A stretch of DNA of 64,000 nt, taken from NCBI RefSeq assembly GCF_004322855.1, contig NZ_CP036402.1, positions 2,666,001-2,730,000 on the forward strand. The letters are read 5' to 3'. A program made the position numbers and the translations under genes. Position 1 is the stretch's first letter, and each line of letters begins with the position of its first letter. The notes beneath the pieces are model-generated. The model was not told where the DNA came from. It did not search any database and saw nothing but the letters and a program-made list of their open reading frames with translations. The stretch comes from Egibacter rhizosphaerae. GTDB taxonomy: Bacteria; Actinomycetota; Nitriliruptoria; Euzebyales; Egibacteraceae. Below, piece after piece: positions 1 through 64,000 of the stretch.

Positions 1-93
1 AACGACCTCGACCGCGGCTCGTTGCTGTTGCTCGCCCACCACGTGGATGCCGTGTTCGGGCCCGTCACCGTGACTCCGCTGGAGGACTCATGA
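1..93 (+). CDS. 3' end of an upstream CDS, cut by the window edge
   Basis: An open frame runs from base 1 to a TGA at 91-93 and encodes 30 residues ending in PLEDS. The stop overlaps the ATG of the next gene (ATGA), as at other joints in this locus, which supports it as the real tail of a cotranscribed gene. No motif is left to identify the product; by position it is probably another polysaccharide gene. Confidence 0.6.
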   Translation, partial: NDLDRGSLLLLAHHVDAVFGPVTVTPLEDS

Positions 94-1157
94 CGGTCAT
101 GCCTCGCCTCACGATCGGGCTGCCCGTGTACAACGGTGCCGATCTGCTGCCGGGCACCCTCGACTCGCTGCTGGCGCAGACTTGGGGCGACTTCGAGATC
201 TTCGTCAGCGACAACGGCTCGACGGACCGCTCGGTCGAGGTGGCTCGGGCGTACGCAGGAACCGACCCTCGCGTACGGGTGTTCGCGCACGACCGCAACC
301 GAGGAGCGGCCTGGAACTACAACTTCACCGTCTGGGCCACCCACAGCGAGCTGTTCAAATGGGCGCCGCACGACGACCGCTACGAGCCCACCTACCTCGA
401 GCGCTGCGTGGCCGCCCTCGACGCGGACCCGACCGCCGTGTTGGCCCAGGCACGCCCGGTCGACGTCGACGTTGACGGACGCGTGCTCAAGCGCTGGGAG
501 CCGTATGCACGCGGTACCGCGCCCGACGTGCGACGGCGGTTCCGCAGCGTCGCCACGACGTGGTGGCACTGCCTTCCCATCATTGGCGTGATCCGGAGGC
601 CGATCCTGCAGCAAACCGGCCTCATCGGTTCCTACGAGTCCTCCGATGGCGTGCTGCTCGCGGAGTTGTCGCTCTACGGCACTTTCGTCGAGCTCGACGA
701 GGGACTGCTCCTGCACACCGAGCACCCAGGCCGGTCGATGCGCGCCCACGCCTCTCGCAAGACCCGAGGGGAGTGGTTCGACCCGGAGCTCGCGGGCTCG
801 GTCACGTTCTCCAAGTTCCGCCACGCCCGCGAGCTGGCCGCTGCCGTCCACCGGGCGCGGCTGCCCGTGGCCACGCAGCTCGCGATCGCCTCGGATGCTC
901 CGGGATGGGCTTGGCACTGGCGCAGCCGACTCACGCGGGAAGCCCTCGGGGGTCTGCGCGACATCGCACGCCGACGCATCGCTGAGCGCCGGAACGCGAA
1001 CAATCGCGAGGGCGCGCGTCCGGACACCCATGCGGACGCTGTGCACGACCCTGAGGTCAGGTCCGGCTCGGGAAGCCTGGGCGAACGTGCGCGTTCAACC
1101 GTGCCCGGCCTCACGGGGGAGTCCACAAGGGAACGCGCGACCCCGAGAGGCTCGTGA
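90..1157 (+). CDS. Family 2 glycosyltransferase
   Basis: The 355-residue protein opens with the GT2 nucleotide-binding signature (LTIGLPVYNGADLL, then SDNGSTD near residue 40). It has an aspartate cluster near residue 95 (WAPHDDRY) in the place of the metal-binding DxD. It would move a sugar from a nucleotide donor onto a lipid-linked glycan at the cytoplasmic face of the membrane. There is no membrane segment. The last 60 residues are polar and look disordered. Start ATG overlaps the upstream stop and its own TGA overlaps the next GTG, so it is part of an operon with the flippase. Sugar specificity cannot be read from sequence. Confidence 0.85.
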   Translation: MTVMPRLTIGLPVYNGADLLPGTLDSLLAQTWGDFEIFVSDNGSTDRSVEVARAYAGTDPRVRVFAHDRNRGAAWNYNFTVWATHSELFKWAPHDDRYEPTYLERCVAALDADPTAVLAQARPVDVDVDGRVLKRWEPYARGTAPDVRRRFRSVATTWWHCLPIIGVIRRPILQQTGLIGSYESSDGVLLAELSLYGTFVELDEGLLLHTEHPGRSMRAHASRKTRGEWFDPELAGSVTFSKFRHARELAAAVHRARLPVATQLAIASDAPGWAWHWRSRLTREALGGLRDIARRRIAERRNANNREGARPDTHADAVHDPEVRSGSGSLGERARSTVPGLTGESTRERATPRGS

Positions 1158-2650
1158 CGAGCCCGGTGGCCCATCCGGCCACCGGAGCCTCCTCGGGGCG
1201 ACCCGGCGAAGGCGCGGTCGCCGGCGCCCGCTGGCTCACGGTCGCGCAGGTGGTCACCCAGGTCACGCGCACGGGCGTACAGATCCTCCTGGCGAGGCTC
1301 CTGCTCCCCAGCGACTTCGGGTTGATGGCGATGGCCCTGGTGGTCACCAACTTCCTCGACATCTTCCGCGACCTCGGTACGCGCGCCGCGATCATCCAGC
1401 GCCGTGAGGTCACGCCGACCATCCTGTCGAGCCTGTTCTACGTGAACGTCGGGTTCGGCGTGGCATTGAGCCTCGGCGTCGCACTCCTCGCCCCACTGGC
1501 TGCGGCCTTGTTGGGTGACGGCAACGTGACTCCCGTGCTGCAGGTGCTCGGCCTCTCGATCGCGCTGTCGTCCTTCGGTCTCGTGCAACTCGGCCTCCTG
1601 TACCGGGACATGCGATACCGCTGGATCGGCGCCCTGCACGTGACGAGTGCGCTGGTGCAAGCGGGGGTCTCCGTCGGGCTCGCGCTCAGCGGCTTCGGCG
1701 TCTGGTCGTTGGTCGGCGGCACGCTGGCAGGGGCTCTGGCCAGCACCTTGTTGGCATGGCTCGCGAGCTCGTGGCGACCGAGCTGGTCCTTCTCGGCATC
1801 CGAGGTGCGCTCGGTCTGGTCGTTCAGCCTCAACCTGAGCGGCAGCCACCTGGTGGGATTCCTCGTCGGCAACCTCGACAAGGTCATCATCGGACGGCTC
1901 CTGGGGACGACCTCACTCGGCTACTACACGCTGGCGCAGCGGATCCTGATGTATCCGATCCGATCCATCACGCAGATGGCCCAGGAGGTGCTGCTGCCGA
2001 GCATGGCGCGCCGCCAGGACGACGACGAGGCCCTGACCGATCAGTTCATGCGCGCCGGTGCCGTGATCGCGCTCACGACGTTTCCGCTCATGGCCATCGC
2101 GGCCGTCCTGGCCGAGCCGTTCGTGCGCGTCGTGCTGGGGGAGCAATGGTTGCCCGCGGCCCCGCTGATCGCGGTGCTCGGTCCGGTCGGGGCGCTCCAG
2201 TCGCTCAACTACACGGTTAGCGCGCTGTACCAGGCGAAGGGGCGGACCGATTGGCTCCTGCGGTTCGGCGTGGTCGCGGGCGTGGTGTACGTCCTGGGGT
2301 ACGTCATCGGCGCACGCTGGGGCCTCATGGGAGTCGCCGTCGGGTACACCGTGGCCGTACTGGTACTCACCTATCCCGCCTTCGCGATCCCCTTCCGACT
2401 CATCGGGGCCAGCACTCGCGCCTACGCACGAGTTGTGGCGCCGTTCGCAGTGGGAGCGATCCTGGCGAGCGCGGCGGCGCGCGGAACACTCGAGCTGCTC
2501 GCGACGATGAACGTCATCGAGCCGGTTGCTCTCGCCCTCGCGGCGCCCGCGGGACTCGTGCCGTACGCGCTGTTGCTTTGGCTCCTGCGCCCGGGCGGAG
2601 TCGACGACGCGGCGCGGGTCGTCGGGCTGGGTCGGCTGTTGCGCAACTAG
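1154..2650 (+). CDS. Wzx-type polysaccharide flippase (MOP/PST family)
   Basis: The 498-residue protein has about 12-14 hydrophobic segments. Its N-terminus is typical of PST-family exporters (residues around ARWLTVAQVVTQVTRTGVQI, then LLPSDFGLMAMALVV). Family members flip undecaprenyl-linked oligosaccharides across the cytoplasmic membrane for polymerisation outside. The GTG start overlaps the preceding TGA, indicating translational coupling to the GT2 gene. A second protein of the same family lies at 4141-5601, so the locus may have merged two export cassettes. Calling it a Wzx rests on family and context; the exported glycan is unknown. Confidence 0.88.
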   Translation: MTSPVAHPATGASSGRPGEGAVAGARWLTVAQVVTQVTRTGVQILLARLLLPSDFGLMAMALVVTNFLDIFRDLGTRAAIIQRREVTPTILSSLFYVNVGFGVALSLGVALLAPLAAALLGDGNVTPVLQVLGLSIALSSFGLVQLGLLYRDMRYRWIGALHVTSALVQAGVSVGLALSGFGVWSLVGGTLAGALASTLLAWLASSWRPSWSFSASEVRSVWSFSLNLSGSHLVGFLVGNLDKVIIGRLLGTTSLGYYTLAQRILMYPIRSITQMAQEVLLPSMARRQDDDEALTDQFMRAGAVIALTTFPLMAIAAVLAEPFVRVVLGEQWLPAAPLIAVLGPVGALQSLNYTVSALYQAKGRTDWLLRFGVVAGVVYVLGYVIGARWGLMGVAVGYTVAVLVLTYPAFAIPFRLIGASTRAYARVVAPFAVGAILASAAARGTLELLATMNVIEPVALALAAPAGLVPYALLLWLLRPGGVDDAARVVGLGRLLRN

Positions 2651-3083
2651 CAACCTTGTGCCGAGGAGCGCGTGGTGAGTCGCTGACCATCCTGCGGTGG
2701 TCGTCAGCCGCAACTTGTTCGTGACGAGTTCCGAGCAAGACATCCCGACGCTCGGTTCGCGTGTCGACGTACTGCCTGTCGTGCGGTGTCGCGCCCCATC
2801 GACGCCATCTAGTCAGACTTCTACCACCGAGGGGACGCCCGTCCTCTCGCTCGTGCAGGCTCAGCCGTAGCCGGCACCCGGATAGCGTCCACCTCCACGT
2901 CGGTAAAATGAGATGACTTCGGCCCAGCAGGCACTCTGTCGGCCGGCCCTGAAAGGATGAGCTAGCCTGCGGTCCAAGGCCCCGGCCCGAAGAACGGGGT
3001 GGACGGCGGGGGAAACGGTCCCGCGATCAAGCCTGATAGCGACGTTGAAATGCGGTCGCGCGACGGAGTGAGGGGCAGGGGCA
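2651..3083 (+). other. Intergenic region without a recognisable gene
   Basis: These 433 bases separate the first flippase gene from the PRTase-HAD gene. No frame shows coding character that I would trust. An A+T-richer patch near 2905-2915 could hold a promoter for the downstream gene, but I could not find a -35/-10 pair convincing enough to list. Confidence 0.4.
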
Positions 3084-4031
3084 ATGGAGTTCCGGAACCT
3101 CCACGACCTCCAAGCATCGGTGCTAGAAGCCCTCCCGTGCCTTCCGCGGGATATCGAGGTAGTTGTTGGTGTGCCCCGGAGTGGAATGCTCCCCGCCACG
3201 CTCATCGCGTTGTACCTTAACGTGCCCCTGGCTGACCTTGATGGCTGGTTAGACGGCCGCGTTCTCGCCAGTGGAAAGAGGCCCCTACACAGCCCGGTCG
3301 CTCACGGCGATGTGCGGAGATCATCCCGCATTCTGATCGTTGACGACAGTGTCGGCCATGGCTCCCAGATGCGTGCAGTGCATGAGCGCGTTGCTCACGC
3401 GCAGATCTACAATCGAATCGAGTACGCTGCGGTGTACGTCACCCCGGAATGTTCGCATCTCGTCGACTATGCGTTTGAGGAGATCCCCTGGGGTCGATTC
3501 TTTGCTTGGAACATCATGCACCACACCGCCCTAGAAAATGTGTGCGTGGACATTGACGGAGTTATCTGTTCTGATCCTTCCCCGGACCAACCAGAGGGGA
3601 CGCCCGAGTACCTGGCCTTCCTTGAGCATGCTAGGCCCCTCGTGGTGCCCGCGACGGAGATCGGGTGGCTGGTGACCGGACGGTTGGAGAAGTATCGCGG
3701 CGTTACCGAGGCATGGCTTCGCCGTCACGGAGTCCGCTATCGCAGCCTCAAGATGCTGAATCTCCCGGATGTGTCGACCAAGCGAGCCCACGGGGGCGGT
3801 GCGCCGTTCAAAGCTCGCATGTATCAGGAGACAGGGGCGACGCTCTTCGTAGAAAGCTCCGAGCGCGAATCTGCCGCAATTGCGAAGCGTACGGGACGCC
3901 CCGTCTTGTGTTGGGACTCCCAAGAGATGGTGTATCCCGAGTTCGCGGATCGTCTTCTCACTCTACCGGCACGCGCCCCTCGAGGGTTGAGGAATCGCCT
4001 TCGAAGGGTTCGGGCGAGACGCCGCCGCTAG
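3084..4031 (+). CDS. Phosphoribosyltransferase-HAD fusion protein
   Basis: The 315-residue protein has two domains. Residues 1-150 look like a type I phosphoribosyltransferase: VVVGVPRSGM at 26-35 and the PRPP-loop-like LIVDDSVGHGSQM at 84-96. Residues 150-300 look like a HAD-fold domain: VCVDIDGV at 153-160 (Asp156 and Asp158 as motif I) and LVTGR near 198 as motif II. In the expected motif IV place there is VESSERES, without the usual paired acids, so phosphatase chemistry is uncertain. Base use is less GC-rich than the flanks, and it lies between two flippase genes, so a role in making an unusual sugar or phosphate donor is possible. Substrate unknown. The ATG at 3084 follows GGGGCAGGGGC. 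Confidence 0.7.
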   Translation: MEFRNLHDLQASVLEALPCLPRDIEVVVGVPRSGMLPATLIALYLNVPLADLDGWLDGRVLASGKRPLHSPVAHGDVRRSSRILIVDDSVGHGSQMRAVHERVAHAQIYNRIEYAAVYVTPECSHLVDYAFEEIPWGRFFAWNIMHHTALENVCVDIDGVICSDPSPDQPEGTPEYLAFLEHARPLVVPATEIGWLVTGRLEKYRGVTEAWLRRHGVRYRSLKMLNLPDVSTKRAHGGGAPFKARMYQETGATLFVESSERESAAIAKRTGRPVLCWDSQEMVYPEFADRLLTLPARAPRGLRNRLRRVRARRRR

Positions 4032-4077
4032 CAGCGAAGCTAGCAAAGCCGATGCAGGAGTTCCGTTTGGGTCCGCC

Positions 4078-4122
4078 GCCCAGGCCTCCGACCCGCACTG
4101 GTCAGCGACTTGGGCTTTTTTT
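4078..4122 (+). terminator. Possible weak intrinsic terminator
   Basis: A GCCCAG/TTGGGC stem (one G-T pair) encloses a 26-base loop and is followed by seven T residues at 4116-4122, just after the PRTase-HAD gene. The T tract stands out in this GC-rich sequence. The long loop and short stem make it weak, and the next gene begins only 19 bases later, so it may be leaky or attenuating. Confidence 0.35.
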
Positions 4123-4140
4123 CGGCACCAGGGCCTTGCC

Positions 4141-5601
4141 GTGAGCCTTGGGCGGCGTGCTGTGCGCGGTGTCGCTGCCACTGCAGGCGGGCAATGGCTG
4201 CGCTTCATCTTGCATATCGCGACCACGATGGTGCTAGCCAGGCTTGTCACACCAGAAGACTACGGGCTGGTGACCATGGTGGTAGCGATCACGGGCCTGG
4301 CGGAACGTCTTCTCACTGTCGGCCTACGAACCGCAACGATCCAGCGACGGGAGATCACCGATCAACAGGTAAGTGCGCTATTCTGGATTACAGTGATTCT
4401 GGGCACGATCGTCTCCGCCCTCTTCGCCGGCAGTGCGGAGCTCATCTCAGCGTTCTACGGCGAACCCGAATTGGTACCCGTAACGCTGGCAATGTCAAGT
4501 ATATTCGTACTGACGGCTTTCGGGTCCCAGCACATTGCCTTACTTGACCGACACATGCGATTTAAATTGCTTGCGGTCATGGAGGTGACCGCACTCGGTG
4601 TCGCGGGCGTTGCTGCGATCGTTGTGGGAGCCTTGGGAATGGGCTATTGGGCTATCGTGGTCTTGCACCTCGCCCAACCCGCGGTAAAGCTCGCCTTTGG
4701 GTGGTTGGGGACTGGTTGGAAGCCGCAGCTACCAAGGGCCTGGGCGGGCGTACGGTCCCTCTTGTCGTTCGGTGCGTACCAAACACTCTTCCAAGTTCTC
4801 ACCTACTCGTCGCAGAACCTGGACAATGTTGTTATTGGCAACGCTATCGGGTCGTCCGCGCTAGGCATCTATTCACGCGCGTATCAGTTGCTGTTGGTGC
4901 CAATCCGAGAGTTGCAAAGTCCACTACATCGCGTGGCCATCCCGACGCTGAGTCGGCTACAGGATCAGCCAGAGAGGTTCCGCCGCTTCTACCGGACCGG
5001 TTTGAGTGGGACCGCGCATGCGGCGATACCCTTGATCCTGCTATTGGCGTTGGCGTCCGACGAGATCATCCTCCTAGCCCTTGGGGATCAGTGGATCGAA
5101 GCGGGGCCGATATTCCGAGTATTGGCGTTCGCGGGCCTTGCAACGGTAGCTGGGCATGCCAACGGATGGTTGTACGTAGCCTTGGGCCGAGTGCGGCGTC
5201 AGGCGCTGTGGGGGCTTGTCGCGCACCCCCTGCTCATCGCGTCCTTCTTCATAGGTCTCCCTTGGGGGATTGTGGGAGTGGCAACGGCGTACACCGTGAC
5301 GCGGTGGCTCCTCTTGCCGGTGTCGTTGACACTGGCGACGTCTGGGACGCCGGTGAGTCTCGGGGACGTTGGGCGGGCGGTCTGGCGGCCTGCGTGCATA
5401 GGAGCGATTGCGTACATTGCTGCCGGACAAGTGCGGGAGGGGGTGCTATTGGCCCCGACAGTCGTCACGTTGGCTATCGCCGCCACATCGTTCCTGCTTG
5501 CCTACGCGGTGATGCTAGCCGCGTGGAGGCCCGCTCGGGCAGAGTTTAGGTCGTTGCTGGACGTCGCCCGTCAGGGCCTTCGGCGAGCTGGGAATGGGTG
5601 A
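4141..5601 (+). CDS. Second Wzx-type polysaccharide flippase (MOP/PST family)
   Basis: This 486-residue multi-TM protein is a paralogue-type match to the flippase at 1154-2650: both start with a QWLRF/ARWLT-like helix, followed by LVTPEDYGLVTMVV here and by the TIQRREIT segment that the first copy has as AIIQRREVT. Expected role is transbilayer export of a lipid-linked glycan. It starts at GTG 4141 with no clear ribosome binding site. Codon use has more A/T in third positions than the first copy, suggesting separate acquisition rather than recent tandem duplication. Followed after 49 bases by an acyltransferase gene. Confidence 0.85.
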   Translation: MSLGRRAVRGVAATAGGQWLRFILHIATTMVLARLVTPEDYGLVTMVVAITGLAERLLTVGLRTATIQRREITDQQVSALFWITVILGTIVSALFAGSAELISAFYGEPELVPVTLAMSSIFVLTAFGSQHIALLDRHMRFKLLAVMEVTALGVAGVAAIVVGALGMGYWAIVVLHLAQPAVKLAFGWLGTGWKPQLPRAWAGVRSLLSFGAYQTLFQVLTYSSQNLDNVVIGNAIGSSALGIYSRAYQLLLVPIRELQSPLHRVAIPTLSRLQDQPERFRRFYRTGLSGTAHAAIPLILLLALASDEIILLALGDQWIEAGPIFRVLAFAGLATVAGHANGWLYVALGRVRRQALWGLVAHPLLIASFFIGLPWGIVGVATAYTVTRWLLLPVSLTLATSGTPVSLGDVGRAVWRPACIGAIAYIAAGQVREGVLLAPTVVTLAIAATSFLLAYAVMLAAWRPARAEFRSLLDVARQGLRRAGNG

Positions 5602-5650
5602 GGGGCTGGCGCATATGGCCAATTGTGGAGCGTGTAGGTAGGAGTGTCTG

Positions 5651-6250
5651 ATGAGTGGTCGATTGCGTCAACGGTTGGCCGAAGCATACTTCCGCTGGCT
5701 ACAGCGGTACGTGACGGCGACGACGATAAGCGCAAGAGTGCGTTGCTGGCCATTTCTTGAGATGGACAGGAGTGCTCGAATCGACCGAGGCTTTCGTGTT
5801 CGACCGCTCGGGATGCGGGCTGGTGGCCCGCGCATCCACCTAGAGGAGGGGGTTATCGTTGGGAGGTTCGCCCTCTTCCAGGGCCGAGGGACCATTCGTT
5901 TCGGTCCGTACAGTCGCTGCCGGGCGAACTGTCTCTTCGATGCAGGTGAGTCGATCAGTGTCGGAGCATACACGGGGATCGCTGACTACGTGTCCGTGCG
6001 TGATACGGACCACCGATTCGAGCGTACTGATCAACTTATTCGAGACCAAGGGGTGGTGACCAGTCCCGTGGAGATCGGGCGGGACGTGTGGATTGGTCAT
6101 GGCGCGACGATTCTTAAGGGGGTAACGATCGGTAATGGCGCGGTTGTTGCGGCCGGCGCAGTGGTCATAGAGGACGTACCCGAGTTGGGAATAGTCGGCG
6201 GGGTGCCGGCGAAGGTCATCGGGTATCGTGGTGAGGGTACAGCAGGATAG
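5651..6250 (+). CDS. Left-handed beta-helix acyltransferase (WbbJ/LbetaH type)
   Basis: The 199-residue protein has hexapeptide-repeat character from about residue 70 onward (EGVIVGRFALFQGRG, ISVGAYTGIADYVSV) and the family ending: PVEIGRDVWIGHGATI, then GAVVAAGAVVIEDVPE and GVPAKVIG. WIGHGA carries the catalytic histidine expected in sugar O-acetyltransferases, with acetyl-CoA as the likely donor. AGGAG about 9 bases upstream supports ATG 5651. It would decorate a sugar of the polymer exported by the adjacent flippase. Low-GC base use matches the preceding gene. Exact acyl group and acceptor are unknown. Confidence 0.85.
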   Translation: MSGRLRQRLAEAYFRWLQRYVTATTISARVRCWPFLEMDRSARIDRGFRVRPLGMRAGGPRIHLEEGVIVGRFALFQGRGTIRFGPYSRCRANCLFDAGESISVGAYTGIADYVSVRDTDHRFERTDQLIRDQGVVTSPVEIGRDVWIGHGATILKGVTIGNGAVVAAGAVVIEDVPELGIVGGVPAKVIGYRGEGTAG

Positions 6251-6496
6251 ATGGCACTCGTCAGTGCACACCGTGGCGCTGGGAATGAGCTGGTTCGCCG
6301 AGGCATGATGACGCGTGGTAATAGGGCAGCTGGCGGAGGACGTGCTGAAGCTTGATGATCCACGTCCCGCCGAGGCCGGTTCCGCGGTCGAGGGACTGGC
6401 GCGAAGTCCCCGACGAGCAGTCCGAAGTTGGCGAGAAGCCCCGGGTTGGGAGGTCGCTCGCCGCCACTGGGACGGGACACTGGCCAGGACAGATGG

Positions 6497-8242
6497 TCAG
6501 TCGAGCACTGCGGGCGCCTGGTAGCCCCCCGGATCCCGGCTGAACACCCCACGCACGGCGCCGAGCGCCCGCTGACCGACGACCACCCCAGTGCTCAAGA
6601 TGATGCTGAGGTCAAGCCCGATCGACCAGTTCTCGACGTAGAAGAGGTCAAGGCGCTGGTAGGACCAGAACGAGGGGTTATCGCGGGCCTCGACCTGCCA
6701 CAGGCCGGTGATGCCCGGAAGCACCTGCACCCGGGACTGGAGCCGCTCATCGAACTGCTCCGTCTCCTCCTTCAGGGCGGGCCGCGGCCCCACTACGCTC
6801 ATCTCGCCGCGCAGGACGTTCAGCATCTGCGGGAACTCGTCGATGCTCGTGGTCCGCATGAAGCGCCCGATCGGCGTCACCCGCGGGTCGTGTGCGGCCT
6901 TGAACAGCGGGCCGCTCCGCTGGTTCATCGCCTGTACCTCGGCGAGGCGGGCCTCGGCGTCAGTGACCATCGTCCGGAATTTGAATAGCTTGAACGGCTC
7001 CCCGTTGTGCCCGACCCGCTCCTGGCGGAACAGCACCGGCCCGCGGTCGTGCGCCTTGATCGCCAGCGCCGTGATCGCCATGACCGGTGCCGCGACGACG
7101 AGGAACGCCGTGGCCACGACCAGGTCGAGGCTGCGCTTGGCGATGGTCTGCCAGCGCGCCAACCGCAGCGGCTCGAGGTAGAACAGCGGTTCGTGGGCGA
7201 CCGGTGCGGCGCGCAGGCGCTGGTGCGAGAACCCGCGGATCCCGGACGAGACGTGCACGTGCAGGCCGCGGTCGACGAGGTGGCGCAGTGTCTCGTTGAG
7301 GCTCGAGGACTCGAACGCGGTCGAGGCGACCATCACACCGCTCGCACCGGAATGGGTGGCCGCCCACAACGCATCACGGGTCTCACCGAGCCACGGGACG
7401 TTCGGCAGCGAGCGGGCCGCCTGCTCCGCGGGACCGACCACGCCGCGGACCTGGAAACCGTACTCCGGGTGCTCGGCGAGCAGCTGTGCGAGCTCGGCGG
7501 CCTCCTCATTCGCGCCCACCAGTAGCACCGGCCACACGTGCTGGCCGTGGCGACGCTGCTCGGACACCCAGCCACGGAACAGCGCGCGCCCCAGGATGAG
7601 CAGCAGGAACGTCAGCACGCCGGCGAGCACCAGAGGCAGGAGCTGCACCGCCAACCCGACAACCTCCAGCGCGAGCCAGTAGGCAACGACCGAGATCGTC
7701 ACGGCGCGGGCGAGGCGGGCGGTCTCCACCGCACGGATCGCGCAGACCCGCGCTCGGTACAGGTGGCTGCTCGCGATCGTGACGAGCGCGGCGAGCGCGG
7801 CGATCCCCGCCACGGCGAGATGGCTCGAGAACTGTCCGATCGCCAGGGGGCTTGGCGCGGCCAGCAGGGCGGCGATGCCCCAACCGATCGTGAGCGCGAT
7901 GAGGTCGAACGCCACCAGGCGACGCCGCAGATTGCGCGGTCGTGGCGGCTCCAAGCGCGGCCCGTCGTCCTCAACGGCCGAGCGAGAGGCCTCTGCGCGG
8001 GCGGGAAGGGGATCGGCCCCCGCGCGCCTGTCCGGAGGGGCCAGCATGCCCGATTCCGTGGTCGCGTGGACGCCGCCGCCTGCTTGCGTGGAACGGCTGA
8101 CGCTGACTCCGTTGCGCTCGCCGGAGTAGTGCTCGGTCGGACCCAGTTCCCGCAGGCGGGCCGAGGGTGCCGAGTCGCTGCCCCCCGCACGTGCGCGCCG
8201 CCGCTCGTGGTTGTCCCCGCCCAACGCTCCGACACTGCTCAT
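6497..8242 (-). CDS. Polyprenyl-phosphate sugar-1-phosphate transferase (initiating glycosyltransferase)
   Basis: The 581-residue protein has about 120 polar N-terminal residues, then four or five TM helices, a CoA-binding-like soluble domain (LLVGANEEAAELAQLL), one more TM segment and the catalytic bacterial sugar transferase domain. Catalytic signatures are FKLFKFRTM, DPRVTPIGRFMR, SIDEFPQMLNVLRGEM and VGPRP. Such proteins (WbaP/CpsE/EpsL family) transfer hexose-1-phosphate from a UDP-sugar to undecaprenyl phosphate, the first step of exopolysaccharide synthesis. Start ATG 8242 follows GAGGAG. A promoter lies about 250 bases upstream (separate entry). The shrunken relative at 16643-17032 shares its C-terminal pattern. 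Confidence 0.92.
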   Translation of the reverse strand: MSSVGALGGDNHERRRARAGGSDSAPSARLRELGPTEHYSGERNGVSVSRSTQAGGGVHATTESGMLAPPDRRAGADPLPARAEASRSAVEDDGPRLEPPRPRNLRRRLVAFDLIALTIGWGIAALLAAPSPLAIGQFSSHLAVAGIAALAALVTIASSHLYRARVCAIRAVETARLARAVTISVVAYWLALEVVGLAVQLLPLVLAGVLTFLLLILGRALFRGWVSEQRRHGQHVWPVLLVGANEEAAELAQLLAEHPEYGFQVRGVVGPAEQAARSLPNVPWLGETRDALWAATHSGASGVMVASTAFESSSLNETLRHLVDRGLHVHVSSGIRGFSHQRLRAAPVAHEPLFYLEPLRLARWQTIAKRSLDLVVATAFLVVAAPVMAITALAIKAHDRGPVLFRQERVGHNGEPFKLFKFRTMVTDAEARLAEVQAMNQRSGPLFKAAHDPRVTPIGRFMRTTSIDEFPQMLNVLRGEMSVVGPRPALKEETEQFDERLQSRVQVLPGITGLWQVEARDNPSFWSYQRLDLFYVENWSIGLDLSIILSTGVVVGQRALGAVRGVFSRDPGGYQAPAVLD

Positions 8243-8799
8243 GAATACTCCTCAAACTCTTGGCGATGCGAGGTCCCGCCTCGTCCCGCCGGTGCGCGGT
8301 CCGCCCGTGGTGCTCACTGTTCGTGAGGTGCGGACCGCCACGTGTCTCCGCTCCGCCCTCCCTCGCAGGGAGGCCCCTATCGCTCATCTCCCGACGGGAG
8401 TAGTACGCCTACTGTGCCCGCATTTCGCGCATTGTTCCAGTGGGTCGCGCTGCGTAGCCAACCTTGACCTGCCGCCCTGTGGACCACCCGTAGTAACGCA
8501 CTGTGGTGTCACTTGTCAATACGTTGACGCTCCGTCATGAATCTGTCACCCCTGCAGGGCCCGTGGTCCGCGTGGCCCACTGGCGCTTGGTGAAGCGTCG
8601 CAACGCCCCCGACAGCGGAACCCGCCACTGCGGATGTCGAGGCTCCGTCCCCTGCCAAGACCGTCCCGCCGGAGCACCGAGTCCCCCGCAGAAACCTAGA
8701 GGATAACCGGGTCGAGAGCCGAACGAAAGTGACATCCGCACCTCGGGGCGCGACGCGTCCGGGGTACCTCGGTCACAGCCCAGTGCCGGAAGTGGCCGG
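8243..8799 (-). other. Long untranslated leader of the initiating transferase gene
   Basis: This 557-base gap lies between rmlC and the sugar transferase gene, both on the minus strand. I see no gene. It holds a promoter candidate (8491-8519), hence a leader of about 240 bases. In the leader are two compact stems: 8357-8373 (CCTCCC/GGGAGG, 5-base loop) and 8388-8400 (CTCCC/GGGAG, 3-base loop). These could affect transcription or translation, but no riboswitch family is recognised. Confidence 0.4.
8491..8519 (-). promoter_or_regulatory. Candidate promoter with an overlapping inverted repeat
   Basis: Read on the minus strand: TTGACA (8519-8514), 17-base spacer, TTACTA (8496-8491). The -35 box sits inside a perfect inverted repeat GTCAA-N4-TTGAC at 8515-8528, a plausible repressor operator. 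It would drive the initiating transferase gene at 8242. The -35 matches the sigma-70-type consensus exactly; the -10 is only partial. Confidence 0.42.
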
Positions 8800-9327
8800 T
8801 CAGAGCCGGGGCAGGTCGCGGTCCGCCTCGGACAGCTGTGGGTGGTCGATCGGCCAATCCACCCCGATCGTGAGGTCGTCCCACGCGACCGCGCGCTTGT
8901 CGACGCCCGGTCGCCACTCGGCGGTGACGTCGTAGAGGTAATCGACCGGCTCGGTGCCCATCGCCAGGAAGGCGTTCGCGAGCCCTTCGCTGAGAAAGAG
9001 GCGTCGGTGCTCCCCGCGGGGCGGGTCGCCGAGCCAGAAGGTCTCGTGGTGGGCGTAGGTGGGGGAGTTCTCGCGCAGGTCAGCGACCGCGCAGAAGGCC
9101 ACGCCGCGCGCGACGTAGACGAGCTTGTCCCACGGCTCGGCGTGGAACCCACGCAGCACGCCGGGATGCGACCGCGAATGGTTGCCCTGCCGGAACACGA
9201 CCTCGCGGCCGAGGGCCTCCTCGAGCTCGGAGAGCTGATACGTCTGGCGGAACCAGCCCCGCTCGTCGACGAACGCGGGCCAGTCGACGACCAATAGCCC
9301 GGGGATCGATGTCTCGGCGATCGCCAT
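8800..9327 (-). CDS. rmlC: dTDP-4-dehydrorhamnose 3,5-epimerase
   Basis: The 175-residue RmlC-type cupin epimerises dTDP-4-keto-6-deoxyglucose at C3 and C5, the third step to dTDP-L-rhamnose. Visible family features: ERGWF near residue 22, VLRGFHAEPWDKLVYV with the catalytic His and the Lys, SPTYAHHETFWLG, VDYLYDVTAEWRPG with the expected Tyr, and a final WDDLTIGVDWPI. The usual GFAHGF turn reads GLANAF, a modest departure. ATG 9327 overlaps the rmlD stop (ATGA), so the longer open frame through it is not the gene. Last gene of the rmlB-rmlD-rmlC operon. Confidence 0.88.
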   Translation of the reverse strand: MAIAETSIPGLLVVDWPAFVDERGWFRQTYQLSELEEALGREVVFRQGNHSRSHPGVLRGFHAEPWDKLVYVARGVAFCAVADLRENSPTYAHHETFWLGDPPRGEHRRLFLSEGLANAFLAMGTEPVDYLYDVTAEWRPGVDKRAVAWDDLTIGVDWPIDHPQLSEADRDLPRL

Positions 9328-10175
9328 CAGGCGGCCTCGGCCTCGAGGGCACGCACCAGGCGGCGTAGGCCGTCGCGCCAGTGGGGCAGCGCGCCGAGCC
9401 CGGCCATCGCGGCATGGCGCCCCTCGAGCCGGCTGTTCGCGGGCCGGGGCGCGGGGGCGCCGAACGCCGCCGCCGTGGTGGGCGCGACCTCGACGTCGAG
9501 CCCGGCCTCCTCGAAGATCGCCTCCGCATAGTCGAACCACGTGCACGCGCCGGCGTTGGTGACGTGGAACGTGCCGTAGCGGCGCGTGACGGTGAGCTGG
9601 CGGATCGCCTCCGCCAGGTCGAACGCGAACGTCGGGGTGCCGACCTGGTCGGTGACGACCTCGACGCGGTCGCGCTCGCGGCCCAGGCGCAGCATCGTCT
9701 TGGTGAAGTTCGCGCCGTCGATGCCCTGCAGCCACGAGGTCCGCACGATCACGTGCTCGTCGCAGCGCTCGCGGACGAGCTGCTCGCCCGCGTCCTTCGT
9801 GCGCCCGTACACCGAGACGGGATTCGGGCGGTCGAACTCGGTGTAGGGGCGGTCGAGGGTTCCGTCGAACACGTAGTCGGTGGAGAGGTGCACGAGCCCG
9901 ATCCCCGCCGCCGAGCAGGCCCGCGCGAGGTTCGCGGCACCGCCCGCGTTGACCGCCCAGGCGGGCTCGGGGTCGGTCTCGCAGGCATCGACGGCGGTGT
10001 AGGCGGCGCAGTTGACGACGACCTGTGGCTGGTAGTCGCGCACGGCGGCCCACACGCTCGGTTCGTCGGTGACGTCGAGGTCGCTCGCGCCGGGAGCGAT
10101 GAGCTCGTCGTCGCGCCAGCCGCGGGTGATCGCGCGGCCCAACTGCCCGCCCGCGCCGGTGATCAGCGCCCTCAT
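9327..10175 (-). CDS. rmlD: dTDP-4-dehydrorhamnose reductase
   Basis: The 282-residue short-chain dehydrogenase-like enzyme reduces dTDP-4-keto-L-rhamnose to dTDP-L-rhamnose with NAD(P)H. It starts [16 protein letters not shown] (Rossmann glycine motif), has VVNCAAYTAVDACE near residue 65, the active-site STDYVFDG near 103 and the YGRTK catalytic Tyr-Lys pair near 128. ATG 10175 overlaps the rmlB stop. Length fits the family. Rhamnose probably goes into the surface polymer and perhaps the peptidoglycan linkage unit, as in other actinomycetes. Confidence 0.93.
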   Translation of the reverse strand: MRALITGAGGQLGRAITRGWRDDELIAPGASDLDVTDEPSVWAAVRDYQPQVVVNCAAYTAVDACETDPEPAWAVNAGGAANLARACSAAGIGLVHLSTDYVFDGTLDRPYTEFDRPNPVSVYGRTKDAGEQLVRERCDEHVIVRTSWLQGIDGANFTKTMLRLGRERDRVEVVTDQVGTPTFAFDLAEAIRQLTVTRRYGTFHVTNAGACTWFDYAEAIFEEAGLDVEVAPTTAAAFGAPAPRPANSRLEGRHAAMAGLGALPHWRDGLRRLVRALEAEAA

Positions 10176-11161
10176 CACGTCACCCCGCGGCGCGCGGTGG
10201 CGCCGGCCTGCTTCAGCGGCCGCCACCAGTCCTCGCGCGACCGGTACCAGTCCACGGTCTCGACGAGCGCGTCGTCCAGCGAGCGCCGCGGCGCCCAGCC
10301 AGTCGCTGCACGCAGCGCGGACGAGTCGACGCTGTAACGCAGGTCGTGGCCGGGCCGGTCGGCGACGAAGCGGATCATGTCCTCCCCGGCGCCGACCGCA
10401 GCGAGGATGCGGTGGGTGAGCTCGAGGTTGCTCGTGGCTGCGTCGGCGCCCACGTTGTAGGTCGCGCCCGGCTCGGCGTCGACGAGCACCCGCCACTGGG
10501 CGTCGACGTTGTCGAGCACGTACAGCCAGTCGCGCACGTTGCTCCCGTCGCCGTACACCGGCACCGGCTCGCCGTCGAGCAGGTTGGTGACGAACAGCGG
10601 GATCATCTTCTCGGGGTAGTGGTAGGGCCCGAAGTTGTTGCTCGTGCGCGTGATCGAGACGGGTAGGTCGTAGGTCGTGCGGTAGCTCTGCGCGAGCAGG
10701 TCGGCGGCCGCCTTCGACGCGGCGTACGGCGAGCTCGGCGCGAACGCGTCGCTCTCCGCCGACCGGTGCGGCGCGGCGACCGAGCCGTAGACCTCGTCGG
10801 TCGAGACGTGCAGGATCCGCGGCACCTCGGCGCGCCGCGCGGCCTCCAAGACCGCGTGGGTGCCCTCGACGTTGGTGGTGATGAACTCCGCCGATCCGTC
10901 GATCGAGCGGTCGACGTGGCTCTCGGCCGCGAAGTGCGCGACCGCGTCGTGACCCTCGATGAGTCGCGCGAGCAGCTCGCGGTCGCGGATGTCGCCCTCG
11001 ACGAACCGGTAGCCGGGCTCGTCGGCGACGTCGGCGAGGTTGGCGGGATTGCCGGCGTAGGTGAGCGCGTCGAGGTTGGTGACCTCCGCGCCCTCCGCCA
11101 GCGCCCGCCGCACGAGGTGGCTGCCGATGAACCCGCAGCCGCCGGTCACGAGGATTCGCAT
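10175..11161 (-). CDS. rmlB: dTDP-glucose 4,6-dehydratase
   Basis: The 328-residue extended SDR enzyme converts dTDP-glucose to dTDP-4-keto-6-deoxyglucose using bound NAD+. Motifs: [20 protein letters not shown] at the N-terminus, [10 protein letters not shown] near residue 80, STDEVYG near 122, and [14 protein letters not shown] with catalytic Tyr and Lys near 147. ATG 11161 is chosen because it opens directly on the Rossmann strand; the frame extends further but without homology. It is the first gene of the rmlBDC operon; rmlA is separated at 15226-16290. Confidence 0.94.
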
Positions 11162-11376
11162 CGTCCCGAGCCTACCGAATCCAAACTCGTATAGGGCACG
11201 CCCTGCCCTCGCCCCCGGCAGTGCAGCGCGCAGCGGTAGGAGTCCCGCGGCCGGGGGCCCGATCGTCAAGTTCCACCATCGCAACCCTGATGTGCCACAC
11301 TTCCAAGTGACTGCGTCGGACGAGGGTCTCCCTCCAAGGGCAGGCAGGCTTGTAAGGCGGGAGCAAGGGAGCTTGC

Positions 11377-11865
11377 GTGAGTGCTGCTCGCGCTCGTCGT
11401 TGGCGTCGGCTGGCCTTGGTGTGCTTTCTGCTGATCCTTCCGACTCAGATGCTCGTCGCCCGCCTGTGGAGTGAACCGTATCCGGCCCTCTACCAGCCTT
11501 CGTTTGCCGGCGCGGCTCAGGGTGGGGAGCAGGTCGAGTTCACGGTACCGAGGGTCACGATGCATGCCCGGGGCGGAGAAGACCTCAGATTGCACCACAT
11601 GGACCTCATGGCGGAATCTCGCGTAGCGGAGATAGCAGTATTCTCCACTGCATTCCCGGCTGACAACCTCGAGGATGCCCTAGAGGATTCCTCAAATGCG
11701 CAATGGCTGCAATCAAGGTTGGAGGAGCTCACAGGGGAAAGCCCTGAGGCTGCGACCGTTGAGTGGATTCGTTACACCGCGGAGCGGAACGCGTCTGTCG
11801 AGTACGCATCTGTCGAGTATGAGCGCGTGATCGAAAGTGCATATCGGGTTGAGTTCGATGAGTGA
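11377..11865 (+). CDS. Membrane-anchored protein of unknown function, paired with the HTTM protein
   Basis: The 162-residue protein has one N-terminal hydrophobic segment after a basic start ([18 protein letters not shown]), then a soluble domain that should face outside. The sequence after the anchor ([16 protein letters not shown]) and the beta-rich remainder do not match a domain I recognise. GTG 11377 follows GGGAG. Its stop overlaps the start of the HTTM gene by eight bases (ATGAGTGA), so the two are translated together; anchored proteins commonly accompany HTTM proteins in actinobacteria, which suggests a two-part membrane unit. Third-position A/T is higher than in the rml genes. Confidence 0.6.
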
Positions 11866-12979
11866 CCTTGCTCGAGCACCCTTATATTGCCTCGACCGGT
11901 GGATGGAGGCGGGTCCTTTCCGCCCGACGGACCTGGGACGATTCCGGGTCCTGTTCTGCTGCTACGCGTTGCTGAACCTTCCTTCGTTCAGTTGGGTCGC
12001 AGCGTTTCCCGACACTTTCCATTCGCCACCCCCCGGGCCCTTTGCCCTCATCGGCGGATTCCCGCATCCAACTGTACTTTCCTTCCTGGAGGTGGGGGTC
12101 GCCTTGGCCCTCGTGGCGGTCCTGATCGGATGGTGGACGCGCGCAGCATCGATCATGGCGACGGGGTTCATGCTCGTCGGCTACGGATTCTCATTCTCAT
12201 TCGGAAAGATCGACCACAACATTCTCTTCGTCGTTCTGCCGGTCTTTATGGCCTATGCGGGATGGGGGGCGGCGTACTCCGTTGACGCGGCCCGTGGTGG
12301 GGCTTATGAGGTTCGCCAGTGGGGGATGCGGCTGCTGGCCCTGGCTGTGGCCATGGCGTTCGCGACTGCTGCGCTGCCGAAGTGGCGTCAGGGGTGGTTG
12401 AGTACCGACACGCAAGCCGTGCGCAACGAGCTGATGCAATCCCAGCATACCTCGGACCCCGGATGGTTGGGCCACCTTCTGATAGGGTCCGTTGACAGTG
12501 CTGCCTTCTGGATTGCCCTTGATTGGGGGGCGGTGCTATTCGAGTTCGGCATGGTAGCCGCAGTCCTTAGTTGGGCGTCGTTTCGCTTGTTGCTCGCGAT
12601 CGCAGGACTCTTCCACCTGTCCGTGATGCTGGTATTCGACATCACTTTCGCGCCCAACATCCTCGTGTACGCTGCCTTCATTCCCTGGGCCAGCCTGTCC
12701 GTACCCAAGTTGTTGGCAAGCCCGTTTCGGAAGGCTGCGGTAAGACTCGAACGTCGCCCGCGTCCCCCACTGGTGGTGGGTGCAGGGGGGGCTGTCGTGT
12801 GGCTAGCTTCTCCGCTTCTCCGCCAGATCGCTGTTCCGGTATCGGCCAGCGTCGTGGTGATCGGCGGCGTGGTGGGCGGAGTCTACCTCGCGTGGCGTCT
12901 GCAAAGGTTATTAAAGACAGGGCCCGGCTTAGAGCACGACCACCTTGCACGGACGGCGGGGCGGTCCAGTGTTGAGTGA
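11858..12979 (+). CDS. HTTM-domain (vitamin-K-carboxylase-like) membrane protein
   Basis: The 373-residue protein has about eight TM segments. The opening FRPTDLGRFRVLFCCYALL, a basic-aromatic stretch before the first helices, plus the later GKIDHNILF and WRQGW segments, resemble the HTTM (horizontally transferred transmembrane) fold related to gamma-glutamyl carboxylase. No activity can be claimed. ATG 11858 is preferred over an in-frame GTG at 11837 because it makes an eight-base overlap with its partner gene. The placement inside a polysaccharide locus with lower GC suggests acquisition with the cassette. Confidence 0.6.
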   Translation: MSDLARAPLYCLDRWMEAGPFRPTDLGRFRVLFCCYALLNLPSFSWVAAFPDTFHSPPPGPFALIGGFPHPTVLSFLEVGVALALVAVLIGWWTRAASIMATGFMLVGYGFSFSFGKIDHNILFVVLPVFMAYAGWGAAYSVDAARGGAYEVRQWGMRLLALAVAMAFATAALPKWRQGWLSTDTQAVRNELMQSQHTSDPGWLGHLLIGSVDSAAFWIALDWGAVLFEFGMVAAVLSWASFRLLLAIAGLFHLSVMLVFDITFAPNILVYAAFIPWASLSVPKLLASPFRKAAVRLERRPRPPLVVGAGGAVVWLASPLLRQIAVPVSASVVVIGGVVGGVYLAWRLQRLLKTGPGLEHDHLARTAGRSSVE

Positions 12980-13065
12980 GGTATGCGCGCACTCACCAAA
13001 CAGGGGTACCGCTGCCTGCGATGGGTGTAGGACCTTCACTGAGGGGATGATTGCGGCGATTGTCC

Positions 13066-13911
13066 TCAGAGGTTCGGTGTCCTGAGTCGCTCAAGTGACG
13101 CGATCGTCCCCACTAAGAGCAACGTGGCCGCCACGAGTTCCAGGGACTCTTCGTACAGGTGATCGAGCACGTAGAAGTTCACCCTGTCCTCAGGGGGATC
13201 CCCGTGCATGAACGGAGCAAGCTGGTCTCCTAACAGGGCGGCACCAGTCCGCTCGTACCAAAGGGAGCGAGTGGCGGACGAGAGCACGGCAATCCCGTAA
13301 ACCGCATAGCCAGCCAGAAGGTACCGGCGCCCCGGAGCGGCGCGAAGCAGGTGCCAACCCGCCCAGATCGCTGCGAGGAGTGGCAAGGCGGCCACGGCTC
13401 CCATCACCATGAGCTCGGCGACTGTGCCCGCAGTCGAACCGGCGAGTCGCTCGGCGTACTCCGCTACGCGGTGTCTCGGGTTGCCCGCGTCCTCGATCAG
13501 CATGGCCACCATGCCGAAGGCGAACAGCGTCCAGGCGCCCGCGACCCGCGTTCGTTCGCCCGCCGAAAGTTGGCCCGCGATCAGTCCCGCCAGGACGCCG
13601 CTGGTTCCAAGCGCCGCCCACTGCAGCCATTCGGTCGGGCGCGCTTCTCCGAATAGATGGAAGAAGACCAGTGGCTGCTCGAGTTCCTCCAGAAGGGCTT
13701 GCGCGCCACCCACATCGAGCACGTCGACGAGGAGAAACGCGGCCCACCCGCCCACGAGCCAGAACCCGACCAGCGCGAGGAGCGCACGACGGAGCCGCTG
13801 CAAGAACCTGGCCTTGTCGGTGGACTCGCTCCCTGCATTGGCGCGTTCAAGCTTCGTGGGTCCGTCAGACACCGGCCTCGCCCCCCGCCACTCCCGCCAG
13901 AATGCCCGCAT
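13066..13911 (-). CDS. Multi-TM membrane protein, function unknown
   Basis: The 281-residue protein has about six hydrophobic segments (for example ALLALVGFWLVGGWAAFLLV, WTLFAFGMVAMLIED, VMGAVAALPLLAAIWAG and a final ESLELVAATLLLVGTIASLE). No catalytic motif is evident. The acidic-aromatic patches between helices (IEDAGNPRHRVAEYAERLAG, YVLDHLYEES) may carry function. ATG 13911 follows GGGAGG at good spacing. It converges with the HTTM gene and diverges from the epimerase at 14045. GC is lower than in the rml genes. Not recognised. Confidence 0.6.
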   Translation of the reverse strand: MRAFWREWRGARPVSDGPTKLERANAGSESTDKARFLQRLRRALLALVGFWLVGGWAAFLLVDVLDVGGAQALLEELEQPLVFFHLFGEARPTEWLQWAALGTSGVLAGLIAGQLSAGERTRVAGAWTLFAFGMVAMLIEDAGNPRHRVAEYAERLAGSTAGTVAELMVMGAVAALPLLAAIWAGWHLLRAAPGRRYLLAGYAVYGIAVLSSATRSLWYERTGAALLGDQLAPFMHGDPPEDRVNFYVLDHLYEESLELVAATLLLVGTIASLERLRTPNL

Positions 13912-14044
13912 GGTCCGCCTCCCTGCGGGTGTGCTCAGCCTAACAGCGGAGTGCCTCTGCGAGATAGGGGCGGGGCGATCCGCGTCCCCGTCGTGCGCGA
14001 CATCTAGGATGCCGATTCGAGTACCTGAGCAGGTCGGAGGACTC

Positions 14045-14992
14045 GTGGACATCGCTGTGACCGGAGGTGCCGGCTTCATCGGCGCCAACCTCGTCCGGTA
14101 CCTGCGGGTTGCCGACCCCGGGGGGCACGTGCGCGTGCTCGACGACCTGTCGACGGGCTCGAAGGCGAACCTCGACGGGCTCGACGGCGTGGCCCTGCAC
14201 GAGGGCTCGGTCATCGATCCCGCGGCGCTCGACCGTGCCCTCGACGGCGTCGACGCGGTCGTGCACCTCGCGGCGCACACCTCGGTGCCGCGCTCGCTCG
14301 CCGACCCGAAGGGCGCGTACGCGGTCAACGCGACCGGCACCGTGGAGGTGCTCGAGGCCGCCCGCCGCCACGGCGACCTGCACACGATCGTGGCCTCCTC
14401 CTCGGCGGTGTATGGGAACGGCCCGGCGCTGCCGAAGTACGAGGAGCTACCCGCCGAGCCGCGCTCGCCGTACGCCGGCAGCAAGCTCGCCGCCGAGGGC
14501 GCGGCGGCCGCGTGGCAGGCCAGCTTCGGGCTGCCGACGCTGGCCTTCCGGTTCTTCAACGTCTTCGGGCCGCTGCAGCCCGCCGGGCACGCGTACGCCG
14601 CGGTCGTGCCGGCCTTCGTGGAGGCGGCGCTCGATCGCCGACCGTTGGAGATCCACGGCGACGGCCACCAGACCCGCGACTTCATCTACGTCGGCTCGGT
14701 CGTCGAGGCGCTCGCCGACGCGCTGTGGCGGCGTGTCACCAGCGAAGGGCCGGTCAACGTCGCGTTCGGGGCGCGCCTGTCGCTGCTCGACGTGGTCGAG
14801 GAGTTGCGCGAGCAACTCGGCGAGCTCGACGTGCACCACACCGCACCGCGCGAGGGCGACGTGCGCCACTCGCAGGCCGATCAGCGCCGGTTCTGGGAGC
14901 TGTTCCCCGACATCGAGCCGGTTCCCTTCGACCGGGGCCTGGCCGCGACCGTGCGGTGGTTCCGGACCGGCGAGGTGCCCAGGCATCGGTGA
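14045..14992 (+). CDS. NAD-dependent nucleotide-sugar epimerase/dehydratase
   Basis: The 315-residue extended SDR protein starts VDIAVTGGAGFIGANLVRYL, has AVVHLAAHTSVP near residue 77, the active-site SSSAVYGNG near 120, and SPYAGSKLAAEG with the catalytic Tyr-Lys pair near 140; FFNVFGPLQPAG follows. It is closest in pattern to UDP-glucose 4-epimerase and related enzymes that supply surface-glycan sugars. GTG 14045 is preceded by GGAGG at good spacing and begins directly on the first Rossmann strand, so the longer upstream frame is not used. Exact substrate is unclear. Confidence 0.88.
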   Translation: MDIAVTGGAGFIGANLVRYLRVADPGGHVRVLDDLSTGSKANLDGLDGVALHEGSVIDPAALDRALDGVDAVVHLAAHTSVPRSLADPKGAYAVNATGTVEVLEAARRHGDLHTIVASSSAVYGNGPALPKYEELPAEPRSPYAGSKLAAEGAAAAWQASFGLPTLAFRFFNVFGPLQPAGHAYAAVVPAFVEAALDRRPLEIHGDGHQTRDFIYVGSVVEALADALWRRVTSEGPVNVAFGARLSLLDVVEELREQLGELDVHHTAPREGDVRHSQADQRRFWELFPDIEPVPFDRGLAATVRWFRTGEVPRHR

Positions 14993-15000
14993 CATCATGA

Positions 15001-15198
15001 CTCTCACCCGCCACGGCGATCATCGAGGCCGCAGCTCGGCTCGTGGCCGTGCATCCGCTCAGGGCCTACGACGCCGTGCAACTCGCCGCGGCCATTGCGA
15101 CGCGGAGAGCTGGCCCCACGTGCACGACGATCACCGCCTTCGACGAGGGACTGGCCCGCGCCGCGGCCTCCGAGAACTTCGCCCTCCTACCCGGGTAA
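15001..15198 (+). pseudogene. C-terminal remnant of a PIN-domain (VapC-like) toxin
   Basis: This frame is bounded upstream by TGA at 14998-15000 and lacks any credible start. It encodes 65 residues that read like the end of a PIN ribonuclease: HPLRAYDAVQLAAAIA (the conserved Asp of the third acidic position with the following Leu) and then TITAFDEGLARAAASE. The N-terminal half, with the first catalytic acids, is missing, as is any antitoxin. It begins eight bases after the epimerase stop, so a deletion or insertion probably joined them. Interpreted as a dead fragment. Confidence 0.6.
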
Positions 15199-15225
15199 CT
15201 GCCTACCGGTCTCGTCGGCGGACGA

Positions 15226-16290
15226 TCAGGCGAGGCCGACGCTGCTGTGGTCGCCGATCATGAGCCGGTAGGCGCGCGGGCGCGTCGGTTGGTAGGCGAC
15301 GGTGGACTCGCGGCCGATGAGCGAGTCCTCGAGGCGCTGCACGTCGGTGACGGTCGAGTCGGCGAGGATGATCGCGTGCTCGACCTCGCTGCGGGTGACG
15401 ACGCAGCCCGCGTCGATCGCAGAGTACGGGCCGACGTAGCTGTCGACGATCCGCGCGCCCGCGCCGATCACCGTGGGCCCGCGCACCGTCGAGTTGACGA
15501 GCTGCGCACCCGCCTCGAGCACGACCTTGCCCTGCGCGAGGCTGGCGTCGTCGACCGAGCCGTCCACGCGCCGCTCGGTCGCGTCCAGCACGATGCGGTT
15601 GGCCTCGAGCAGGTCGTCGAGCTTGCCGGTGTCCTTCCACCAGCCCGAGACCACGTGGCTGTCGACCGGTTCCCCGGCGTCGATGAGCCACTGGAGGGCG
15701 TCGGTGATCTCCAACTCCCCGCGGCCCGACGGGGCGATCGACTTCGCCGCCTCGAAGATCCGCGACGTGAACAGGTAGACGCCGACGAGGGCGAGGTCGC
15801 TCGGGGGATCGGCGGGCTTCTCGACCAGCCGGGTCACCCGGCCGGCGTCGTCGAGCGCGGCGACGCCGAACTCCTGGGGGTTGGGGACCTGCGCGAGGAG
15901 GATCTGCGCGGTCGGTCGGGCCCGCTCGAACCCGGCGACGAACTCGCCGATGCCGCCGGCGAGGAGGTTGTCGCCCAGGTACATCACGAAGTCGTCCTCG
16001 CCCAGGAAGTCCTCCGCGGTGAGCACGGCATGGGCGAGGCCCAGCGGCTCGGGCTGGTGCACGAACGTCACGTCGAGGCCCCAGGCGCTGCCGTCGCCGA
16101 CGTGCGCCTCGATCTCGGCCCGCGTGGCTCCCACGATGATGCCGACCTCGGTGATCCCGGCGGCGGCCATCGCCTCGAGGCCGTAGTCGAGCACCGGCTT
16201 GTTCGCGACCGGTACGAGCTGTTTCGCGCTCGTGTGGGTGATCGGGCGCAGCCGCGTGCCCGCGCCTCCAGCCAGAATGAGTGCCTTCAC
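15226..16290 (-). CDS. rmlA: Glucose-1-phosphate thymidylyltransferase, long form
   Basis: The 354-residue protein makes dTDP-glucose from dTTP and glucose-1-phosphate, the first step to dTDP-rhamnose. The N-terminus has the nucleotidyltransferase signature MKALILAGGAGTRLRP, then SAKQLVPVANKP; MYLGDNLL near residue 110 marks the metal site, and VEKP near 155 the sugar site. The last 110 residues look like left-handed beta-helix repeats (RGPTVIGAGARIVDSYVGP), making it the long subclass known from antibiotic and polysaccharide loci (StrD type). About 4 kb from rmlBDC, on the same strand but in its own unit. Confidence 0.9.
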   Translation of the reverse strand: MKALILAGGAGTRLRPITHTSAKQLVPVANKPVLDYGLEAMAAAGITEVGIIVGATRAEIEAHVGDGSAWGLDVTFVHQPEPLGLAHAVLTAEDFLGEDDFVMYLGDNLLAGGIGEFVAGFERARPTAQILLAQVPNPQEFGVAALDDAGRVTRLVEKPADPPSDLALVGVYLFTSRIFEAAKSIAPSGRGELEITDALQWLIDAGEPVDSHVVSGWWKDTGKLDDLLEANRIVLDATERRVDGSVDDASLAQGKVVLEAGAQLVNSTVRGPTVIGAGARIVDSYVGPYSAIDAGCVVTRSEVEHAIILADSTVTDVQRLEDSLIGRESTVAYQPTRPRAYRLMIGDHSSVGLA

Positions 16291-16496
16291 CGCGTCCCCC
16301 GCCGTCGGCGACCTGCGACCTGCGCGTAGCGTAACGCCCGGCTCATGGGAGCACGACGGTCGCGAGCCGGTTCGCCCCCGCCGCGCCGGGCCGGAGATCG
16401 ATTACGCTCACAGCGCCGCGGATAACATCCTGTAGTGAGCACGTTGAGTCGCCGGGCCAGCAGCTCTGGAAAGGACGGGCATTGGAGCTGGTCGTC

Positions 16497-16646
16497 ATGG
16501 TGGTGGTCGGCTGGATCGTCCTGAGCGTGCTCGGCACGATCTTCTACGCGGTCGGCGCGCGGCTCGGCTATCGGCGCGGATTCCGGGACGGGCAGGAGGC
16601 AGCGCAGCACTTCGAGTCGGATCGGGTGCAGCGGCGCAGCTCCTAG
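16497..16646 (+). CDS. Small single-TM protein
   Basis: A 49-residue ORF encodes one hydrophobic helix (VGWIVLSVLGTIFYAVGA) followed by the basic-acidic tail LGYRRGFRDGQEAAQHFES. GGAG lies nine bases upstream of ATG 16497; a TTG at 16482 in frame could lengthen the helix by five residues. The end overlaps the stop of the opposite-strand gene by four bases. Function unknown; compositional bias and tight packing argue that it is real. Confidence 0.5.
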   Translation: MVVVGWIVLSVLGTIFYAVGARLGYRRGFRDGQEAAQHFESDRVQRRSS

Positions 16647-17032
16647 CGTGTGCCGACGGTGACCGGGGCGAGCGGCGTCGGGGTGGCGGACGGCGGGTCG
16701 GTGAACGGCACGACCCGACCCCGCGCCAGGTCCCACAGCGTGGGCAGTTCATCGAGGTGCCAGTGCCGCAGCCGGCGTGCGAGGAGGTGGCGATGACGCC
16801 TCGCGGTGGGTGGTGGCTCGGTGCGGAAGCGGGTCCCCGCGCTCCGGTCGACCGTGATCGGCGTACCGACCGTCAGGCGGACCAACGCCACGAGCACCCC
16901 CAGGGCCGGGGCGAGCAACACCAGCGCCCCGATCGCCGCCGCCCGAACCGAGACGGGGACGGGCGCCGACGCGACCGGCTCATCGACCAGCACGAGCGTC
17001 CCTGCGCGTGGGTCCCGTGACGTGCCGCTCAC
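16643..17032 (-). CDS. Shrunken, probably inactive sugar-transferase-like protein
   Basis: The 129-residue protein aligns in order with pieces of the bacterial sugar transferase domain seen at 6497-8242. It has a TM segment (residues about 32-55, ALVLLAPALGVLVALV) followed by GTPITVDRSAGTRFRTEPP, corresponding to the GPVLFRQERVG stretch. It then has LRHWHLDELPTLWDLARGRV, corresponding to the IDEFPQMLNVLRGEM stretch, and ends with FTDPP in place of VGPRP. The central segment that carries KFRTM and the catalytic acids is absent. It could be a decayed initiating transferase or a membrane scaffold derived from one. GTG 17032 is the best start; a good promoter precedes it. Confidence 0.55.
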   Translation of the reverse strand: MSGTSRDPRAGTLVLVDEPVASAPVPVSVRAAAIGALVLLAPALGVLVALVRLTVGTPITVDRSAGTRFRTEPPPTARRHRHLLARRLRHWHLDELPTLWDLARGRVVPFTDPPSATPTPLAPVTVGTR

Positions 17033-17079
17033 CAGGTCTGCCTTCCCGCCGAGGCGATGACACCAAGTAATCGTCCGCG

Positions 17080-17108
17080 ATCATACGTTTCGCAGCACCG
17101 CAGGACAA
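17080..17108 (-). promoter_or_regulatory. Promoter candidate for the shrunken sugar-transferase-like gene
   Basis: On the minus strand TTGTCC (17108-17103) is followed by a 17-base spacer and TATGAT (17085-17080), close to sigma-70-type consensus. Transcription would start near 17073, about 40 bases before GTG 17032. An A+T-rich patch with a 6-bp inverted repeat (CTACTT-T-AAGTAG, 17133-17145) lies just upstream. Confidence 0.5.
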
Positions 17109-17243
17109 AAGCCTCTTTGGGTGATATTGGCACTACTTTAAGTAGCTATATCGGCGTGCTGGTGCGGGATACTCGTAGGGACGGCCTGACCCGCGGGAGG
17201 TGAGCGCTCGGGTCCCAGGGCGGGGGGCTCGTCCGTCCGAGGA

Positions 17244-18314
17244 CTACCGCCCGACGTCGGCGAGGAGCTTCTCCCACTCGCCGGCGACCGTCTCGAGGTC
17301 GAACCAGGCCTCGACCTGCTGGCGGGCGAGCAGACCCATGGACGCGTGCCCGTCGAGGACGCGCCGCACCCCGTCGCGGACCGCGTCGACGCCCGGGGTG
17401 ACGGGCACGAGCGCGCCGGTCACGCCGTCGACGACGATCCACGGGAGCCCCCCGACGTCGGTGGCCACGGCGGGCACGCCGCGGGCGCCCGCCTCCATCA
17501 GGAACCCGGCCGTTCCGCCCCGGTCGCTCAGGAGCACGGCGACGTCCGCGGCGTCGTAACACGGGGCGAGGTCCGGCAGCGGGCCCGCGAACGCGACCCG
17601 GTCGGGCGCGAGCGCGGCCGCGCGCTCGGCGAGCCGGGCCCGCGCGAGGCCATCGCCCACGATCAGCGCTTGCCACGCCGGCTCGCGGGCGACCGCCCCG
17701 AGCAGCGCGTCGATCCGGTGCTCCGGCGCGAGCGCGCCCACACTGAGAAGCACGGGGCGCTCGGGGTCGGGGTCGAGGCCGAACCGCCTGCGGGCAGCCT
17801 CCTGCGCGGCTGCGTCGGGCGGGACGACGTCGCGTGTGGTCACCCCCGACGGGATCATGGAGATGCGCCCCGAGGGGATGCCGACGGCGTTGACGAGCAG
17901 TTGGCGGGCCTCGGGCCACAGCACGCACACCCGCTGCACGTTGCCGAGCAGGACGCGCAGGCGCAGCCGCTGCTCCGGGGTGTCGATGCCCCGCAGGGCG
18001 TCCGCCGCCGAGCGGTAGATGATCGGGACCCCGACCCGGCTCCGAGCGGTGATCGTGGGGGAGAGCGTCGGGGCGCCGAAGGCGATCACGACGTCGGCCA
18101 GGCGCATCTCCGCCCGCAACGCCCGCAGCGTCTGCGGATGCCGCGGCAGGCGGCCGAGCGCCGGCACCGGCAGAGGCGGGGGATAGCCCCCGGCGGTGAG
18201 GGCGACCGAGCGCACGTCCCATCCCCGCTCGGCGAGCACGCGCTCGAGGCGCACCGCGAACAGTTGTGAGCCGCGCCGGTCGGTGTCGGTGAGGACCTGC
18301 AGGATGCGCGTCAT
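17244..18314 (-). CDS. Family 4-type (GT-B) glycosyltransferase
   Basis: The 356-residue protein begins MTRILQVLTDTDRRGSQLFA, typical of GT-B transferases. Its C-terminal half has the donor-binding region: PVLLSVGALAPEHRIDALL, ALIVGDGLARARL, VAFAGPLPDLAPCYDAADV and TAGFLMEAGARGVPAVATDV, an EX7E-like motif lacking the first Glu. It probably transfers a sugar from a nucleotide donor to a lipid-linked acceptor. ATG 18314 with GAGGTGACG upstream is chosen; the longer open frame would run into the next gene. It is 73 bases downstream of the GNAT gene on the same strand. Confidence 0.8.
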   Translation of the reverse strand: MTRILQVLTDTDRRGSQLFAVRLERVLAERGWDVRSVALTAGGYPPPLPVPALGRLPRHPQTLRALRAEMRLADVVIAFGAPTLSPTITARSRVGVPIIYRSAADALRGIDTPEQRLRLRVLLGNVQRVCVLWPEARQLLVNAVGIPSGRISMIPSGVTTRDVVPPDAAAQEAARRRFGLDPDPERPVLLSVGALAPEHRIDALLGAVAREPAWQALIVGDGLARARLAERAAALAPDRVAFAGPLPDLAPCYDAADVAVLLSDRGGTAGFLMEAGARGVPAVATDVGGLPWIVVDGVTGALVPVTPGVDAVRDGVRRVLDGHASMGLLARQQVEAWFDLETVAGEWEKLLADVGR

Positions 18315-18387
18315 CGTCACCTCGCTGGTGGTTGCTCGTGCGACGGGCCGGGGCCGCGGCCACGGGCCGGGCCACGGGTCCCGCGGG

Positions 18388-19365
18388 CTAACCGAATTCG
18401 ACGTCTCCCGTGCCGAGCGACCAGGACTCGAGCGCGGGGGAAGCCTGCCCACCGATGAGGTCCCGCCACACCAGCGTGGGGCCGAGGCCCGGCGGGGCGA
18501 GCGCGGCGTCGAACGAGCCCGGCCGCGTGATCGCGAAGGCGTGGTCGGCGCCGGTCGCACGCAGGGCCAGGGTCGCGATCTCGGTGACCTCCTCCTCGGC
18601 GCCGGTGGGTGCGATCAGATCCTCGACGACGAGCTCGCGCGCGCGACCGCGCTGGCGGAGCCGGAAGACGAGCAGACCGTCCTGGATCCGCTCGCTGTAG
18701 CGCAGGACCCGGTAGTGCAGCCACTCGGGACCGTAGCGCCACTGCAGGAACGGCACGTCCCGACGGGTGGCGAGACCCGCCGACGCGGTGCTGTTGAGGA
18801 GCAGCTCGTGCACGGCGGTGGCGTCGGCCAGCACCTCGGCGGCGGGCACGCCGACGTCGGTCGGCAGCGGATGCCGTTCGGGAGCGGCGCGGCTACGCAG
18901 CGTCCGCAGCGCGCCACGCGCGGACCGCAGGCGGATCACGGCGGGCAGGCGGCCGACCTCCTCCCAGCCGGCCTGCCGGCAGGCCGCGAGGCGCTCGTCT
19001 CCGGCGACCCCGAACGCGAACCGCGCCTCGTCCCCCGTGAGCTGCGCGCACGCGTGTGCAACGAGGCGGTCGAGGATCCCCGCGCCCAGCGAGGGGTCGG
19101 CGGCGGCATCGGACACGCGCACCGCCGGGACGACCGCGTCCTCGTCGAGGAACTCCCACCGCTGGAACAGGCACACGCCGACGAGGTGCTCACCGGCCAG
19201 CGCGACCCAGCCGAGCGACGTGCCGAACGGGTTGTCCCGGTGCTTCCAGGCGAAGGAGCGGCGGCGCACCTCGTCGTCCGCGAGGCCGGTCGACGCCGCC
19301 AGCAGATCGAGGACCTGGGGCTCGTCGCTCTCGCGCAACTCGCGGACCACGATCTCGTCGGTCAT
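18388..19365 (-). CDS. GNAT-type acyltransferase
   Basis: The 325-residue protein starts IVVRELRESDEPQVLDLLAA, the usual first strand and helix of GNAT N-acyltransferases. It continues with LGWVALAGEHLVGVCLFQRW, and AVRVSDAAADPSLGAGILDRLVAHA where the acetyl-CoA loop is expected, though the classic RxxGxG/A is replaced by SLGAG. The C-terminal half may be a second degenerate GNAT lobe, as in FemAB-like or enhanced-survival proteins. Substrate unknown; sugar-amine acylation fits the locus. Same strand as the GT at 17244. Confidence 0.65.
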   Translation of the reverse strand: MTDEIVVRELRESDEPQVLDLLAASTGLADDEVRRRSFAWKHRDNPFGTSLGWVALAGEHLVGVCLFQRWEFLDEDAVVPAVRVSDAAADPSLGAGILDRLVAHACAQLTGDEARFAFGVAGDERLAACRQAGWEEVGRLPAVIRLRSARGALRTLRSRAAPERHPLPTDVGVPAAEVLADATAVHELLLNSTASAGLATRRDVPFLQWRYGPEWLHYRVLRYSERIQDGLLVFRLRQRGRARELVVEDLIAPTGAEEEVTEIATLALRATGADHAFAITRPGSFDAALAPPGLGPTLVWRDLIGGQASPALESWSLGTGDVEFG

Positions 19366-19523
19366 CCCACCCCACTGTTGGCTGGCTCGCTCGCTCGGTC
19401 GCTGGCCCCCGCAGCATCACGGTGAACAGCCGTTCGCGCGAACCCGAGAAGCGGCCCGCACCCCGCGCACTCGGGCGCGCCGCGGTCCCGCTGTCAGCCG
19501 GCTTGGTCTGTTGGTACAGGTCC

Positions 19524-19748
19524 ACGGAGATAACGGACTGGAAGTGGGGTACACTCTCCGTATGGGAACCGGTACCGACCGGCCCGGAAGGGGTCGGCCC
19601 GAATATCCCAGTTCGTGAACCGGGAAGCAGAGATCCAGAGGGCACCGACGGTCGCCCAGGACCCGCCTCATAGGCGGGCACCAGCCCTCTGGGGAGCGAA
19701 TGGCGAGCCCGATCCGGTGGTTGGTCCCTCGTTCGCCGAGCGAACGAG
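19524..19748 (+). ncRNA. Candidate structured RNA leader upstream of the GT2 gene
   Basis: In the roughly 400-base gap before the GT2 gene there is a chain of perfect or near-perfect stems: ACGGAGA/TCTCCGT (19524-19530 with 19555-19561); CCGACC/GGTCGG near 19576-19597; an eight-pair stem CCAGAGGG/CCCTCTGG (19635-19642 with 19685-19692) enclosing CCCGCC/GGCGGG (19662-19678); and an eight-pair stem CTCGTTCG/CGAACGAG (19728-19748). The last ends 25 bases before the GTG at 19774. The arrangement resembles a riboswitch or attenuator, but I cannot assign a known class. The rest of the gap (19366-19523) shows no gene. Confidence 0.4.
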
Positions 19749-19773
19749 CCGTGCCAGTGCCTAGCCACTCTTA

Positions 19774-21099
19774 GTGATCACGTTGTCGGCACGTGCGCTG
19801 CCGCCAACCCGGCTCCGACCCATCGATCTGACTGGTTCGCCGATGACCGCCGTCTTGGCTCCGTCCGCCGCCGACCTGGACCCCGGGACCGTCCGGCTCG
19901 ATCCGCCCGACACCCGCCCTGCGCCCGTGTCCGACCGCCTGGCTGCGCCGACCCTGAGCCGGCCTTCGCTCGTCGCGCTGGTCCCCGCGCACAACGAGGC
20001 CGAGGGGATCACGTCGTCGATCGCGGCGCTGCAGCCCCAGGTCGACCGGCTCGTGGTCGTTGCCGACAACTGCACCGACGACACCGAGCGCCTCGCCGTG
20101 GCGCAAGGCGCCGAGGTCTTCGCCACCGTCGGCAACACCGCGAAGAAGGCGGGCGCGCTCAACCAGGCGTTGCGCCTGCGCTTCCGTCGCACCGCCGAGC
20201 GGCGCCGGCAGGAGGAGCGCGTGGCGCCCGAACGCGTGGCGGTCGAGCGCCGCGTGCGGGACCGGCGCGCGGCGTCCTCGGCGACATCGGACGCCTGCGA
20301 CTACGTCCTCGTGCAGGACGCCGACAGCCTGCTCGACCCGTGGTGGGTCGAGTTGGCGCGGCGGACGATGGAGGAGGATCCGGGCCTCGGGGGCGTCGGC
20401 GGCGTTTTCCGCGGCAGCGACGACCCGGGCTTCGTCTGCATGCTCCAGCGCAACGAGTACGCCCGATACGCCCGCGATGTCGCCCGACTCAAGGGACGCG
20501 CGCTCGTGCTCACCGGCACAGCGTCGATGTTCTCCCGGAAGGTGCTCAACGAGGTCGTTGATGGTCGCGAGCGGGGCGTGTTGCCCTACGGCTCGGGGGA
20601 AGTCTACGACACGAAGGTGCTGACCGAGGACAACGAGTTGAGCCTCGCGATCATGCACCTCGGCTACCGCATCAAGTCCCCCAAGGACTGCACCCTCGTC
20701 ACCGAGGTGATGCCGACCTGGCGGGAGCTCTACGGCCAGCGACTGCGCTGGAAGCGCGGGGCCATCGAGAACCTCGTCGACTACGGGATGACGCGGGTCA
20801 CGTTCCGCTACTGGCTGCGGCAGGTCGTGACGCTGCTCGGGATCACCGTGACCGCGCTCTACCTCGGGGCGATCGTGTGGGTGCTCGTCATGGAGGGCTC
20901 GCTCACCCTCTACCCGATCTGGCTCGCGGTGACCGGCATCTTCATCGCCGAGCGGGTCATCACGGTCAGGGCGAGGGGTCCGCAGCAGATGCTCCTCGCC
21001 TCGGTGCTTCTCGTCGAGATGGTCTTCGACGTCTTCCTCCAAGGAGTCCACCTGCGTGCATACGTGGACTCACTCCTACGAACAGAGAAGAGGTGGTGA
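19774..21099 (+). CDS. Membrane glycosyltransferase family 2, processive type
   Basis: The 441-residue protein has an N-terminal polar stretch and then a GT2 domain: LVALVPAHNEAEGI near residue 67, VADNCTDD near 96, VQDADSLL near 178, TEDNELSLAI near 283 and QRLRWKRGAIENL near 322. These are the D, DxD, TED and QxxRW motifs of cellulose/hyaluronan-synthase-like enzymes. Three TM helices follow (residues about 345-425). It would polymerise and extrude, or transfer, a polysaccharide at the membrane. Start is uncertain: GTG 19774 or ATG 19843, neither with a strong ribosome site. The LAYTG peptide gene follows directly. Confidence 0.88.
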   Translation: MITLSARALPPTRLRPIDLTGSPMTAVLAPSAADLDPGTVRLDPPDTRPAPVSDRLAAPTLSRPSLVALVPAHNEAEGITSSIAALQPQVDRLVVVADNCTDDTERLAVAQGAEVFATVGNTAKKAGALNQALRLRFRRTAERRRQEERVAPERVAVERRVRDRRAASSATSDACDYVLVQDADSLLDPWWVELARRTMEEDPGLGGVGGVFRGSDDPGFVCMLQRNEYARYARDVARLKGRALVLTGTASMFSRKVLNEVVDGRERGVLPYGSGEVYDTKVLTEDNELSLAIMHLGYRIKSPKDCTLVTEVMPTWRELYGQRLRWKRGAIENLVDYGMTRVTFRYWLRQVVTLLGITVTALYLGAIVWVLVMEGSLTLYPIWLAVTGIFIAERVITVRARGPQQMLLASVLLVEMVFDVFLQGVHLRAYVDSLLRTEKRW

Positions 21100-21100
21100 C

Positions 21101-21253
21101 ATGTACCAGACCATCGGTGCCCCTGCTGCGGCGGGGATCGGCGCCCTCGCGTACACCGGCTCGGACCTCCTGTGGCTCGCCGTCGGCGCGTTCGCGCTGA
21201 TCGCGGCGGGCAGCGCAGTGCTGCGGATCATCCCGCGGCGCGTCCAGGCCTGA
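21101..21253 (+). CDS. 50-residue protein with a LAYTG sorting-like signal
   Basis: ATG 21101 follows AGAGGTGGTGAC one base after the GT2 stop, so this small gene is in the same operon. The product is a short N-terminus (MYQTIGAPAAAGIGA), then LAYTG, a hydrophobic helix (LLWLAVGAFALIAAGSAVL) and a basic tail (RIIPRRVQA). That is the layout of a sortase substrate C-terminus, and LAxTG is the form preferred by class E sortases of high-GC actinobacteria. There is no room for a signal peptide, so it may instead be a one-helix partner of the GT2 enzyme. No sortase gene is in the window. Confidence 0.65.
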   Translation: MYQTIGAPAAAGIGALAYTGSDLLWLAVGAFALIAAGSAVLRIIPRRVQA

Positions 21254-21272
21254 TCCACGAACGTCGTCGAAA

Positions 21273-21302
21273 CGGGGAGGTCGTCACCACGAGGCCTCCC
21301 CG
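21273..21302. terminator. Bidirectional hairpin between convergent genes
   Basis: CGGGGAGG at 21273-21280 pairs perfectly with CCTCCCCG at 21295-21302, with a further TCGT/ACGA pairing in the loop. It lies between the end of the LAYTG gene and the end of the opposite-strand GH16 gene, where a shared terminator is expected. There is no T tract. Confidence 0.5.
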
Positions 21303-21334
21303 CTCGACTGTGCGCCCAGCAGCCCATGAGCTGT

Positions 21335-23062
21335 TCAGGGCGGGGTGAACGCGAAGTCCTCGATGCGCACCTCGACCTCACCTCGGTCGGGTGGATCCCC
21401 GTTCATAAGCCAGAGGTTCATCATGGTGCGCTCCTCGCCGGGAGCGGGAACCCGCGCCGGATCGTCGATGCTCCATGCCCCCAGGACCTCGCCGGTCGCC
21501 GCGTGGCGCGTCTCCCAGTGGATGCGACCCGGCGTCCACGTGAACTCCTGCACCGTCCGGTCGCCCCCGAGCTCGACTCCCGGGTCGTTGTTGTCCGGCT
21601 CCCCGGAGTCGTCGGCCCAGACCGTGTACCAGAGGTTGCCGACGGACTCCGAGCCCCAGCGCGCGAGCTCGATGTCGATCTCGCGGTGACCCTCCTCGGG
21701 CGCCCGCCAGTCGTAGGTGAACAGCCCGAGCACCGGGATGAGGCCCCACTCCGCCACGTCGTCGACGGCGATCGTCCAGCGGTAGGTCCCGTAGCCACCG
21801 ACGGGCTCGGTGGTGGCGACCTCGGCGCCGTGCCACGCCCCGTCGACCCCGTCGAGGCGCAGCCGCAGGTCCCCTTCGGGCGTCACCGTGACGTGGTCGG
21901 GATCGAACGTCGTCGGCCCGGGGCCTCCGTGCCGGTCGCTCGTCTCCCACTCGTGGCCGGCCCACTCGAACACCGCTGCGGTCTCCCTGTCCTCGCCGGA
22001 GCGCTCCTGTTCGGCTCCATCCTCGGGTGCGGGCCCGTCCGAGGCCAGCCGTGCGTGGTCGAGGGTGGTGTCGCAGATGGCTTGGGGGCCGCCGAGGGCG
22101 ATGAGTTCGGTGGGTTGTAGGCGGGCGAGTTCGGCGGCGACGTCGTCGGGCAGGGGGCCGCAGGTGGGGGTGAGCAGCAGGGGGTGGTCGGTGGTGCTGG
22201 CGGCGAGGGCGTCGGGGAAGGTGTCGCCGGTGGCCAGTAGGACGCGGTCGGAGTCGCTGGTGGGGTGGGTGTGTTGGCTGATGGTCACGGCGGTGGTGTA
22301 GCGGGTGTCGCCGGCCCAGCGTTGGACGGGTGCGTCGGCGGCGTCGGCGGCGTGGTCGAGGGTGGTGTCGCAGATGGCTTGGGGGCCGCCGAGGGCGATG
22401 AGTTCGGTGGGTTGCAGGCGGGCGAGTTCGGCGGCGACGTCGTCGGGCAGGGGGCCGCAGGTGGGGGTGAGTAGCAGGGGGTGGTCGGTGGTGCTGGCGG
22501 CGAGGGCGTCGGGGAAGGTGTCGCCGGTGGCCAGCAGGACGCGGTCGGCGTCGCTGGTGGGGTGGGTGTGTTGGTTGATGGTCACGGCGGTGGTGTAGCG
22601 GGTGTCGCCGGCCCAGCGTTGGACGGGTGCGTCGGCGGCGTCGGCGGCGTGGTCGAGGGTGGTGTCGCAGATGGCTTGGGGGCCGCCGAGGGCGATGAGT
22701 TCGGTGGGTTGTAGGCGGGCGAGTTCGGCGGCGACGTCGTCGGGCAGGGGGCCGCAGGTGGGGGTGAGTAGCAGGGGGTGGTCGGTGGTGCTGGCGGCGA
22801 GGGCGTCGGGGAAGGTGTCGCCGGTGGCCAGCAGGACGCGGTTGGCGTCGCTGGTGGGGTGGGTGTGTTGGCTGATGGTCACGGCGGTGGTGTAGCGGGT
22901 GTCGCCGGACCAGCGCTCGGTGGGGGTGCCGGACACCGGCTCCTCCGCGGCGGTGACTCCCTCCGTGCCTACGGCGAGCCACAGCGCGGCCGCGAGCAGC
23001 CCACCGGCCAGCGTGCCGAGGCGGCGTGCGGTGGCCCGCGGTGCCGGAGCGCTCCGGACCAT
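21335..23062 (-). CDS. Secreted protein with three CWB2 repeats and a GH16 domain
   Basis: The 575-residue protein has a signal peptide (residues about 1-40, LGTLAGGLLAAALWLAVGTEG), then three almost identical 99-residue cell wall binding repeat 2 units (about 49-147, 148-246, 247-338). Each has ERW/QRW-GDTRYTTAVTI, FPDALAA, and a Cys pair. After an acidic linker the C-terminal 210 residues look like a glycoside hydrolase family 16 fold with the catalytic signature EIDIE at 461-465 (Glu461, Asp463, Glu465). CWB2 domains attach proteins to wall polymers; GH16 enzymes cut or rearrange beta-1,3/1,4-glucans and galactans. It may remodel the organism's own glycan layer. ATG 23062 opens on the signal peptide. 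Confidence 0.85.
   Translation of the reverse strand: MVRSAPAPRATARRLGTLAGGLLAAALWLAVGTEGVTAAEEPVSGTPTERWSGDTRYTTAVTISQHTHPTSDANRVLLATGDTFPDALAASTTDHPLLLTPTCGPLPDDVAAELARLQPTELIALGGPQAICDTTLDHAADAADAPVQRWAGDTRYTTAVTINQHTHPTSDADRVLLATGDTFPDALAASTTDHPLLLTPTCGPLPDDVAAELARLQPTELIALGGPQAICDTTLDHAADAADAPVQRWAGDTRYTTAVTISQHTHPTSDSDRVLLATGDTFPDALAASTTDHPLLLTPTCGPLPDDVAAELARLQPTELIALGGPQAICDTTLDHARLASDGPAPEDGAEQERSGEDRETAAVFEWAGHEWETSDRHGGPGPTTFDPDHVTVTPEGDLRLRLDGVDGAWHGAEVATTEPVGGYGTYRWTIAVDDVAEWGLIPVLGLFTYDWRAPEEGHREIDIELARWGSESVGNLWYTVWADDSGEPDNNDPGVELGGDRTVQEFTWTPGRIHWETRHAATGEVLGAWSIDDPARVPAPGEERTMMNLWLMNGDPPDRGEVEVRIEDFAFTPP
22053..22918 (-). repeat. Three tandem 297-bp repeats within the CWB2 coding region
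   Basis: The unit repeats with a 297-base period (99 codons): 22622-22918, 22325-22621 and 22053-22324 (the last shorter at its 3' end on the coding strand). By eye the first two units differ at only a few bases, including silent ones. Such identity means recent duplication or ongoing gene conversion, and it makes the copy number prone to change or mis-assembly. Confidence 0.9.
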
Positions 23063-23295
23063 GTCGGTGTCCTCTCCACAGGGTCGACCGTCGTCTGCCG
23101 AATCCCCCCGTGCGGTACGCGCGTCGACAGCACTGACGTGCGATAGGTATCGGCCGTTGCGGGTCCGACCTACAGCCGGTGCCGGAAATAGGCCGACTCC
23201 GTCCCGGATCTAGGTCGCCCTGCCGATGCGGAGGGCTACCTCAGACGAGGAGTCTTGCGGTCACTGCTCGGGGAAGCGACGGGAAGGAGTCCGCC

Positions 23296-23589
23296 ATGGA
23301 CGGCCGATCACGGGAGGGGGAGGGGGCCGCGTGGGTGCGTGCGGCCCATGACCGCCTGCGCCGGAACCGCCCTCGGGAAGAGGCGCCCGACGTGGGGTGG
23401 GTCGGACGCTCGTGGCCAACCGCCGGGACTGCTCCTCCCGAGGTCGCCGGGGACATCGAGTCCGTGGGGGAGGTCGTCCCCGCTCCCGTGCCCGAGGGGC
23501 AGGCCGCTGCCGAGCCCGCGCCACCCAACGCCGCGTCCGCGATGGGACCGGACGGCACCGACTGCGCGGGCTTGGCCCCGTGCCCGTGA
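23296..23589 (+). CDS. Small hypothetical protein upstream of the LuxR regulator
   Basis: A 97-residue ORF has a basic, Arg-rich N-terminal third (WVRAAHDRLRRNRPRE) and a Pro/Ala/Glu-rich remainder with no hydrophobic segment and two Cys near the end. GGAAGGAG precedes ATG 23296 at good spacing. Its stop overlaps the ATG of the LuxR-type gene (TGATG arrangement at 23587-23591), so it may be translationally coupled to it. No family recognised; low sequence complexity keeps confidence modest. Confidence 0.45.
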   Translation: MDGRSREGEGAAWVRAAHDRLRRNRPREEAPDVGWVGRSWPTAGTAPPEVAGDIESVGEVVPAPVPEGQAAAEPAPPNAASAMGPDGTDCAGLAPCP

Positions 23590-26500
23590 TGGTCGACGAC
23601 CGGTCATCCGGTCAGCGGCCGCAACCCGCGCAGGAGCCCGGGAGGTCCCGTACGATCCCGGCGATGCTGCACGGTCGTGCAGGGCTCTCGCCGATCATGG
23701 TCGGCCGCGAGGCCGAGCTCGCGGCCTTGCGCGCCCTGCTGGGTCGCGTCCCCGGCGACGACGGGCTGCCGCCGGTCGCGGTCGTCGGCGGTGAGGCCGG
23801 CGTGGGCAAGACCCGCCTGCTGCGGGAGCTCTGCGAGACGACCGACGCGCGCGTGCTCGCCGCGCAGGCGCAGGAGGGCGACGCGGCCCGGCCGTTCGCC
23901 TTGCTTCGGGCGGTACTCGCCTCGACCGTCGCGGCCTGGGAGGCGTTTCCCGACGAACTGCGCGCCCGCGAGCACGCGATCCGCCACGTCCTGCACCCGC
24001 TCCTGTCCCTCGCGCCCCACCACGCCGGCGACCATGCGGCCGAGGCGCCCGACGAGCAGCACTCGGCCGAGGAGTTCGCCCTGGCCGCTGCCGCGCTCTT
24101 GCAGCACGCCGTCGGCGAAGGTCCCGCGGTCGTCGTCCTCGAGGACCTGCACTGGGCGGATGCCGAGAGCATCGCGCTCTGGGAGCGGCTGACGGTCTCG
24201 CCCGGCCTGCCGGCCCTGCTCGTGGCCACGTTCCGGCCCGAGCACGTCGACCGCAGACATGCCCTCGCACGGGCGCTGCCCGAGATCGAGCGCCAACGCA
24301 GCGTCGCCCATGTCCCGGTCGACCGGCTCACGCCCGAGGCGTTGACCGAGCTCCTCGCGGCGGTGTACGGCAAGCCCGCGACCGCCACGACGGTGCAGAC
24401 CCTGCACGCCCGCACCCTCGGCAACGCGTTCTTCGTGGAGGAATTGATCGCTGGGTCCGGGACGGGCGATCCCGACGACCTGCCCGGTGCGGAGCTGCCG
24501 TGGAACGCTGCCGAGGCGGTGCTGCGTCGCGTCGACGAGCTCGACGCCGAGACCCGCGCGGTGCTCGACGCGGCCGCGGTGCTGGGGCCGAGAGTCGACT
24601 TCGAGCTCCTCGCGGCGGTCATCGGGGTCGGCGAGCGCGACCTGCTCGCGCACCTGCACGAGCTCGAACGCCGGGGGCTCGTGACCGAGGGGGCGGCCGA
24701 CGTCTTCGGGTTCCGTCATGCCCTGGCCCGCGAAGCGATCAGCAGCCAACTCTTCGACCGGGAACGGCGGCGGTTGCACGACGCCGCGCTCGCCGCGCTG
24801 GAGGACGGTGGCTCCGACGATTACGTCGCGCTCGCCCAGCACGCCGCGGCCGCCGGCCGGCGCGACGCCCTGGCGCGCTTCGCCGGGCAGGGTGCCCGTC
24901 GACTGCTCGCCGAGGGCGCGTCTGGCGAGGCACTGCGACTCGCCGAGCTCGCGCTCGCCGACCCCGACGAGCTCGCGTCCGACCGCGAGGCCTCCCTGCG
25001 CGAACACGCCGCTCAGGCCGCGTGGCGCGTCGGCGCGCTGGAGGTCGCCGGGCACCACGCCGAGGTGTGGCGGGCGAGGGCTGCCGAGCAGGGCGACCTC
25101 GCGGGCGAGGCGCGGGCGCTGCGCCAGCTCGCCTCGGTGCGGTGGTTCGAGGCGGACACGCAGGCCCACTGGGAGGCGCTCGAGGCCGCGCTCGAGGTCG
25201 CCCGCCAGCTCGGCGACCATCCGGAACACGCGTGGTGCCTCGCCTACCGCTCGCAGCGCCACGGGCTCACGGGCGAGGGCGAGGAAGCGGTCCGCTGGGC
25301 GGACGCGGCCCTCGAACTGGCCGAGCGGATCGGCAGTGAGGAGATCGTGCCGTTCACCCTCGTCAACAAGGGGATCGTCCTCACGGACACGCCCGGCCGG
25401 GAGGAGGAGGGCCTCGACCTGCTCGACCGCGCGCGGCGGGAGGCCCAGCGCCTCGACCAGCCGCATGCCCTCATCCGGGCGTGCCACAACGCGCTCGTGT
25501 GCCTGCTCCACGAGATGCCGGGCCGGCTCGACGAGGCCCGGCGAGTCCTCGCCCTCAACGTCGACGCGACGCGGCGGTACGGGCACGACATCTTCGCCTT
25601 CGACCTCGTGGACCAGGAGTCGCAGCTCGCGGCCGTCGAAGGCGACCTCGACCAGGCCGAGCGGGTGGTCTCGGGCCGGCCAACCCGCTACCCGGTGCTC
25701 ACCGCGCAGAACCGCGCCGTGCTCGCCGCGGAGCGCGGGGAGGCCGAACCGGCCCGGTCAACGTTCTCGGCGGCGCTGGAGGCCGACGGGCCGGGGGTGG
25801 GCGACCGGGGCGATGGGTCTGGCCCGTCGCCTCCCATCGGGCGGGACGGAACCGCTCGCGGAGGGTCGCCCGTGGTCACCGGGTTCCTCGGGGCGGTCGC
25901 GGCCCACCTGCTCGACGATCCCGAGCTGGCGCGACGCAGCGTGGCTCGAGTGCTCGCGCACGTCAGCGAGCGGCCGCCCGGCAATCGCGGCTTCGCCGGG
26001 CACCTGTGCGACACCATCCTCAACGTCGCGCGGTTCGACGAGGTGGGCGACGACCAGCTGGAGGAGTTGCACCGGGCCGCCCTGGCCGAGCACCAGACCA
26101 ACCGGTTGCCGGAGGTCGCCCGGCTCGCCGACGCCGAGGCCGCGCTCGCCGAGCGTCGCGGGGACCACGCCACGGCGGTCGTCCGCGCCCGAGACGCGCT
26201 GGCGCGGTCGGACCTCCCGCTGGCGGTGACCTGGTATGCCGAGGCTCGGGCGCGGCTGGCCCGGGCGCTGGCGGCGCTGGGTGAGCGGGAGCAAGCGCAG
26301 GCAGAGGCGCAGGCGGCGCTCGCGCACCTCGAACGCTGGCCGGGGGTGCGGCGCGAGCGCATCGCCGCGCTCGCGCGGCGCCTGGGCGCGGCCTCCCCCC
26401 ACGAGGGCCGCGGAACCGACGAGGGCGCAGGGCTGACCGCCCGCGAACGCGAGGTGCTGCGGCTCATCGCGCAGGGCCACTCGAACCGCGAGATCGCCGA

Positions 26501-26639
26501 GCGGCTGTTCATCGCGCGCAAGACCGCGGCGGTGCACGTCTCGAACATCCTGCGCAAGACCGGGACGGCCTCGCGCACCGAGGCCGCGGCCTGGGCGCAC
26601 GCCCATCGCCTCACCGAGCCGTCGGAGCCCGCCGGCTGA
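23589..26639 (+). CDS. LAL-family LuxR transcriptional regulator with AAA ATPase domain
   Basis: The 1016-residue protein has an N-terminal STAND/AAA ATPase: MVGREAELAALRALLG, Walker A GGEAGVGKTRLL, Walker B VVVLEDLHWAD. A long helical TPR-like middle follows, and a C-terminal LuxR helix-turn-helix (LTAREREVLRLIAQGHSNRE, then TAAVHVSNILRKTGTASRTE). Such large ATP-binding LuxR (MalT-like) proteins sense a ligand with the central repeats and activate genes. ATG 23589 is used because it overlaps the upstream stop; ATG 23664 or 23698 would still include the ATPase. Its target is not evident; the nearby GH16/CWB2 gene and the acuC pair are candidates. Confidence 0.88.
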   Translation: MVDDRSSGQRPQPAQEPGRSRTIPAMLHGRAGLSPIMVGREAELAALRALLGRVPGDDGLPPVAVVGGEAGVGKTRLLRELCETTDARVLAAQAQEGDAARPFALLRAVLASTVAAWEAFPDELRAREHAIRHVLHPLLSLAPHHAGDHAAEAPDEQHSAEEFALAAAALLQHAVGEGPAVVVLEDLHWADAESIALWERLTVSPGLPALLVATFRPEHVDRRHALARALPEIERQRSVAHVPVDRLTPEALTELLAAVYGKPATATTVQTLHARTLGNAFFVEELIAGSGTGDPDDLPGAELPWNAAEAVLRRVDELDAETRAVLDAAAVLGPRVDFELLAAVIGVGERDLLAHLHELERRGLVTEGAADVFGFRHALAREAISSQLFDRERRRLHDAALAALEDGGSDDYVALAQHAAAAGRRDALARFAGQGARRLLAEGASGEALRLAELALADPDELASDREASLREHAAQAAWRVGALEVAGHHAEVWRARAAEQGDLAGEARALRQLASVRWFEADTQAHWEALEAALEVARQLGDHPEHAWCLAYRSQRHGLTGEGEEAVRWADAALELAERIGSEEIVPFTLVNKGIVLTDTPGREEEGLDLLDRARREAQRLDQPHALIRACHNALVCLLHEMPGRLDEARRVLALNVDATRRYGHDIFAFDLVDQESQLAAVEGDLDQAERVVSGRPTRYPVLTAQNRAVLAAERGEAEPARSTFSAALEADGPGVGDRGDGSGPSPPIGRDGTARGGSPVVTGFLGAVAAHLLDDPELARRSVARVLAHVSERPPGNRGFAGHLCDTILNVARFDEVGDDQLEELHRAALAEHQTNRLPEVARLADAEAALAERRGDHATAVVRARDALARSDLPLAVTWYAEARARLARALAALGEREQAQAEAQAALAHLERWPGVRRERIAALARRLGAASPHEGRGTDEGAGLTAREREVLRLIAQGHSNREIAERLFIARKTAAVHVSNILRKTGTASRTEAAAWAHAHRLTEPSEPAG

Positions 26640-26647
26640 CCGGCGGG
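26628..26647 (+). terminator. Hairpin across the LuxR stop codon
   Basis: CCCGCCGG (26628-26635) and CCGGCGGG (26640-26647) form a perfect eight-pair stem with the loop CTGA that includes the stop codon. It is a GC-rich terminator-like structure without a T tract, placed before the acuC gene. Confidence 0.35.
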
Positions 26648-26704
26648 AACGTCCCGGGAGCTCCGCGTGCCGCGCGCGGGGCTCGGTTCACCTACGATTC
26701 GGCC

Positions 26705-27865
26705 ATGGCGACCGCCCTCATCTGGCAGGACGAGCGGATCCTCTACGACTTCGGGCCCGACCACCCCCTGAAGCCGATCCGCGTCGAGTTGACCGTCTCG
26801 CTGATCCGTGCCTGCGGGTTCACCGACCGTGAGGGGGTGCTGACCCTCCCGCGCGAGCCGTTCACCACGGACGACGTCCTGCGGATCCACACCGAGCAGT
26901 ACGTCGACGCGGTGCGGAAGCAGTCGGCCGACCCCGACCCGTACGCGCCGATCCGGCACGGGCTCGGGCTCGGCGACAACCCCGTCTTCCGCGGGATGCA
27001 CGAGGCCTCCCTGGAGGTCTGCGGCGCATCCGTGGCCGCGGCGAAGGCCGTGTGGGAGGGCACGGCGATCCACGCCTTCAACCCGGCCGGTGGGCTGCAC
27101 CACGCCATGCCCGACCGCGCGAGCGGGTTCTGCATCTACGACGACCCGGCGTTCGCGATCGACTGGTTGCTGCGGCACGGCGCCGAGCGCGTCGCCTACC
27201 TCGACGTCGACACCCACCACGGCGACGGGCCGCAGGAGATCTTCTACGACGACCCGCGGGTGCTCACCGTCAGCCTCCACGAGTCCGGTCGCTACCTGTT
27301 CCCGGGCACGGGGTTCCCGAACGAGATCGGCGCCGGCGACGCGGTGGGCACGAGCCTGAACGTCCCGCTCGAGCCGGCGACGCCCGGCGACGTCTGGTTC
27401 GAGGCGTTCGAGGCGGTCGTCCCGCCCGCCCTCGATGCGTTCCGCCCGCAGGTGATCGTCACGCAACTGGGCTGCGACACCCACGTCACCGACCCGCTCG
27501 CGCACCTCGCGCTCACCACCGACGACTACACCCACATCGCCCAGCGGCTGCATGCCCTCGCCCACGAGCACAGCGAGGGTCGCTGGGTCGCGACCGGCGG
27601 CGGGGGCTACCGCCTCGCGACCGTGGTGCCGCGGGCCTGGACGATCTACTTCGCGGAGCTCGCCGGGGCGGAGCTGCCGATCGAGGTGCCGTGGCCGTGG
27701 CTGCACGAGGCCGAGGAGGCGACCGGGGAGCGTCCCCCCGAGGCCTTCCTGGACGGCCCGGTGCGGATGGCCGACGAGCGGCGCGGGATGGTCCGCAGTG
27801 CGGCGTTCGACGCGGTCGAGACGCTCAAGACCAGCGCCTTCGAGCAGCTGGAGCGGCACACGTGA
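26705..27865 (+). CDS. acuC: Acetoin-utilization-type histone deacetylase-like enzyme
   Basis: The 386-residue arginase/deacetylase-fold protein has the zinc deacetylase layout. GGLHHAMPDRASGFCIYDD near 130 carries the active-site His pair, YLDVDTHHGDGPQEIFYDD near 165 carries the DxH zinc ligands, and a later conserved GCDTHVTDPLAHL gives the third ligand. AcuC proteins deacetylate acetylated lysines, notably acetyl-CoA synthetase. The GTG of the next gene overlaps its TGA, so it is coupled to the phosphatase-like protein. No acuA or acs is nearby, so the substrate here is open. Length fits the family. Confidence 0.9.
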   Translation: MATALIWQDERILYDFGPDHPLKPIRVELTVSLIRACGFTDREGVLTLPREPFTTDDVLRIHTEQYVDAVRKQSADPDPYAPIRHGLGLGDNPVFRGMHEASLEVCGASVAAAKAVWEGTAIHAFNPAGGLHHAMPDRASGFCIYDDPAFAIDWLLRHGAERVAYLDVDTHHGDGPQEIFYDDPRVLTVSLHESGRYLFPGTGFPNEIGAGDAVGTSLNVPLEPATPGDVWFEAFEAVVPPALDAFRPQVIVTQLGCDTHVTDPLAHLALTTDDYTHIAQRLHALAHEHSEGRWVATGGGGYRLATVVPRAWTIYFAELAGAELPIEVPWPWLHEAEEATGERPPEAFLDGPVRMADERRGMVRSAAFDAVETLKTSAFEQLERHT

Positions 27866-28647
27866 GGGCGGGACGGCGGCGACCCGCAACCGGCGATCTC
27901 CGGGGGCACCTCGAGTGGACGCGACTCGCGGGCGAGGTGGCCACGACCCCCCGGCAGGTCCTCGTGAACTGCTCCAAGGCCCGCAACGGTTCCCCGGACT
28001 ACTCCTTCGGGCTGCCCGATGTCGCGGGCACGCCGCTGCGGGAGCTCGTCGACGCGGTGCGCGACGTCTGCGGCGGCGATCCCGGCGGCGCCCGCGACCT
28101 CGACGGGCCCGGTTGGATCGACCCCGACCGCGCGGTGGACGCGATCGAGCGGCACCGGCGCAGCCTTGCCCACGCGGCCGCCGAGCAGGCGACGGTGCTG
28201 GTCGCCACCGGCCATCCCACCGGCCTGCTCGCGCACTACGCCGCGATCGTCCGCGCCTTGCAGTCCCGGGGCTGTGCCGTGGCGACCCCGCTCGACGACA
28301 CGTTCGTGTACGAGACCGAACGGGGCCGGCCGGTCGGGATCCGCTTTACCGACGGGGTGGGCGGCGAGTTCGACGGGGCGAACCTGCGGCACACCCACCG
28401 GCCGGACCTGATGGAGCGGATGCTCGACGCGACCGTCGGGCGCATCGACCTCGTGATCGCCGACCACGGCCTCGCCGGCGCGGCCATCGCCCGAGGGCTG
28501 CCGACCCTGTCGATCGCCGACGTCAACGACCCCGCGCTGCCGCTGGCGCAAGCGCGTGGCCTCACGAACGCCGTGCTGCCACTCGACGACAACCTGGCGC
28601 CGCGGCACTACCTCCCGGTGACCGAGCACATGCTCGACTGGGGCTGA
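27862..28647 (+). CDS. Actinobacterial phosphatase-like protein coupled to acuC
   Basis: The 261-residue soluble protein resembles an uncharacterised actinobacterial family usually labelled phosphatase. Conserved-looking segments are HLEWTRLAGEVATT, VLVATGHPTGLLAHY near residue 113, LRHTHRPDLMERML near 175, VIADHGLAGAAIARGLPTLS and NAVLPLDDNLAPRHYLPVTE at the end. The histidine and aspartate-rich patches suggest a metal site. GTG 27862 overlaps the acuC stop (GTGA). Gene fusion-like coupling with AcuC points to a linked role, perhaps on the same acyl substrate or small molecule. The phosphatase label is inherited, not demonstrated. Confidence 0.65.
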   Translation: MRAGRRRPATGDLRGHLEWTRLAGEVATTPRQVLVNCSKARNGSPDYSFGLPDVAGTPLRELVDAVRDVCGGDPGGARDLDGPGWIDPDRAVDAIERHRRSLAHAAAEQATVLVATGHPTGLLAHYAAIVRALQSRGCAVATPLDDTFVYETERGRPVGIRFTDGVGGEFDGANLRHTHRPDLMERMLDATVGRIDLVIADHGLAGAAIARGLPTLSIADVNDPALPLAQARGLTNAVLPLDDNLAPRHYLPVTEHMLDWG

Positions 28648-28702
28648 CGCGGGCGAGCCGCCGACGTCGAGGGGGAGCGCGGCCGGGGCCAGCGGTTCGC
28701 GC

Positions 28703-29656
28703 CTACGTCGAGGGGTCGAGCAGCACCTTGCCGACGGTGCGGCGCGCCCGCAGGTCCTCGTGTGCGCGCCCGGCCTCCGACAGGGGGTAGCTGCTGCCGA
28801 CGATCGCGGTCAGCTCCCCGCGCTCGACGGCCGTGAACAGGTCGGCGAGCGGCTTGCCGAGCAACCTCGGGGGGTCCGCGAAGGCGTGCGCGAGCCAGAA
28901 GCCGATGATGCCGCGGCTCCTGCCGAGCAGCTTGGCGGGAGCGACGTCGCTCGCGGGTTGCCGGCCGGCCATCCCGTAGGTGACGAGCCGCCCGAAGGGC
29001 GCCAGCGCCGCGAGGCTGGCGTCGAATGTCGGTCCGCCGACCATCTCGAGCACGACGTCGGCCTTGCCGCCCACGGCCTCCTCGATGGCGCCCTTGAGGT
29101 CCTCGGCCCGCGCGTCGATGGTCGCGTCCGCGCCGAGGTCGCGGGCGAGCCGACGCTTCTCCTCGGTGGAGGCCGCGGCGACGACCGGCGCGCAGCCGGC
29201 CTGCTTGGCGAGCTGGACGGCGAGGGAGCCGACGCCGCCCGCGGCGGCGTGCACGACGACCGACTCGCCGGCACGCACCCGGGCACTCGTGTGCAGCGCG
29301 TGCCAGGCGGTCGTGCCCTGCAACAGGAGCGCGGCCGCGGTGCCGTCACCGACCTCGTCGGGCACGTCGAACACCGCGCAGGCGCGGGCGACGGCCCGCT
29401 GCGCGTAGCCGCCCGTGCCGGTGAGCGCGACGACCCGCCGACCGTCCGGGGTGCGGCCAACCACCTCGGCGCCCGGGGTCATCGGCAGCGTCGTCGGCGC
29501 GAGGTAGGAGTCCTCGGTCTGGTGGGTGTCGGCGTAGTTGACGCCGGCGTGATCGACCTCGATCAGCTCCTCGCCGTCGCCCGGCTCGGGATCGGGGACC
29601 TCGGCGAGCTCCAGGACCTCCGGTCCGCCGAACTCGGTGATGCGGATCGCGCGCAA
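28703..29656 (-). CDS. NADPH:quinone oxidoreductase-like MDR enzyme
   Basis: The 317-residue zinc-independent medium-chain dehydrogenase has the quinone-reductase pattern: MRAIRITEFGGPEVLEL, NYADTHQTE near residue 42, GAEVVGRTPDGRRV, and the NADPH-binding VVHAAAGGVGSLAVQLAKQA near 135. The catalytic zinc cysteines of alcohol dehydrogenases are absent. It likely reduces quinones or enones using NADPH. It stands alone between convergent neighbours, so context gives no further clue. Confidence 0.87.
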   Translation of the reverse strand: MRAIRITEFGGPEVLELAEVPDPEPGDGEELIEVDHAGVNYADTHQTEDSYLAPTTLPMTPGAEVVGRTPDGRRVVALTGTGGYAQRAVARACAVFDVPDEVGDGTAAALLLQGTTAWHALHTSARVRAGESVVVHAAAGGVGSLAVQLAKQAGCAPVVAAASTEEKRRLARDLGADATIDARAEDLKGAIEEAVGGKADVVLEMVGGPTFDASLAALAPFGRLVTYGMAGRQPASDVAPAKLLGRSRGIIGFWLAHAFADPPRLLGKPLADLFTAVERGELTAIVGSSYPLSEAGRAHEDLRARRTVGKVLLDPST

Positions 29657-29796
29657 GCCGCCTCCATGGGGTACGGGTCGGGGACGGCCACCGAGCGGTG
29701 ACCGTGGTCACCCGGCAGGCTATCGAGGTGACGCCCGGGTCGCGGCGGAGGCGGGGGCCCGCTCAGCGACAGGGCGGGCGCTCGAGCCTCCGGTTG

Positions 29797-30480
29797 CTAC
29801 GCCAGACCCTCGCGATGCGGCGGTGCCGTCCGGCCCCGCGGATCCCGGCGGGTGGGCAGGAGGCGCAGCTGGCTCATCAGCTCGCGATGCAGCACGCCCT
29901 GGAGCCGCTCCAGCTCGGCGACGGGCTCGTGGGACTCGTCGATTCGCACGTCCCAGATCGGGTAGCGCTCCGCCTCGACGACGTAGACGGTCGCCGAGCG
30001 CTCGCCGCGATGGTCGCCGCCCGAGGTCACGCCGGCCGCCAGTGCCGCGAGCAGCCGCGCGACGAGCTCACCCTCGGACGCCTCGAAGGTCTCGCGGCAG
30101 GCGGTGACGCCGTGCCCGCTCTGCAGCAGGTTGCCCTGCACCGACAGTCCGTCGCCGGTCTCGACGCCCGCCCAGCCCTCGCAGGCCTCCCCGGTGTGGT
30201 GGGCGACGTTGCCGGACGCGTCGACGACGCCGATCTGACGTTGCTCGGGGGCGGGATCGAGCGTCAGGACCGCGCCGAGCACGCGGTGAGCGGGATGTCC
30301 GTGGGCGAGCAGGTCGATCCCGTCCGCGCCGAGGTAGGGGTTGACCCAACCCTGCGTGGCGATCGCGCCGGCGTGGGGTTCGGCCCACGTGAGCAGCTTG
30401 CCGACCCCAGGGGTACCGGTGGCGGCCGCGATGCCGAGCTGGCCGGTCTCTGGGCAGCGCGCCACGATCGACAAGGTCAT
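29797..30480 (-). CDS. DUF1028 family protein (Ntn-hydrolase-like)
   Basis: The 227-residue protein opens MTLSIVARCPETGQLGIAAA and carries GVGKLLTWAEPHAGAIATQG, AHHTGEACEGWAG and QGNLLQSGHGVT, all typical of DUF1028 proteins, which have an Ntn-hydrolase-like fold of uncertain function (some are linked to peptide or amino-acid use). ATG 30480 is preferred; the longer frame upstream overlaps the DUF2905 gene. It and the DUF2905 gene run on the same strand 73 bases apart. Confidence 0.8.
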   Translation of the reverse strand: MTLSIVARCPETGQLGIAAATGTPGVGKLLTWAEPHAGAIATQGWVNPYLGADGIDLLAHGHPAHRVLGAVLTLDPAPEQRQIGVVDASGNVAHHTGEACEGWAGVETGDGLSVQGNLLQSGHGVTACRETFEASEGELVARLLAALAAGVTSGGDHRGERSATVYVVEAERYPIWDVRIDESHEPVAELERLQGVLHRELMSQLRLLPTRRDPRGRTAPPHREGLA

Positions 30481-30553
30481 GGTTCGTCCGTCCGTCGGCG
30501 TCGGGGGTGGTCGCGAATCGAGGCGCGGGTCGCGGTGCTCGGCGGCAGGCGGG

Positions 30554-30769
30554 TCAGCGGTTGAACAGGAACGACAGCAGCAGCGACAGGACCACCGAGA
30601 CGATGAGCATCGAGGTGATCGGGATGAACACCTGCGAGCTCTCGCCCTCGAAGCGCAGGTCACCCGGCAGCCGACCGAACCACGAGAAGGCCCCGACCCG
30701 CACGAGCAGGCCGATGACGACCGCCGCGATGCCGAGCGCCACGAGGACGGTGCCGATCGTGCGTTCCAT
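30554..30769 (-). CDS. DUF2905 small membrane protein
   Basis: The 71-residue protein has two TM helices (IGTVLVALGIAAVVIGLLVR and FIPITSMLIVSVVLSLLLSF) joined by FSWFGRLPGDLRFEGES, the signature of DUF2905 proteins found widely in bacteria near ruvB or unrelated genes. Function unknown. Length and motif fit the family. Confidence 0.85.
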   Translation of the reverse strand: MERTIGTVLVALGIAAVVIGLLVRVGAFSWFGRLPGDLRFEGESSQVFIPITSMLIVSVVLSLLLSFLFNR

Positions 30770-30866
30770 CGCCCCGAAGGGTATCGGCGCCGAGCACGCC
30801 GGCGACGGTGAACCAGCCAGCGACCGTCCGGGCGGGGTGATGTGCAGGCGCTAGGCTGCCCGGCCC

Positions 30867-31655
30867 ATGCCCGGCCTGGTGACCTTCCTGTCCGACTTCG
30901 GCCTGGCGGACCCGTTCGTAGGCCTCTGCCACGTGGCGGTCCTCGCGCAGGCGCCCGAGGCGCGCATCGTCGACCTCGGTCACGAGGTGGCGCCCCAGAA
31001 CGTGCGCCAGGGGGCCGCCCGGCTGGCCGACGCCGTGGCTCACGTCCCCGAGCCGGCGACCCATCTCGCGGTCGTCGATCCCGGGGTCGGCTCCGCGCGC
31101 CACGCGCTCGTGCTCGTCGCCGGGGGGCACCGCCTGGTCGGGCCCGACAACGGCCTGCTCCTCGAGGCCGCCGAGCGGCTCGGCGGTGTCGCGGGGGCCT
31201 GGGCCCTGGTCCCACCCGCCGAGGCGTCGGCGACCTTCCACGGTCGCGACGTGTTCGCGCCCGCAGCGGGACGTCTCGCCGCCGGCGCCGCCCCGGGCGC
31301 CCTCGCGCAGCCGCTCGACCCCGAGACGCTGGTGACGCTGCCGTCCCGCCCGGTGCACGCATCAGTCGGGCGAGCACGAGCCGGCGTGCGCGACCTCGAC
31401 CGCTACGGCAACGTGCAGCTCGCACTCCCGGCCGCGGACCTCGACCGGGCGGGGATCCCGTCGGCACTGCGCGTGCGTGCGGGGGACCGGGTGGTGGCCG
31501 CGACGCGCGTGCGGACCTTCGCCGAGCTCGCGCCGGGCCGCGCGGGGGTGCTGGTCGACAGCTTCGGGTGGGCGGCCGTCGTCGTGGCCGGCGGGTCGGC
31601 GGCTGCGGCCCTCGAGGTCGTGCCGGACGACGAGGTCGAGCTGGTCCCCGGATAG
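30867..31655 (+). CDS. SAM hydroxide adenosyltransferase (DUF62/SAM hydrolase family)
   Basis: The 262-residue protein shows the DUF62 hallmarks in order: VTFLSDFGLADPFVG, AVVDPGVGSARHALV (conserved Asp and Arg), LVGPDNGLLLEA, SATFHGRDVFAPAAG (conserved His) and DLDRYGNVQLALP. Family enzymes split S-adenosylmethionine into methionine and adenosine, using an activated water; the related fluorinase and chlorinase use halide instead. The Asp-Arg-His set supports the hydrolase assignment. ATG 30867 is well placed at the start of the first strand. Single gene, no operon partner. Confidence 0.9.
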   Translation: MPGLVTFLSDFGLADPFVGLCHVAVLAQAPEARIVDLGHEVAPQNVRQGAARLADAVAHVPEPATHLAVVDPGVGSARHALVLVAGGHRLVGPDNGLLLEAAERLGGVAGAWALVPPAEASATFHGRDVFAPAAGRLAAGAAPGALAQPLDPETLVTLPSRPVHASVGRARAGVRDLDRYGNVQLALPAADLDRAGIPSALRVRAGDRVVAATRVRTFAELAPGRAGVLVDSFGWAAVVVAGGSAAAALEVVPDDEVELVPG

Positions 31656-31792
31656 CCGAGGTCGGTCAGCGCACGTCTGCGCGCGCGGCGTGACGAAGTC
31701 GGCCCGAACGTCCCCGCGCTCGCCACGGGAGGCGTACGCTGCGGGGTCCGGTCGGCGATGTGTCTCGTGAGGCGCCGACGGATGGGAGGCGC

Positions 31793-32980
31793 GTGGCCGA
31801 CGAGCACGGACGCCGGATCCTCGTCACCGGGATCTCCGGTGCGCTGGCCGGTGCGCTCGTCCAGCGGCTCGAAGCCGACGACCGGGTCGACTACGTCGGG
31901 GGCGTCGACCTCGACGACCCGTGCGTCCCGCTCGAGCGGGCCGAGTTCATCCGAGCCGACCTGCGCAACCCGCTCGTTGCGCGGGTGATCGAGTCGACCG
32001 GGGTGGACACGCTGGTACACCTCGCGCTCGTCACCACGCCCGCCCAGGGCGGGGGGCGCGCCCGCATGAAGGAGCTCAACGTCATCGGGACGATGCAGCT
32101 CCTCGCCGCGGCACAGAAGGCGCCCCGGCTCGAGCGGGTCGTGGTCCGCTCCAGCACCGCGCTCTACGGCAGCCACTACCGGGACCCGGCGCTGTTCGGC
32201 GAGGACAGCACCATCGACGTCAGCTCGCGCGCCGGCTACGCGAAGGACGCGGGCGAGGTCGAGGGCTACGCCCGCGGCCTCGCCCGACGCCGGCCCGACC
32301 TCACCCTCACGCTCCTGCGGCTCGCGAACACCGTCGGCCCGACCGTCGAGACCCCGCTCACCCGCTACTTCCAGCTGCCCGTCGCGCCGACCGTGCTCGG
32401 CTACGACCCGCGGCTGCAGCTCTTGCACGAGGACGACGCGGTCGAGGTCCTGCAGCGCGCGACGATGGAGGGCCATCCCGGCCTCTACAACGTGGCCGGG
32501 CCCGGGATCGTCTACCTGTCGCAGGCGATCCGGCTCGCCGGCAAGGTCGAGGCGCCCCTGCCGCGCCCGCTGCTGCCGCTCGTCGCCGGCTGGTTGCGCA
32601 GTGCGGGGCTCGTCGACTTCTCCCCGGACCAGCTCCAGTTCCTGCTCTTCGGTCGGGTGGCGGACACGACCCGCCTGCAGCGCACCTTCGGGTTCATGCC
32701 CGAGCACGACACCCGCACCGCGCTGACCGACTTCCTCGCCGAGCGCGCGGTGGAGCCGCTGATCGAGCCTGAACGGGTCGAGGAGCTGGAGGCCCGGCTG
32801 CTCGGCCTCGCGCGCCGGACGCTGCGGACCGGTGGGCAGCCCGCCCCCGGGGATCGCGAGGATCGCGCCGCGTCCCGGGCGACCGCCCGTCCTCCCGCCC
32901 CGCAGGAACCCGTCGCCACACCCGGTGGCCACGACGGGATCGATGGGCGCCCCGGCGACCGGGAGGGCGACCGACCATGA
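31793..32980 (+). CDS. NAD-dependent epimerase/dehydratase coupled to an acyltransferase
   Basis: The SDR protein (395 residues from GTG 31793) has RILVTGISGALAGALVQRL, a slightly altered Rossmann glycine motif. DTLVHLALVTTP near 70, RSSTALYGSHYRDP near 113 and the YAKDAGEVEGYARG segment in place of YxxxK follow. This matches a group of actinobacterial SDRs encoded beside PlsC-like acyltransferases. About 45 C-terminal residues are Pro/Arg-rich. The in-frame GTG 31760 is an alternative start, but GGGAGG just before 31793 favours the shorter form. Its stop overlaps the acyltransferase ATG (ATGA). Substrate unknown, maybe a lipid-linked sugar. Confidence 0.75.
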   Translation: MADEHGRRILVTGISGALAGALVQRLEADDRVDYVGGVDLDDPCVPLERAEFIRADLRNPLVARVIESTGVDTLVHLALVTTPAQGGGRARMKELNVIGTMQLLAAAQKAPRLERVVVRSSTALYGSHYRDPALFGEDSTIDVSSRAGYAKDAGEVEGYARGLARRRPDLTLTLLRLANTVGPTVETPLTRYFQLPVAPTVLGYDPRLQLLHEDDAVEVLQRATMEGHPGLYNVAGPGIVYLSQAIRLAGKVEAPLPRPLLPLVAGWLRSAGLVDFSPDQLQFLLFGRVADTTRLQRTFGFMPEHDTRTALTDFLAERAVEPLIEPERVEELEARLLGLARRTLRTGGQPAPGDREDRAASRATARPPAPQEPVATPGGHDGIDGRPGDREGDRP

Positions 32981-34170
32981 GCGACGAGAGCGAACGCTTG
33001 ACGGCCGGCGGCGACGTGATCCCCCTCGACCTCACCCGGCGGCGGGCACGCCGGCCCGTGGGGGCGGGCTCGCATCCCGCCGGCTCGGGGACGCACGCGC
33101 AGGGGCGCGAGCGCTGCGGCCACGTCGACGAGCGGGGGGAGCCCTGCCGCAACTACGCGGGGGTGCACGGTCGCTGCGTCGTCCACGCCGAAGAGGCCGC
33201 CCCGCGCGAGCCCGCGGGCACCGGACCGGATCCGGGGACGGGGGCGCCACGCCCCACGGCGGGGCCGACCGCGGCCCTGCTCGGGGAGGACGGCGGACTC
33301 GCGCCCCCCGCGCTGGATCCCACCACCGCCGCGGAGTTCGAGGCCGCGGTGGAGCGCGCCCTCGCGTTCCTCCGTCGGCGCCTGACCGGTGACTACCACG
33401 TCGACGAGTACGGATTCGACCGGGAGCTCACCGAGGAGGTCCTGCTCCCCCTCGCCCGCCCGCTGTACCAACGGTGGTGGAGGGTCCGCACACTCGGCGC
33501 CGAGCACGTGCCCGACGACACCGGGGCGCTGCTGGTCGGCAACCACGCGGGCACCGTGCCGTGGGACGCGATCATGGTGAAGGTGGCGCTGCTCGACGAC
33601 CATCCGGAGGGGCGCCACCTGCGCGAGCTCGCCGCCGACCTCGCCCTGCGGGTGCCCGTCGTCGGCCCGCTGGCGCGCAAGTCGGGGAACACGCTGGCCC
33701 GGGACGACGATGCGATCCGGCTGTTGCGCTCCGGCGAGCTGGTGGGGGTCTGGCCCGAAGGGTTCAAGGGCGTGGGCAAGCACTACCGGGACCGCTACAA
33801 GCTGCAGCGGTTCGGCCGGGGCGGCTTCGTCGAGATCGCGTTGCGCGCCCAGGCGCCGATCGTGCCGACCGCGATCGTGGGCAGCGAGGAGATCTACCCG
33901 ATCGTCGCCAACGTGCGGTGGCTCGCGCGGCTGCTCGGGCTGCCGTACTTCCCGATCACCTGGCAGTTCCCCTGGCTGGGACCGCTGGGCCTGGTCCCGC
34001 TGCCCTCGAAGTGGATCATCGAGTTCGGCGAACCGATCGACACCACCGCCTACGGGCCGGAGGCCGCCGACGATCCCATGACCGTGCTCGAGCTCAGCGA
34101 CCGGGTGCGCGACACCGTGCAGCAGATGCTTTACCGTACGCTACTGGGGCGCCGGTCAATTTTCTTCTGA
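32977..34170 (+). CDS. PlsC-like lysophospholipid acyltransferase with N-terminal Cys/His motif
   Basis: The 397-residue protein has an unusual N-terminal third with a Cys/His cluster (RCGHVDERGEPCRNYAG then RCVVH) that could bind zinc. The acyltransferase domain follows from about residue 165: LLVGNHAGTVPWDAIMVK, GNTLARDDDAIRLLRSGELV, VWPEGFKGVGK and VPTAIVGSEEIYPI. The His-to-Asp spacing is H-x6-D, longer than the classical HX4D, as in a subgroup of actinobacterial proteins. It probably acylates a lipid or glycolipid at the membrane. ATG 32977 overlaps the epimerase stop, making a two-gene unit. Confidence 0.8.
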   Translation: MSDESERLTAGGDVIPLDLTRRRARRPVGAGSHPAGSGTHAQGRERCGHVDERGEPCRNYAGVHGRCVVHAEEAAPREPAGTGPDPGTGAPRPTAGPTAALLGEDGGLAPPALDPTTAAEFEAAVERALAFLRRRLTGDYHVDEYGFDRELTEEVLLPLARPLYQRWWRVRTLGAEHVPDDTGALLVGNHAGTVPWDAIMVKVALLDDHPEGRHLRELAADLALRVPVVGPLARKSGNTLARDDDAIRLLRSGELVGVWPEGFKGVGKHYRDRYKLQRFGRGGFVEIALRAQAPIVPTAIVGSEEIYPIVANVRWLARLLGLPYFPITWQFPWLGPLGLVPLPSKWIIEFGEPIDTTAYGPEAADDPMTVLELSDRVRDTVQQMLYRTLLGRRSIFF

Positions 34171-34366
34171 TTCGGTCGACGGGAGGTCCGGAACCAGCCC
34201 AGCGGCGGGAGGCCGGCCACGCCCCGATGGCACCAAAGAGGATTCGAACTGTCCCGCTGATGTCCCGGCCAGGGACGGTCCGCGTGCGTCCAGGTGGGGC
34301 ATGCAGTGGTCCCATGGGCGATCAGCGGCCAATGATGAGACGCCCACGACCGAGGAGGGAACCGAG

Positions 34367-34765
34367 ATGGCTGACGAACAGAGCGGCGCGACGCCCGACC
34401 CCAACACGGGCTCAGGCAATACCGGCAGCGCCGGTAGCGCCGGGCTCGACCCGAACATCGCTGCCATGCTGTCTTATCTGCTGTTCGGGTGGATCGGCGG
34501 GCTGGTCATGTTCCTGACCCAGTCCCACCCGGAGGTGAAGTTCCACGCGGCGCAGTCCATCATCACGTTCGGTGGACTAACGGTGATTTCGATCCTGCTC
34601 ACCGCGATCCCGTTCACCTGGGTGATCTCGCCGTTCTTGTCGCTGCTCGGCTTCGTGCTCTGGATCCTGCTGTCGATCAAGGGCTACAACCTGGAGCACT
34701 TCAAGCTGCCGGTCATCGGCGACTACGCCGAGCAGATGTCGGGTTACCAGCAGGCGACCGCCTGA
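34367..34765 (+). CDS. DUF4870 small membrane protein
   Basis: The 132-residue protein has a polar Gly/Ser/Asn-rich start, then DPNIAAMLSYLLFGWIGGLV, a TM hairpin, HPEVKFHAAQSIITFGGLT and further helices, ending with a soluble tail. This matches DUF4870 (about three to four TM segments). GAGGAGGGAACCGAG before ATG 34367 decides the start over an upstream in-frame ATG at 34301. Function unknown. Confidence 0.8.
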   Translation: MADEQSGATPDPNTGSGNTGSAGSAGLDPNIAAMLSYLLFGWIGGLVMFLTQSHPEVKFHAAQSIITFGGLTVISILLTAIPFTWVISPFLSLLGFVLWILLSIKGYNLEHFKLPVIGDYAEQMSGYQQATA

Positions 34766-34846
34766 GCGGCTCGGGCCGACGCGCCCGGACCCGCCCGAAC
34801 TTCCGCCGCCCGCGCTCCGGTGCATCCGGGCCGGGCGGCGCGCAGC

Positions 34847-34927
34847 TCAGCCGAGCCGGGCGGCGAGCATGAGTTGCACGACCATCGCGCCCACCATCGC
34901 GGTCAGCAGCGCGATGATCGTGATCAT
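34847..34927 (-). CDS. Possible 26-residue single-helix peptide
   Basis: A tiny frame reads MITIIALLTAMVGAMVVQLMLAARLG, or residues 1-26, a single hydrophobic helix with one Arg near the end. It lies 12 bases downstream of the DJ-1/PfpI gene on the same strand, but no clear ribosome site is seen, so it may be chance. Confidence 0.22.
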   Translation of the reverse strand: MITIIALLTAMVGAMVVQLMLAARLG

Positions 34928-34938
34928 CGTCGCGCGTC

Positions 34939-35466
34939 TCACGCCGCGCGCACGGTGCTGATCAACGCCTTCAGCCACGGGCCGAGGTCGGCGGGCGTGC
35001 GGGCCGAGACGAGGTTGCCGTCGACCACTGCCTCCTCGTCCACCCAGTCCGTGCCGGCATTGACCATGTCGTCCTTGATCACCGAGACGCTCGTGGCACG
35101 GCGCCCCTTGATGATGCCCGCCGAGATCGGCACCCATCCTGCGTGACAGATGAAGCCGATCGGCTTGCCGGCGGTGTCGAACGCGCGGACGAGTTCGAGC
35201 GTCGCGTCGTGGGCGCGGAGCCGGTCCGGGGCGAACCCGCCGGGGATCACGAGCACGTCGTAGTCGTTGGCGGAGGCGTCCTCGATCGCGGCCTCCACGC
35301 CCATCGGCCCGTAGCCGTTCTTGCCGGTCACCTTCGCGCCCTGCGGGCTCGCGACGGTGACCTCGGCACCCTCCTCACGCAACCGGTGCAGCGGATAGAG
35401 CAGCTCGGATTCCTCGAACAGGTTGGCGGCGAGGATCAGGGCCTTCTTGCCGGTCAGTTCACTCAT
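34939..35466 (-). CDS. DJ-1/PfpI family protein
   Basis: The 175-residue protein has KKALILAANLFEESELLYPL, VLVIPGGFAPDRLRAHD and GFICHAGWVPISAG, with the nucleophile-elbow Cys (in ICHAGW) and the acidic residue near the N-terminus. The family includes intracellular proteases, stress chaperones and glyoxalase III-type enzymes. ATG 35466 overlaps the end of the TIM-barrel gene by eight bases, so the two are cotranscribed. Function among these options is not decidable from sequence. Confidence 0.87.
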   Translation of the reverse strand: MSELTGKKALILAANLFEESELLYPLHRLREEGAEVTVASPQGAKVTGKNGYGPMGVEAAIEDASANDYDVLVIPGGFAPDRLRAHDATLELVRAFDTAGKPIGFICHAGWVPISAGIIKGRRATSVSVIKDDMVNAGTDWVDEEAVVDGNLVSARTPADLGPWLKALISTVRAA

Positions 35467-36385
35467 GGCGTCCTCCTTGCTTGGCCTGCGCGTCGCCGAT
35501 CAGGGGTCGGCCGGGCGTCTGCTGGGTCGCGCGCCCCGCATCGGTGGTGGGGTGCCCATCGCCGGCGAGGCGTTCGGCGTGCTCAGGGCCGTCGTTGTCG
35601 GGAGCGGCCTCGCCGGCCAGCAGCGCCTCGGCGAGCTGCCGCTGGCGTGTCCAGAACGCGACCAACTCCGAGCGGGCATCGAGGTGGGGGCGGCAATCCA
35701 GCTCGAGCGTGACGGTACCCGAGTAGCCGGAGCGGCCAACATGGGCGAGGAAGGCCGCGAGCGGGAGGGTCCCCGTCCCGATGGGCGCGTGGTTGTCCTT
35801 GCCCGCCCCGTGGTTGTCGGATACGTGCAGGTGCACGACTTGGTGGCCGATCGCGTCCCACGCGTCGAACAGGTCGATGCCGGCGACGGCGAAGTGGCTC
35901 GTGTCGAACACGACGTGGCGGAACGGTGCGAGATCCTGAGGTGTGACCACCGAGGAGAAGTTCCGCCCGGCCACCGGGTAGAGGTTCTCCATCGCGAACG
36001 AGGGTCCGATCTCGGCGGCCTCGTCGTCGGCCTCGGCGGCCAGCCAGCCGCGCGCCCGCCGTTCCCACCGGAACGGGGCGTGCGCCACTAGCGTCTGGGC
36101 CCCGACCGCCCGGGCGATCTCGAGCGATCGTCGTGTCTTCTCGATGTAGGCGCGCCCGAGGACGTTGCGCAGGAGCAGCATGTACGGCCCGTGGACCACG
36201 GGGATCCGCAGGCCGGCCTCCTGGGCGCGGGCGAGGATGCGGTCGGGCTCGCGGCTGTCGGGATGGCGGGCGAGCAGGAGCTCCGCCTCGGTGAAACCGG
36301 CGTCCGCGAACGCGTCGAGGACCCAGTTGACCGGCGACAGGAGCAGCGGGGCGGTGGAGGCCAGGATCCTTGGCTCGCCGTGCAT
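35459..36385 (-). CDS. TIM-barrel sugar phosphate isomerase/epimerase-like protein
   Basis: The 308-residue protein fits the AP-endonuclease-2/xylose-isomerase-like TIM barrel: IPVVHGPYMLLLRNVLGRAY, FAMENLYPV (metal-binding Glu), VVFDTSHFAVAG (Asp and His), VVHLHVSDNHG and a final VTLELDC Glu. These are the usual metal ligands. The last 60 residues are hydrophilic and poorly conserved. ATG 36385 is chosen; the open frame upstream enters the divergent acyl-CoA ligase region. Coupled to the PfpI gene. Substrate unknown. Confidence 0.8.
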   Translation of the reverse strand: MHGEPRILASTAPLLLSPVNWVLDAFADAGFTEAELLLARHPDSREPDRILARAQEAGLRIPVVHGPYMLLLRNVLGRAYIEKTRRSLEIARAVGAQTLVAHAPFRWERRARGWLAAEADDEAAEIGPSFAMENLYPVAGRNFSSVVTPQDLAPFRHVVFDTSHFAVAGIDLFDAWDAIGHQVVHLHVSDNHGAGKDNHAPIGTGTLPLAAFLAHVGRSGYSGTVTLELDCRPHLDARSELVAFWTRQRQLAEALLAGEAAPDNDGPEHAERLAGDGHPTTDAGRATQQTPGRPLIGDAQAKQGGRHE

Positions 36386-36481
36386 CGACTCCAACCGTAG
36401 CCGCCGCCGGTGACGGGGCCCCGGCCGATCAGGTAAGCGGGGGTGACGTTTCGGTGGCCACGCGTCCGTAGCATGCAAGCG

Positions 36482-38062
36482 ATGGCCGAGTTCAGCTTCA
36501 CGGCGGTGCATCTCGCGGGAACGCTCGGGGAGGTCGCCGCGCGCCTGCCCGACAAGCCCGCGCTCCGCACGGGTGAGGGAGTGTTCACCTACGCCGAGCT
36601 CGACGCGGCGGTGACCCGCGCGGCCCGGGCGCTGCGTGCTCGCGGTATCTCACGGGGTGACCGCGTGGCGGTGGACCTCGCGAACTCGTCGGCGTTCGCC
36701 GTGCTGCTCTACGGAACGTGGCGGGCCGGGGGGGTGGCGGTGCCGTTGAACCGCGCGTCGCCGGCGCCCGAGCTCGCGCGGCTGATCGCCGACGCCGAGC
36801 CGGCCCTCGTCGTCACCGAACCCGACCGGCGCGGGGTGCTCGACGAGGCGGCCGCCTTCGCCGACTGGCAGGCCCCGGTCGAGACGACCAGCCGTCTACC
36901 TGGGGTGGTGGGCCCGGAAGGGGAGCCTGGGGTGGTGGGCCCGGGAGAGGAGCCTGGGGTGGTGGGCCCGGGAGAGGAGCCTGGGGTGGTGGGCGACCCC
37001 GACGACCTCGCTCTGCTGCAGTACACCACCGGCACGACCGGCCGGCCCCGCGGGGTGATGCTCACGCACCGGCACCTCTCGGCGAATCAGGCGCAGCTCG
37101 ATGCGTCGCGCCAGCGGATCGCGGAGCGCGACGAGGTCCTCGCGGTGCTGCCGCTGTCGCACATCTACGGGTTGAACGTCGCGCTGTGCTACCCGTTGCG
37201 GTGCGGCGCAACGGTGCGGCTGGTCGACCGGTTCGTGGCGGAGGAGACGCTCGAGCTGGTGTCCCGCGAGCGGATCTCGGTCCTGCTCGGCGCGCCGCCG
37301 ATGTTCGCGGCGTGGCTCGCCGTCACCCGGAGGGGGAAGGTTGAGCGTCCCGACCTCGGGGCCGTGCGGGTGGCGGCCTCGGGTGGCGCGCCGCTGGCTC
37401 CCCGCGTGCTCGAAGGGTTCCAGGAGCGCTTCGGCGTGGCGCTCTGGGAGGGCTACGGCCTCACCGAGACCTCGCCGGTGCTCACGACCACCGCGATGGG
37501 CGACGCGCCGCGGGCGGGCAGCGTCGGCCCGCCGGTGCCGGGCGTCGAGCTCCGCCTCGTCCACGACGGAGGTCGGCCCGTGGCGTCGGGCGATCCCGGC
37601 GAAGTGCTCGCCCGGGGCCCCAACGTGTTCGAGGGCTATTGGCGGGACGAGGAACAGACCGCGGACGCCTTCACCGCCGACGGGTGGTTCCGCACCGGCG
37701 ACCTCGGGTTCGTCGACGACGGCTGGCTGCACCTGGTCGACCGCAAGAGCGACCTCATCATCGTGAGCGGGTTCAACGTCTACCCGCGCGAGGTCGAGGA
37801 GGTCCTCGCGGCGCATCCCGACGTCGCGCAGGCGGGGGTCGTCGGGGTTCCCGACGAGCGCACGGGCGAGGTGGTCCGGGCGGTGGTCGTCCCCCGTCAG
37901 GGCACCCACCCGTCCCCGGAGGCGCTGGTCGAGCACTGCCGGAGGTTCCTCGCCCGCTTCAAGTGTCCGGTGGCGGTGGACATCGTCGAGGAACTGCCGA
38001 TCCTGCAGACCGGGAAGGTGGCGCGCTGGGAGCTGCGCGACTCGGGCGGGGGTCGGCCGTGA
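36482..38062 (+). CDS. AMP-forming acyl-CoA synthetase/ligase
   Basis: The 526-residue ANL-superfamily enzyme activates a fatty or other carboxylic acid to an acyl-AMP and then a CoA thioester. Motifs: P-loop YTTGTTGRPRG near residue 180, GYGLTETSP near 325, GWFRTGDLGF near 400, DRKSDLIIVSGFNVYPREVE near 420 and the catalytic lysine in LQTGKVARWEL near the end. An unusual repeat stretch (GVVGPGEEP in about three copies, residues 140-171) sits just before the P-loop. ATG 36482 was chosen by family N-terminus; no strong ribosome site was seen. Substrate is unknown. Confidence 0.88.
   Translation: MAEFSFTAVHLAGTLGEVAARLPDKPALRTGEGVFTYAELDAAVTRAARALRARGISRGDRVAVDLANSSAFAVLLYGTWRAGGVAVPLNRASPAPELARLIADAEPALVVTEPDRRGVLDEAAAFADWQAPVETTSRLPGVVGPEGEPGVVGPGEEPGVVGPGEEPGVVGDPDDLALLQYTTGTTGRPRGVMLTHRHLSANQAQLDASRQRIAERDEVLAVLPLSHIYGLNVALCYPLRCGATVRLVDRFVAEETLELVSRERISVLLGAPPMFAAWLAVTRRGKVERPDLGAVRVAASGGAPLAPRVLEGFQERFGVALWEGYGLTETSPVLTTTAMGDAPRAGSVGPPVPGVELRLVHDGGRPVASGDPGEVLARGPNVFEGYWRDEEQTADAFTADGWFRTGDLGFVDDGWLHLVDRKSDLIIVSGFNVYPREVEEVLAAHPDVAQAGVVGVPDERTGEVVRAVVVPRQGTHPSPEALVEHCRRFLARFKCPVAVDIVEELPILQTGKVARWELRDSGGGRP
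36899..36994 (+). repeat. 27-bp in-frame tandem repeat in the acyl-CoA ligase gene
   Basis: Three 27-base units (36899-36925, 36926-36952, 36953-36979) plus a 15-base partial unit encode nine-residue repeats close to PGVVGPGEE. The second and third units are identical; the first differs slightly. The array lies just upstream of the P-loop. Confidence 0.92.
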
Positions 38063-38171
38063 ACGATCGCGGGCCGCCCGGGCGGGCTCGTGGTCACTGG
38101 CGCACATTTTTCTGCCCGCCCGGCCTGGTGCGCGTGGCATCCGGGCGGCGCCGTGCTCACTCCTGCACGTA

Positions 38172-38260
38172 ATGCCGCCCGGGCGAAGTGGTGCGCCCTT
38201 CGCGAGCGGGTGTCACACCGCCCGGGCGGAGTGGGGCGCCCCCCGCGAGCGGGTGGTCAC
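38172..38260. repeat. Two imperfect 44-bp direct repeats in an intergenic region
   Basis: Between the acyl-CoA ligase and the ATP-grasp gene (38063-38264), two similar copies of a motif containing CCGCCCGGGCG, GTGGGGCGCCC-like and GCGAGCGGGTG lie in tandem with a period near 44 bases. CCGCCCGGGCGG is itself palindromic. No gene is visible. Confidence 0.6.
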
Positions 38261-38264
38261 GCCG

Positions 38265-39176
38265 TCACGCCACCGCGCGGGCTGCGGCCGCGATTCGCTC
38301 GGCCGCGCGCGCGGGGCCGCCGGCGGTCAGCCGCAGGAAGAGGGAGGGCTCGGTGAGCTCCAGCTCGAGGAGCAGCGGCTCGCCGTCGTCTGCCGGCAGC
38401 AGGTCGACGCGGGCGTAGATCAGGTCCTCGGGCCGGCGCCCGAACAGGCCGGCGGCGGCCTCGACCGTTCGGTCGGCGGCGTGACGCTCGGCGGGGGTGA
38501 GCGTGCGTGGCGTCAGGCGCTCGGGCGCGAACAGTCCGTCGACCGGCGGGCCGCCCTCGGCGAGGATCGCGCCCTTGGTGATCGCGTGGCTGAGGTGGCC
38601 GCCGAGGTAGACGACCGCGGCCTCGCCCGCTGCGTCGACGCCCGCCAAGTACGGCTGGACGAGCGCGGTGCGGTCGTCGGCGTGCAGCCGCTCGACGTGG
38701 GCTCGTGCGACCGCCTCCCCGTCGGCCTCCACCCGCAGCGCGTCCCGTGACCCGGCGGCCACCGCGGGCTTGACGACGACGGGTCCGCCGCCGTCGGCGA
38801 GCTCGGGCAGCTCGAACGCGGTCCCCGGCTCGACGAGGCGGGTCGGCACCGTCGGCACGCCCGCTGCGGTGAGGTCGACGAGGTAGCGCTTGTCGACGTT
38901 CCACCGCACGACGTCCACCGGATTGCGCACGGTGGTGACGCCGGCCACGTGCTCCAGCCAGTCGAGGAAGTCGGCGAGCCGCTCGGGGTAGTCCCACGTC
39001 GAGCGCAGGACCACGAGGTCGGCCTCCTCCCACGTCACGGAGGGGTCGTCCCAGGCCGCTGCGCGCGCCTGGACGCCCTGCGCGGCGAGTGCGGCCAGCA
39101 GCGGGACCTCGTCCTCGTCGAGGCCCTCCGCGGCGCGGGCGCTCGCGAGGAGCACGCGCGCCCGCTCACCGGACAT
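38265..39176 (-). CDS. ATP-grasp family protein
   Basis: The 303-residue protein has LVVLRSTWDYPERLADFLDW near residue 55, NPVDVVRWNVDKRYL near 85, the nucleotide-binding VVVKPAVAAGSRD near 130 and a metal-site LLLELELTEPSLFLRL near the end (acidic Glu pair). It falls near the glutathione-synthase/RimK-like branch, which joins a carboxylate to an amine or thiol using ATP. Actinobacterial members with the STWDYPE motif are uncharacterised. ATG 39176 is taken at family position. Stands alone. Confidence 0.75.
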   Translation of the reverse strand: MSGERARVLLASARAAEGLDEDEVPLLAALAAQGVQARAAAWDDPSVTWEEADLVVLRSTWDYPERLADFLDWLEHVAGVTTVRNPVDVVRWNVDKRYLVDLTAAGVPTVPTRLVEPGTAFELPELADGGGPVVVKPAVAAGSRDALRVEADGEAVARAHVERLHADDRTALVQPYLAGVDAAGEAAVVYLGGHLSHAITKGAILAEGGPPVDGLFAPERLTPRTLTPAERHAADRTVEAAAGLFGRRPEDLIYARVDLLPADDGEPLLLELELTEPSLFLRLTAGGPARAAERIAAAARAVA

Positions 39177-39224
39177 GGACCCTCCCCGCCTCCATCAACG
39201 CGCAGGAGCGTAGCGCGCGGTGGG

Positions 39225-39398
39225 GCAGATCGCCCGCGCACGCGGGAGCGCGCGACAGCGCGACAGCCCGATCGCCCGGGCGCGCAGGAGCGCGCGGCAG
39301 CCCGACCGCCCGGGCACGCGGAGCGTGCGGCAGCCCGGTCGCCCGGGCGCGCGGGCGCGTGCGGTGGCCCGATCGCCCGGGCGCGCGGGCGCGTGCGG
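39225..39398. repeat. About five 33-34-bp GC-rich tandem repeats before the glutaredoxin gene
   Basis: Units near 39226, 39265, 39298, 39331 and 39365 share CAGCCCGATCGCCCGGGCGC followed by a GCGCG-rich end. The array ends 24 bases before the glutaredoxin ATG and separates it from the divergent ATP-grasp gene. CGCCCGGGCG in each unit is palindromic. Confidence 0.85.
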
Positions 39399-39421
39399 CC
39401 GTGGTCAGTACCGTGGGGGGC

Positions 39422-39667
39422 ATGAGCGCACGGGTCGTCGTGTACACCCGCGAGGGGTGCGGGTTGTGCCGAGCTGCCGAGGAGGCCGCCGCCACGGTCG
39501 CCGCCGCTCGGGGTGAGAGCGTGGTCACCGTCGATGTCGACACCGACCCCGAGCTCGTCGCGGCGCACGGCGCCCGCGTGCCGGTCGTCGCGGTCGATGG
39601 GGACGAGGTCGGCGAGTTCGTGGTCGACGAGGCCACGATCGCGAAGGCGTTGGACACGGCCCGGTAG
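39422..39667 (+). CDS. Glutaredoxin-like protein
   Basis: The 81-residue thioredoxin-fold protein reads VVVYTREGCGLCRAAEEAA with the redox pair Cys-Gly-Leu-Cys at residues about 12-15, and RVPVVAVDGDEVGEF carrying the cis-proline loop. This is the small glutaredoxin-like family (DUF836 type) that is typically found just upstream of rex in actinobacteria. It would handle thiol-disulfide exchange in the cytoplasm. No transmembrane segment. Repeats lie just upstream; rex follows after a separate promoter. Confidence 0.85.
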   Translation: MSARVVVYTREGCGLCRAAEEAAATVAAARGESVVTVDVDTDPELVAAHGARVPVVAVDGDEVGEFVVDEATIAKALDTAR

Positions 39668-39724
39668 GCTCGGGTCCGACAGGCGTCGTCGGCGGGGCGG
39701 GCCCCGGGGCTCGTCGGTGCCACG

Positions 39725-39759
39725 TTGCACGGCCACGACGCGCTTGTACGATTGTGAAC
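39725..39759 (+). promoter_or_regulatory. rex promoter with an overlapping Rex half-operator
   Basis: TTGCAC (39725-39730), a 16-base spacer and TACGAT (39747-39752) form a promoter candidate. TTGTGAAC at 39752-39759 overlaps the last base of the -10 box and the likely start point; it equals one arm of the Rex operator consensus TTGTGAA-N4-TTCACAA. The second arm is not present, so this is a half-site. It fits autoregulation of rex by the NADH/NAD+ ratio. Confidence 0.5.
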
Positions 39760-39818
39760 AGCCCCCGGCTGGTGGGGACGCGGCCCAGCACGAGCGACCG
39801 ACGGCGAGCGAGCGGCTC

Positions 39819-40664
39819 TTGAACCGAGCGATACCCGAAGCGACCGTCCAGCGCCTCCCCGTCTACCTGCGCGGGCTGGTGGAGCTCGCCGAGCGCGGCG
39901 AGCACACCGTCTCCAGCGAGGCCCTGGCCGCCGCCGCCGGGGTGAACTCCGCCAAGGTGCGCAAGGACCTGTCCTACCTCGGCTCGTACGGGACTCGTGG
40001 GGTCGGCTACGACGTCGAGTACCTCATCCATCAGGTCAGTCGCGAGCTCGGCCTCACCCAGGACTGGGCGACCTGCATCGTCGGGATCGGGAACCTCGGC
40101 GTGGCCCTCGCGAACTACCGCGGCTTCGTGCAGCGTGGCTTCCGCATCTCCGCGCTGTTCGACAGCGCCCCCGAGGTCGTCGGGACCACCGTCGCGGGAC
40201 TCGACGTCCATCCGGTCGACGAGATCGATCGGGTGGTGAAGGAGGAGCGGATCTCGATCGGGGTGCTCGCCGTGCCCGCCGCGGAGGCGCAGCCCGTCAC
40301 CGACGCGCTCGTCGCCGCCGGGGTCAGCTCGATCCTCAACTTCGCGCCGGTCGTGCTCCAGGTGCCGGACGAGGTGAGCCTGCGGAAGGTGGACCTGTCC
40401 ATCGAGCTGCAGATCCTCTCGTTCTACGAGCAGCGCCGGGCGGCGGAGGAGTCGGTGCGGGCCGGCGCTGCCCGGGAGGCCCTCGAGCGGGCGCACCAGG
40501 CGGCCGACGACCTCTCCCGCACGCTCCCGGAGAACTCCGACGACGAGGCCGGTGGCGCCCCGGAGGCGGCATACGATCCCAGCGGTGAGGCGTCCCGGGG
40601 TCCCGGAGTGGCGCACGACCACGGAGACGAGGCGTTCCGGGGGCCGGGGGGCACGACGACGTGA
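39819..40664 (+). CDS. rex: Redox-sensing transcriptional repressor Rex
   Basis: The 281-residue protein starts (TTG 39819) with RAIPEATVQRLPVYLRGL, the usual Rex N-terminus. The winged helix has SSEALAAAAGVNSAKVRKDL and GTRGVGYDV; the Rossmann domain has CIVGIGNLGVALANY, and SIELQILSFYE closes it. Rex represses respiration and energy genes when NADH is low and lets go when NADH is high. About 65 residues of Ala/Glu/Asp/Gly-rich tail extend past the normal end (Streptomyces Rex is shorter). The TTG start is the only one compatible with the promoter. Its TGA overlaps the next GTG. In Streptomyces rex also precedes hemA. Confidence 0.9.
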   Translation: MNRAIPEATVQRLPVYLRGLVELAERGEHTVSSEALAAAAGVNSAKVRKDLSYLGSYGTRGVGYDVEYLIHQVSRELGLTQDWATCIVGIGNLGVALANYRGFVQRGFRISALFDSAPEVVGTTVAGLDVHPVDEIDRVVKEERISIGVLAVPAAEAQPVTDALVAAGVSSILNFAPVVLQVPDEVSLRKVDLSIELQILSFYEQRRAAEESVRAGAAREALERAHQAADDLSRTLPENSDDEAGGAPEAAYDPSGEASRGPGVAHDHGDEAFRGPGGTTT

Positions 40665-41329
40665 GCTCCGGCTGGGTGCCGGTCGAGCTCGACCTCGCCG
40701 GCCGGCTGGTCGTCTGCGTGGGTGCCGGCCGCGTCGCCGAGGGCAAGCTCGCCCAGCCGCTCGAGGCCGGGGCCGAGGTGCGCGTGATCGCCCCCCAGGC
40801 GACGCCGGGGCTCGGCGAGGCGGCCGACCGCCGCGAGCTGACCTGGCACGCGCGGCCGTATGCCGAGGGGGACCTCGCCGAGGCCAGCCTCGTGATCGCC
40901 GGTTCGGACGATCCGGCCGTCAACGAGCGGGTCGCCGCGGACGCCGAGGCCCTGCGCGTCCCGTGCGTGCGGGTCGACCGGGACCCGGCCGCCGAGTATC
41001 CGGGCAGCGCCGCCTTCCCCGCGACGCTGCGGCGGGGCCCGCTGGTGCTCACCGTCGGGACGGGCGGCGCCGCCCCCGTTCTGGCCGGCCGGCTCAAGCG
41101 GGAGCTCGCCGCGCAATACCCGCCCGAGTACGGACAGCTTGCCGAGTTGCTTGCCGAGTTGCGCGACGCTCCCGAGGTGCAGGCGGCCCTCGCGCCGCTC
41201 GGTGACGACGAGCGGCGCCTCAGATGGCGCTCCGTTCTGGACGCCGATACGCTGCAACTGATCCGCGACGGTGAACTTCGAGCTGCAAGGGAAGTGGCGA
41301 TTCGGTGTCTGTGCTCGTCGTCGGGCTGA
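40661..41329 (+). CDS. Precorrin-2 dehydrogenase/sirohydrochlorin ferrochelatase (NAD-binding)
   Basis: The 222-residue protein starts VPVELDLAGRLVVCVGAGRVAEGKL, the NAD-binding motif of the CysG N-terminal/Met8 family. SLVIAGSDDPAVNERVAADA near 78 and AFPATLRRGPLVLTVGTGGA near 120 (with Thr-Gly-Gly) follow. It oxidises precorrin-2 to sirohydrochlorin and may insert iron to make siroheme. Uroporphyrinogen methylation needed upstream is supplied by CobA in the fused protein at 43688. GTG 40661 overlaps the rex stop, and its end overlaps hemA by 25 bases. Confidence 0.87.
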   Translation: MSSGWVPVELDLAGRLVVCVGAGRVAEGKLAQPLEAGAEVRVIAPQATPGLGEAADRRELTWHARPYAEGDLAEASLVIAGSDDPAVNERVAADAEALRVPCVRVDRDPAAEYPGSAAFPATLRRGPLVLTVGTGGAAPVLAGRLKRELAAQYPPEYGQLAELLAELRDAPEVQAALAPLGDDERRLRWRSVLDADTLQLIRDGELRAAREVAIRCLCSSSG

Positions 41330-42735
41330 ACCACCGCACCGCGCCGGTCGGGCTCCTCGAGCGCCTCGCGGTCGCCCCGGAGCGCCTCGAGAAGGCGTAC
41401 CGGGCGTTGCTGGACCGCGATCACGTCGGCGAGGCGGTGGTGCTGTCCACCTGCAACCGGGTCGAGGTCTACGCCGCGGTCGACCGCTACCACGGGGCGA
41501 TGGGCGACCTGCGCGCGTTCCTCTGTGAATGGGGCGACGTCGACCCGGAGGAGCTCGCTCCGATCGCCTACGACTACTTCGACGAGCGCGCGGCCGCGCA
41601 CCTGTTCGCGGTGACCACGGGTCTCGACTCGATGGTCGTCGGCGAACGCCAGGTCGGGGTGCAGGTCAAACGGGCCTACAAGGACGCCCACGAGCACGGC
41701 GCGGCCGGGCGGGTGCTGGGGACGCTCTTCCGCCAGGCTCTGCGGGTCGGCAAGCGAGCCCGCGTCGAGGTCGACATCGACGCGGGCGGCGCCACGATGG
41801 TCGACGTCGGCCTGTCGGCGGCCCGTCGGGTCCTGGGTGAGTTCGACGGGTGTCACGCCGTGGTGGTCGGCGCGGGCAAGGTCGGGGCGCTGGCCGCGAG
41901 CGAGCTGCTCGACAGTGCCGCCGAGGTCACCGTCGTCAACCGACACACCGAGCGCGCGAACGAGCTCGCCGGACGGCTCGGCGCGTCGGCCGTCGGGTTC
42001 GAGGGGCTGGGTGAGGCCCTCGTCGATGCCGACCTCGTGCTCACCTCGACCGCCGCGGCCGAGCCGGTCGTGCGCCCCGAGACCGTCGAGGCCGCCCTCG
42101 CCGAGCGCGACGACCGCCCCCTCGTGTTCCTCGACCTGGCGGTCCCTCGGGACGTGGATCCCGCGTGCGCCGAGCTGGGTGGCGTGCACGTGCTGGACGT
42201 CGACGCGATCCGTAGCCTGACCAGCGCCGACCACCACGGCGTCGCGGTCCACCGCGCCCGCGAGATCGTCGAGGAGGCCGCGCAGGGCTTCGTCACCTGG
42301 ACCCGGACCGTCGAGGTCGAACCGACCATCGCCGCGTTCCGCCAGCGCGCCGAGGAGGTGCGCGTCGCCGAGCTCAGCCGGCTCGAGCCACGCCTCGCCG
42401 GCCTCGACGAGCGGGAGCGCCGCGCCGTGGAGAGCCTCACCAAGGGCATCGTCAACACGCTGCTGCACGAGCCGACGGTCCGACTCAAAGGCATGGCCGA
42501 CCACCGCAGCGCCGACGCGCACGCCGCCGCGCTGCGGGAACTGTTCGGGTTCGCCGAGCCCGATCTTCCCGGCCCCCAGCTCGAGGACGCCGGTCGGCAC
42601 GGCGCCGACGAGGCCGTCGCGGACGAAGCCGGCGGGGGCCCGGCCGACCCCGCCGAATCGGGTGGCCCCGGGGACTCCGGCCCCCGGCCGGCGTCATCGG
42701 GTGGCCCCGGGGACTCCGGCCCCCGGCCGGCGTGA
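41305..42735 (+). CDS. hemA: Glutamyl-tRNA reductase
   Basis: The 476-residue enzyme reduces glutamyl-tRNA to glutamate-1-semialdehyde with NADPH, the first committed step of the C5 heme pathway. Diagnostic parts are GLNHRTAPVG at residues 7-16, the nucleophile Cys50 in LSTCNRVEVY, TTGLDSMVVGE near 108, VVGAGKVGALAASELL near 188 and a dimerisation helix ending LLHEPTVRLK near 395. The last 45 residues are low complexity and contain a perfect 39-base duplication. GTG 41305 overlaps the previous gene, and its TGA overlaps the hemC GTG. Confidence 0.95.
   Translation: MSVLVVGLNHRTAPVGLLERLAVAPERLEKAYRALLDRDHVGEAVVLSTCNRVEVYAAVDRYHGAMGDLRAFLCEWGDVDPEELAPIAYDYFDERAAAHLFAVTTGLDSMVVGERQVGVQVKRAYKDAHEHGAAGRVLGTLFRQALRVGKRARVEVDIDAGGATMVDVGLSAARRVLGEFDGCHAVVVGAGKVGALAASELLDSAAEVTVVNRHTERANELAGRLGASAVGFEGLGEALVDADLVLTSTAAAEPVVRPETVEAALAERDDRPLVFLDLAVPRDVDPACAELGGVHVLDVDAIRSLTSADHHGVAVHRAREIVEEAAQGFVTWTRTVEVEPTIAAFRQRAEEVRVAELSRLEPRLAGLDERERRAVESLTKGIVNTLLHEPTVRLKGMADHRSADAHAAALRELFGFAEPDLPGPQLEDAGRHGADEAVADEAGGGPADPAESGGPGDSGPRPASSGGPGDSGPRPA
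42658..42735 (+). repeat. 39-bp tandem duplication at the hemA-hemC joint
   Basis: Two adjacent 39-base units, 42658-42696 and 42697-42735, differ by a single base: the first ends GCGTCA, the second GCGTGA. In the second unit, GTGA holds the hemC start and the hemA stop. So the first unit contains a relic of the same joint with TCA in place of TGA. Confidence 0.93.
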
Positions 42736-43691
42736 GGGTCGCGACCCGCCGGTCCGCGCTGGCCCGGGCCCAGGCGTTCCAGACGGCCCGGGCCCTCGCA
42801 GGTGACGACGCCGAACTCGTCCCGCTGAGGACCACCGCCGACCGCGAGCCCGACAAGCTCGTCGCCGACTTCGGCACCAAGGGACTGTTCGTCGACGCGC
42901 TGCGGGAGGCGGTGCTCGACGGCGACTGCGACATCGCCGTGCACTCCTACAAGGACCTGCCGACCGAGCCGGTCGACGGGCTCGTCGTGGGGGCGGTGCC
43001 GCCCCGCGCGGACGCGCGTGACCTGCTCGTCACCCGCGACGGGCACGCGCTGTCCACGCTGCCGCGGATCTCGACGGTGGGGACCAGCTCCGAGCGCCGG
43101 CGCGTCCAGCTGCTGCGCGCGCGCCCGGACCTGCAGGTCATCTCGGTGCGCGGGAACCTCGACACCCGGCTGCGCAAGGTCCACGAGGGGGAGTTCGACG
43201 CGATCGTCGTGGCGCTCGCGGGGCTGCAGCGTCTCTACACGCCCGAGGAGGACGGAGGGGTCGGCCCGCTGGGACTGCCGCTGCACGCCGTGCCCCTCGA
43301 GCCCGGCGAGTGCCTGCCCTCGCCGGCGCAGGGCGCGCTCGCGGTCGAGTGCCGCCGCGACGACGCGGAGACCCGCAAGCGGCTCGCGCGCGTCGAGGAC
43401 GCGGGAGCGCGGGCGACGGTGACCGCCGAGCGCTCGTTCCTCGCGACCGTTGGCGGGGGCTGCCTCGCGCCGATCGGTGCGCTCGCGACCGAGCTGCCCG
43501 GGCGCGTGCTCGAACTCGCCGCGATGCTCGCCGACCCCGGCCGGCGCAAGGTGCTGCGCCGCTCGTTGCGCGGGCCGATCGCCGAGCCCGAGCGTCTCGG
43601 TCGGGAGCTTGCGCAGCAGATGCTCGCCGACGGTGGGGAGCAGTTGGTCGCCGCGGTGCAGGAGCGCCGCGACCGCGAGGCCGGAGGGTGA
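42732..43691 (+). CDS. hemC: Hydroxymethylbilane synthase (porphobilinogen deaminase)
   Basis: The 319-residue enzyme links four porphobilinogen units. It begins with RVATRRSALARAQAFQTA, has DCDIAVHSYKDLPTE near residue 65, GTSSERRRVQLL near 115 and the cofactor Cys244 in VGGGCLAPIGA, which holds the dipyrromethane primer. Length is normal. GTG 42732 overlaps the hemA stop (GTGA), and its own stop overlaps the cobA-hemD start, so the whole hem series is translationally chained. Confidence 0.95.
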   Translation: MRVATRRSALARAQAFQTARALAGDDAELVPLRTTADREPDKLVADFGTKGLFVDALREAVLDGDCDIAVHSYKDLPTEPVDGLVVGAVPPRADARDLLVTRDGHALSTLPRISTVGTSSERRRVQLLRARPDLQVISVRGNLDTRLRKVHEGEFDAIVVALAGLQRLYTPEEDGGVGPLGLPLHAVPLEPGECLPSPAQGALAVECRRDDAETRKRLARVEDAGARATVTAERSFLATVGGGCLAPIGALATELPGRVLELAAMLADPGRRKVLRRSLRGPIAEPERLGRELAQQMLADGGEQLVAAVQERRDREAGG

Positions 43692-45310
43692 CCGCTCGGT
43701 CGGCGCGGCAGGCCGGAGGCGGCGTGTCGGGCGGTCCGCCGTTCGGTGGCCCACCCGCTCGGTCCGGTACGGTCGCCCTCGTCGGGGCCGGCCCCGGGGA
43801 TCCGGGGCTGATCGGGCTGCGCGCGATGCACCTGCTCGAGACCGCGACCTTCGTGGCGTACGACCGCCTGTCGCCGCCGGAGGCCCTGGACCGCTGCCGC
43901 GAGGACGCCGAGCTGCTCTACGTCGGCAAGCTGCCCGACCGCCACGCGATCGCCCAGGACGAGCTGTCGGCGTTGCTCGCGGAGAAGGCCCGCGAGGGCC
44001 ACGCGGTCGTGCGGCTCAAGGGCGGTGACCCGTTCGTGCTCGCCCGCGGCTCGGAGGAGGCCGAGGCCTGCGTCGCCGCCGGGGTGCCCTTCGAGGTGGT
44101 GCCAGGCGTGACGAGCGGGGTGGCCGCCCCCGCCTACGCCGGCATACCCGTCACCCACCGCGGCCTCGCCCCCGGATTCTGCGTCGTGACTGGCCATGAG
44201 GATCCGGCCAAGGACGAGCCGCAGGTCGACTACGAGGCGCTCGCGCGCTTCCCGGGGACCCTGCTGCTCTACATGGGGGTCGGGCGGGTCGGCGCGATCG
44301 CGGAGGCCCTGATGGCCGGTGGGCGGCCGGCGTCCGAACCCGTCGCGGTGGTGCAGTGGGGGACGACGCCCCGTCAGCGCAGCCTCTCGGCCTCCCTCGG
44401 TGACGTCCCCGAGCGGCTCGCCGAGTCCGGCCTCGCGAACCCGGCGGTGATCGTGGTCGGCGAGGTCGCGGCCTTCCGCGATCAGCTCGCGTGGTTCGAG
44501 CGCCGGACCCTGCACGGGATCTCGGTGCTCGTGCCGCGTACCCGTCAGCAGGCCAGCGAGCTGTCCGAGCGACTGCGCGCCCTCGGTGCCGAGCCGGTCG
44601 AGGCCCCGACGATCGCGATCGAGCCCACCCGGGAGCCGCAGGCGGTGCGCGCGGCACTCGGTCGGGTTGCGGAGGGTGCCTACGACTGGATCGCGCTGAC
44701 CAGTCGCAACGGGGTCGACGCGCTGTGGGAGGCGCTTGAGGGGCTCGGCGGCGACGCGCGGCGCTTCGCCGGCGTGCGGCTCGCCGCGGTCGGTTCCGGG
44801 ACCGCCGAGGCGCTCGCCGAGCGTGGCCTCGTGGCGGACATCGTGCCCGAAGCGATGACCACCCGTGGTCTCGCCGACGCCCTGATCGCCGCGGGGGCGG
44901 ATGGCGCAGGCGCGGGAGGCGACCACGGTGCCGGTGGTCCCCGGATCCTGCTGCCGCGCGCCGACATCGCGACCCCAGCGTTGTCGGCGGCGCTGCACGA
45001 CGCCGGCTGGGACGTCGACGAGGTCGAGGCCTACCGGACCGTGCCCGCCGAGGCGTTGCCCGACGGGGTGCCCGAGCGCATCGTCGCCGGTGACATCGGC
45101 GTGCTCGCGTTCGCCTCCAGCTCGACGGTCCGTACCTTCGTCGACCTGTACGGGGCGCTGCCCCCGGACTCGGTGCGGGTCGCCTCGATCGGGCCGGTCA
45201 CCAGCGAGACTTGCCGTGAGCTCGGCCTCCCCGTCGATGCCGAGGGGGACCCCCACGACCTCGACGGGCTGGTGCAAGCCGTGGTCCAGGCAGCCGCAGC
45301 CCGACGGTGA
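43688..45310 (+). CDS. cobA-hemD: Fused uroporphyrinogen-III C-methyltransferase and uroporphyrinogen-III synthase
   Basis: The 540-residue protein joins two enzymes. Residues about 28-265 are SUMT/CobA: TVALVGAGPGDPGLIGLRA, LLYVGKLPDRHAI, RLKGGDPFVLARGSEEAEA and VVPGVTSGVAAPAYAG, which bind SAM and methylate uroporphyrinogen III to precorrin-2. Residues about 275-540 are HemD, which closes and inverts ring D (VLVPRTRQQASELSERLRAL, DWIALTSRNGVDALW, RILLPRADIATPALS, ASIGPVTSETCRELGL). Such fusions are known in actinobacteria. GTG 43688 overlaps the hemC stop. The fusion feeds both heme and siroheme branches. Confidence 0.93.
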   Translation: MTARSARQAGGGVSGGPPFGGPPARSGTVALVGAGPGDPGLIGLRAMHLLETATFVAYDRLSPPEALDRCREDAELLYVGKLPDRHAIAQDELSALLAEKAREGHAVVRLKGGDPFVLARGSEEAEACVAAGVPFEVVPGVTSGVAAPAYAGIPVTHRGLAPGFCVVTGHEDPAKDEPQVDYEALARFPGTLLLYMGVGRVGAIAEALMAGGRPASEPVAVVQWGTTPRQRSLSASLGDVPERLAESGLANPAVIVVGEVAAFRDQLAWFERRTLHGISVLVPRTRQQASELSERLRALGAEPVEAPTIAIEPTREPQAVRAALGRVAEGAYDWIALTSRNGVDALWEALEGLGGDARRFAGVRLAAVGSGTAEALAERGLVADIVPEAMTTRGLADALIAAGADGAGAGGDHGAGGPRILLPRADIATPALSAALHDAGWDVDEVEAYRTVPAEALPDGVPERIVAGDIGVLAFASSSTVRTFVDLYGALPPDSVRVASIGPVTSETCRELGLPVDAEGDPHDLDGLVQAVVQAAAARR

Positions 45311-45452
45311 TGGGTCGCCGGGCTGATGTTCGCGGTGGTGCGCGGACCACGGGCGAGCGGTGCAGCGATCTCCCGTGGTGGGGGGATCCGTCGCGTGGTG
45401 ATCCGCGGCGTGGTGATCCGTGGTGCGGTACCCGTGCAGTGGCAGTGGTGTC

Positions 45453-45581
45453 TCGTGGTACGCCTACCCGCGCCGTGCCGATTCGTGGTACGCCTACCCG
45501 CGCCCGCGCGGGTAGGCGTACCACGAGGCTGAACGCGTCTGGCTGGCGGTGCGGTTACCCGCGCGGGCGCGGGTAGGCGTA
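45453..45581. repeat. Palindromic repeat family with a 21-pair stem
   Basis: The unit TCGTGGTACGCCTACCCGCG occurs at 45453. It occurs again at 45483 as one arm of an almost continuous inverted repeat: 45483-45503 pairs perfectly with 45506-45526 around a two-base centre. A shorter inverted copy lies at 45565-45581. In RNA this would be a very strong hairpin. Confidence 0.92.
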
Positions 45582-45790
45582 CGTGTCCCGGGGTCGACCT
45601 CCCCCCGCGCGGCACACTCCATGCCCCACACCTTCATTGGGCTACTCGTCGTGACGTTGTTGTTTCCCACTGTTCGGCACGCGACGTTGATTACGCTTGT
45701 TCCACATCTGTGGAAGAACCTGTGCATTGCTGCTGGCACGCTCGTGTATTCCGAGGGTCCACGGCGCATTACTTGGTGCGGAGGCCGGCT

Positions 45791-45872
45791 ATGAGCGGCG
45801 GCCCCGGTGCGAGGGGCGGCCCCGGTCTTGAGCGGCGGCCCCAGGCATGAGCGGCGGCCCCGGCATGAGGGG
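45791..45872. repeat. Short tandem GAGCGGCGGCCCC repeats
   Basis: Four to five copies of a unit close to GAGCGGCGGCCCCGG, spaced 13-20 bases apart (near 45792, 45809, 45828, 45846), lie just beyond the end of the minus-strand small gene. They have no coding sense. Confidence 0.75.
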
Positions 45873-45887
45873 GCGCGGAGGCGAAGG

Positions 45888-46040
45888 CTAGGTGAGGACC
45901 AGGTAGGCGCCGACGAGGACGACCGCCACCATCGCCAGCTTGAGAAGCACTTTGGCGACCTTCAACGCGACGTAGACGCCGATCACGATGAGGGCGATGC
46001 CCGCGAGGTCGTCGAACGTGATATCGGTGAGCAGATCCAT
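45888..46040 (-). CDS. Small 50-residue membrane protein
   Basis: The frame encodes MDLLTDITFDDLAGIALIVI followed by a largely hydrophobic stretch ending VVLVGAYLVLT, with two lysines (ALKVAKVLLKLA) between two short helices. ATG 46040 lacks a strong ribosome site. It is the only minus-strand gene between rex and the E1-like gene and lies between two repeat blocks. Composition argues for a real membrane peptide; function unknown. Confidence 0.45.
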   Translation of the reverse strand: MDLLTDITFDDLAGIALIVIGVYVALKVAKVLLKLAMVAVVLVGAYLVLT

Positions 46041-46081
46041 GGCGGCGCACCGTAGCCGATCGGCCGTCCGACGTCGTGCTC

Positions 46082-46271
46082 GCCGGCGCCGCCTGCCGGG
46101 GTTCGTTGCACCGGTTCGTGCCAGCCACACGACGAACCTCGCCAGCGCCGCCCGCCGGGGTTCGTTGCACTGGTTCGCGCAGGGCCCCGCCACACGACGA
46201 ACCGCTCCGCCGCCTGCCGGGGTTCGTTGCACCGGTTCGTGCAGGGCGCAGCCACACACGAACCCGCCGCG
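46082..46271. repeat. Three tandem ~60-bp repeats upstream of hemB
   Basis: Units at about 46082-46140, 46141-46207 and 46208-46271 each contain GCCGCCTGCCGGGGTTCGTT, GCACCGGTTCGTGC (or a close variant) and CACACGACGAACC. GGTTCGT and ACGAACC within each unit form an inverted repeat, so every unit could fold. The array ends 33 bases before the hemB ATG. Confidence 0.9.
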
Positions 46272-46304
46272 GGCCGGCTGGCGCTGCTCGCATACGCTGG
46301 GTCC

Positions 46305-47318
46305 ATGAGCCCGCGCCCCACCGACCCGGCCTCCCCCGCCGCGTTCCCCGCCGCACGCCCGCGGCGGCTCCGGCATACTGCAGCGCTGCGCGACGCCGTG
46401 CGGGAGACGAGCCTCGCCCCCGGCGACCTCGTCGCCCCGCTGTTCGTGAAGGAGGGTCTCGACGAGCCCCAGGCGGTCCCCTCGCTGCCCGGCGTGCAGC
46501 AGCACACGGTCGACAGCCTGCTCGCCGAGGCCAAGGAGCTGCGCGCCCTCGGCATCCGCACGCTCCTGCTGTTCGGCATACCCGCCCACAAGGACGCCGA
46601 CGGCAGCGAGGCGTGGAACCCCGACGGGATCCTGCAGCGCGCCCTCGCGGCGCTGCGCGAGGCTTACGGCCACGACCTCGTTCTCGCCGCGGACACGTGC
46701 CTCGACGAGTACACCGACCACGGCCACTGCGGACCCCTCGACTCGGCGGGACACGTCCGCAACGACGACGCGAACGAGGGTTACGCCCGTGCGGCGGTCA
46801 GCCAGGCGCGGGCTGGTGCGGACCTCGTGGCGCCGAGCGGGATGATGGACGGGCAGGTGGCCGCGATCCGCCGAGCCCTGGACGAGGCGGGTTTCGCCGA
46901 GCGCACCGCGATCATGAGCTACTGCACGAAGTACGCGAGCGTGCTCTACGGGCCGTTCCGCGACGTGGCGGAGTCGGCCCCCTCGACCGGGGACCGCCGT
47001 GGGTACCAGCTCGATCCCGCGAACGCGGACGAGGGGGTGCGCGAGGCCCTCGCCGACGCGGGCGAGGGTGCGGACGTCCTGCTCGTGAAGCCGGCCACCG
47101 CCTACCTCGACCTGGTCCACCGGGTGAAGGAGGCCACGGGCCTGCCGCTCGCCGCGTACCACGTGTCGGGGGAGTACGCGATGTTGCAGGCCGCCGCCGA
47201 GCGCGGATGGATCGATGGTCCCGCCGTGGCCGAGGAGGTCGCGCTGTCGCTGCGGCGCGCCGGCGCCGACCTCGTCATCACGTACGCCGCCGCCGAGATC
47301 GCCCGGCGTCTCGCATGA
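46305..47318 (+). CDS. hemB: Delta-aminolevulinic acid dehydratase (porphobilinogen synthase)
   Basis: The 337-residue enzyme condenses two aminolevulinate molecules to porphobilinogen. Visible features: LVAPLFVKEGL near residue 45, the metal-site DTCLDEYTDHGHCG near 133 (first and last Cys present, middle position Asp, as in other actinobacteria), and the two Schiff-base lysines in SYCTKYASVLYGPFR near 208 and LLVKPATAYLDL near 260. ATG 46305 is used; the frame extends upstream only through repeat DNA. hemB follows the repeat-filled gap rather than directly following hemD. Its TGA overlaps the next ATG. Confidence 0.95.
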   Translation: MSPRPTDPASPAAFPAARPRRLRHTAALRDAVRETSLAPGDLVAPLFVKEGLDEPQAVPSLPGVQQHTVDSLLAEAKELRALGIRTLLLFGIPAHKDADGSEAWNPDGILQRALAALREAYGHDLVLAADTCLDEYTDHGHCGPLDSAGHVRNDDANEGYARAAVSQARAGADLVAPSGMMDGQVAAIRRALDEAGFAERTAIMSYCTKYASVLYGPFRDVAESAPSTGDRRGYQLDPANADEGVREALADAGEGADVLLVKPATAYLDLVHRVKEATGLPLAAYHVSGEYAMLQAAAERGWIDGPAVAEEVALSLRRAGADLVITYAAAEIARRLA

Positions 47319-47710
47319 GCCCGGGCGGCCACGAGCCCCACCCCGAGACCGGCGGCGACACGGATCCGCTGTCGGCGGTGCACGCGCACCTCGAGGCGTT
47401 CAACGCGGGGGACGTCGAGCGGGTGGTCGCGACCTTCAGGGAGGACGCGCTGTTCGTCGCCGGCGACCAGGTCGTCGTCGGCCATCGAGCTCTGCGGGCG
47501 ATGTTCGCCGACGCGTTCGCCGCCCCGGTCGAGGCGCAGCTCACGCTGAACCACGTGGTCGTGTCGGGCGCGACCGCGGCCTGTGAGCTCACCGAGACCC
47601 TCGAGGTCGAGGGCTCGACGCACTCGCTCGACGTCGCCGCGTTCTACACCGCGCAGCGCGGGCAGCTGGTGCGCGTGAAGGTCTACCGCGACCTCTCCGA
47701 CCCCCAGTAA
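47315..47710 (+). CDS. SnoaL-like/NTF2-fold protein
   Basis: The 131-residue protein has the cone-shaped NTF2-like pattern: SAVHAHLEAFNAGDVERVVA, FREDALFVAGDQVVVGHRAL and a beta-rich end (ELTETLEVEG, LVRVKVYRDL). SnoaL-like proteins bind or convert small hydrophobic molecules, often without known substrate. ATG 47315 overlaps the hemB stop, so it belongs to the heme operon. The link to heme making is only positional. Confidence 0.8.
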   Translation: MSPGGHEPHPETGGDTDPLSAVHAHLEAFNAGDVERVVATFREDALFVAGDQVVVGHRALRAMFADAFAAPVEAQLTLNHVVVSGATAACELTETLEVEGSTHSLDVAAFYTAQRGQLVRVKVYRDLSDPQ

Positions 47711-47728
47711 CCGACCCCGGCAGCGTTC

Positions 47729-50080
47729 TCAGCCCTCGAGGGCTAGCAGACCCGCGTGCACGATCGCGTCGCGGGAGAGGCCGTGCTCGCGATACAGATC
47801 GTCGATCGTGCCGGACTGGCCGAAGGCCTCGACGCCGAGCGGCAGCACCCGGCAACCGAGCGCCGAACCCACCCAGCTCAGCGCATGGGGGCTCGCGTCG
47901 TGCACGGTCACGATCGGCGCGCCCCGCTCCGCCGGGGGCACGAGCCTGCCGAGCTGGTGCGTCTCGGCGGGCCGGCGCACGCGGTGGACCGCCTCGGCCA
48001 GCTCCGCGCGCCATCCCGCGTGCAGCCGGTCGGCCGAGGTGAGGTCGTGCACGACGGTGGGCGCGCCCTCGTGCTCGAGCACGGCGGCGGCCTCCAGGAC
48101 CTCGGGCAGCACCGCACCCGAGGCCATCAGGTGCAGCGCCGGCGGCCCGGACGGCTCGATGAGACGGTAGCCGCCGGCGAGCACGTCCGCGCGCAGGCGC
48201 TCTTCGCCGAGTCGCTCCTTCGCGGCCGCGAACGGCCCCTGATCGATCGCGCGGGTGGACAGGCGCAGGTAGCGCGACCGACCGTGCTCGCGGTCGGTCA
48301 GGTCGGCGAGCCCGTCGCAGAGCAGCCAGTCGACCGCCTCGGCGTACGCGGGCTCGCAGAACACGAGCCCGGGCAGCTCCATGCCCAGGGAGGCGGTGAC
48401 CGTCGACTGGTGGGCGCCGCCCTCGGGCGCGAGCGTGATCCCCGAGGGCGTGCCCGCGAAGACGAACCGCGCGCCCGAGTACAGGCCGTAGATCAGCGCG
48501 TCGAGGCCACGGGCCACGAACGGGTCGTAGACGGTACCGATCGGCAGGAGCAGCTCGTCGGCCAGCTCGGCGGAGAGGCCGAGCTGGCCGAGCAGCATGA
48601 ACACGTTCATCTCGCTGATGCCGAGCTCGATGTGCTGCCCCTCGGGCGACTCGTGCCAGCGGAGCAGGTGGCCCTCCTCGTGGTACTCGGGCCGTTCCTC
48701 GGTCGCGAAGACGCCGACCTTGTTGATCCACCCGCCGAGGTTCGTGGACGTGGCGACGTCGGGGCTGGTCGTCACGACGCGCTCGCGCAGCCCCTCGTGT
48801 CGGGACAGGCGCAGCACGACGCGCCCGAACGCCTCCTGGGTCGACAGCGCTCCCGACCCTCCGACCCCGACGGCCGCGGGCACGGTCAGCGCGGGCGTGG
48901 CCGGACCGTCCGCGGGCTCGACGAGGCGCGCGGCCACCTCGGCGCAGAGCCGCCCTTCCGAGCTGTCACCGGGGAACCGATCGAGCTCGGTGTCCGGGGT
49001 GAGGCCGAGGTCCGCCCGCAGCGCGTCGATCTGCGCGCCGGTCAGCAGCTGGCTGTGGTTCAGCGGGTCGCCCGCGATGGGCAGCCCCCACCCTTTGATG
49101 GTGTACGCGAACACGACCGAGGGCCGGTCGGTGACCGCGTCCGCGTCGGCGTAGGCCTCCCGCAGCACGTCGAGGTCGTGGCCGCCGAGGTTGAGGACGA
49201 GCGCCCCGAGCTCGTCGTCGGGGACGTCGTCGATCAGCCGCTCGACCGCGGGGTCGGCGCCGGCGAGGAAGCGCGCGCGCAGCTCCTCACCCGACCGCGC
49301 GAACAGGCTCTGGTACTGCTCGTTCGGCATCGCGTCGATGTGGTGGCGCAGTGCCTCCCCGCCCTCTCGAGCGAAGGCGGCCTGTAGCCGCCGCCCGTAC
49401 TTGGCCTGGACCACGTGCCAGCCGCTCTCGGCGAACAGCCGCATCAGGCTCGCCGCCTTCACGCCGGGCACGACGCGGTCGAGGCTCTGGCGGTTGAGGT
49501 CGACGATCCACAGCACCTCGCCGAGCGACTGGGTGCCGGGCTCGACGAGTGCCTCCCAGACGTTGCCCTCGTCGAGCTCGGCGTCCCCGAGGATCGACAC
49601 GAACCGCCCGCCCGCGGTGCGCTCACCGAAGTGGGCGCCGACGTAGCGCCCCATGAGCGCGCCGAACAGCGGCGCGACCGCGCCGAGGCCCACCGAGCCC
49701 GTGGAGTAGTCCACCGGGTCGGGATCCTTGGTGCGGCTGGGGTAGGCCTGCAGCCCACCGTGCTCGCGCAGGCGCGACAGGTACTCGCGATCGAGGTTGC
49801 CGAGCAGGTACTGGATCGCGTGGAACGTCGGCGAGGCGTGCGGCTTCACCGACACGCGGTCGCCCGCCGCGAGGTGCCCGAACCACAGGCTCGTCATGAT
49901 CGACACGACCGAGGTCGACGACGCCTGGTGTCCGCCGACCTTCAGGCCGTCGGCACCCGCTCGCTCGCGGTTGGCCAAGTCCACGATGCGGACCGCGAGC
50001 CACAAGACCCGCTGCTGGATGGCATCGAGCGTCGTGGTCGGTGGGGAGGCCTGATCGAGCGTCTCGGCGTCCGGAGGCAT
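47729..50080 (-). CDS. Pyruvate dehydrogenase E1/transketolase-like TPP enzyme
   Basis: The 783-residue protein has transketolase architecture. An N-terminal TPP domain carries HQASSTSVVSIMTSLWFG, KPHASPTFHAIQYLLG and ILGDAELDEGNVWEAL, then VDLNRQSLDRVVPG as the GDG...N-type cofactor motif. A central pyrimidine domain (YHEEGHLLRWHES, ELGISEMNVFMLLGQLGLS) and a C-terminal domain follow. It fits the homodimeric E1 (AceE-like) group, but is shorter than typical AceE, and no E2 or E3 gene is in the window. ATG 50080 precedes the AceE-like start. It is the one large minus-strand gene inside the cluster. Confidence 0.75.
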   Translation of the reverse strand: MPPDAETLDQASPPTTTLDAIQQRVLWLAVRIVDLANRERAGADGLKVGGHQASSTSVVSIMTSLWFGHLAAGDRVSVKPHASPTFHAIQYLLGNLDREYLSRLREHGGLQAYPSRTKDPDPVDYSTGSVGLGAVAPLFGALMGRYVGAHFGERTAGGRFVSILGDAELDEGNVWEALVEPGTQSLGEVLWIVDLNRQSLDRVVPGVKAASLMRLFAESGWHVVQAKYGRRLQAAFAREGGEALRHHIDAMPNEQYQSLFARSGEELRARFLAGADPAVERLIDDVPDDELGALVLNLGGHDLDVLREAYADADAVTDRPSVVFAYTIKGWGLPIAGDPLNHSQLLTGAQIDALRADLGLTPDTELDRFPGDSSEGRLCAEVAARLVEPADGPATPALTVPAAVGVGGSGALSTQEAFGRVVLRLSRHEGLRERVVTTSPDVATSTNLGGWINKVGVFATEERPEYHEEGHLLRWHESPEGQHIELGISEMNVFMLLGQLGLSAELADELLLPIGTVYDPFVARGLDALIYGLYSGARFVFAGTPSGITLAPEGGAHQSTVTASLGMELPGLVFCEPAYAEAVDWLLCDGLADLTDREHGRSRYLRLSTRAIDQGPFAAAKERLGEERLRADVLAGGYRLIEPSGPPALHLMASGAVLPEVLEAAAVLEHEGAPTVVHDLTSADRLHAGWRAELAEAVHRVRRPAETHQLGRLVPPAERGAPIVTVHDASPHALSWVGSALGCRVLPLGVEAFGQSGTIDDLYREHGLSRDAIVHAGLLALEG

Positions 50081-50144
50081 GCACGCCCTTCGTGGCCGTG
50101 GCGGGGCGGGGTGGTGCCGCAGTGTGCGGCCTGCGTCGGCCCGC

Positions 50145-50177
50145 CGACAAGCCGCGGGGGCTGCCCCCGGCTTGTCG
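50145..50177. repeat. Strong hairpin in the divergent promoter region
   Basis: CGACAAGCCG at 50145-50154 pairs with CGGCTTGTCG at 50168-50177, and GGGG/CCCC pairs inside. The flanks repeat the motif GTCGGCCCGCCGACCAGCCG. The element sits between the divergent E1-like gene and the aldo/keto reductase gene (gap 50081-50302), so it may be a repetitive extragenic palindrome or a regulator. Confidence 0.75.
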
Positions 50178-50302
50178 ACCAGCCGCGGGGGCTGCGTCGG
50201 CCCGCCGACCAGCCGTCTGGCCGTCACGGACGTCCGTGCCCGCGGTCGGTACGATCACCCCGACGGACACGCGCCGACCGAACGCCCTGACAAGGAGCCT
50301 CC

Positions 50303-51385
50303 ATGCGCTACCGCCATATCGCACCGGGCCTCGAAGTGAGCGAGGTCGGGTTCGGCAACTGGACGGTGACGACCGGGTGGTGGGGCGACTACTCCCGCGA
50401 GGAGGCGGTGCGGTTGCACCGCGAGGCGTTCGATCACGGGATCACGTTCTTCGACACCGCGGACGCGTACGCGGAGGGTTACGGCGAGGAGGTCCTCGGG
50501 GAGGCCCTCGCGGGCGTGCGTGACGACGTCGTGATCGGGACGAAGTTCGGCTACGACATCTCCGACGAGGCGACCGTCGCGCGACGCGGGCAGCAGGAGC
50601 GCAGCAAGGACTTCGGCCTCGGCAACGTGAAGGAGGCGCTCGAGGGCAGCCTGCGACGCCTCGGCGTCGACTGCATCGACCTCTGGCAGCTGCACAACCC
50701 GCGGATGGCGCACCTCGACGACGACGACCTGTTCGAGTATCTTGAGGAGGCCAGGGAGGCCGGCAAGATCCGCCACTACGGCGTCGCACTCGGCCCCAAG
50801 ATCGGGTGGCTCGACGAGGGCGTGCACGCCATGCGCACCCGCGAGGTCGCCGCGGTGCAGATGATCTACAACCTGCTCGAGCAGGACCCCGGCCGCGATC
50901 TGCTCGCGGTCGCGCGCGAGACCGACACGATGATGGCGGTTCGCGTGCCCCACTCCTCGGGGATGCTCGAGGGCAACCTGACCGAGGACACCGTGTTCCC
51001 GCAGGGGGACCACCGCCGCCACCGTCCCCGCAGCTGGCTCGTGGAGGGGGTGCGCAAGATCGCCACCCTGGATTTCCTCACCGAGGAGCGCACGCTCGGG
51101 CAGGCCGCGCTGCGCTGGATCCTCGCCGACCCGAACGTCGCCACGACGTTGCCCAACATCTACTCGATCGACCAGATCGAGGAGTTCGCGGGTGCCGCGG
51201 ACGTGCCCGACCTCGCCCAGTGGGAGCTCGCCCGCATCCAGGCGTTGTACGCCGAGAACTTCGGGGTCGAGCCCGGCGGGGAGGCGGTGGCCGCCAACGA
51301 GCACGGCGCTCCGGGGGCCGTCGAGGGGGATCGGACGAACCGGGAGCACGCTGACGCGCCGTTGTCGCAGGCCCTGGAGGGATGA
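50303..51385 (+). CDS. Aldo/keto reductase
   Basis: The 360-residue protein has the AKR pattern [38 protein letters not shown] (catalytic Asp and Tyr), [11 protein letters not shown] (Lys) and WQLHNPRM (His), the full catalytic tetrad. It reduces an aldehyde or ketone using NADPH; the substrate is not predictable. AAGGAG precedes ATG 50303. Its stop overlaps the hemL ATG, so the gene is coupled to heme synthesis, perhaps by clearing a reactive carbonyl, which is speculation. Confidence 0.9.
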
Positions 51386-52671
51386 CGATGACCGCCGACC
51401 GGTCCTCCGCGCTGTACGAGCGTGCTCTGGAGGTCATCCCTGGAGGCGTCAACTCACCCGTGCGCGCCTTCGGGTCGGTGGGCGGCACGCCCCGCTTCGT
51501 GGCCGAGGGCGAGGGGGCGCGTATCACCGACGTCGACGGGCATCGCTACCTCGACTACGTGTGCAGCTGGGGCCCGCTGATCCTCGGCCACGCGCAGCCC
51601 GACATCGTTGCCGCGGCGCGTGCGGCGCTCGAGCGGGGCTCGAGCTTCGGGACCCCGACCCGGGGGGAGGTCGAGCTCGCCGAGGCCATCGTCGAGCGGG
51701 TGCCCTCGGTCGAGCAGGTGCGGCTGACCTCCTCGGGCACCGAGGCCGGCATGAGCGCCGTGCGGCTCGCCCGCGGCGCGACGGGCCGGCACAAGGTCGT
51801 GAAGTTCGCGGGCCACTACCACGGGCACTCCGACGCCCTGCTCGCCGCGGCGGGCAGCGGGGTCGCCACCCTCGGCATCCCCGGCACCCCCGGCGTCACC
51901 GAGGGCGCGACGGCGGACACCATCGTGGTGCCATGGAACGACCGTGAGGCCGTCGAGGAGGCGTTCGCCGAGCACGGCGACGACATCGCGGTGCTCGCCT
52001 GCGAGCCGGTGGCCGCGAACATGGGGGTGGTCCCGCCGGACGAGGGGTACCTCGCGTTCCTGCGCGGAATCACGGCCCGCCACGGCGCGCTGCTGCTGTT
52101 CGACGAGGTGATGACCGGGTTCCGAGTCGCGCGCGGTGGCGCGCAGGAGCACTACGGCGTCACGCCCGACCTCACCACGTTCGGCAAGGTCGTCGGTGGC
52201 GGGTTCCCGCTGGCCGCGTTCGGCGGGTCCGCGGACGTGATGCGCCACCTCGCGCCGACCGGGCCCGTCTATCAGGCGGGCACGCTCTCGGGGAACCCGG
52301 TCGCCGTGGCCGCCGGCCTCACCCAGTTGCGCCTGCTCGACGACGCCGCGTACAAGACCCTCGACGGGCTCGCCGACCGGCTGATCGATGGGCTGGCGAA
52401 CGCGTTCCAGCAGGCCGGGATCGGGGTGCACGTGCAGCGGTGCGCGTCCCTGTTCAACGTGTTCTTCGCCGACGCGCCGGTGCGCGACTTCGCGGGGGCG
52501 CAGACCGCCGACACCGAACGCTTCGCGGCGTTCTTTCGCGGGATGCTCGCCCGCGGGTTCCACCTGCCGCCGTCGCAGTACGAGGCGATCTTCGTGAGCC
52601 TGGCCCACACCACCGAGGACATCGACGCAACCGTTGCCGCCGCGACCGAGACCGCGGCCGAGCTGTCGTGA
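51382..52671 (+). CDS. hemL: Glutamate-1-semialdehyde 2,1-aminomutase
   Basis: The 429-residue PLP enzyme converts glutamate-1-semialdehyde into 5-aminolevulinate, following HemA. Typical parts: [13 protein letters not shown] near residue 19, [20 protein letters not shown] near 117, [11 protein letters not shown] near 140, [17 protein letters not shown] near 235 and the PLP lysine Lys269 in [20 protein letters not shown] 51382 overlaps the aldo/keto reductase stop and its TGA overlaps the next gene. Length fits. Confidence 0.95.
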
Positions 52672-53474
52672 CGGCGGCGGGGGCTGCGGGGAGGGGGTCG
52701 GCGTCGGCCGAGGAGCCCGAGGCCGCGCTCGACGAGCGGCGCGGATCCGGGGTGGACGAGCCCCCGCCGGGGATCAGCGACCCGCCCCCCGAGGCCGCGA
52801 CAAGGCGGACCCTGCTGCTCGGGCTCGCAGCGACGGCCGCCGTGCTCGTCGCGGCCGGCGCGCTCGCGGTCGCGGGGGCGTCGGACCCCGACGACGCGGC
52901 GGTGCCCGAGCGGATCGGGGAGGAGCCGGACGGGCCCGTCGACGAGGTGGGTTCCGCGCCGGGGGAGCAGGCCCCCGACGACATCCCGACGGTCGAGCCC
53001 GGCGAGCAGCCCGACGTCGTCGAGGAGCTGGACGAGGACCTCGTCCCCGACGAGGCGATGCCGCTGCCTCGGGAGGAGCTCGAGGCGTTCGCCGACGGTC
53101 CGCCGGTCGACCTGGCCGACATGGTGGGCGAGCCGCTGGTGGTCAATTTCTGGGCGAGCTGGTGCGGGCCGTGCGCCGACGAGATGCCCGAGCTGCAAGC
53201 GGTCTCGGAGTCCCGAGACGACGTGCAGGTCCTCGGTGTGAACCTCGAGGACCGCGAGGACGACGCCCGCGAGACCGTGCAGGAGACGGGGGTCACCTAT
53301 CCGCTCGCGGCGGATCCGCAGGGCGAGCTGTTCCAGGCGGTGCAGGGGTTCGGCATGCCGACGACGTTGTTCGTCGATCTCGACGGCGTGGTGCGCTACC
53401 ACCACACCGGGCCGCTGGAGGCCGGGCAGATCGAGGACCTCGTCGACGAGCACCTGGAGCCCGTGAACGGGTGA
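52668..53474 (+). CDS. Membrane-anchored TlpA-type thioredoxin
   Basis: The 268-residue protein has an Arg-Arg-preceded TM anchor ([20 protein letters not shown], residues 44-65), an acidic linker of about 70 residues and a thioredoxin domain: [20 protein letters not shown] with the active Cys pair, [11 protein letters not shown], and [15 protein letters not shown] with the cis-proline. It should face the outside and reduce disulfides, typically the CxxCH sites of apocytochrome c. GTG 52668 overlaps the hemL stop. The second TlpA-type protein is at 58829. Confidence 0.87.
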
Positions 53475-53670
53475 TCCGTCCCTCGCGGCACGCCGGGACG
53501 AACGCCCCTACGACCACGGACGAAGGTCCCCGCCTCAACTGGCGACCTGATCCGTGCATCGGTACAGTCCCGCGCAAGGTGCCCGATGATGGCGTCGCAG
53601 GAAGCGGCGCGGATCGCTGGTGCCCACCGGGCGATGACCCGCCGGAGCAGAGTACGACGAGAGGGCCAGG

Positions 53671-54204
53671 GTGGACTGGATCGCAGAGTTCTTCGGGACC
53701 CTGCCGGAACTCTTCAGTTCGCTGTGGGAGTTCGCCGACGGGACGCGTGGACTGCTCGTGACGTTCGGCAGCGCCGGAGCGGTCGTGCTGTTGTGCGTGC
53801 TCGCCGCCGTCTTCCGTGACCGGCAGGGTTGGCAGTCGGCCGTCTTCGGGGCCATGGCGGCACTCGTCGGCGCCTTCTGGTTGTTCGGCGTGATCCCGTC
53901 GGCATGGACGAACTTCGCGAACGACTACGAGGCCCTGTTGTCCGGGCTCTACATCCCCGGGGAGCTCGTCACCCCGCAGGTCACGATCCTCGGCCTCGTC
54001 ACGATCCCCGAACTCGAGGTGGCCACCGACCTCTACCTGGTCATCCGCGACAGCGTGGCCATGGTCATCACCTTCATCGGTGTTGGCGTGCTCGTGTTCG
54101 TCGCGTTGTGGGTCCAGAAGCGGTACCCCCGCACGCTGGCGCCCGACGAGCGGCCACGGCCCGAGACCGGTGGCCGCACCGACGTCGGCGCGGCCCGCCC
54201 ATGA
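53671..54204 (+). CDS. Membrane protein just upstream of the cytochrome b genes, unknown
   Basis: The 177-residue protein has three TM helices (GLLVTFGSAGAVVLLCVLAA, SAVFGAMAALVGAFWLFGV and SVAMVITFIGVGVLVFVALW) with a loop between the second and third facing one side (NFANDYEALLSGLYIPGELV). I do not recognise a family. GTG 53671 follows GAGGGCCAG. It is 45 bases from the cytochrome b6 gene and on the same strand, so it is a candidate accessory subunit or assembly factor of that complex. The final 25 residues are polar. Confidence 0.65.
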   Translation: MDWIAEFFGTLPELFSSLWEFADGTRGLLVTFGSAGAVVLLCVLAAVFRDRQGWQSAVFGAMAALVGAFWLFGVIPSAWTNFANDYEALLSGLYIPGELVTPQVTILGLVTIPELEVATDLYLVIRDSVAMVITFIGVGVLVFVALWVQKRYPRTLAPDERPRPETGGRTDVGAARP

Positions 54205-54249
54205 GCACCGCAGCCCGTCCCGCCACCAGCCGGAGTAGGTAAGCAGCCC

Positions 54250-55017
54250 ATGGCGCAGAACACCAAGCCCAGCGAGGTGAAGGCCCGCCTCAAGGACAGC
54301 GTGGTCTGGAAGTCGATCTTCCGGCCGGGGTCCGTCTATCGCGCGGGGTATCGCGACACGGCCCGCGATCGTGCCCTCGCCGCGATGAACAACTTCGTGT
54401 ACCACATTCACCCGGTGAAGGTGAAGCGACACGGGTTGAAGCTCACCTACACGTACTGCCTCGGCGGCACGAGCTTCTTCCTGTTCATCGTGCTGACCAT
54501 CACCGGCATCTTCCTGATGTTCTTCTACCGCCCCGCGGCGGGACCGGGCCAGGAGCTCGCGTACCTCGACATCGAGAACCTGCGCACGTCGGTGCAGTTC
54601 GGCGAGCTCGTCCGGGCTATGCACCGCTGGGCGGCGCACCTGATGACCTTCGCGGTCTTCCTGCACATGGCGCGGGTCTTCTACCACGGGGCCTACAAGC
54701 CACCGCGGGAGTTCAACTGGGTGGTGGGCGTGATCCTGCTCCTGCTCACGTTGCTGCTCGCGTTCACCGGCTACCTCCTGCCTTGGGACCAGCTCGCCTA
54801 CTGGGCGGTCGCGGTCGGGACGGACATGGCCGGGTTCACCCCCGTGTTCGGCGACCAGGTGCAGTTCCTGCTGCTCGGTGGGGTCGAGATCGGACCCGAG
54901 ACGCTGATCCGCTGGTACGTACTGCACGTGCTGCTGTTGCCGTTCGTGTTGACGATGTTCCTCGCGATCCACTTCTGGCGGATCCGCAAGGACGGCGGCA
55001 TCTCCGGACCTCTGTGA
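54250..55017 (+). CDS. qcrB: Cytochrome b6-type subunit (N-terminal half of cytochrome b)
   Basis: The 255-residue four-helix protein is the heme-bearing half of a quinol:cytochrome c oxidoreductase. Heme-ligand histidines are His125 and His139 (13 residues between) and His226 and His241 (14 between), the b6 spacing. TYCLGGTSFF holds Cys70 at the place of the cysteine that anchors heme ci/cn in cytochrome b6 and in Bacillus QcrB. Together these make it b6f-like, unlike the single-chain cytochrome b of most actinobacteria. RWAAHLMTFAVFLHM and FTGYLLPWDQLAYW are further hallmarks. ATG 54250 lies 45 bases after the previous gene. Confidence 0.93.
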   Translation: MAQNTKPSEVKARLKDSVVWKSIFRPGSVYRAGYRDTARDRALAAMNNFVYHIHPVKVKRHGLKLTYTYCLGGTSFFLFIVLTITGIFLMFFYRPAAGPGQELAYLDIENLRTSVQFGELVRAMHRWAAHLMTFAVFLHMARVFYHGAYKPPREFNWVVGVILLLLTLLLAFTGYLLPWDQLAYWAVAVGTDMAGFTPVFGDQVQFLLLGGVEIGPETLIRWYVLHVLLLPFVLTMFLAIHFWRIRKDGGISGPL

Positions 55018-55072
55018 GTCGCGCTATGAATGTCAGGGACGGGAGCCGCACGCGCGAGAGAGGGAGCGCCTG

Positions 55073-55807
55073 ATGGCCGACGAGCAGGGCGCGGCCGGCC
55101 AGACCAACGGCGGCGTCGATGAGGAGCTCTACGAGCGCCTGATCGCCGAGGGCAAGAGCGAGCGGATCGCCCGCGCGAAGGCGCGCGCCGCGGCCGTGCG
55201 CCGCGGCGGGGACACCGGCGACGGCGCCGACGGCGGGGTGGCGACCGCGTCGCGCACCCTCTCGGCGTCCGAGCGCCGCGAGCGGGTGGAGACCGCGCTC
55301 GCGGGGCGCCAGCAGGGCCTCGAGGCGACCGGTGCCGCGACGCCGGGTGAGGGCTCCCAGCGGATCCGCAGCGTGCAGGACACGGTGTTCACGTGGCCGC
55401 ACCTGATCAGCCAGGAGGCCGTGGCGGCGCTCACGGTGCTCGCGGCGCTGACGCTGTTCAGCGCGTTCGCGCCGGCCCCGCTGCAGGAGCTCGCGAACCC
55501 GGACGTGACCCCGAACCCCTCCAAGGCGCCCTGGTACTTCATGGGCCTGCAGGAGATGCTGATCTATCTGCACCCGATGATCGCCGGGATCACGATCCCC
55601 GGGATCGTGGCCGTCATCGGGCTGATCCTGCTGCCCTTTATCGACAAGAATCCGTCGGTGAGGCCCGACAACCGCAAGACGGCCTACGCGCTGTTCACGA
55701 CGGTTCTCGTGGGGGCCGCGGTCCTGACCATGATCGGGTCGTTCTTCCGGGGGCCGGGGCAGGCGTGGTTCTGGCCGTGGGTCGACGGAATCTGGTTCGT
55801 CCTGTAG
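55073..55807 (+). CDS. Subunit IV-type C-terminal half of cytochrome b
   Basis: The 244-residue protein has about 100 N-terminal soluble residues and then three TM helices with NPDVTPNPSKAPWYFMGLQE, corresponding to the quinol-site loop (the PEWY-like APWY). This is the second half of a split cytochrome b as in b6f and Firmicutes complexes. The N-terminal extension has a helical Lys/Arg/Glu-rich part (EELYERLIAEGKSERIARAK) that ordinary subunit IV lacks and could recruit a partner. ATG 55073 has GAGAGGGAGCGCCTG before it. Same operon as the cytochrome b6 and Rieske genes. Confidence 0.9.
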   Translation: MADEQGAAGQTNGGVDEELYERLIAEGKSERIARAKARAAAVRRGGDTGDGADGGVATASRTLSASERRERVETALAGRQQGLEATGAATPGEGSQRIRSVQDTVFTWPHLISQEAVAALTVLAALTLFSAFAPAPLQELANPDVTPNPSKAPWYFMGLQEMLIYLHPMIAGITIPGIVAVIGLILLPFIDKNPSVRPDNRKTAYALFTTVLVGAAVLTMIGSFFRGPGQAWFWPWVDGIWFVL

Positions 55808-55816
55808 GAGGACCCT

Positions 55817-56620
55817 ATGTTGAGCACGATCGCGGTGATCCTCGCGGCAGGGCTCCTGATGGCGCTGCTGGGGGCAGCCGCGGGTCTCTGGTGGATGCGC
55901 CGGGCCATGCGCCGGCCGGTCCGCGTGTGCGCCGCACCCGCGGACGGTTGCGACGGGTGCCCGTCGTCGGGCGGCAGCGGCCCGCGCTTCGCCCCGCAGC
56001 TCGCGTTCGCCGCCGCGTCCGGGGGTGGTGGCAGCGGCGGTGCCGGGGGCGAAGCGCCCGAGTCGCGGGGCCCCGACCGCCGCACGTTCCTGCGCGGCGC
56101 GCTCGGCCTGTCCAGCCTCGGGGCCGTCGGCAGCTTCGGGGCCGCGAGCATCGCCTTCCTGTGGCCGGACACGCGCGGCGGCTTCGGGGCCGTCCTCGAG
56201 GTCGGACACGTCGACGACGTGCTGAACGACATCGACGAGGCCGACGGCGCCTTCGAGTTCACGCCCGGCCGAGCACGGCTGGTGCGCTACGACCCGGAGG
56301 ACGACACCGAGGACGCCTACCTGGAGCTGACCCAGGAGGGCGAGTCCCCGGTCCTGGCGCTCTACCAGGTCTGCCCGCACCTCGGCTGCGCGGTGCCCTG
56401 GTGCGACTCGTCGCGGTGGTGGGAGTGCCCCTGCCACGCGTCGGCCTACAACCGCTGGGGCGAGTTTCAGGACGGTCCGGCGCCCCGCGGGATGGACCGC
56501 TTCCGAGTGGAGATCAGCGACGACGGCATCCTCTCGGTCGACACGACCGAGATCATCGACGGCCCGTCCCGTGGCCAGCAGTCGTTGATCCAGCCACGCG
56601 AGGGGGACGCGTGCGTCTAG
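55817..56620 (+). CDS. qcrA: Rieske iron-sulfur protein
   Basis: The 267-residue protein has an N-terminal TM helix, a Gly-rich and Cys-rich stretch, a second membrane/Tat-like segment (RRTFLRGALGLSSLGAVGSF) and the Rieske domain. Cluster motifs CPHLGC (Cys186, His188, Cys191) and CPCHAS (Cys204, Cys206, His207) provide the two His and two Cys ligands plus the structural disulfide. It carries electrons from quinol to the cytochrome c. TAGGAGGACCC before ATG 55817 is a strong ribosome site. The double anchor is unusual and may relate to Tat export. Confidence 0.92.
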   Translation: MLSTIAVILAAGLLMALLGAAAGLWWMRRAMRRPVRVCAAPADGCDGCPSSGGSGPRFAPQLAFAAASGGGGSGGAGGEAPESRGPDRRTFLRGALGLSSLGAVGSFGAASIAFLWPDTRGGFGAVLEVGHVDDVLNDIDEADGAFEFTPGRARLVRYDPEDDTEDAYLELTQEGESPVLALYQVCPHLGCAVPWCDSSRWWECPCHASAYNRWGEFQDGPAPRGMDRFRVEISDDGILSVDTTEIIDGPSRGQQSLIQPREGDACV

Positions 56621-56693
56621 CCCTCGCCGGCCCGGTCGCCGCGAGCGAGCGCGGGCTCCCGGACCCGGTCGCCCCGACCAAAAGGCACGCCAC

Positions 56694-57905
56694 GTGAACG
56701 ACGCCGGACTGCTCATCGCGATCCTCGTCATCGCCGTCCTGGTGGCGACGGGGTTGCTCTGGTACGGCGCCGGACGCTCGCGGCGGCGCTCCCAGCGTGC
56801 GCAGGAGCTCCCGCCCGCCATGCGCCCGGCCTACTCCGACGAGCAGCTCGAGAAGGGCGTGCTGGAGCGCTGGATGGGGTGGGGCTTCGTGCTGTCCGCG
56901 TTCTTCGCGATCGGCTTGCCGGTGTACTGGGCGTTCGAGACGCAGCGCATCCAGACCGAGGAGCAGGAGCGCTACGTCCACTCGGTGGCGGAGGGGGAGC
57001 AGCTCTACGTCGACAACTGCGCCGAATGCCACGGCTCCGAGCTCGGGGGTGGTGCGGCCCCGTCCCCGTACGACGCCGAGGAGACCTGGCCGGCGCCCGC
57101 GCTGAACAACATCGTCCAGCGTTACGAGGAGAACGAGAACGTCGACGACGTGCGTGATCACATCACCCTCACGCTCGAGCGGGGCATCCAGGGCACCCCG
57201 ATGCCGGTGTACGGCGTCGCCTACGAGGGGCCGTTCACCGATCAGGAGATCCAGCACGTCGCCGACTACATCCTCGCCCGCCAGGAGGCCGGGGCGGCCG
57301 CCGAGGAACCCGAGGATCCCGACGAGAACGGCGAGGCCGACGAGGACGAGGCCGACGAGGACGAGGCCGACGAACCCGAGGATCCCGACGAGAACGGCGA
57401 GAACGACGAGGCGGCGAGCGCGGCGGACGGCCCGCTGCAGGTCAGCGACCAGACGGGCGAGGAGCTCTACGCCGCGAACTGCGCCCAGTGCCACGGGGAC
57501 GAGGGCCAGGGCCGGGTCGGCCCGTCCCTGGTCGGGGTGACCGAGCGCCACGGCGAGGAGACGCTGATGGGGATCCTGCGGCAGGGGATCTATCAGCCGT
57601 GGACGCCGATGCCGGCGTTCCAGCAGGGCTGGTACTACCAGGACGCTCGGTACGACGACGATGCGCTGGAGCGGATCGTAGACTACCTGCACGACCTCCA
57701 GCCCGACGAGATCCCCGAGGACTTCGAGCGCTGGCAGACCCCCGGCGTCGAGCACGGACCCGATTTCGGTCCGCGTCCTCCCGGCGACGAGGACGACGAG
57801 GACGACGAGGACGACGAAGACGAAGACGCGGACGAGGACGACGGGGACGACGAGGACGACGGGGACGGCGTCGCGCGGAACGCGCGCTCGGACGGAGGCC
57901 GCTAG
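56694..57905 (+). CDS. Di-heme cytochrome c with acidic linkers
   Basis: The 403-residue protein starts with one TM helix, a cytoplasmic Arg-rich stretch and a second helix, then two c-type heme domains: Cys109-Ala-Glu-Cys112-His113 and Cys263-Ala-Gln-Cys266-His267. Between them and at the C-terminus are very acidic Asp/Glu runs with a repeated EDPDENGE unit, probably flexible tethers. It would receive electrons from the Rieske protein in place of cytochrome f. GTG 56694 starts directly on the first helix. No separate small cytochrome c is encoded nearby. Confidence 0.88.
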   Translation: MNDAGLLIAILVIAVLVATGLLWYGAGRSRRRSQRAQELPPAMRPAYSDEQLEKGVLERWMGWGFVLSAFFAIGLPVYWAFETQRIQTEEQERYVHSVAEGEQLYVDNCAECHGSELGGGAAPSPYDAEETWPAPALNNIVQRYEENENVDDVRDHITLTLERGIQGTPMPVYGVAYEGPFTDQEIQHVADYILARQEAGAAAEEPEDPDENGEADEDEADEDEADEPEDPDENGENDEAASAADGPLQVSDQTGEELYAANCAQCHGDEGQGRVGPSLVGVTERHGEETLMGILRQGIYQPWTPMPAFQQGWYYQDARYDDDALERIVDYLHDLQPDEIPEDFERWQTPGVEHGPDFGPRPPGDEDDEDDEDDEDEDADEDDGDDEDDGDGVARNARSDGGR

Positions 57906-58742
57906 ATGCTCGACGCCCTCTCGCCGCTGAGCCAGATGCCGTTCGCCGAGCACCTCGGGGTGCTGCTGGCGAAGGCGGAGTTAGTGCCGCCGGACGACTG
58001 GCGCGCCCAGGCCGCCCTGCCGGTGGGGATCCTGTTCCTCCTGGGTGGCGTCTTCATGTTGCTGCGCTCGAACCTGGGCACGCGTCGCGCCTACCTGTTG
58101 CAGGCCTCCTGCTTCTTCGGGTTCATGGTCTTCATGGGCGCGTTCTGGGCGTTCGGCGTGCCCGGCTCCGCGCAGTACGCGGGACCCACGTCGCTGCCCG
58201 GTCAGCCGCCCGGTTTCATGGAGCCGGACTGGGTGGCCTTCGCGCCGGACTCGCAGGTCGCGGAGATGCCCGAGTACGAGGTGGTCCAGGACTTCCCCGA
58301 GGGCTTCCAGCCGGTGCCCGCCGACTTCGAGGGCCAGTGGGACGCCTCCGCCGACGAGGGCGTCGACGAGATCATCAACTTCTTCGCCACCGAGGAGGCG
58401 GGTGAACTGACCGAGGCCACCTGGGCCGACGATCCGGAGTTCACCACGGCGGTGGCGATGGCGGAGAACGACCGCCCGATCGTGGCCGCGCAGGTGCGTG
58501 AGATCGACGAGGACACCGGTGAGGCCGATCCCGAGGGCGACTCGTACTTCGCGTTCGCGTTCTACGACCCCGGCAGTCCCGGACTGCCGGCGCAAATGAT
58601 CATCCTGCTGGGCCTCATCGGCTTCGTCCTCCACGTCCTGCTGCTCGGGTGGGACGAGCGGGAGGAGCGCCGCCGGCGCGAACGGGACCTGGCTGACGAG
58701 GAGGCGGAGGACGCCGACGAGCGGGTGCCCACCCCGGCGTGA
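57906..58742 (+). CDS. Membrane protein in the cytochrome complex operon, unknown
   Basis: The 278-residue protein has two N-terminal TM helices (VGILFLLGGVFMLLR, LLQASCFFGFMVFMGAFWAFG), a loop of about 130 residues that is acidic and should face outside (FEGQWDASADEGVDEIINFF and others), and a final TM helix (MIILLGLIGFVLHVLLLGW) with a charged C-terminus. No family recognised. It begins at the base after the cytochrome c stop and its stop overlaps an in-frame GTG of the TlpA frame, so it is clearly within the operon. Likely an extra subunit or assembly factor of the b6f-like complex. Confidence 0.65.
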   Translation: MLDALSPLSQMPFAEHLGVLLAKAELVPPDDWRAQAALPVGILFLLGGVFMLLRSNLGTRRAYLLQASCFFGFMVFMGAFWAFGVPGSAQYAGPTSLPGQPPGFMEPDWVAFAPDSQVAEMPEYEVVQDFPEGFQPVPADFEGQWDASADEGVDEIINFFATEEAGELTEATWADDPEFTTAVAMAENDRPIVAAQVREIDEDTGEADPEGDSYFAFAFYDPGSPGLPAQMIILLGLIGFVLHVLLLGWDEREERRRRERDLADEEAEDADERVPTPA

Positions 58743-58828
58743 GCCGGGAGGCACCTCCCGCAGCTGAACCAGCACAGAAGCCCGTCATCGGGCGGTCACC
58801 GCCCGGCGGCGCTCCTAGACTGGCGGCG

Positions 58829-59440
58829 ATGCGCCCGATCGCAACGATGCTCCTGCTGGGGTCCCTGCTCCTGCTCGGTGCCTGCACGAGCGGTGGCGAC
58901 GACACCGGGCAGGGCTTCGTCGGCGGCTCCGGCAGCGTGAGCTTCGAGCCGGACGAGCGCGAGCCCGCTCCCGACGTGTCCGCGGAGACGCTCGAGGGCG
59001 AGGAGCTCGCGCTCGACGACCACGAGGGGATCGTCGTGCTGAACTTCTGGGCGTCGTGGTGCGGCCCGTGCGCGCGCGAGGCCCCGGACCTCGTGGCGAC
59101 CCACGAGGCCTACGCCGACCGGGGGGTCGACCTGCTCGGGGTGAACGTGCGCGACTCGCGGGCGAACGCCCGGTCGTTCGAGCGCGACTTCGACAAGCCG
59201 TACCCCTCCTGGTTCGACGACGCGTCGACGATCGCTGCCGACTTCGGCGACATCGGCCCGGAGGCGCTGCCCACGACGATCATCATCGACGAGGATCGGC
59301 GCGTGGCGAGCCGCTTCTTCGGGCGGGTGACCGCGGATCAGCTCGCCGACCGTCTCGACGAGTTGCTCGACGAGGCCGCGGCGCGAACCCCTGCGTCTGG
59401 TGAGCGGGCGCCCGCCGCCGCCGGTTCGGGGCAGCCGTGA
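58829..59440 (+). CDS. TlpA-type thioredoxin lipoprotein (cytochrome c maturation)
   Basis: The 203-residue lipoprotein has a signal peptide ending in the lipobox LLGAC (Cys at about residue 20, so the thioredoxin domain is outside). [16 protein letters not shown] with the Cys pair, GVNVRDSRANARSF and ALPTTIIIDEDRRV follow. It most likely keeps apocytochrome c CxxCH thiols reduced, taking electrons from the CcdA encoded next. ATG 58829 gives the cleanest signal peptide; GTG 58739 is a longer alternative overlapping the previous gene. Its stop overlaps ccdA. Confidence 0.88.
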   Translation: MRPIATMLLLGSLLLLGACTSGGDDTGQGFVGGSGSVSFEPDEREPAPDVSAETLEGEELALDDHEGIVVLNFWASWCGPCAREAPDLVATHEAYADRGVDLLGVNVRDSRANARSFERDFDKPYPSWFDDASTIAADFGDIGPEALPTTIIIDEDRRVASRFFGRVTADQLADRLDELLDEAAARTPASGERAPAAAGSGQP

Positions 59441-60231
59441 GCGCACCCGTGGTCGCCGCGGCCGTCCAGTGCACGGGACCGATCTGTGAAGCGGTCGTCA
59501 ACGCGAACGTCCTGCTGGCCGCGCCGATCGCGCTCGCGGCGGGCATCGTGTCCTTCGCCTCGCCGTGCGTCCTCCCGCTGGTCCCCGGCTACCTCTCGTA
59601 CATGACCGGGTTGTCCGGCGCGGAGCTCGCGCACAGCGCCCGCGGGCGCGCGCGGGTGGTGATCGGCGGGCTCCTGTTCACGCTCGGCTTCGCGATCCCC
59701 TTCACGCTCCTCGGCCTGGTCGGTGGCGCGATCTCGACCCAGCTGCTGCATCCGGCCTGGCAGGCGGTGCTCGGGGTGCTCGTCGTGGCGCTGGGGCTGG
59801 CGATGACGGGCCTGTTGCCGTTGGACCTGCTGAACCGGGAGAAGCGGCTCAACGCCCGCGCGATCGACGGGGGAGCGCTGGGAGCGATGCCGCTCGGGTT
59901 CGTGTTCGGGGTCGGCTGGACGCCCTGCATCGGGCCTGCGCTGTCGGCGATCCTGGCGCTCACGGCGGTCGGCAGCGGCGGGAGCATGGCTCGTGGTGGG
60001 GTCCTCGCGTTCGTCTACGCGCTCGGGCTCGGGGTGCCGTTCATCCTCGCCGGGCTGCTGTTCCACCGTGCGGGCAGGGCGCTGGAGGTCCTGCAGCGCA
60101 ACGCGCGGCGCGTCCAGATCGGTGGGGGTCTGGTCCTCGTCGCGGTCGGCGTCGCGATCGCGAGCGGTCTCTGGGCGAGCCTCATCAACGCCATGCGCCC
60201 GTTCATCACCAGCTTCGAGACGATCCTCTGA
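59437..60231 (+). CDS. ccdA: Cytochrome c biogenesis protein CcdA
   Basis: The 264-residue protein has about six to seven TM helices and two Cys-containing motifs, FASPCVLPLVPGYLSYMTG near residue 45 and GVGWTPCIGPALSAI near 160, the redox pair of CcdA/DsbD-type proteins. It passes reducing power from cytoplasmic thioredoxin to the outer thioredoxin-like protein. GTG 59437 overlaps the previous stop, and its TGA overlaps the ResB ATG by one base. The four genes from 58829 to 63150 form a System II maturation unit. Confidence 0.93.
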   Translation: MSAPVVAAAVQCTGPICEAVVNANVLLAAPIALAAGIVSFASPCVLPLVPGYLSYMTGLSGAELAHSARGRARVVIGGLLFTLGFAIPFTLLGLVGGAISTQLLHPAWQAVLGVLVVALGLAMTGLLPLDLLNREKRLNARAIDGGALGAMPLGFVFGVGWTPCIGPALSAILALTAVGSGGSMARGGVLAFVYALGLGVPFILAGLLFHRAGRALEVLQRNARRVQIGGGLVLVAVGVAIASGLWASLINAMRPFITSFETIL

Positions 60232-62000
60232 TGACCGCACCGTCGCGATCGGGGCAGGCGGGCGAGGCACCCGCGCCGGGCCAGGAGGACCAGGCAGGTC
60301 AACAGGCCCGCGCACGCGGCGAGCGTGCCGCCGGCGGCCGGAAGGGCGCGCCGGGCGGGGTGTTGGGTCCCGGCGAGACCGTCGTGTGGCTCTGGCGGCG
60401 GCTGCGGCGCATGTCGACCGCTTTGTGGCTCCTGTTCGCACTCGCCGCCGCGAGCCTGATCGCGACGTTCGTGCCGCAGGAGCCGGTGATCCCGACGACG
60501 GTCGCGGACTGGCGGGAGGGCGTCGAGGGCCCGGGGCCGGAAGTGGCGGCCGCGTTCGACGCGCTGGGGCTCTTCGACGTCTACGGGTCGTGGTGGTTCA
60601 TCGCGGTCGTCGTGCTGCTGTTCGTGAGCCTCACCGGATGCCTCATCCCGCGCTGGAAGGCGTTCGCCGTGCAGGTGCGTCGCCCCCCGGTGGCCGGGCG
60701 CAACCTCGATCGGCTGTCGCACCGCCGCGAGATCGCCACGGATCGTTCCCCCGAGGAGGCGCTCACCGCGGCCGAGCGCGTGCTGCGGCGGCACCGGTTC
60801 CGGCGACGCCGTGTGGCCCCCGACGAGGCATCCGTCGCCGGCTCGGGCACCGGCTCCGCCCGGAGCCGCATCGCGGCGGAACGGGGCCATTGGCGCGAGG
60901 GCGGCAGCCTCCTGTTCCACACCTCCTTCTACGTGCTGCTCGCCGGCGTCATCGGCGGTCACGCCCTGGGGTTCTTCGGCCAGGTCAACGTGGTCGAGGG
61001 TGATGCGTTCACCGACACCCGGATCGCCTACGACCGGGCGGAACCCGGCGCGCTCTTCGGTGCCGACTCGCACCGCGGGTTCACGGTCCGCCTGGACGAG
61101 TTCGACGTCCGGTTCGCGCCGAACCAGGTGCCGAGCGAGTTCGTCTCGAGCGTTACCGTGCTCGAGGAGGGCGAGGAGGTCCACGAGGACGAGGTCCGGG
61201 TCAACGACCGCCTCGAGTACGCGGGGATGAACCTCTACCAGATGCGCTGGGGCTATGCGCCCGAACTCCGGGTGCGCAGCGGCGACGAGCCGCTCTACGA
61301 GGACCATCTGATGCTGCGCGAAGAGGACACCGGTGCGTGGACCGGGGTCGCGAAGGTGGCGGTCGGGGACCCGCAGATCGCCCTCGAGGTGCTGCTGATC
61401 CCCGACTTCGGCGTCACCGACGACGGCGAAGTGGTCAACCGCGGGCCCGAGGCCGAGAACCCCCGGCTGTTCGGCAACCTGTGGGTCGGCGACCTCGGCT
61501 TCGAGCGTGCGCTGCCAGCGGCGGAGTTCGACCGCGAAGGGGGCGAGCGCCTCGCGACGGTGGAGCTCGAGCCGGGCAGCACGCAGCAGTTGCTCGGCGA
61601 CGACCTCGTGCTCGACTTCGACGGGGTGGCGCACTGGTCCGGCTTCCAGGTCGCGCACCAACCCGGGCGGGGGGTCCTGCTGTTCGCCGCGGCGTTGCTG
61701 CTGGCCGGCCTGGTGCCCTCGCTGTACGCCTACCGGCGCCGGCTGTGGGTCGACGTCCACCCGAGCGGACAGGGCAGCGCGGTGCGGGTCGCGGGGGTCG
61801 CGCAGCAGCGGGGCGAGCGATTCGCCGACGAGTTCGAACGGGTCGGCCGGGAGCTCGAGGACGCTCTGGCGGGGGAACCGCGGGCCTCGTCGGATGCGAG
61901 GATGGGCCCGGCCGGCGAGGATTCGAGCGAGCCCCGCCCATGGGGGGACGAGTCGATCGGTCCGGACGAATCGAGCGAGGAAGCCGATGCCCGACGCTGA
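60231..62000 (+). CDS. resB: System II cytochrome c biogenesis protein ResB (Ccs1)
   Basis: The 589-residue protein has an Ala/Gly/Arg-rich start, TM helices (TALWLLFALAAASLIATFVP, WWFIAVVVLLFVSLTGCLIP, SLLFHTSFYVLLAGVIG), a large outer domain and a final TM before an Arg-rich tail. The outer domain has the ResB features VNDRLEYAGMNLYQMRWGYA and AHWSGFQVAHQPG. With CcsA it moves heme and joins it to CxxCH sites. ATG 60231 overlaps the CcdA stop; its 3' end overlaps CcsA by 14 bases. Confidence 0.9.
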   Translation: MTAPSRSGQAGEAPAPGQEDQAGQQARARGERAAGGRKGAPGGVLGPGETVVWLWRRLRRMSTALWLLFALAAASLIATFVPQEPVIPTTVADWREGVEGPGPEVAAAFDALGLFDVYGSWWFIAVVVLLFVSLTGCLIPRWKAFAVQVRRPPVAGRNLDRLSHRREIATDRSPEEALTAAERVLRRHRFRRRRVAPDEASVAGSGTGSARSRIAAERGHWREGGSLLFHTSFYVLLAGVIGGHALGFFGQVNVVEGDAFTDTRIAYDRAEPGALFGADSHRGFTVRLDEFDVRFAPNQVPSEFVSSVTVLEEGEEVHEDEVRVNDRLEYAGMNLYQMRWGYAPELRVRSGDEPLYEDHLMLREEDTGAWTGVAKVAVGDPQIALEVLLIPDFGVTDDGEVVNRGPEAENPRLFGNLWVGDLGFERALPAAEFDREGGERLATVELEPGSTQQLLGDDLVLDFDGVAHWSGFQVAHQPGRGVLLFAAALLLAGLVPSLYAYRRRLWVDVHPSGQGSAVRVAGVAQQRGERFADEFERVGRELEDALAGEPRASSDARMGPAGEDSSEPRPWGDESIGPDESSEEADARR

Positions 62001-63150
62001 GATGTTCAACGAGGCCTGGAACACCGCGTCCAACAACCTGTTCTACGGGGCGCTGATCGCCTACCTCGTGGGGATGGTCGGCTACTTCTTCCGGATGGCG
62101 TACACGCACGTCGGGCCCGACGGGACCCAGGCCACCAGCCCCATCGGCCGGCGCGTGGGGCTGGCCGCGACCGTCGTCACCGTGGGAGGGGCCGCCGCGC
62201 ACCTCGTGAGCATCGTGCTCCGGGGACTTGCCGCGGGGCGCGCGCCGTGGGCGAACATGTACGAGTACTCGTCCGGCCTCGCGTTCCTCGTCGTGGTCAT
62301 CGGGTTGATCGTCCTGCAGCGCCGCTACGGCTACACGCACGTGGTGGGGTTCGTGATCGCCCTCGCCGTGCTGATCATGGCCGGCGGCCTGATGCTGTAC
62401 GCGGCCCCCGACCCCCTGCAGCCCTCACTGCAGAGTTGGTGGATCCGCGTGCACGTGAGTGCGGCGATGGTCGCCTCGTCGATCTTCACGGTCGCGTTCG
62501 TCGCGACCGCCCTGTACCTGGTGAAGGACACCGCCGAACGCCGGCTGGCCGAGCGCAGCGGCCAGGCGTTCGGGGGCTCGACCGTCGGCGCCGCCAACGT
62601 GGACGGTCCGTCGGGCCGACCGGAGGACGAGGTCGCGATCGACGCCGACGCGCCGATGGTCGCGCCTGCCACGGCGCAGCGGGAGGTGCTGGGCCTGTGG
62701 CCGTTCCTGGTCGTCCCGGCCGTGATCGTGGCGGGCTACGTGTTGGCGGTCTGGCAGGCGCCGGTGGCTGCGGTGATCTCGGGCGGCGTGGCCGCGCTGC
62801 TGGGCGGGTCGCTGCGCTACGCGGTGCCCTACCTGCCCGCCGCGGCCCAGCTCGACAACGTCGCGTACCGGACGGTGGCGTTCGCGTTCCCGATCTGGAC
62901 GTTCGCGGTGATCGCGGGCGCGATCTGGGCCGAGGAGGCGTGGGGCCGCTACTGGGGGTGGGATCCCAAGGAGACCGCCTCGTTCGTGACCTGGGTGTTC
63001 TACGCCGGCTACCTGCACGCCCGAGCGACGCGCGGCTGGCGCGGGCGCGGTGCCGCGTGGATCGGCGTCGTCTCGTTCATCGCCCTGGTGGTGACGTTCT
63101 ACGCCGTGAACCTCTTCGTGGTCGGCCTGCACTCCTACGCGGGCGTGTAG
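61987..63150 (+). CDS. ccsA: System II cytochrome c synthetase subunit CcsA (ResC)
   Basis: The 387-residue protein has about eight TM helices and the WWD heme-handling motif WGRYWGWDPKETASFVTWVF starting at residue 319, plus WIGVVSFIALVVTFYAVNLF after it. Conserved His residues in the flanking helices would bind heme. It transfers heme to apocytochrome c with ResB. ATG 61987 is supported by GCGAGGAAG upstream; the next ATG in frame, 62002, is possible. Last gene of the cytochrome cluster, before a convergent MarR gene. Confidence 0.93.
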   Translation: MPDAEMFNEAWNTASNNLFYGALIAYLVGMVGYFFRMAYTHVGPDGTQATSPIGRRVGLAATVVTVGGAAAHLVSIVLRGLAAGRAPWANMYEYSSGLAFLVVVIGLIVLQRRYGYTHVVGFVIALAVLIMAGGLMLYAAPDPLQPSLQSWWIRVHVSAAMVASSIFTVAFVATALYLVKDTAERRLAERSGQAFGGSTVGAANVDGPSGRPEDEVAIDADAPMVAPATAQREVLGLWPFLVVPAVIVAGYVLAVWQAPVAAVISGGVAALLGGSLRYAVPYLPAAAQLDNVAYRTVAFAFPIWTFAVIAGAIWAEEAWGRYWGWDPKETASFVTWVFYAGYLHARATRGWRGRGAAWIGVVSFIALVVTFYAVNLFVVGLHSYAGV

Positions 63151-63175
63151 CCGCCGTGACGCCCGGTGCGACTCG

Positions 63176-63189
63176 GCCCCGTACGGGGC
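63176..63189. terminator. GC-rich palindrome between convergent genes
   Basis: GCCCCGTACGGGGC is a perfect 14-base palindrome between the ccsA stop and the end of the MarR gene. It could end transcription from both sides, though there is no T tract. Confidence 0.35.
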
Positions 63190-63193
63190 AAGG

Positions 63194-63709
63194 TCAGGCG
63201 TGGCCGTCCGGTTCGCCCAGCCGCTCGAGGACGGTGGTGGTGATCGAGGCGAGCGCGTCGAGTTGCTGTGGGTCGAGCAGGTCGATCAGGTACCGGCGGA
63301 CGTGCTCCACGTGGGCGGGTGCGGCCGCCTCGATCGTTTCACGACCGTAGGCCGTGAGGACGACGTAGTCGCCCCGGCGGTCGCTCTCGCAGCCTTCGCG
63401 GGACACCAGGCCACGCCGCTCCATCCGCTTGAGGTGGTGCGAGAGCCGGCTCTTCTCCCAGTCCGTGAGCTCACACAGTTGGAAGGAGCGCAGCCGTCCG
63501 TCGGAGGCCTCGGACAGGTGGACCAGCACCTCGTAGTCGGCGAGTGACAGGCCCGCCGCGGCCAGCAGCTCGCGGTTCAGGCGCGTTGCCAGGCGCCCCT
63601 GCATGCGGACGAAGCCCCGCCAGGCCGCCAGCTCACGATCGTCGAGCCAGCGTGGCTCGCTCGTCCGCGGCGCCACGCCGCCCGTCCCGCTGGTCGTGTT
63701 CAGGCTCAT
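63194..63709 (-). CDS. MarR-family transcriptional regulator
   Basis: The 171-residue winged-helix protein has RWLDDRELAAWRGFVRMQGR, LSLADYEVLVHLSEASDG, LTDWEKSRLSHHLKRMERRG as the recognition helix and SDRRGDYVVLTAYGRETIEA as the wing. It is divergently arranged with the yceI gene across a 112-base gap that contains two inverted repeats and a promoter. Such MarR proteins often repress themselves and the adjacent stress gene and respond to oxidants or phenolics. Ligand unknown. Confidence 0.9.
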   Translation of the reverse strand: MSLNTTSGTGGVAPRTSEPRWLDDRELAAWRGFVRMQGRLATRLNRELLAAAGLSLADYEVLVHLSEASDGRLRSFQLCELTDWEKSRLSHHLKRMERRGLVSREGCESDRRGDYVVLTAYGRETIEAAAPAHVEHVRRYLIDLLDPQQLDALASITTTVLERLGEPDGHA

Positions 63710-63733
63710 CGAGTCGAGTGTAGCGCACCTATG

Positions 63734-63774
63734 GTTGACGCGTCATCAACTTGGGGTATGGTTGAGGTGTCAAC
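63734..63774 (+). promoter_or_regulatory. yceI promoter with paired inverted repeats (MarR operator candidate)
   Basis: GTTGA-N7-TCAAC at 63734-63750 (containing the 10-base palindrome TGACGCGTCA) and GTTGA-N4-TCAAC at 63761-63774 share the same half-site. A -35 TTGACG (63735-63740) and -10 TATGGT (63757-63762), 16 bases apart, run through them. This is the expected layout for a divergently encoded MarR repressor acting on yceI and itself. Confidence 0.55.
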
Positions 63775-63821
63775 GAGCAGATCACCTGTGTGCTGCCGAC
63801 CCCGAACCCAAGGAGACACCG

Positions 63822-64000
63822 ATGAGCACGGCCACGATCACGGACCACGAGCGCTTGACCGGCACGTACAGCATCGACCCCGACCACAGCCGGATCGGGT
63901 TCGTCGCCCGGCACGCGATGGTCTCCAAGGTGCGCGGCACCTTCAACGAGTTCGAAGGGACCGTGTACGCCGACGGCTCCAACCCCGAGAACTCCCGCGC
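63822..64000 (+). CDS. YceI-family protein, 5' part only
   Basis: The gene runs off the window. The visible 59 residues read ERLTGTYSIDPDHSRIGFVA with RHAMVSKVRGTFNEFEGTVY, the hallmark N-terminus of YceI lipocalin-like proteins, which bind isoprenoid-type molecules and are induced by stress. AAGGAGACACC precedes ATG 63822. No signal peptide, so a cytoplasmic form, common in actinobacteria. Probably regulated by the adjacent MarR. Confidence 0.9.
   Translation, partial: MSTATITDHERLTGTYSIDPDHSRIGFVARHAMVSKVRGTFNEFEGTVYADGSNPENSR

Follow-up and report, generated by a model that had tools for sequence, protein, structure and literature searches.

The 64,000-nucleotide stretch of Egibacter rhizosphaerae DNA that we analyzed (the window) carries an intact open reading frame, preceded immediately on its 5' side by the Shine-Dalgarno-like GAGGGGCAGGGG, in which an N-terminal type I phosphoribosyltransferase (PRT) domain is joined to a C-terminal HAD domain. 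The gene lies between two Wzx flippase genes with Polysacc_synt_3 matches (Table 1), as an earlier note made from the sequence alone had described. The resident locus consists of GT2, Wzx1, C-methyltransferase and sugar-nucleotide genes. Most genes in the surroundings have GC3 values of 0.85-0.97, compared with 0.68 for the fusion, 0.70 for Wzx2 and 0.62 for the hexapeptide acyltransferase. When flippases next to PRT-HAD genes elsewhere were compared with the two in the window, Wzx2 was the closer one in 26 of 27 comparisons, many of them with related Mesorhizobium. Given the low GC3 and this likeness, positions 3084-6250 look like an imported module, and Wzx2 was probably imported together with the PRT-HAD fusion. 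Another low-GC3 patch (0.65-0.72), at 11377-12979 amid high-GC3 sugar-nucleotide genes, encodes an HTTM-domain membrane protein (PF05090) and a 162-aa partner. Some 20 kb upstream of the window (L096:8588-16110) are four C-methyltransferase-like genes and a nucleotidyltransferase; these C-methyltransferase-like genes suggest C-methylated sugars in the resident glycan.

Table 1. Genes, domains and active-site motifs at the PRT-HAD locus, in window positions (conservation over 49 aligned family members)
Feature	Start	End	Strand	Details
GT2 glycosyltransferase of the resident locus	90	1157	+	Pfam
Wzx1, first Wzx flippase (Polysacc_synt_3)	1154	2650	+	E 2e-84; host-like GC3 0.89
PRT-HAD fusion ORF	3084	4031	+	315 aa; ATG start; intact; between the two Wzx flippases
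N-terminal type I PRT domain, residues 1-147	3084	3524	+	PF00156; XGPRT/HGXPRT fold
Pyrophosphate-loop motif VGVPRSG, residues 28-34	3165	3185	+	R32, S33 and G34 invariant (49/49)
PRPP-binding loop RILIVDDSVGHGS region, residues 82-94	3327	3365	+	D87, D88 and G93 invariant (49/49)
C-terminal HAD domain, residues 148-281	3525	3926	+	T4 Pnkp phosphatase-like by structure comparison
HAD motif I, DIDGV	3549	3563	+	D156 48/49; D158 49/49
HAD motif II, Thr198	3675	3677	+	49/49
HAD motif III, Lys243	3810	3812	+	49/49
HAD motif IV, Glu257-Ser258 in place of the usual Asp pair	3852	3857	+	E 49/49; S 47/49
Wzx2, second Wzx flippase (Polysacc_synt_3)	4141	5601	+	E 2e-83; GC3 0.70
Hexapeptide-repeat acyltransferase	5651	6250	+	low-GC3 cassette member; GC3 0.62

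Residues 23-124 of the fusion match PF00156 (Pribosyltran) above the curated cut-off (E 1.4e-6), a family also matched by nine of nine members of our first PRT-HAD alignment; no HAD model was matched in the Pfam search of the fusion protein. The AlphaFold model, built from a 42-sequence alignment, has a mean pLDDT of 90.9 and a pTM of 0.82. By VIA-align, the PRT half (residues 1-147) superposes on xanthine-guanine-type PRTs with Z up to 15.1 (rmsd 2.7 over 128 residues), and the common type I PRT fold is present, with Z 14-15 to XGPRT/HGXPRT. The HAD half (residues 148-281) falls on the Pnkp phosphatase domains, those of T4 Pnkp 3'-phosphatase and Pnkp1, with Z 12-12.8; modeled alone it reaches pLDDT 95.6 and aligns with T4 Pnkp 3'-phosphatase at Z 12.8 (rmsd 2.7 over 118 residues). 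Taken together, Pfam, AlphaFold and structure comparison show the two-domain assignment to be right, in agreement with the earlier note. A fold search of BFVD returned single-domain PRT or HAD matches only. A VMAP-C Pfam match to the HAD half (E 1.1e-4) was dismissed as chance, being present in one of nine members and under its own cut-off. Among NCBIfam salvage equivalogs the top match scored 24.4 bits, under the cut-off of 138, and since the host genome contains other PF00156 matches, the fusion is not its sole PRT.

We counted residue conservation over 49 aligned PRT-HAD members. The hallmarks of a type I PRT, a PRPP-binding motif with its adjacent acidic pair and a pyrophosphate loop, are all present, as are those of a HAD enzyme (the motif I DxD, motif II Thr, motif III Lys and a Pnkp-like fold). 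Motif IV of the window copy reads F-V-E257-S258, so the normal acidic pair is indeed lacking, as the earlier note had seen; however, because Glu257 is invariant this is the family's own form of the motif rather than a loss. With the catalytic residues kept and the motif IV Glu invariant, a dead HAD domain is unlikely, and the suggestion that the second half is a non-catalytic binding module is not supported: the nucleophile, general acid, Thr, Lys and invariant Glu are all retained in the window copy. From these residues, we infer a putative working Mg2+-dependent phosphatase with Glu257 as a metal ligand. Of 77 highly conserved columns, the window copy does deviate at 12, most of which belong to the HAD half, with changes at the near-invariant N170, D171, D172, G173, H239, Q262 and A263; the NDDG loop after motif I becomes QPEG, part of which may be explained by an alignment shift. 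Despite this divergent HAD substrate loop, every listed PRPP-site and HAD catalytic position is kept. Tandem copies occur elsewhere: on a Gemmatimonadetes contig (L045:239-2258) the first copy has D156E and other HAD changes next to an intact second copy, and genome G1055 has a similar adjacent pair, one with an apparently broken frame.

Homologues covering 80% or more of the query were found in 41 plasmid records, all from alphaproteobacterial genera, the 20 best sharing 41-46% identity with the window protein, and a scan of the genome collection gave 359 PRT-HAD loci, of which the best 80 were kept. These plasmid and genome-collection relatives place the homology far beyond chance. In evenly drawn samples, profile searches found strong full-length matches in 12 of 145 haloarchaea, 4 of 296 Bacteroidota and 5 of 289 alphaproteobacteria; in the window organism's own phylum, a single-protein search of 396 genomes found the window genome alone, plus one weak partial match. 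Such sparseness mostly fits an accessory gene spread by transfer; Mesorhizobium, with 74/119 genomes, is the exception. In the phylogenetic tree the window protein forms a long lone branch whose nearest neighbor is a Planctomycetota sequence (46-48% identity), and the haloarchaeal copies form a branch of their own. Five full-length homologues lie on viral contigs, and the four placed in the tree occupy a separate deep branch. PRT-HAD is a coherent, patchily distributed fusion family across several phyla. A phage origin of the fusion was rejected, with no INPHARED match and the viral copies branching separately, and a defense-system role was rejected for lack of a PADLOC match.

To describe gene context, we asked for at least one glycan-assembly gene within three genes of PRT-HAD; locus genes were longest-ORF/GC3 calls, which place start sites, and some of the small genes, only approximately. 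Such a gene was nearby in 50 of 52 Bacteroidota loci, 19 of 19 Mesorhizobium loci, 12 of 16 other alphaproteobacterial loci, 4 of 5 loci of other phyla (the window counted) and 3 of 5 viral contigs, with counts uncorrected for relatedness and the bacterial sample weighted to copies near the window protein. Neighbor clusters, built from the loci read and then named by Pfam, comprise Wzx, Wzy_C, GT1, GT2, GT4, Bac_transf and outer-membrane OEP, along with hexapeptide transferase, pyruvyl transferase, UDP-glucose dehydrogenase and GMC oxidoreductase. The earlier note's view that the fusion is unusual in a polysaccharide locus does not hold for the family: in bacteria it is habitual there. Haloarchaea differ, with a glycan-assembly gene near 1 of 10 loci. 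Their copies adjoin arginine/lysine genes, NOG1 or phosphate transport, and may have a different function or have their glycan genes located elsewhere. Four haloarchaeal loci (L159, L160, L162 and L164) share a conserved chromosomal neighborhood of arginine/lysine biosynthesis-like genes (named by eye) without glycan genes. The planctomycete copy, the window protein's nearest relative, is also outside any recognizable glycan locus. Two Rhizobium plasmids (L004:9819-18635 and L009:9965-18641) encode a C-terminally extended PRT-HAD flanked by a caspase-family gene on one side and a 758-aa glycosyltransferase on the other, adjoining type VI secretion VgrG, and on viral contigs L092, L093 and L095 (~6100-10170) PRT-HAD sits beside GT2, methyltransferase-like and nucleotide-sugar transferase-like genes.

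The strongest argument for function comes from Mesorhizobium, where the loci examined have the order exoU-x-exoK-UDPGlcDH-GMC-small protein-GT4-[PRT-HAD]-Wzx(exoT-like)-exoL-exoA-exoM-exoO-exoN-exoP, which fits the published M. loti order exoQFYXUKTLAMONP (PMC8227245). Homologues of exoU, K, L, A, M, O, N and P are colinear on S. meliloti pSymB by tblastn, with gene names taken from the published order and ExoK of Mesorhizobium confirmed above cut-off by an NCBIfam equivalog. Relative to S. meliloti, five genes are extra: UDP-glucose dehydrogenase, GT4, PRT-HAD, GMC oxidoreductase and the small protein, which has a twin-arginine-like start. Both pSymB and pNGR234b were within the searched plasmid collection and gave no PRT-HAD homologue. 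Succinoglycan of S. meliloti is Glc7Gal, with Glc and Gal its only sugars (PMC7392887, PMC8227245), whereas the exopolysaccharide (EPS) repeat of M. loti R7A ends in (2,3/3OAc)beta-D-RibfA-(1->4)-alpha-D-GlcpA-(1->4)-beta-D-Glcp (PMC7392887); PRT-HAD was seen in the 74 Mesorhizobium genomes and in a strain labeled M. loti CJ3sym, and the EPS structure is that of strain R7A. Since the five extra genes map onto the two extra sugars, we infer that PRT-HAD provides the beta-Ribf step. In this assignment UDP-glucose dehydrogenase would supply UDP-GlcA for a retaining GT4 that adds alpha-GlcA, PRT-HAD would carry out PRPP-dependent inverting transfer and dephosphorylation to give beta-Ribf, and the GMC oxidoreductase would oxidize the C5 alcohol to riburonate. 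In S. fredii SMH12 and Erythrobacter, too, PRT-HAD is directly next to a pair of GMC oxidoreductase and small protein, and in a Sphingomonas locus the pair is near it. This recurrent alphaproteobacterial pair, at L036:12182-14091 a GMC oxidoreductase with a 150-aa twin-arginine-like partner that has no family match, is a candidate riburonate-forming oxidase. Our literature search found no gene assignment for the riburonic acid residue of M. loti EPS.

Transfer of Ribf-5-P from PRPP followed by HAD dephosphorylation is a proven route to beta-Ribf elsewhere (PMC11127046, PMC10299916, PMC12096443), performed by the two-step enzymes gPRT-PRP (PMC11127046, PMC11231755), Bcs3 CriT-CrpP (PMC10299916) and Cj1432 (PMC12096443). 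The gPRT-PRP dual-domain ribofuranosyltransferases of Klebsiella O4/O7 and T. composti (Kelly et al. 2022, per PMC11127046, PMC11231755) give beta-linked products, alpha-Ribf being made by UbiA systems (PMC11127046). Like PRT-HAD, they unite a PRPP-type transferase with a HAD phosphatase in a single chain encoded in glycan loci, with a beta-Ribf product that has been demonstrated for gPRT-PRP and is predicted for PRT-HAD. The gPRT was reportedly presented by Kelly and colleagues in 2022 as a new glycosyltransferase fold, divergent from characterized PRTs. The N-terminal transferase of PRT-HAD, by contrast, belongs to the classical type I PRTs, the HAD domain that follows it is Pnkp-like, and profile searches to E 5-10 gave no match to the solved gPRT-PRP or Bcs3 chains; we therefore do not file the family under gPRT-PRP, for which 'sequence-based outliers' are mentioned in PMC11127046. 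The PRP domains of published ribofuranosyltransferases were not among the matches listed in the HAD-only fold search, which is uninformative either way. Hib Bcs3 CriT-CrpP and C. jejuni Cj1432 also resemble our proposal in forming Ribf-5-P from PRPP and dephosphorylating it with a HAD domain before chain extension (PMC10299916, PMC12096443), but they have the HAD domain ahead of the transferase, extra GT domains and a CriT that is larger, contains helical bundles and has a GT fold not described before (PMC10299916), and they serve transporter-dependent capsules instead of Wzx/Wzy loci. The xanthine-guanine and archaeal purine PRTs (1vdm, 4z1o, 4jit) match the N-terminal half in fold and PRPP-site motifs but use a purine acceptor and have no fused HAD, while the phosphatase domains of T4 Pnkp and Pnkp1 (5uj0, 4xrp) share the fold of the HAD half but not its Glu-Ser in place of the motif IV Asp pair or its context, and Pnkp has a kinase that PRT-HAD lacks. 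We found no paper on this exact fusion in glycan loci in our literature search.

Based on these comparisons, the fusion is likely a single-chain, two-step PRPP-dependent beta-D-ribofuranosyltransferase for a Wzx/Wzy-type surface glycan, with confidence resting mainly on the bacterial family and somewhat lower for the divergent window copy. The type I PRT domain would use PRPP to place Ribf-5-P on a hydroxyl of a cytoplasmic lipid-linked oligosaccharide, inversion giving the beta linkage. The HAD domain would then remove the 5-phosphate, after which the sugar could be built upon, exported by the neighboring Wzx or, in certain alphaproteobacteria, oxidized to riburonate by the GMC oxidoreductase. 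Type I PRTs usually form N-glycosides, which counts against transfer to a glycan hydroxyl. Of the precursor role proposed in the earlier note, a ribofuranosyl unit for the exported polymer is well supported by the family context and by the match of the exo cluster to riburonate; more precisely, direct transfer of Ribf-5-P to the glycan is the probable route, rather than synthesis of a soluble precursor.

Alternatively, the PRT could phosphoribosylate polyprenyl phosphate and the HAD domain dephosphorylate the product, yielding a ribose donor on a lipid carrier, to be flipped across the membrane and consumed on its outer side, as in the UbiA-based three-component systems (C. youngae ORF15 and Rv3806c; PMC11127046). 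These share the PRPP donor, ORF15 also has a HAD phosphatase domain (PMC11127046), and flippases adjoin the fusion in the window. Yet those systems rely on a membrane UbiA transferase, a lipid acceptor and an alpha product; PRT-HAD has a soluble type I PRT fold without a UbiA match in Pfam, the M. loti residue is beta (PMC11127046, PMC7392887), and the family's neighbors are Wzx, Wzy and cytoplasmic GTs, all of which make a lipid-donor route very unlikely. We give equally little credence to a nucleobase/nucleotide salvage or regulatory enzyme present in glycan loci by happenstance. Although the PRT fold is nearest to xanthine-guanine PRTs and haloarchaeal copies lie by housekeeping genes such as arginine/lysine biosynthesis or NOG1, the best salvage equivalog score is far under its cut-off, bacterial copies are strongly associated with glycan loci and the host has other PRTs. 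According to the earlier note, homologues known to act in salvage and found away from glycan loci would refute its reading; the haloarchaeal copies and one planctomycete copy do lie outside such loci, but none of them has a known salvage role.

A narrower alternative concerns the window copy, in which the PRT could be active and the HAD a degenerate binding module, so that the glycan keeps ribose-5-phosphate or another enzyme removes the phosphate. The near-invariant HAD-half residues changed in this copy (the loop part perhaps by alignment shift) and the lost nucleophile of the Gemmatimonadetes tandem copy (D156E), beside an intact one, speak for this reading; set against five intact catalytic positions and a confident HAD model (AlphaFold), it is improbable, if a little less so than the other two.

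Returning to two-step ribofuranosyl transfer, PRT-HAD is a real family of predicted bifunctional enzymes in several phyla and most likely a second structural solution to glycan ribofuranosylation. The riburonic acid residue that ends the M. loti EPS is part of the glycan that the Lotus receptor EPR3 recognizes. On balance, we lean toward the fuller proposal that PRPP-dependent glycan ribofuranosyltransferases arose convergently a second time, as a nucleotide-salvage-type PRT fused to a Pnkp-like HAD in Wzx/Wzy-type loci of several phyla, and that this second kind is also responsible for the beta-riburonate tip of the EPR3-sensed Mesorhizobium EPS. Many Bacteroidota and rhizobial copies are currently annotated only as 'phosphoribosyltransferase family protein'. 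If the proposal is true, the family would add a second protein fold to the few enzymes that place ribofuranose in bacterial polysaccharides, would offer a pathway by which the riburonic acid at the tip of M. loti EPS is made, and would make ribofuranose predictable from the genomes of many Bacteroidota and rhizobia.

Follow-up and report, generated by a model that had tools for sequence, protein, structure and literature searches.

Results

The Operon and Its Genes

The window, i.e., the whole 64,000-nucleotide stretch of Egibacter rhizosphaerae DNA that was analysed, contains an operon of six genes at positions 53671-58742: orfA, a cytochrome b6-type half, a subunit IV half, a Rieske protein, a membrane di-heme cytochrome c, and orfB. 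Cytochrome c maturation genes come next after orfB, with overlaps of 1-4 bases. The features, in window coordinates, are as follows.

53671..54204, + strand: orfA, the first gene; 177 aa, GTG start; 3 predicted transmembrane helices; no Pfam family above cut-off
54250..55017, + strand: cytochrome b6-type half; 255 aa; heme b ligands His125/His139/His226/His241; Cys70 in YCLGG; Arg246
54457..54459, + strand: Cys70 codon, read off the sequence
55073..55807, + strand: subunit IV half; 244 aa; Qo motif A152-P-W-Y; Glu115
55817..56620, + strand: Rieske iron-sulfur subunit; N-terminal hydrophobic helix; RRTFL Tat-like motif at residue 88; cluster motif Cys186/His188 + Cys204/His207
56694..57905, + strand: membrane di-heme cytochrome c; CAECH and CAQCH (CXXCH at residues 109 and 263); two N-terminal hydrophobic helices
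57906..58742, + strand: orfB; 278 aa; 3 predicted transmembrane helices, with a domain between helices 2 and 3; no Pfam match
58739..59440, + strand: ResA-like thiol-disulfide oxidoreductase; 4-base overlap with orfB; cytochrome c maturation by family
59437..60231, + strand: CcdA-like protein (DsbD_TM), by Pfam
60231..62000, + strand: ResB (PF05140, 342 bits)
61507..63150, + strand: frame with CcsA/ResC (PF01578); the true start is probably inside the frame, after ResB

Pfam matches in the operon were to PF00033 (158 bits, b6 half), PF00032, PF00355 (Rieske, above cut-off), and PF00034/PF13442 (cytochrome c). The split of cytochrome b into a b6-type half and a subunit IV half, called in the first-pass annotation, was confirmed by two separate frames and their Pfam matches. 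Subunit IV has ~105 mostly hydrophilic residues N-terminal to its first conserved block, and the linker and tail of the di-heme cytochrome c are acidic.

Gene order was followed by profile search in the loci of the best 80 of 578 relatives. orfA was upstream of b6 in all 77 loci having 1.1 kb upstream, and the order subunit IV-Rieske-cytochrome c-orfB was seen in all 61 having 4.5 kb downstream. Because the locus profiles came from the same 80 loci, whole-genome searches are the better check of gene linkage.

Redox Ligands and Cys70

Conservation was counted in the best 80 of 578 confirmed relatives, and the counts are therefore biased to near kin. Alignments A1, A2, and A3 contained 47 of 77, 48 of 64, and 31 of 80 available loci, respectively, each plus the window. 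His125, His139, His226, His241, and Cys70 were invariant in 81/81 aligned sequences (the window and the best 80 of 578 relatives). The YCLGG block aligned gap-free with solved cytochrome b6 chains, so that the earlier match of Cys70 to the heme-ci cysteine was borne out. Among PDB matches of the b6 half, cytochrome b6 was best (156-161 bits), followed by bc1 (at most 117) and mycobacterial QcrB (at most 90); except for 8hcr and 7q21, PDB chains are presumably from the organisms that we name. Arg246 was invariant in 32 of 32 sequences and aligned with b6 Arg207, a residue described at the heme ci site in a section of PMC9162462.

The six motif Cys/His residues of the Rieske protein were kept in 73 of 74 rows, the remaining row being gapped there. 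Of 69 cytochrome c rows, 63 had two CXXCH motifs, five had a single one, and one had none (in both cases, relatives from the best 80 of 578). Judging from the alignments, we infer that Cys70 is the heme-ci cysteine, that it probably faces the heme, and that the heme would be attached covalently. CCB2/CCB4 attach heme ci in oxygenic phototrophs; the search for them gave no match in this genome, and B. subtilis was likewise without a match in the same search. Yu and Le Brun reportedly found, in 1998, a covalent heme in the B. subtilis cytochrome b subunit. We know of no structure or spectroscopy for the window-type complex.

The Qo Motif and Position 115 of Subunit IV

The Qo motif of subunit IV is K-A-P-W-Y-F, where the other sampled types have PEWY/PDWY. 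APWY, with Pro and not Glu/Asp at the second place, was found in all 76 rows with letters there (relatives from the best 80 of 578). The four-residue Qo motif in the C-terminal half has lineage-specific variants according to one part of PMC9162462, and PDWY is given for Gram-positives in a portion of PMC6349771. No mention of an APWY motif was found in the open-licence literature searched. Kao and Hunte are said to have described, in 2014, variants with Val or Pro at the second place.

Between types, position 115 of subunit IV tracks residue 70 of the b6 half. Automatic counts with a strict anchor, which match reading by eye, gave Glu in 26/26 cysteine-bearing loci of the window type, His in 12/12 sister paralogues with Arg or Tyr at residue 70, and Asp in 14/14 split types with Thr there. 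Glu115 is not bound to the cysteine alone, since both Gly rows of the sister branch have Glu; in two of 12 other cysteine-bearing rows the residue was Phe.

Phylogeny

The tree was built with the Cys70 column taken out and with two of 81 rows omitted (L085, a full-length cytochrome b, and L145, from a Streptomyces plasmid); its single Firmicutes row was a provisional B. subtilis QcrB sequence. A clade with actinobacterial QcrB, which had been set beforehand as a refuting test for placing the window type outside canonical QcrB, was rejected (AU p 0.00011). Also rejected were a clade uniting the window type and three cyanobacterial/plastid b6f chains (AU p 0.0037) and a single clade of all cysteine-bearing rows (AU p 2.7e-5). 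We conclude that the window type is a branch of its own, apart from b6f and canonical QcrB.

Closest in the tree were paralogues and a Bacteroidota cytochrome b, all without the cysteine. The sister paralogues (L104, L123-L134, and Aureibacter L142) keep KAPWYF, and their residue 70 is Arg, Tyr, or Gly; in L104, L133, L134, and L142, both cytochrome b halves are in one frame. Since these paralogues are cysteine-free, a complex of this branch can do without the cysteine. Further actinobacterial split types also have the heme-ci cysteine, as does the provisional B. subtilis QcrB sequence.

The heme b histidines are at the residues given in the first-pass annotation, with 13 and 14 residues between the members of the pairs His125/His139 and His226/His241. 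The use of this spacing as a b6 mark was rejected: it was common to 80 of 81 rows, including mycobacterial QcrB, the QcrB of this genome, Deinococcus, and a haloarchaeon, and differed only in Sinorhizobium. It cannot separate b6 from actinobacterial QcrB, because both have it.

Distribution and Genome Context

Of 396 genomes sampled from the phylum, 119 had window-type b6 in a whole-genome profile search; the species behind the profile-source loci may be among the 396. The class was drawn after viewing the score gap (whole matches at least 426 bits, next class at most 309), and the 119 include four genomes with partial matches only (G013, G064, G170, and G242). The window-type complex is not rare, and split complexes of the b6 type occur commonly in this phylum. 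In 41 of the 119 genomes window-type b6 is the only candidate found, as PF00033 matches once there.

In the genome studied here, a canonical qcrCAB lies separately at C1:351.9-355.2 kb; its qcrB carries a frameshift in this assembly. With both gene sets present, the proposal that this lineage uses the window-type complex instead of the usual one is not supported. Both oxidases found in the genome are caa3-type, with a cytochrome c domain on subunit II. The photosynthetic reaction-centre families PF00124 and PF00223 had no match in the genome, in agreement with the non-photosynthetic context proposed earlier. Cytochrome f (PF01333) had no match in the genome either, while the control, Synechococcus elongatus, matched; the suggestion of a di-heme cytochrome c rather than cytochrome f thus stands, a membrane di-heme c being encoded in the operon. 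Literature on this operon in Acidimicrobiia or Nitriliruptoria was not recognised among open-licence papers.

orfA and orfB

orfA was detected in 113 of the 119 genomes with window-type b6, versus 4 of the 277 others, and orfB in 112 versus 4; the two were undetected in six and seven of the 119, respectively. On the same contig, orfA was adjacent to b6 in 109/109 cases, and orfB lay 2.2-3.8 kb downstream of b6 in 94/94 pairs, with 4 (orfA) and 18 (orfB) co-occurring genomes having no listed same-contig pair.

Pfam gave no consistent family for either protein (0 of 49 members for orfB). For orfA, DUF7139 was rejected with just one of 48 members, below cut-off, as were seven other families with 1 to 3 of 48 members each (E 0.0012 to 0.0099), which were inconsistent. 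PDB sequences searched with profiles of the two proteins returned nothing at E 1, and Foldseek with the predicted structures gave no fold match at E <=0.001. A second fold comparison yielded middling Z only, at best 6.8 for orfB and 6.0 for orfA. Chains 8hcr_S and 7q21_E, from mycobacterial and corynebacterial III-IV supercomplexes, were compared with orfA at Z 5.1 and 5.0 (rmsd 5.2 and 6.2); this likeness is a lead only, because such values are within noise for helical bundles.

Discussion

We think it quite likely that the product of this operon is a Q-cycle enzyme with heme ci, namely a respiratory quinol:cytochrome c oxidoreductase, in which orfA and orfB act as extra subunits or assembly factors. 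The Qo site, where the Rieske protein meets b6/subunit IV, would oxidise quinol, presumably menaquinol by analogy with the phylum. The first electron would be taken up by the Rieske cluster, handed to the membrane di-heme cytochrome c and, putatively, passed on to the caa3-type oxidases. The second would travel via both b hemes across the membrane to the Qi side; there heme ci on Cys70, the third heme, may mediate quinone reduction. The Qo site would operate without the usual Glu/Asp of PEWY/PDWY, and orfA and orfB would either belong to the complex as two additional membrane subunits or serve as its dedicated assembly factors. Against this reading, a Qo motif with no acid may point to changed bifurcation, and with a second bc complex in the genome the electron partner may be a different one.

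Cytochrome b6f of cyanobacteria and chloroplasts shares with the window type the split cytochrome b, the cysteine in the same block, the Arg207 equivalent, and the C-terminal GISGPL of b6. It was conceivable that the operon encodes a specific relative of b6f used without photosynthesis, as the term "green-type" in the first-pass annotation implied, and Cys70, the split, and the best PDB matches all point that way. We now regard this as very unlikely: the clade with b6f was rejected, the sister group is without the cysteine, further actinobacterial split types and the provisional B. subtilis QcrB sequence have the cysteine too, and the window type has KAPWYF rather than PEWY, orfA/orfB, and a di-heme c in a genome where neither cytochrome f nor reaction centres were matched. 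That the operon holds a canonical actinobacterial QcrB, simply split, is hardly credible. The phylum and the identical histidine spacing would fit, but the tree rejects it, the actinobacterial QcrB model gives 113 bits against a cut-off of 500, and a separate canonical QcrB is present. The QcrCAB of the bcc-aa3 supercomplex shares with the window type its phylum and its di-heme cytochrome c (QcrC) and Rieske (QcrA) partners, both also present in the second set of this genome; the cytochrome b of QcrCAB, however, is single-chain, with Leu in place of the cysteine. QcrABC of Firmicutes (B. subtilis) resembles the window type in its non-photosynthetic setting, split cytochrome b, and cysteine (the last from the provisional B. 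subtilis sequence). B. subtilis has subunit IV fused to cytochrome c, whereas these are separate genes in the window, and the Gram-positive PDWY is unlike KAPWYF. Against the PRK03735 model, whose cut-off is 325, the window b6 reached 208 bits. With the NCBIfam models ExtP/ExtQ, the b6 half passed (295 bits, cut-off 290) and subunit IV did not (54, cut-off 150), so the pair was not matched as a whole; the ExtP model is not specific, since the provisional B. subtilis QcrB sequence passes too.

Cys70 might be structural only, in a split complex without heme ci; the missing CCB2/CCB4 matches and the Arg, Tyr, or Gly of the closest paralogues would agree with that. We find this improbable given the 81/81 conservation in the window and the best 80 of 578 relatives, YCLGG flanks as in b6f chains, the invariant Arg246 (32/32), and the co-variation of residue 70 with position 115. 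There is a more substantial minority chance that orfA and orfB are not subunits: they could have nothing to do with the complex, or could serve only in assembly/maturation. They have no family and no confident fold match, the operon continues into cytochrome c maturation genes in this genome, and operon position alone is no proof of subunits. Their linkage nevertheless holds in loci with the maturation genes on the opposite strand (L015-L018) or with none detected in the stretch, and both co-occur almost completely with window-type b6, a pattern shared by subunits and dedicated assembly factors.

Textbooks describe actinobacterial complex III as the single-chain bcc type of mycobacteria. What looks new here is KAPWYF in subunit IV, the cysteine-free sister paralogue with the same motif, and orfA/orfB without a consistent Pfam family. 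There is perhaps an even chance that the operon represents a distinct class of respiratory complex III that is common outside model actinomycetes, with six subunits, heme ci retained, an acid-free KAPWYF, and new families for two of its membrane subunits. The Qo-site acid is often assigned a role in proton release, and the role of heme ci is debated; the operon combines the heme-ci cysteine with an acid-free Qo site in a respiratory setting, together with two unstudied membrane proteins. The KAPWYF paralogues form the nearest branch, with the same Qo motif and no cysteine, and they allow a natural comparison of the role of heme ci within one branch.

A six-gene operon for a split cytochrome b complex

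Six genes were found on the plus strand of the window at 53671-58742, separated from 5' to 3' by 45, 55, 9, 73 and 0 bases:

First gene of the operon, +, orfA, 177 aa
54250-55017, +, b6 half of cytochrome b, 255 aa
Third gene of the operon, +, subunit IV, 244 aa
55817-56620, +, Rieske protein, 267 aa
Fifth gene of the operon, +, membrane di-heme cytochrome c, 403 aa
Last gene of the operon, +, orfB, 278 aa

A ResA-like gene shares 4 bases with orfB and is followed by CcdA, ResB and, later, a CcsA frame. A hemL gene (heme precursor synthesis) lies upstream of the operon at 51382-52671, and hemL was also inside the fetched stretch in 34 of 80 loci (best 80 of 578 relatives). In named collections, the closest relatives of the b6 half (among the best 80 of 578), 66-84% identical to it, come from MAGs labelled Nitriliruptorales, Euzebyaceae, Acidimicrobiales and similar. 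This actinobacterial operon type was also seen on contigs labelled Phycisphaeraceae (L055) and Bifidobacterium breve (L081), which are probably misbinned or mislabelled.

The putative heme ci cysteine

As the first-pass annotation had proposed, cytochrome b is divided between two separate genes, for a b6-type half and a subunit IV half (255 and 244 aa). Cys70 and the histidines at 125, 139, 226 and 241 showed no variation in 81 of 81 sequences (the window and the best 80 of 578 relatives). The nearest solved structures for the b6 half were cytochrome b6 chains of b6f, to which the Y-C-L-G-G block aligned without a gap; judged by sequence, the proposed match of Cys70 to the heme ci cysteine of b6 is thus upheld. 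The thioether bond of b6f heme ci goes to the equivalent cysteine. According to part of PMC9162462, one single thioether bond holds heme ci on cytochrome b6 in b6f, and Arg207 of cytochrome b6 is named in the heme ci passage of that source; its alignment partner in the window, Arg246, was kept in 32 of 32 rows. Histidine spacing, put forward as a further b6 mark, proved not to be diagnostic, being found in 80 of the 81 rows compared across types, including mycobacterial QcrB.

The window b6 half (54250-55017) exceeded the cut-off of the NCBIfam model ExtP (selenite/tellurite reduction operon cytochrome), as did a B. subtilis QcrB sequence. Genes of this kind may therefore receive wrong names in automatic annotation.

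Phylogenetic position

A tree was built from 79 b6 domains after removal of the Cys70 column, and the window type formed a single branch of 28 rows in it (support 97/95). Its sister (join 100/99) was a set of 13 actinobacterial paralogues and Aureibacter, of the Bacteroidota (99/85), with Arg in 11, Tyr in 1 and Gly in 2 at position 70. Grouping with actinobacterial QcrB was rejected (AU p 0.00011), which places the b6 half outside that family, as the first-pass annotation had it; a clade with the three b6f chains was rejected as well (p 0.0037), and the proposed green-type complex does not hold. A single clade of all cysteine-bearing rows was also rejected (p 2.7e-5). The tree requires position 70 to have switched between cysteine and another residue at least three times, and we therefore conclude that the cysteine was gained or lost more than once. 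Because of long branches and program warnings on the joins of loci L144, L003 (the second complex III locus of this genome), L141 and L098, the last where L098 joins the window branch and its sister, the deep branching order is unsure.

A further split actinobacterial type (L095-L097, L099, L103, L105-L110, L112-L114) formed one well supported branch of 14 rows (98/96); its members have Thr in place of the cysteine, and their Qo motif is PEWY or PDWY/PDWF.

The Qo motif and position 115 of subunit IV

The standard account of the Qo motif (PEWY and variants) is that of Kao and Hunte in 2014. Subunit IV of the window type carried K-A-P-W-Y-F in 76 of 76 rows not gapped at the motif (the window and the best 80 of 578 relatives), with Ala at position 1 and Pro at position 2 in contrast to PEWY. 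K-A-P-W-Y was also found in the sister paralogues and Aureibacter; the remaining split actinobacterial types with a readable motif had PEWY or PDWY/PDWF.

Position 115 of subunit IV, scored by anchoring on the W/F-P block, was Glu in 26 of 26 window-type loci with the cysteine and in both rows that have Gly at position 70, whereas all 12 paralogues carrying Arg or Tyr there had His. Asp was found in each of the 14 split types that have Thr and in the sole Deinococcus row, which has Val. In other cysteine-bearing split types it was Glu (10 of 12) or Phe (2 of 12). From these alignments the two positions seem to vary together between types, and Glu115 may lie near heme ci. The sister paralogues (L104, L123-L134) kept KAPWY while having Arg, Tyr or Gly for the heme ci cysteine, with His rather than Glu at the subunit IV site in 12 of 13.

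Respiratory chain of the genome

The Egibacter rhizosphaerae genome (a single contig, 4.64 Mb) contains a second, canonical actinobacterial qcrC-qcrA-qcrB set at 351.9-355.2 kb (L003 4883-8171). The first piece of its QcrB (327 aa) scored 223 bits against mycobacterial QcrB, with Leu where the window type has Cys70. Since this qcrB reads in two frames in the assembly, with the remainder in the other frame, it may be broken by a frameshift or misassembled. The set has a caa3-type oxidase and a gene for an iron-sulfur protein in its neighbourhood. Two heme-copper oxidases were identified in the genome, each with a cytochrome c domain on subunit II; no match in it was obtained for photosynthetic reaction-centre families, cytochrome f or CCB2/CCB4. 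A single PF00033 match was found in 41 of 119 genomes with window-type b6, which fits the window type as main respiratory complex III, with the caveat that many of these genomes are incomplete.

Two associated membrane protein families

Among the best 80 of 578 relatives, profiles built from these relatives placed orfA directly upstream of b6 in all 77 loci that had enough sequence on that side; the complete operon order was kept in 61 of 61. Window-type b6 was present in 119 of 396 genomes sampled across the phylum. With search profiles built from relatives of the window operon, orfA was detected in 113 of these 119 genomes versus 4 of the 277 others, and orfB in 112 versus 4, respectively. 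On contigs shared with b6, orfA was 82-705 bases upstream (109 of 109); orfB, on contigs shared with b6, had the same strand and lay 2.2-3.8 kb downstream (94 of 94).

Pfam gave nothing consistent for orfA (eight families matched 1 to 3 of 48 members each at E 0.01; the window protein's own match was below cut-off), and none of 49 orfB members matched. AlphaFold2 models (mean pLDDT 81.5 for orfA and 84.3 for orfB) retrieved no PDB fold at E 0.001. Neither alignment has Cys or His in a column at least 90% conserved, and so the two proteins are unlikely to act as redox carriers. The preferred reading is that they are either accessory membrane subunits or dedicated assembly factors.

Phototrophs and Firmicutes are known to have Rieske/cytochrome b complexes that combine heme ci with a b6-type half, and a 1998 title by Yu and Le Brun reportedly claims that heme is covalently bound in the cytochrome b subunit of B. 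subtilis. The kind of complex is thus known. A literature search judged on titles and abstract openings recognised no account of this operon, and the variant is therefore counted as new: its own branch, the acid-free Qo motif, and the two associated nameless membrane protein families.

In the Rieske protein (55817-56620) two additional cysteines do not vary: Cys196 (73 of 74 rows, one gapped) and Cys266 near the C-terminus (72 of 74, two gapped). They possibly form a second disulfide.
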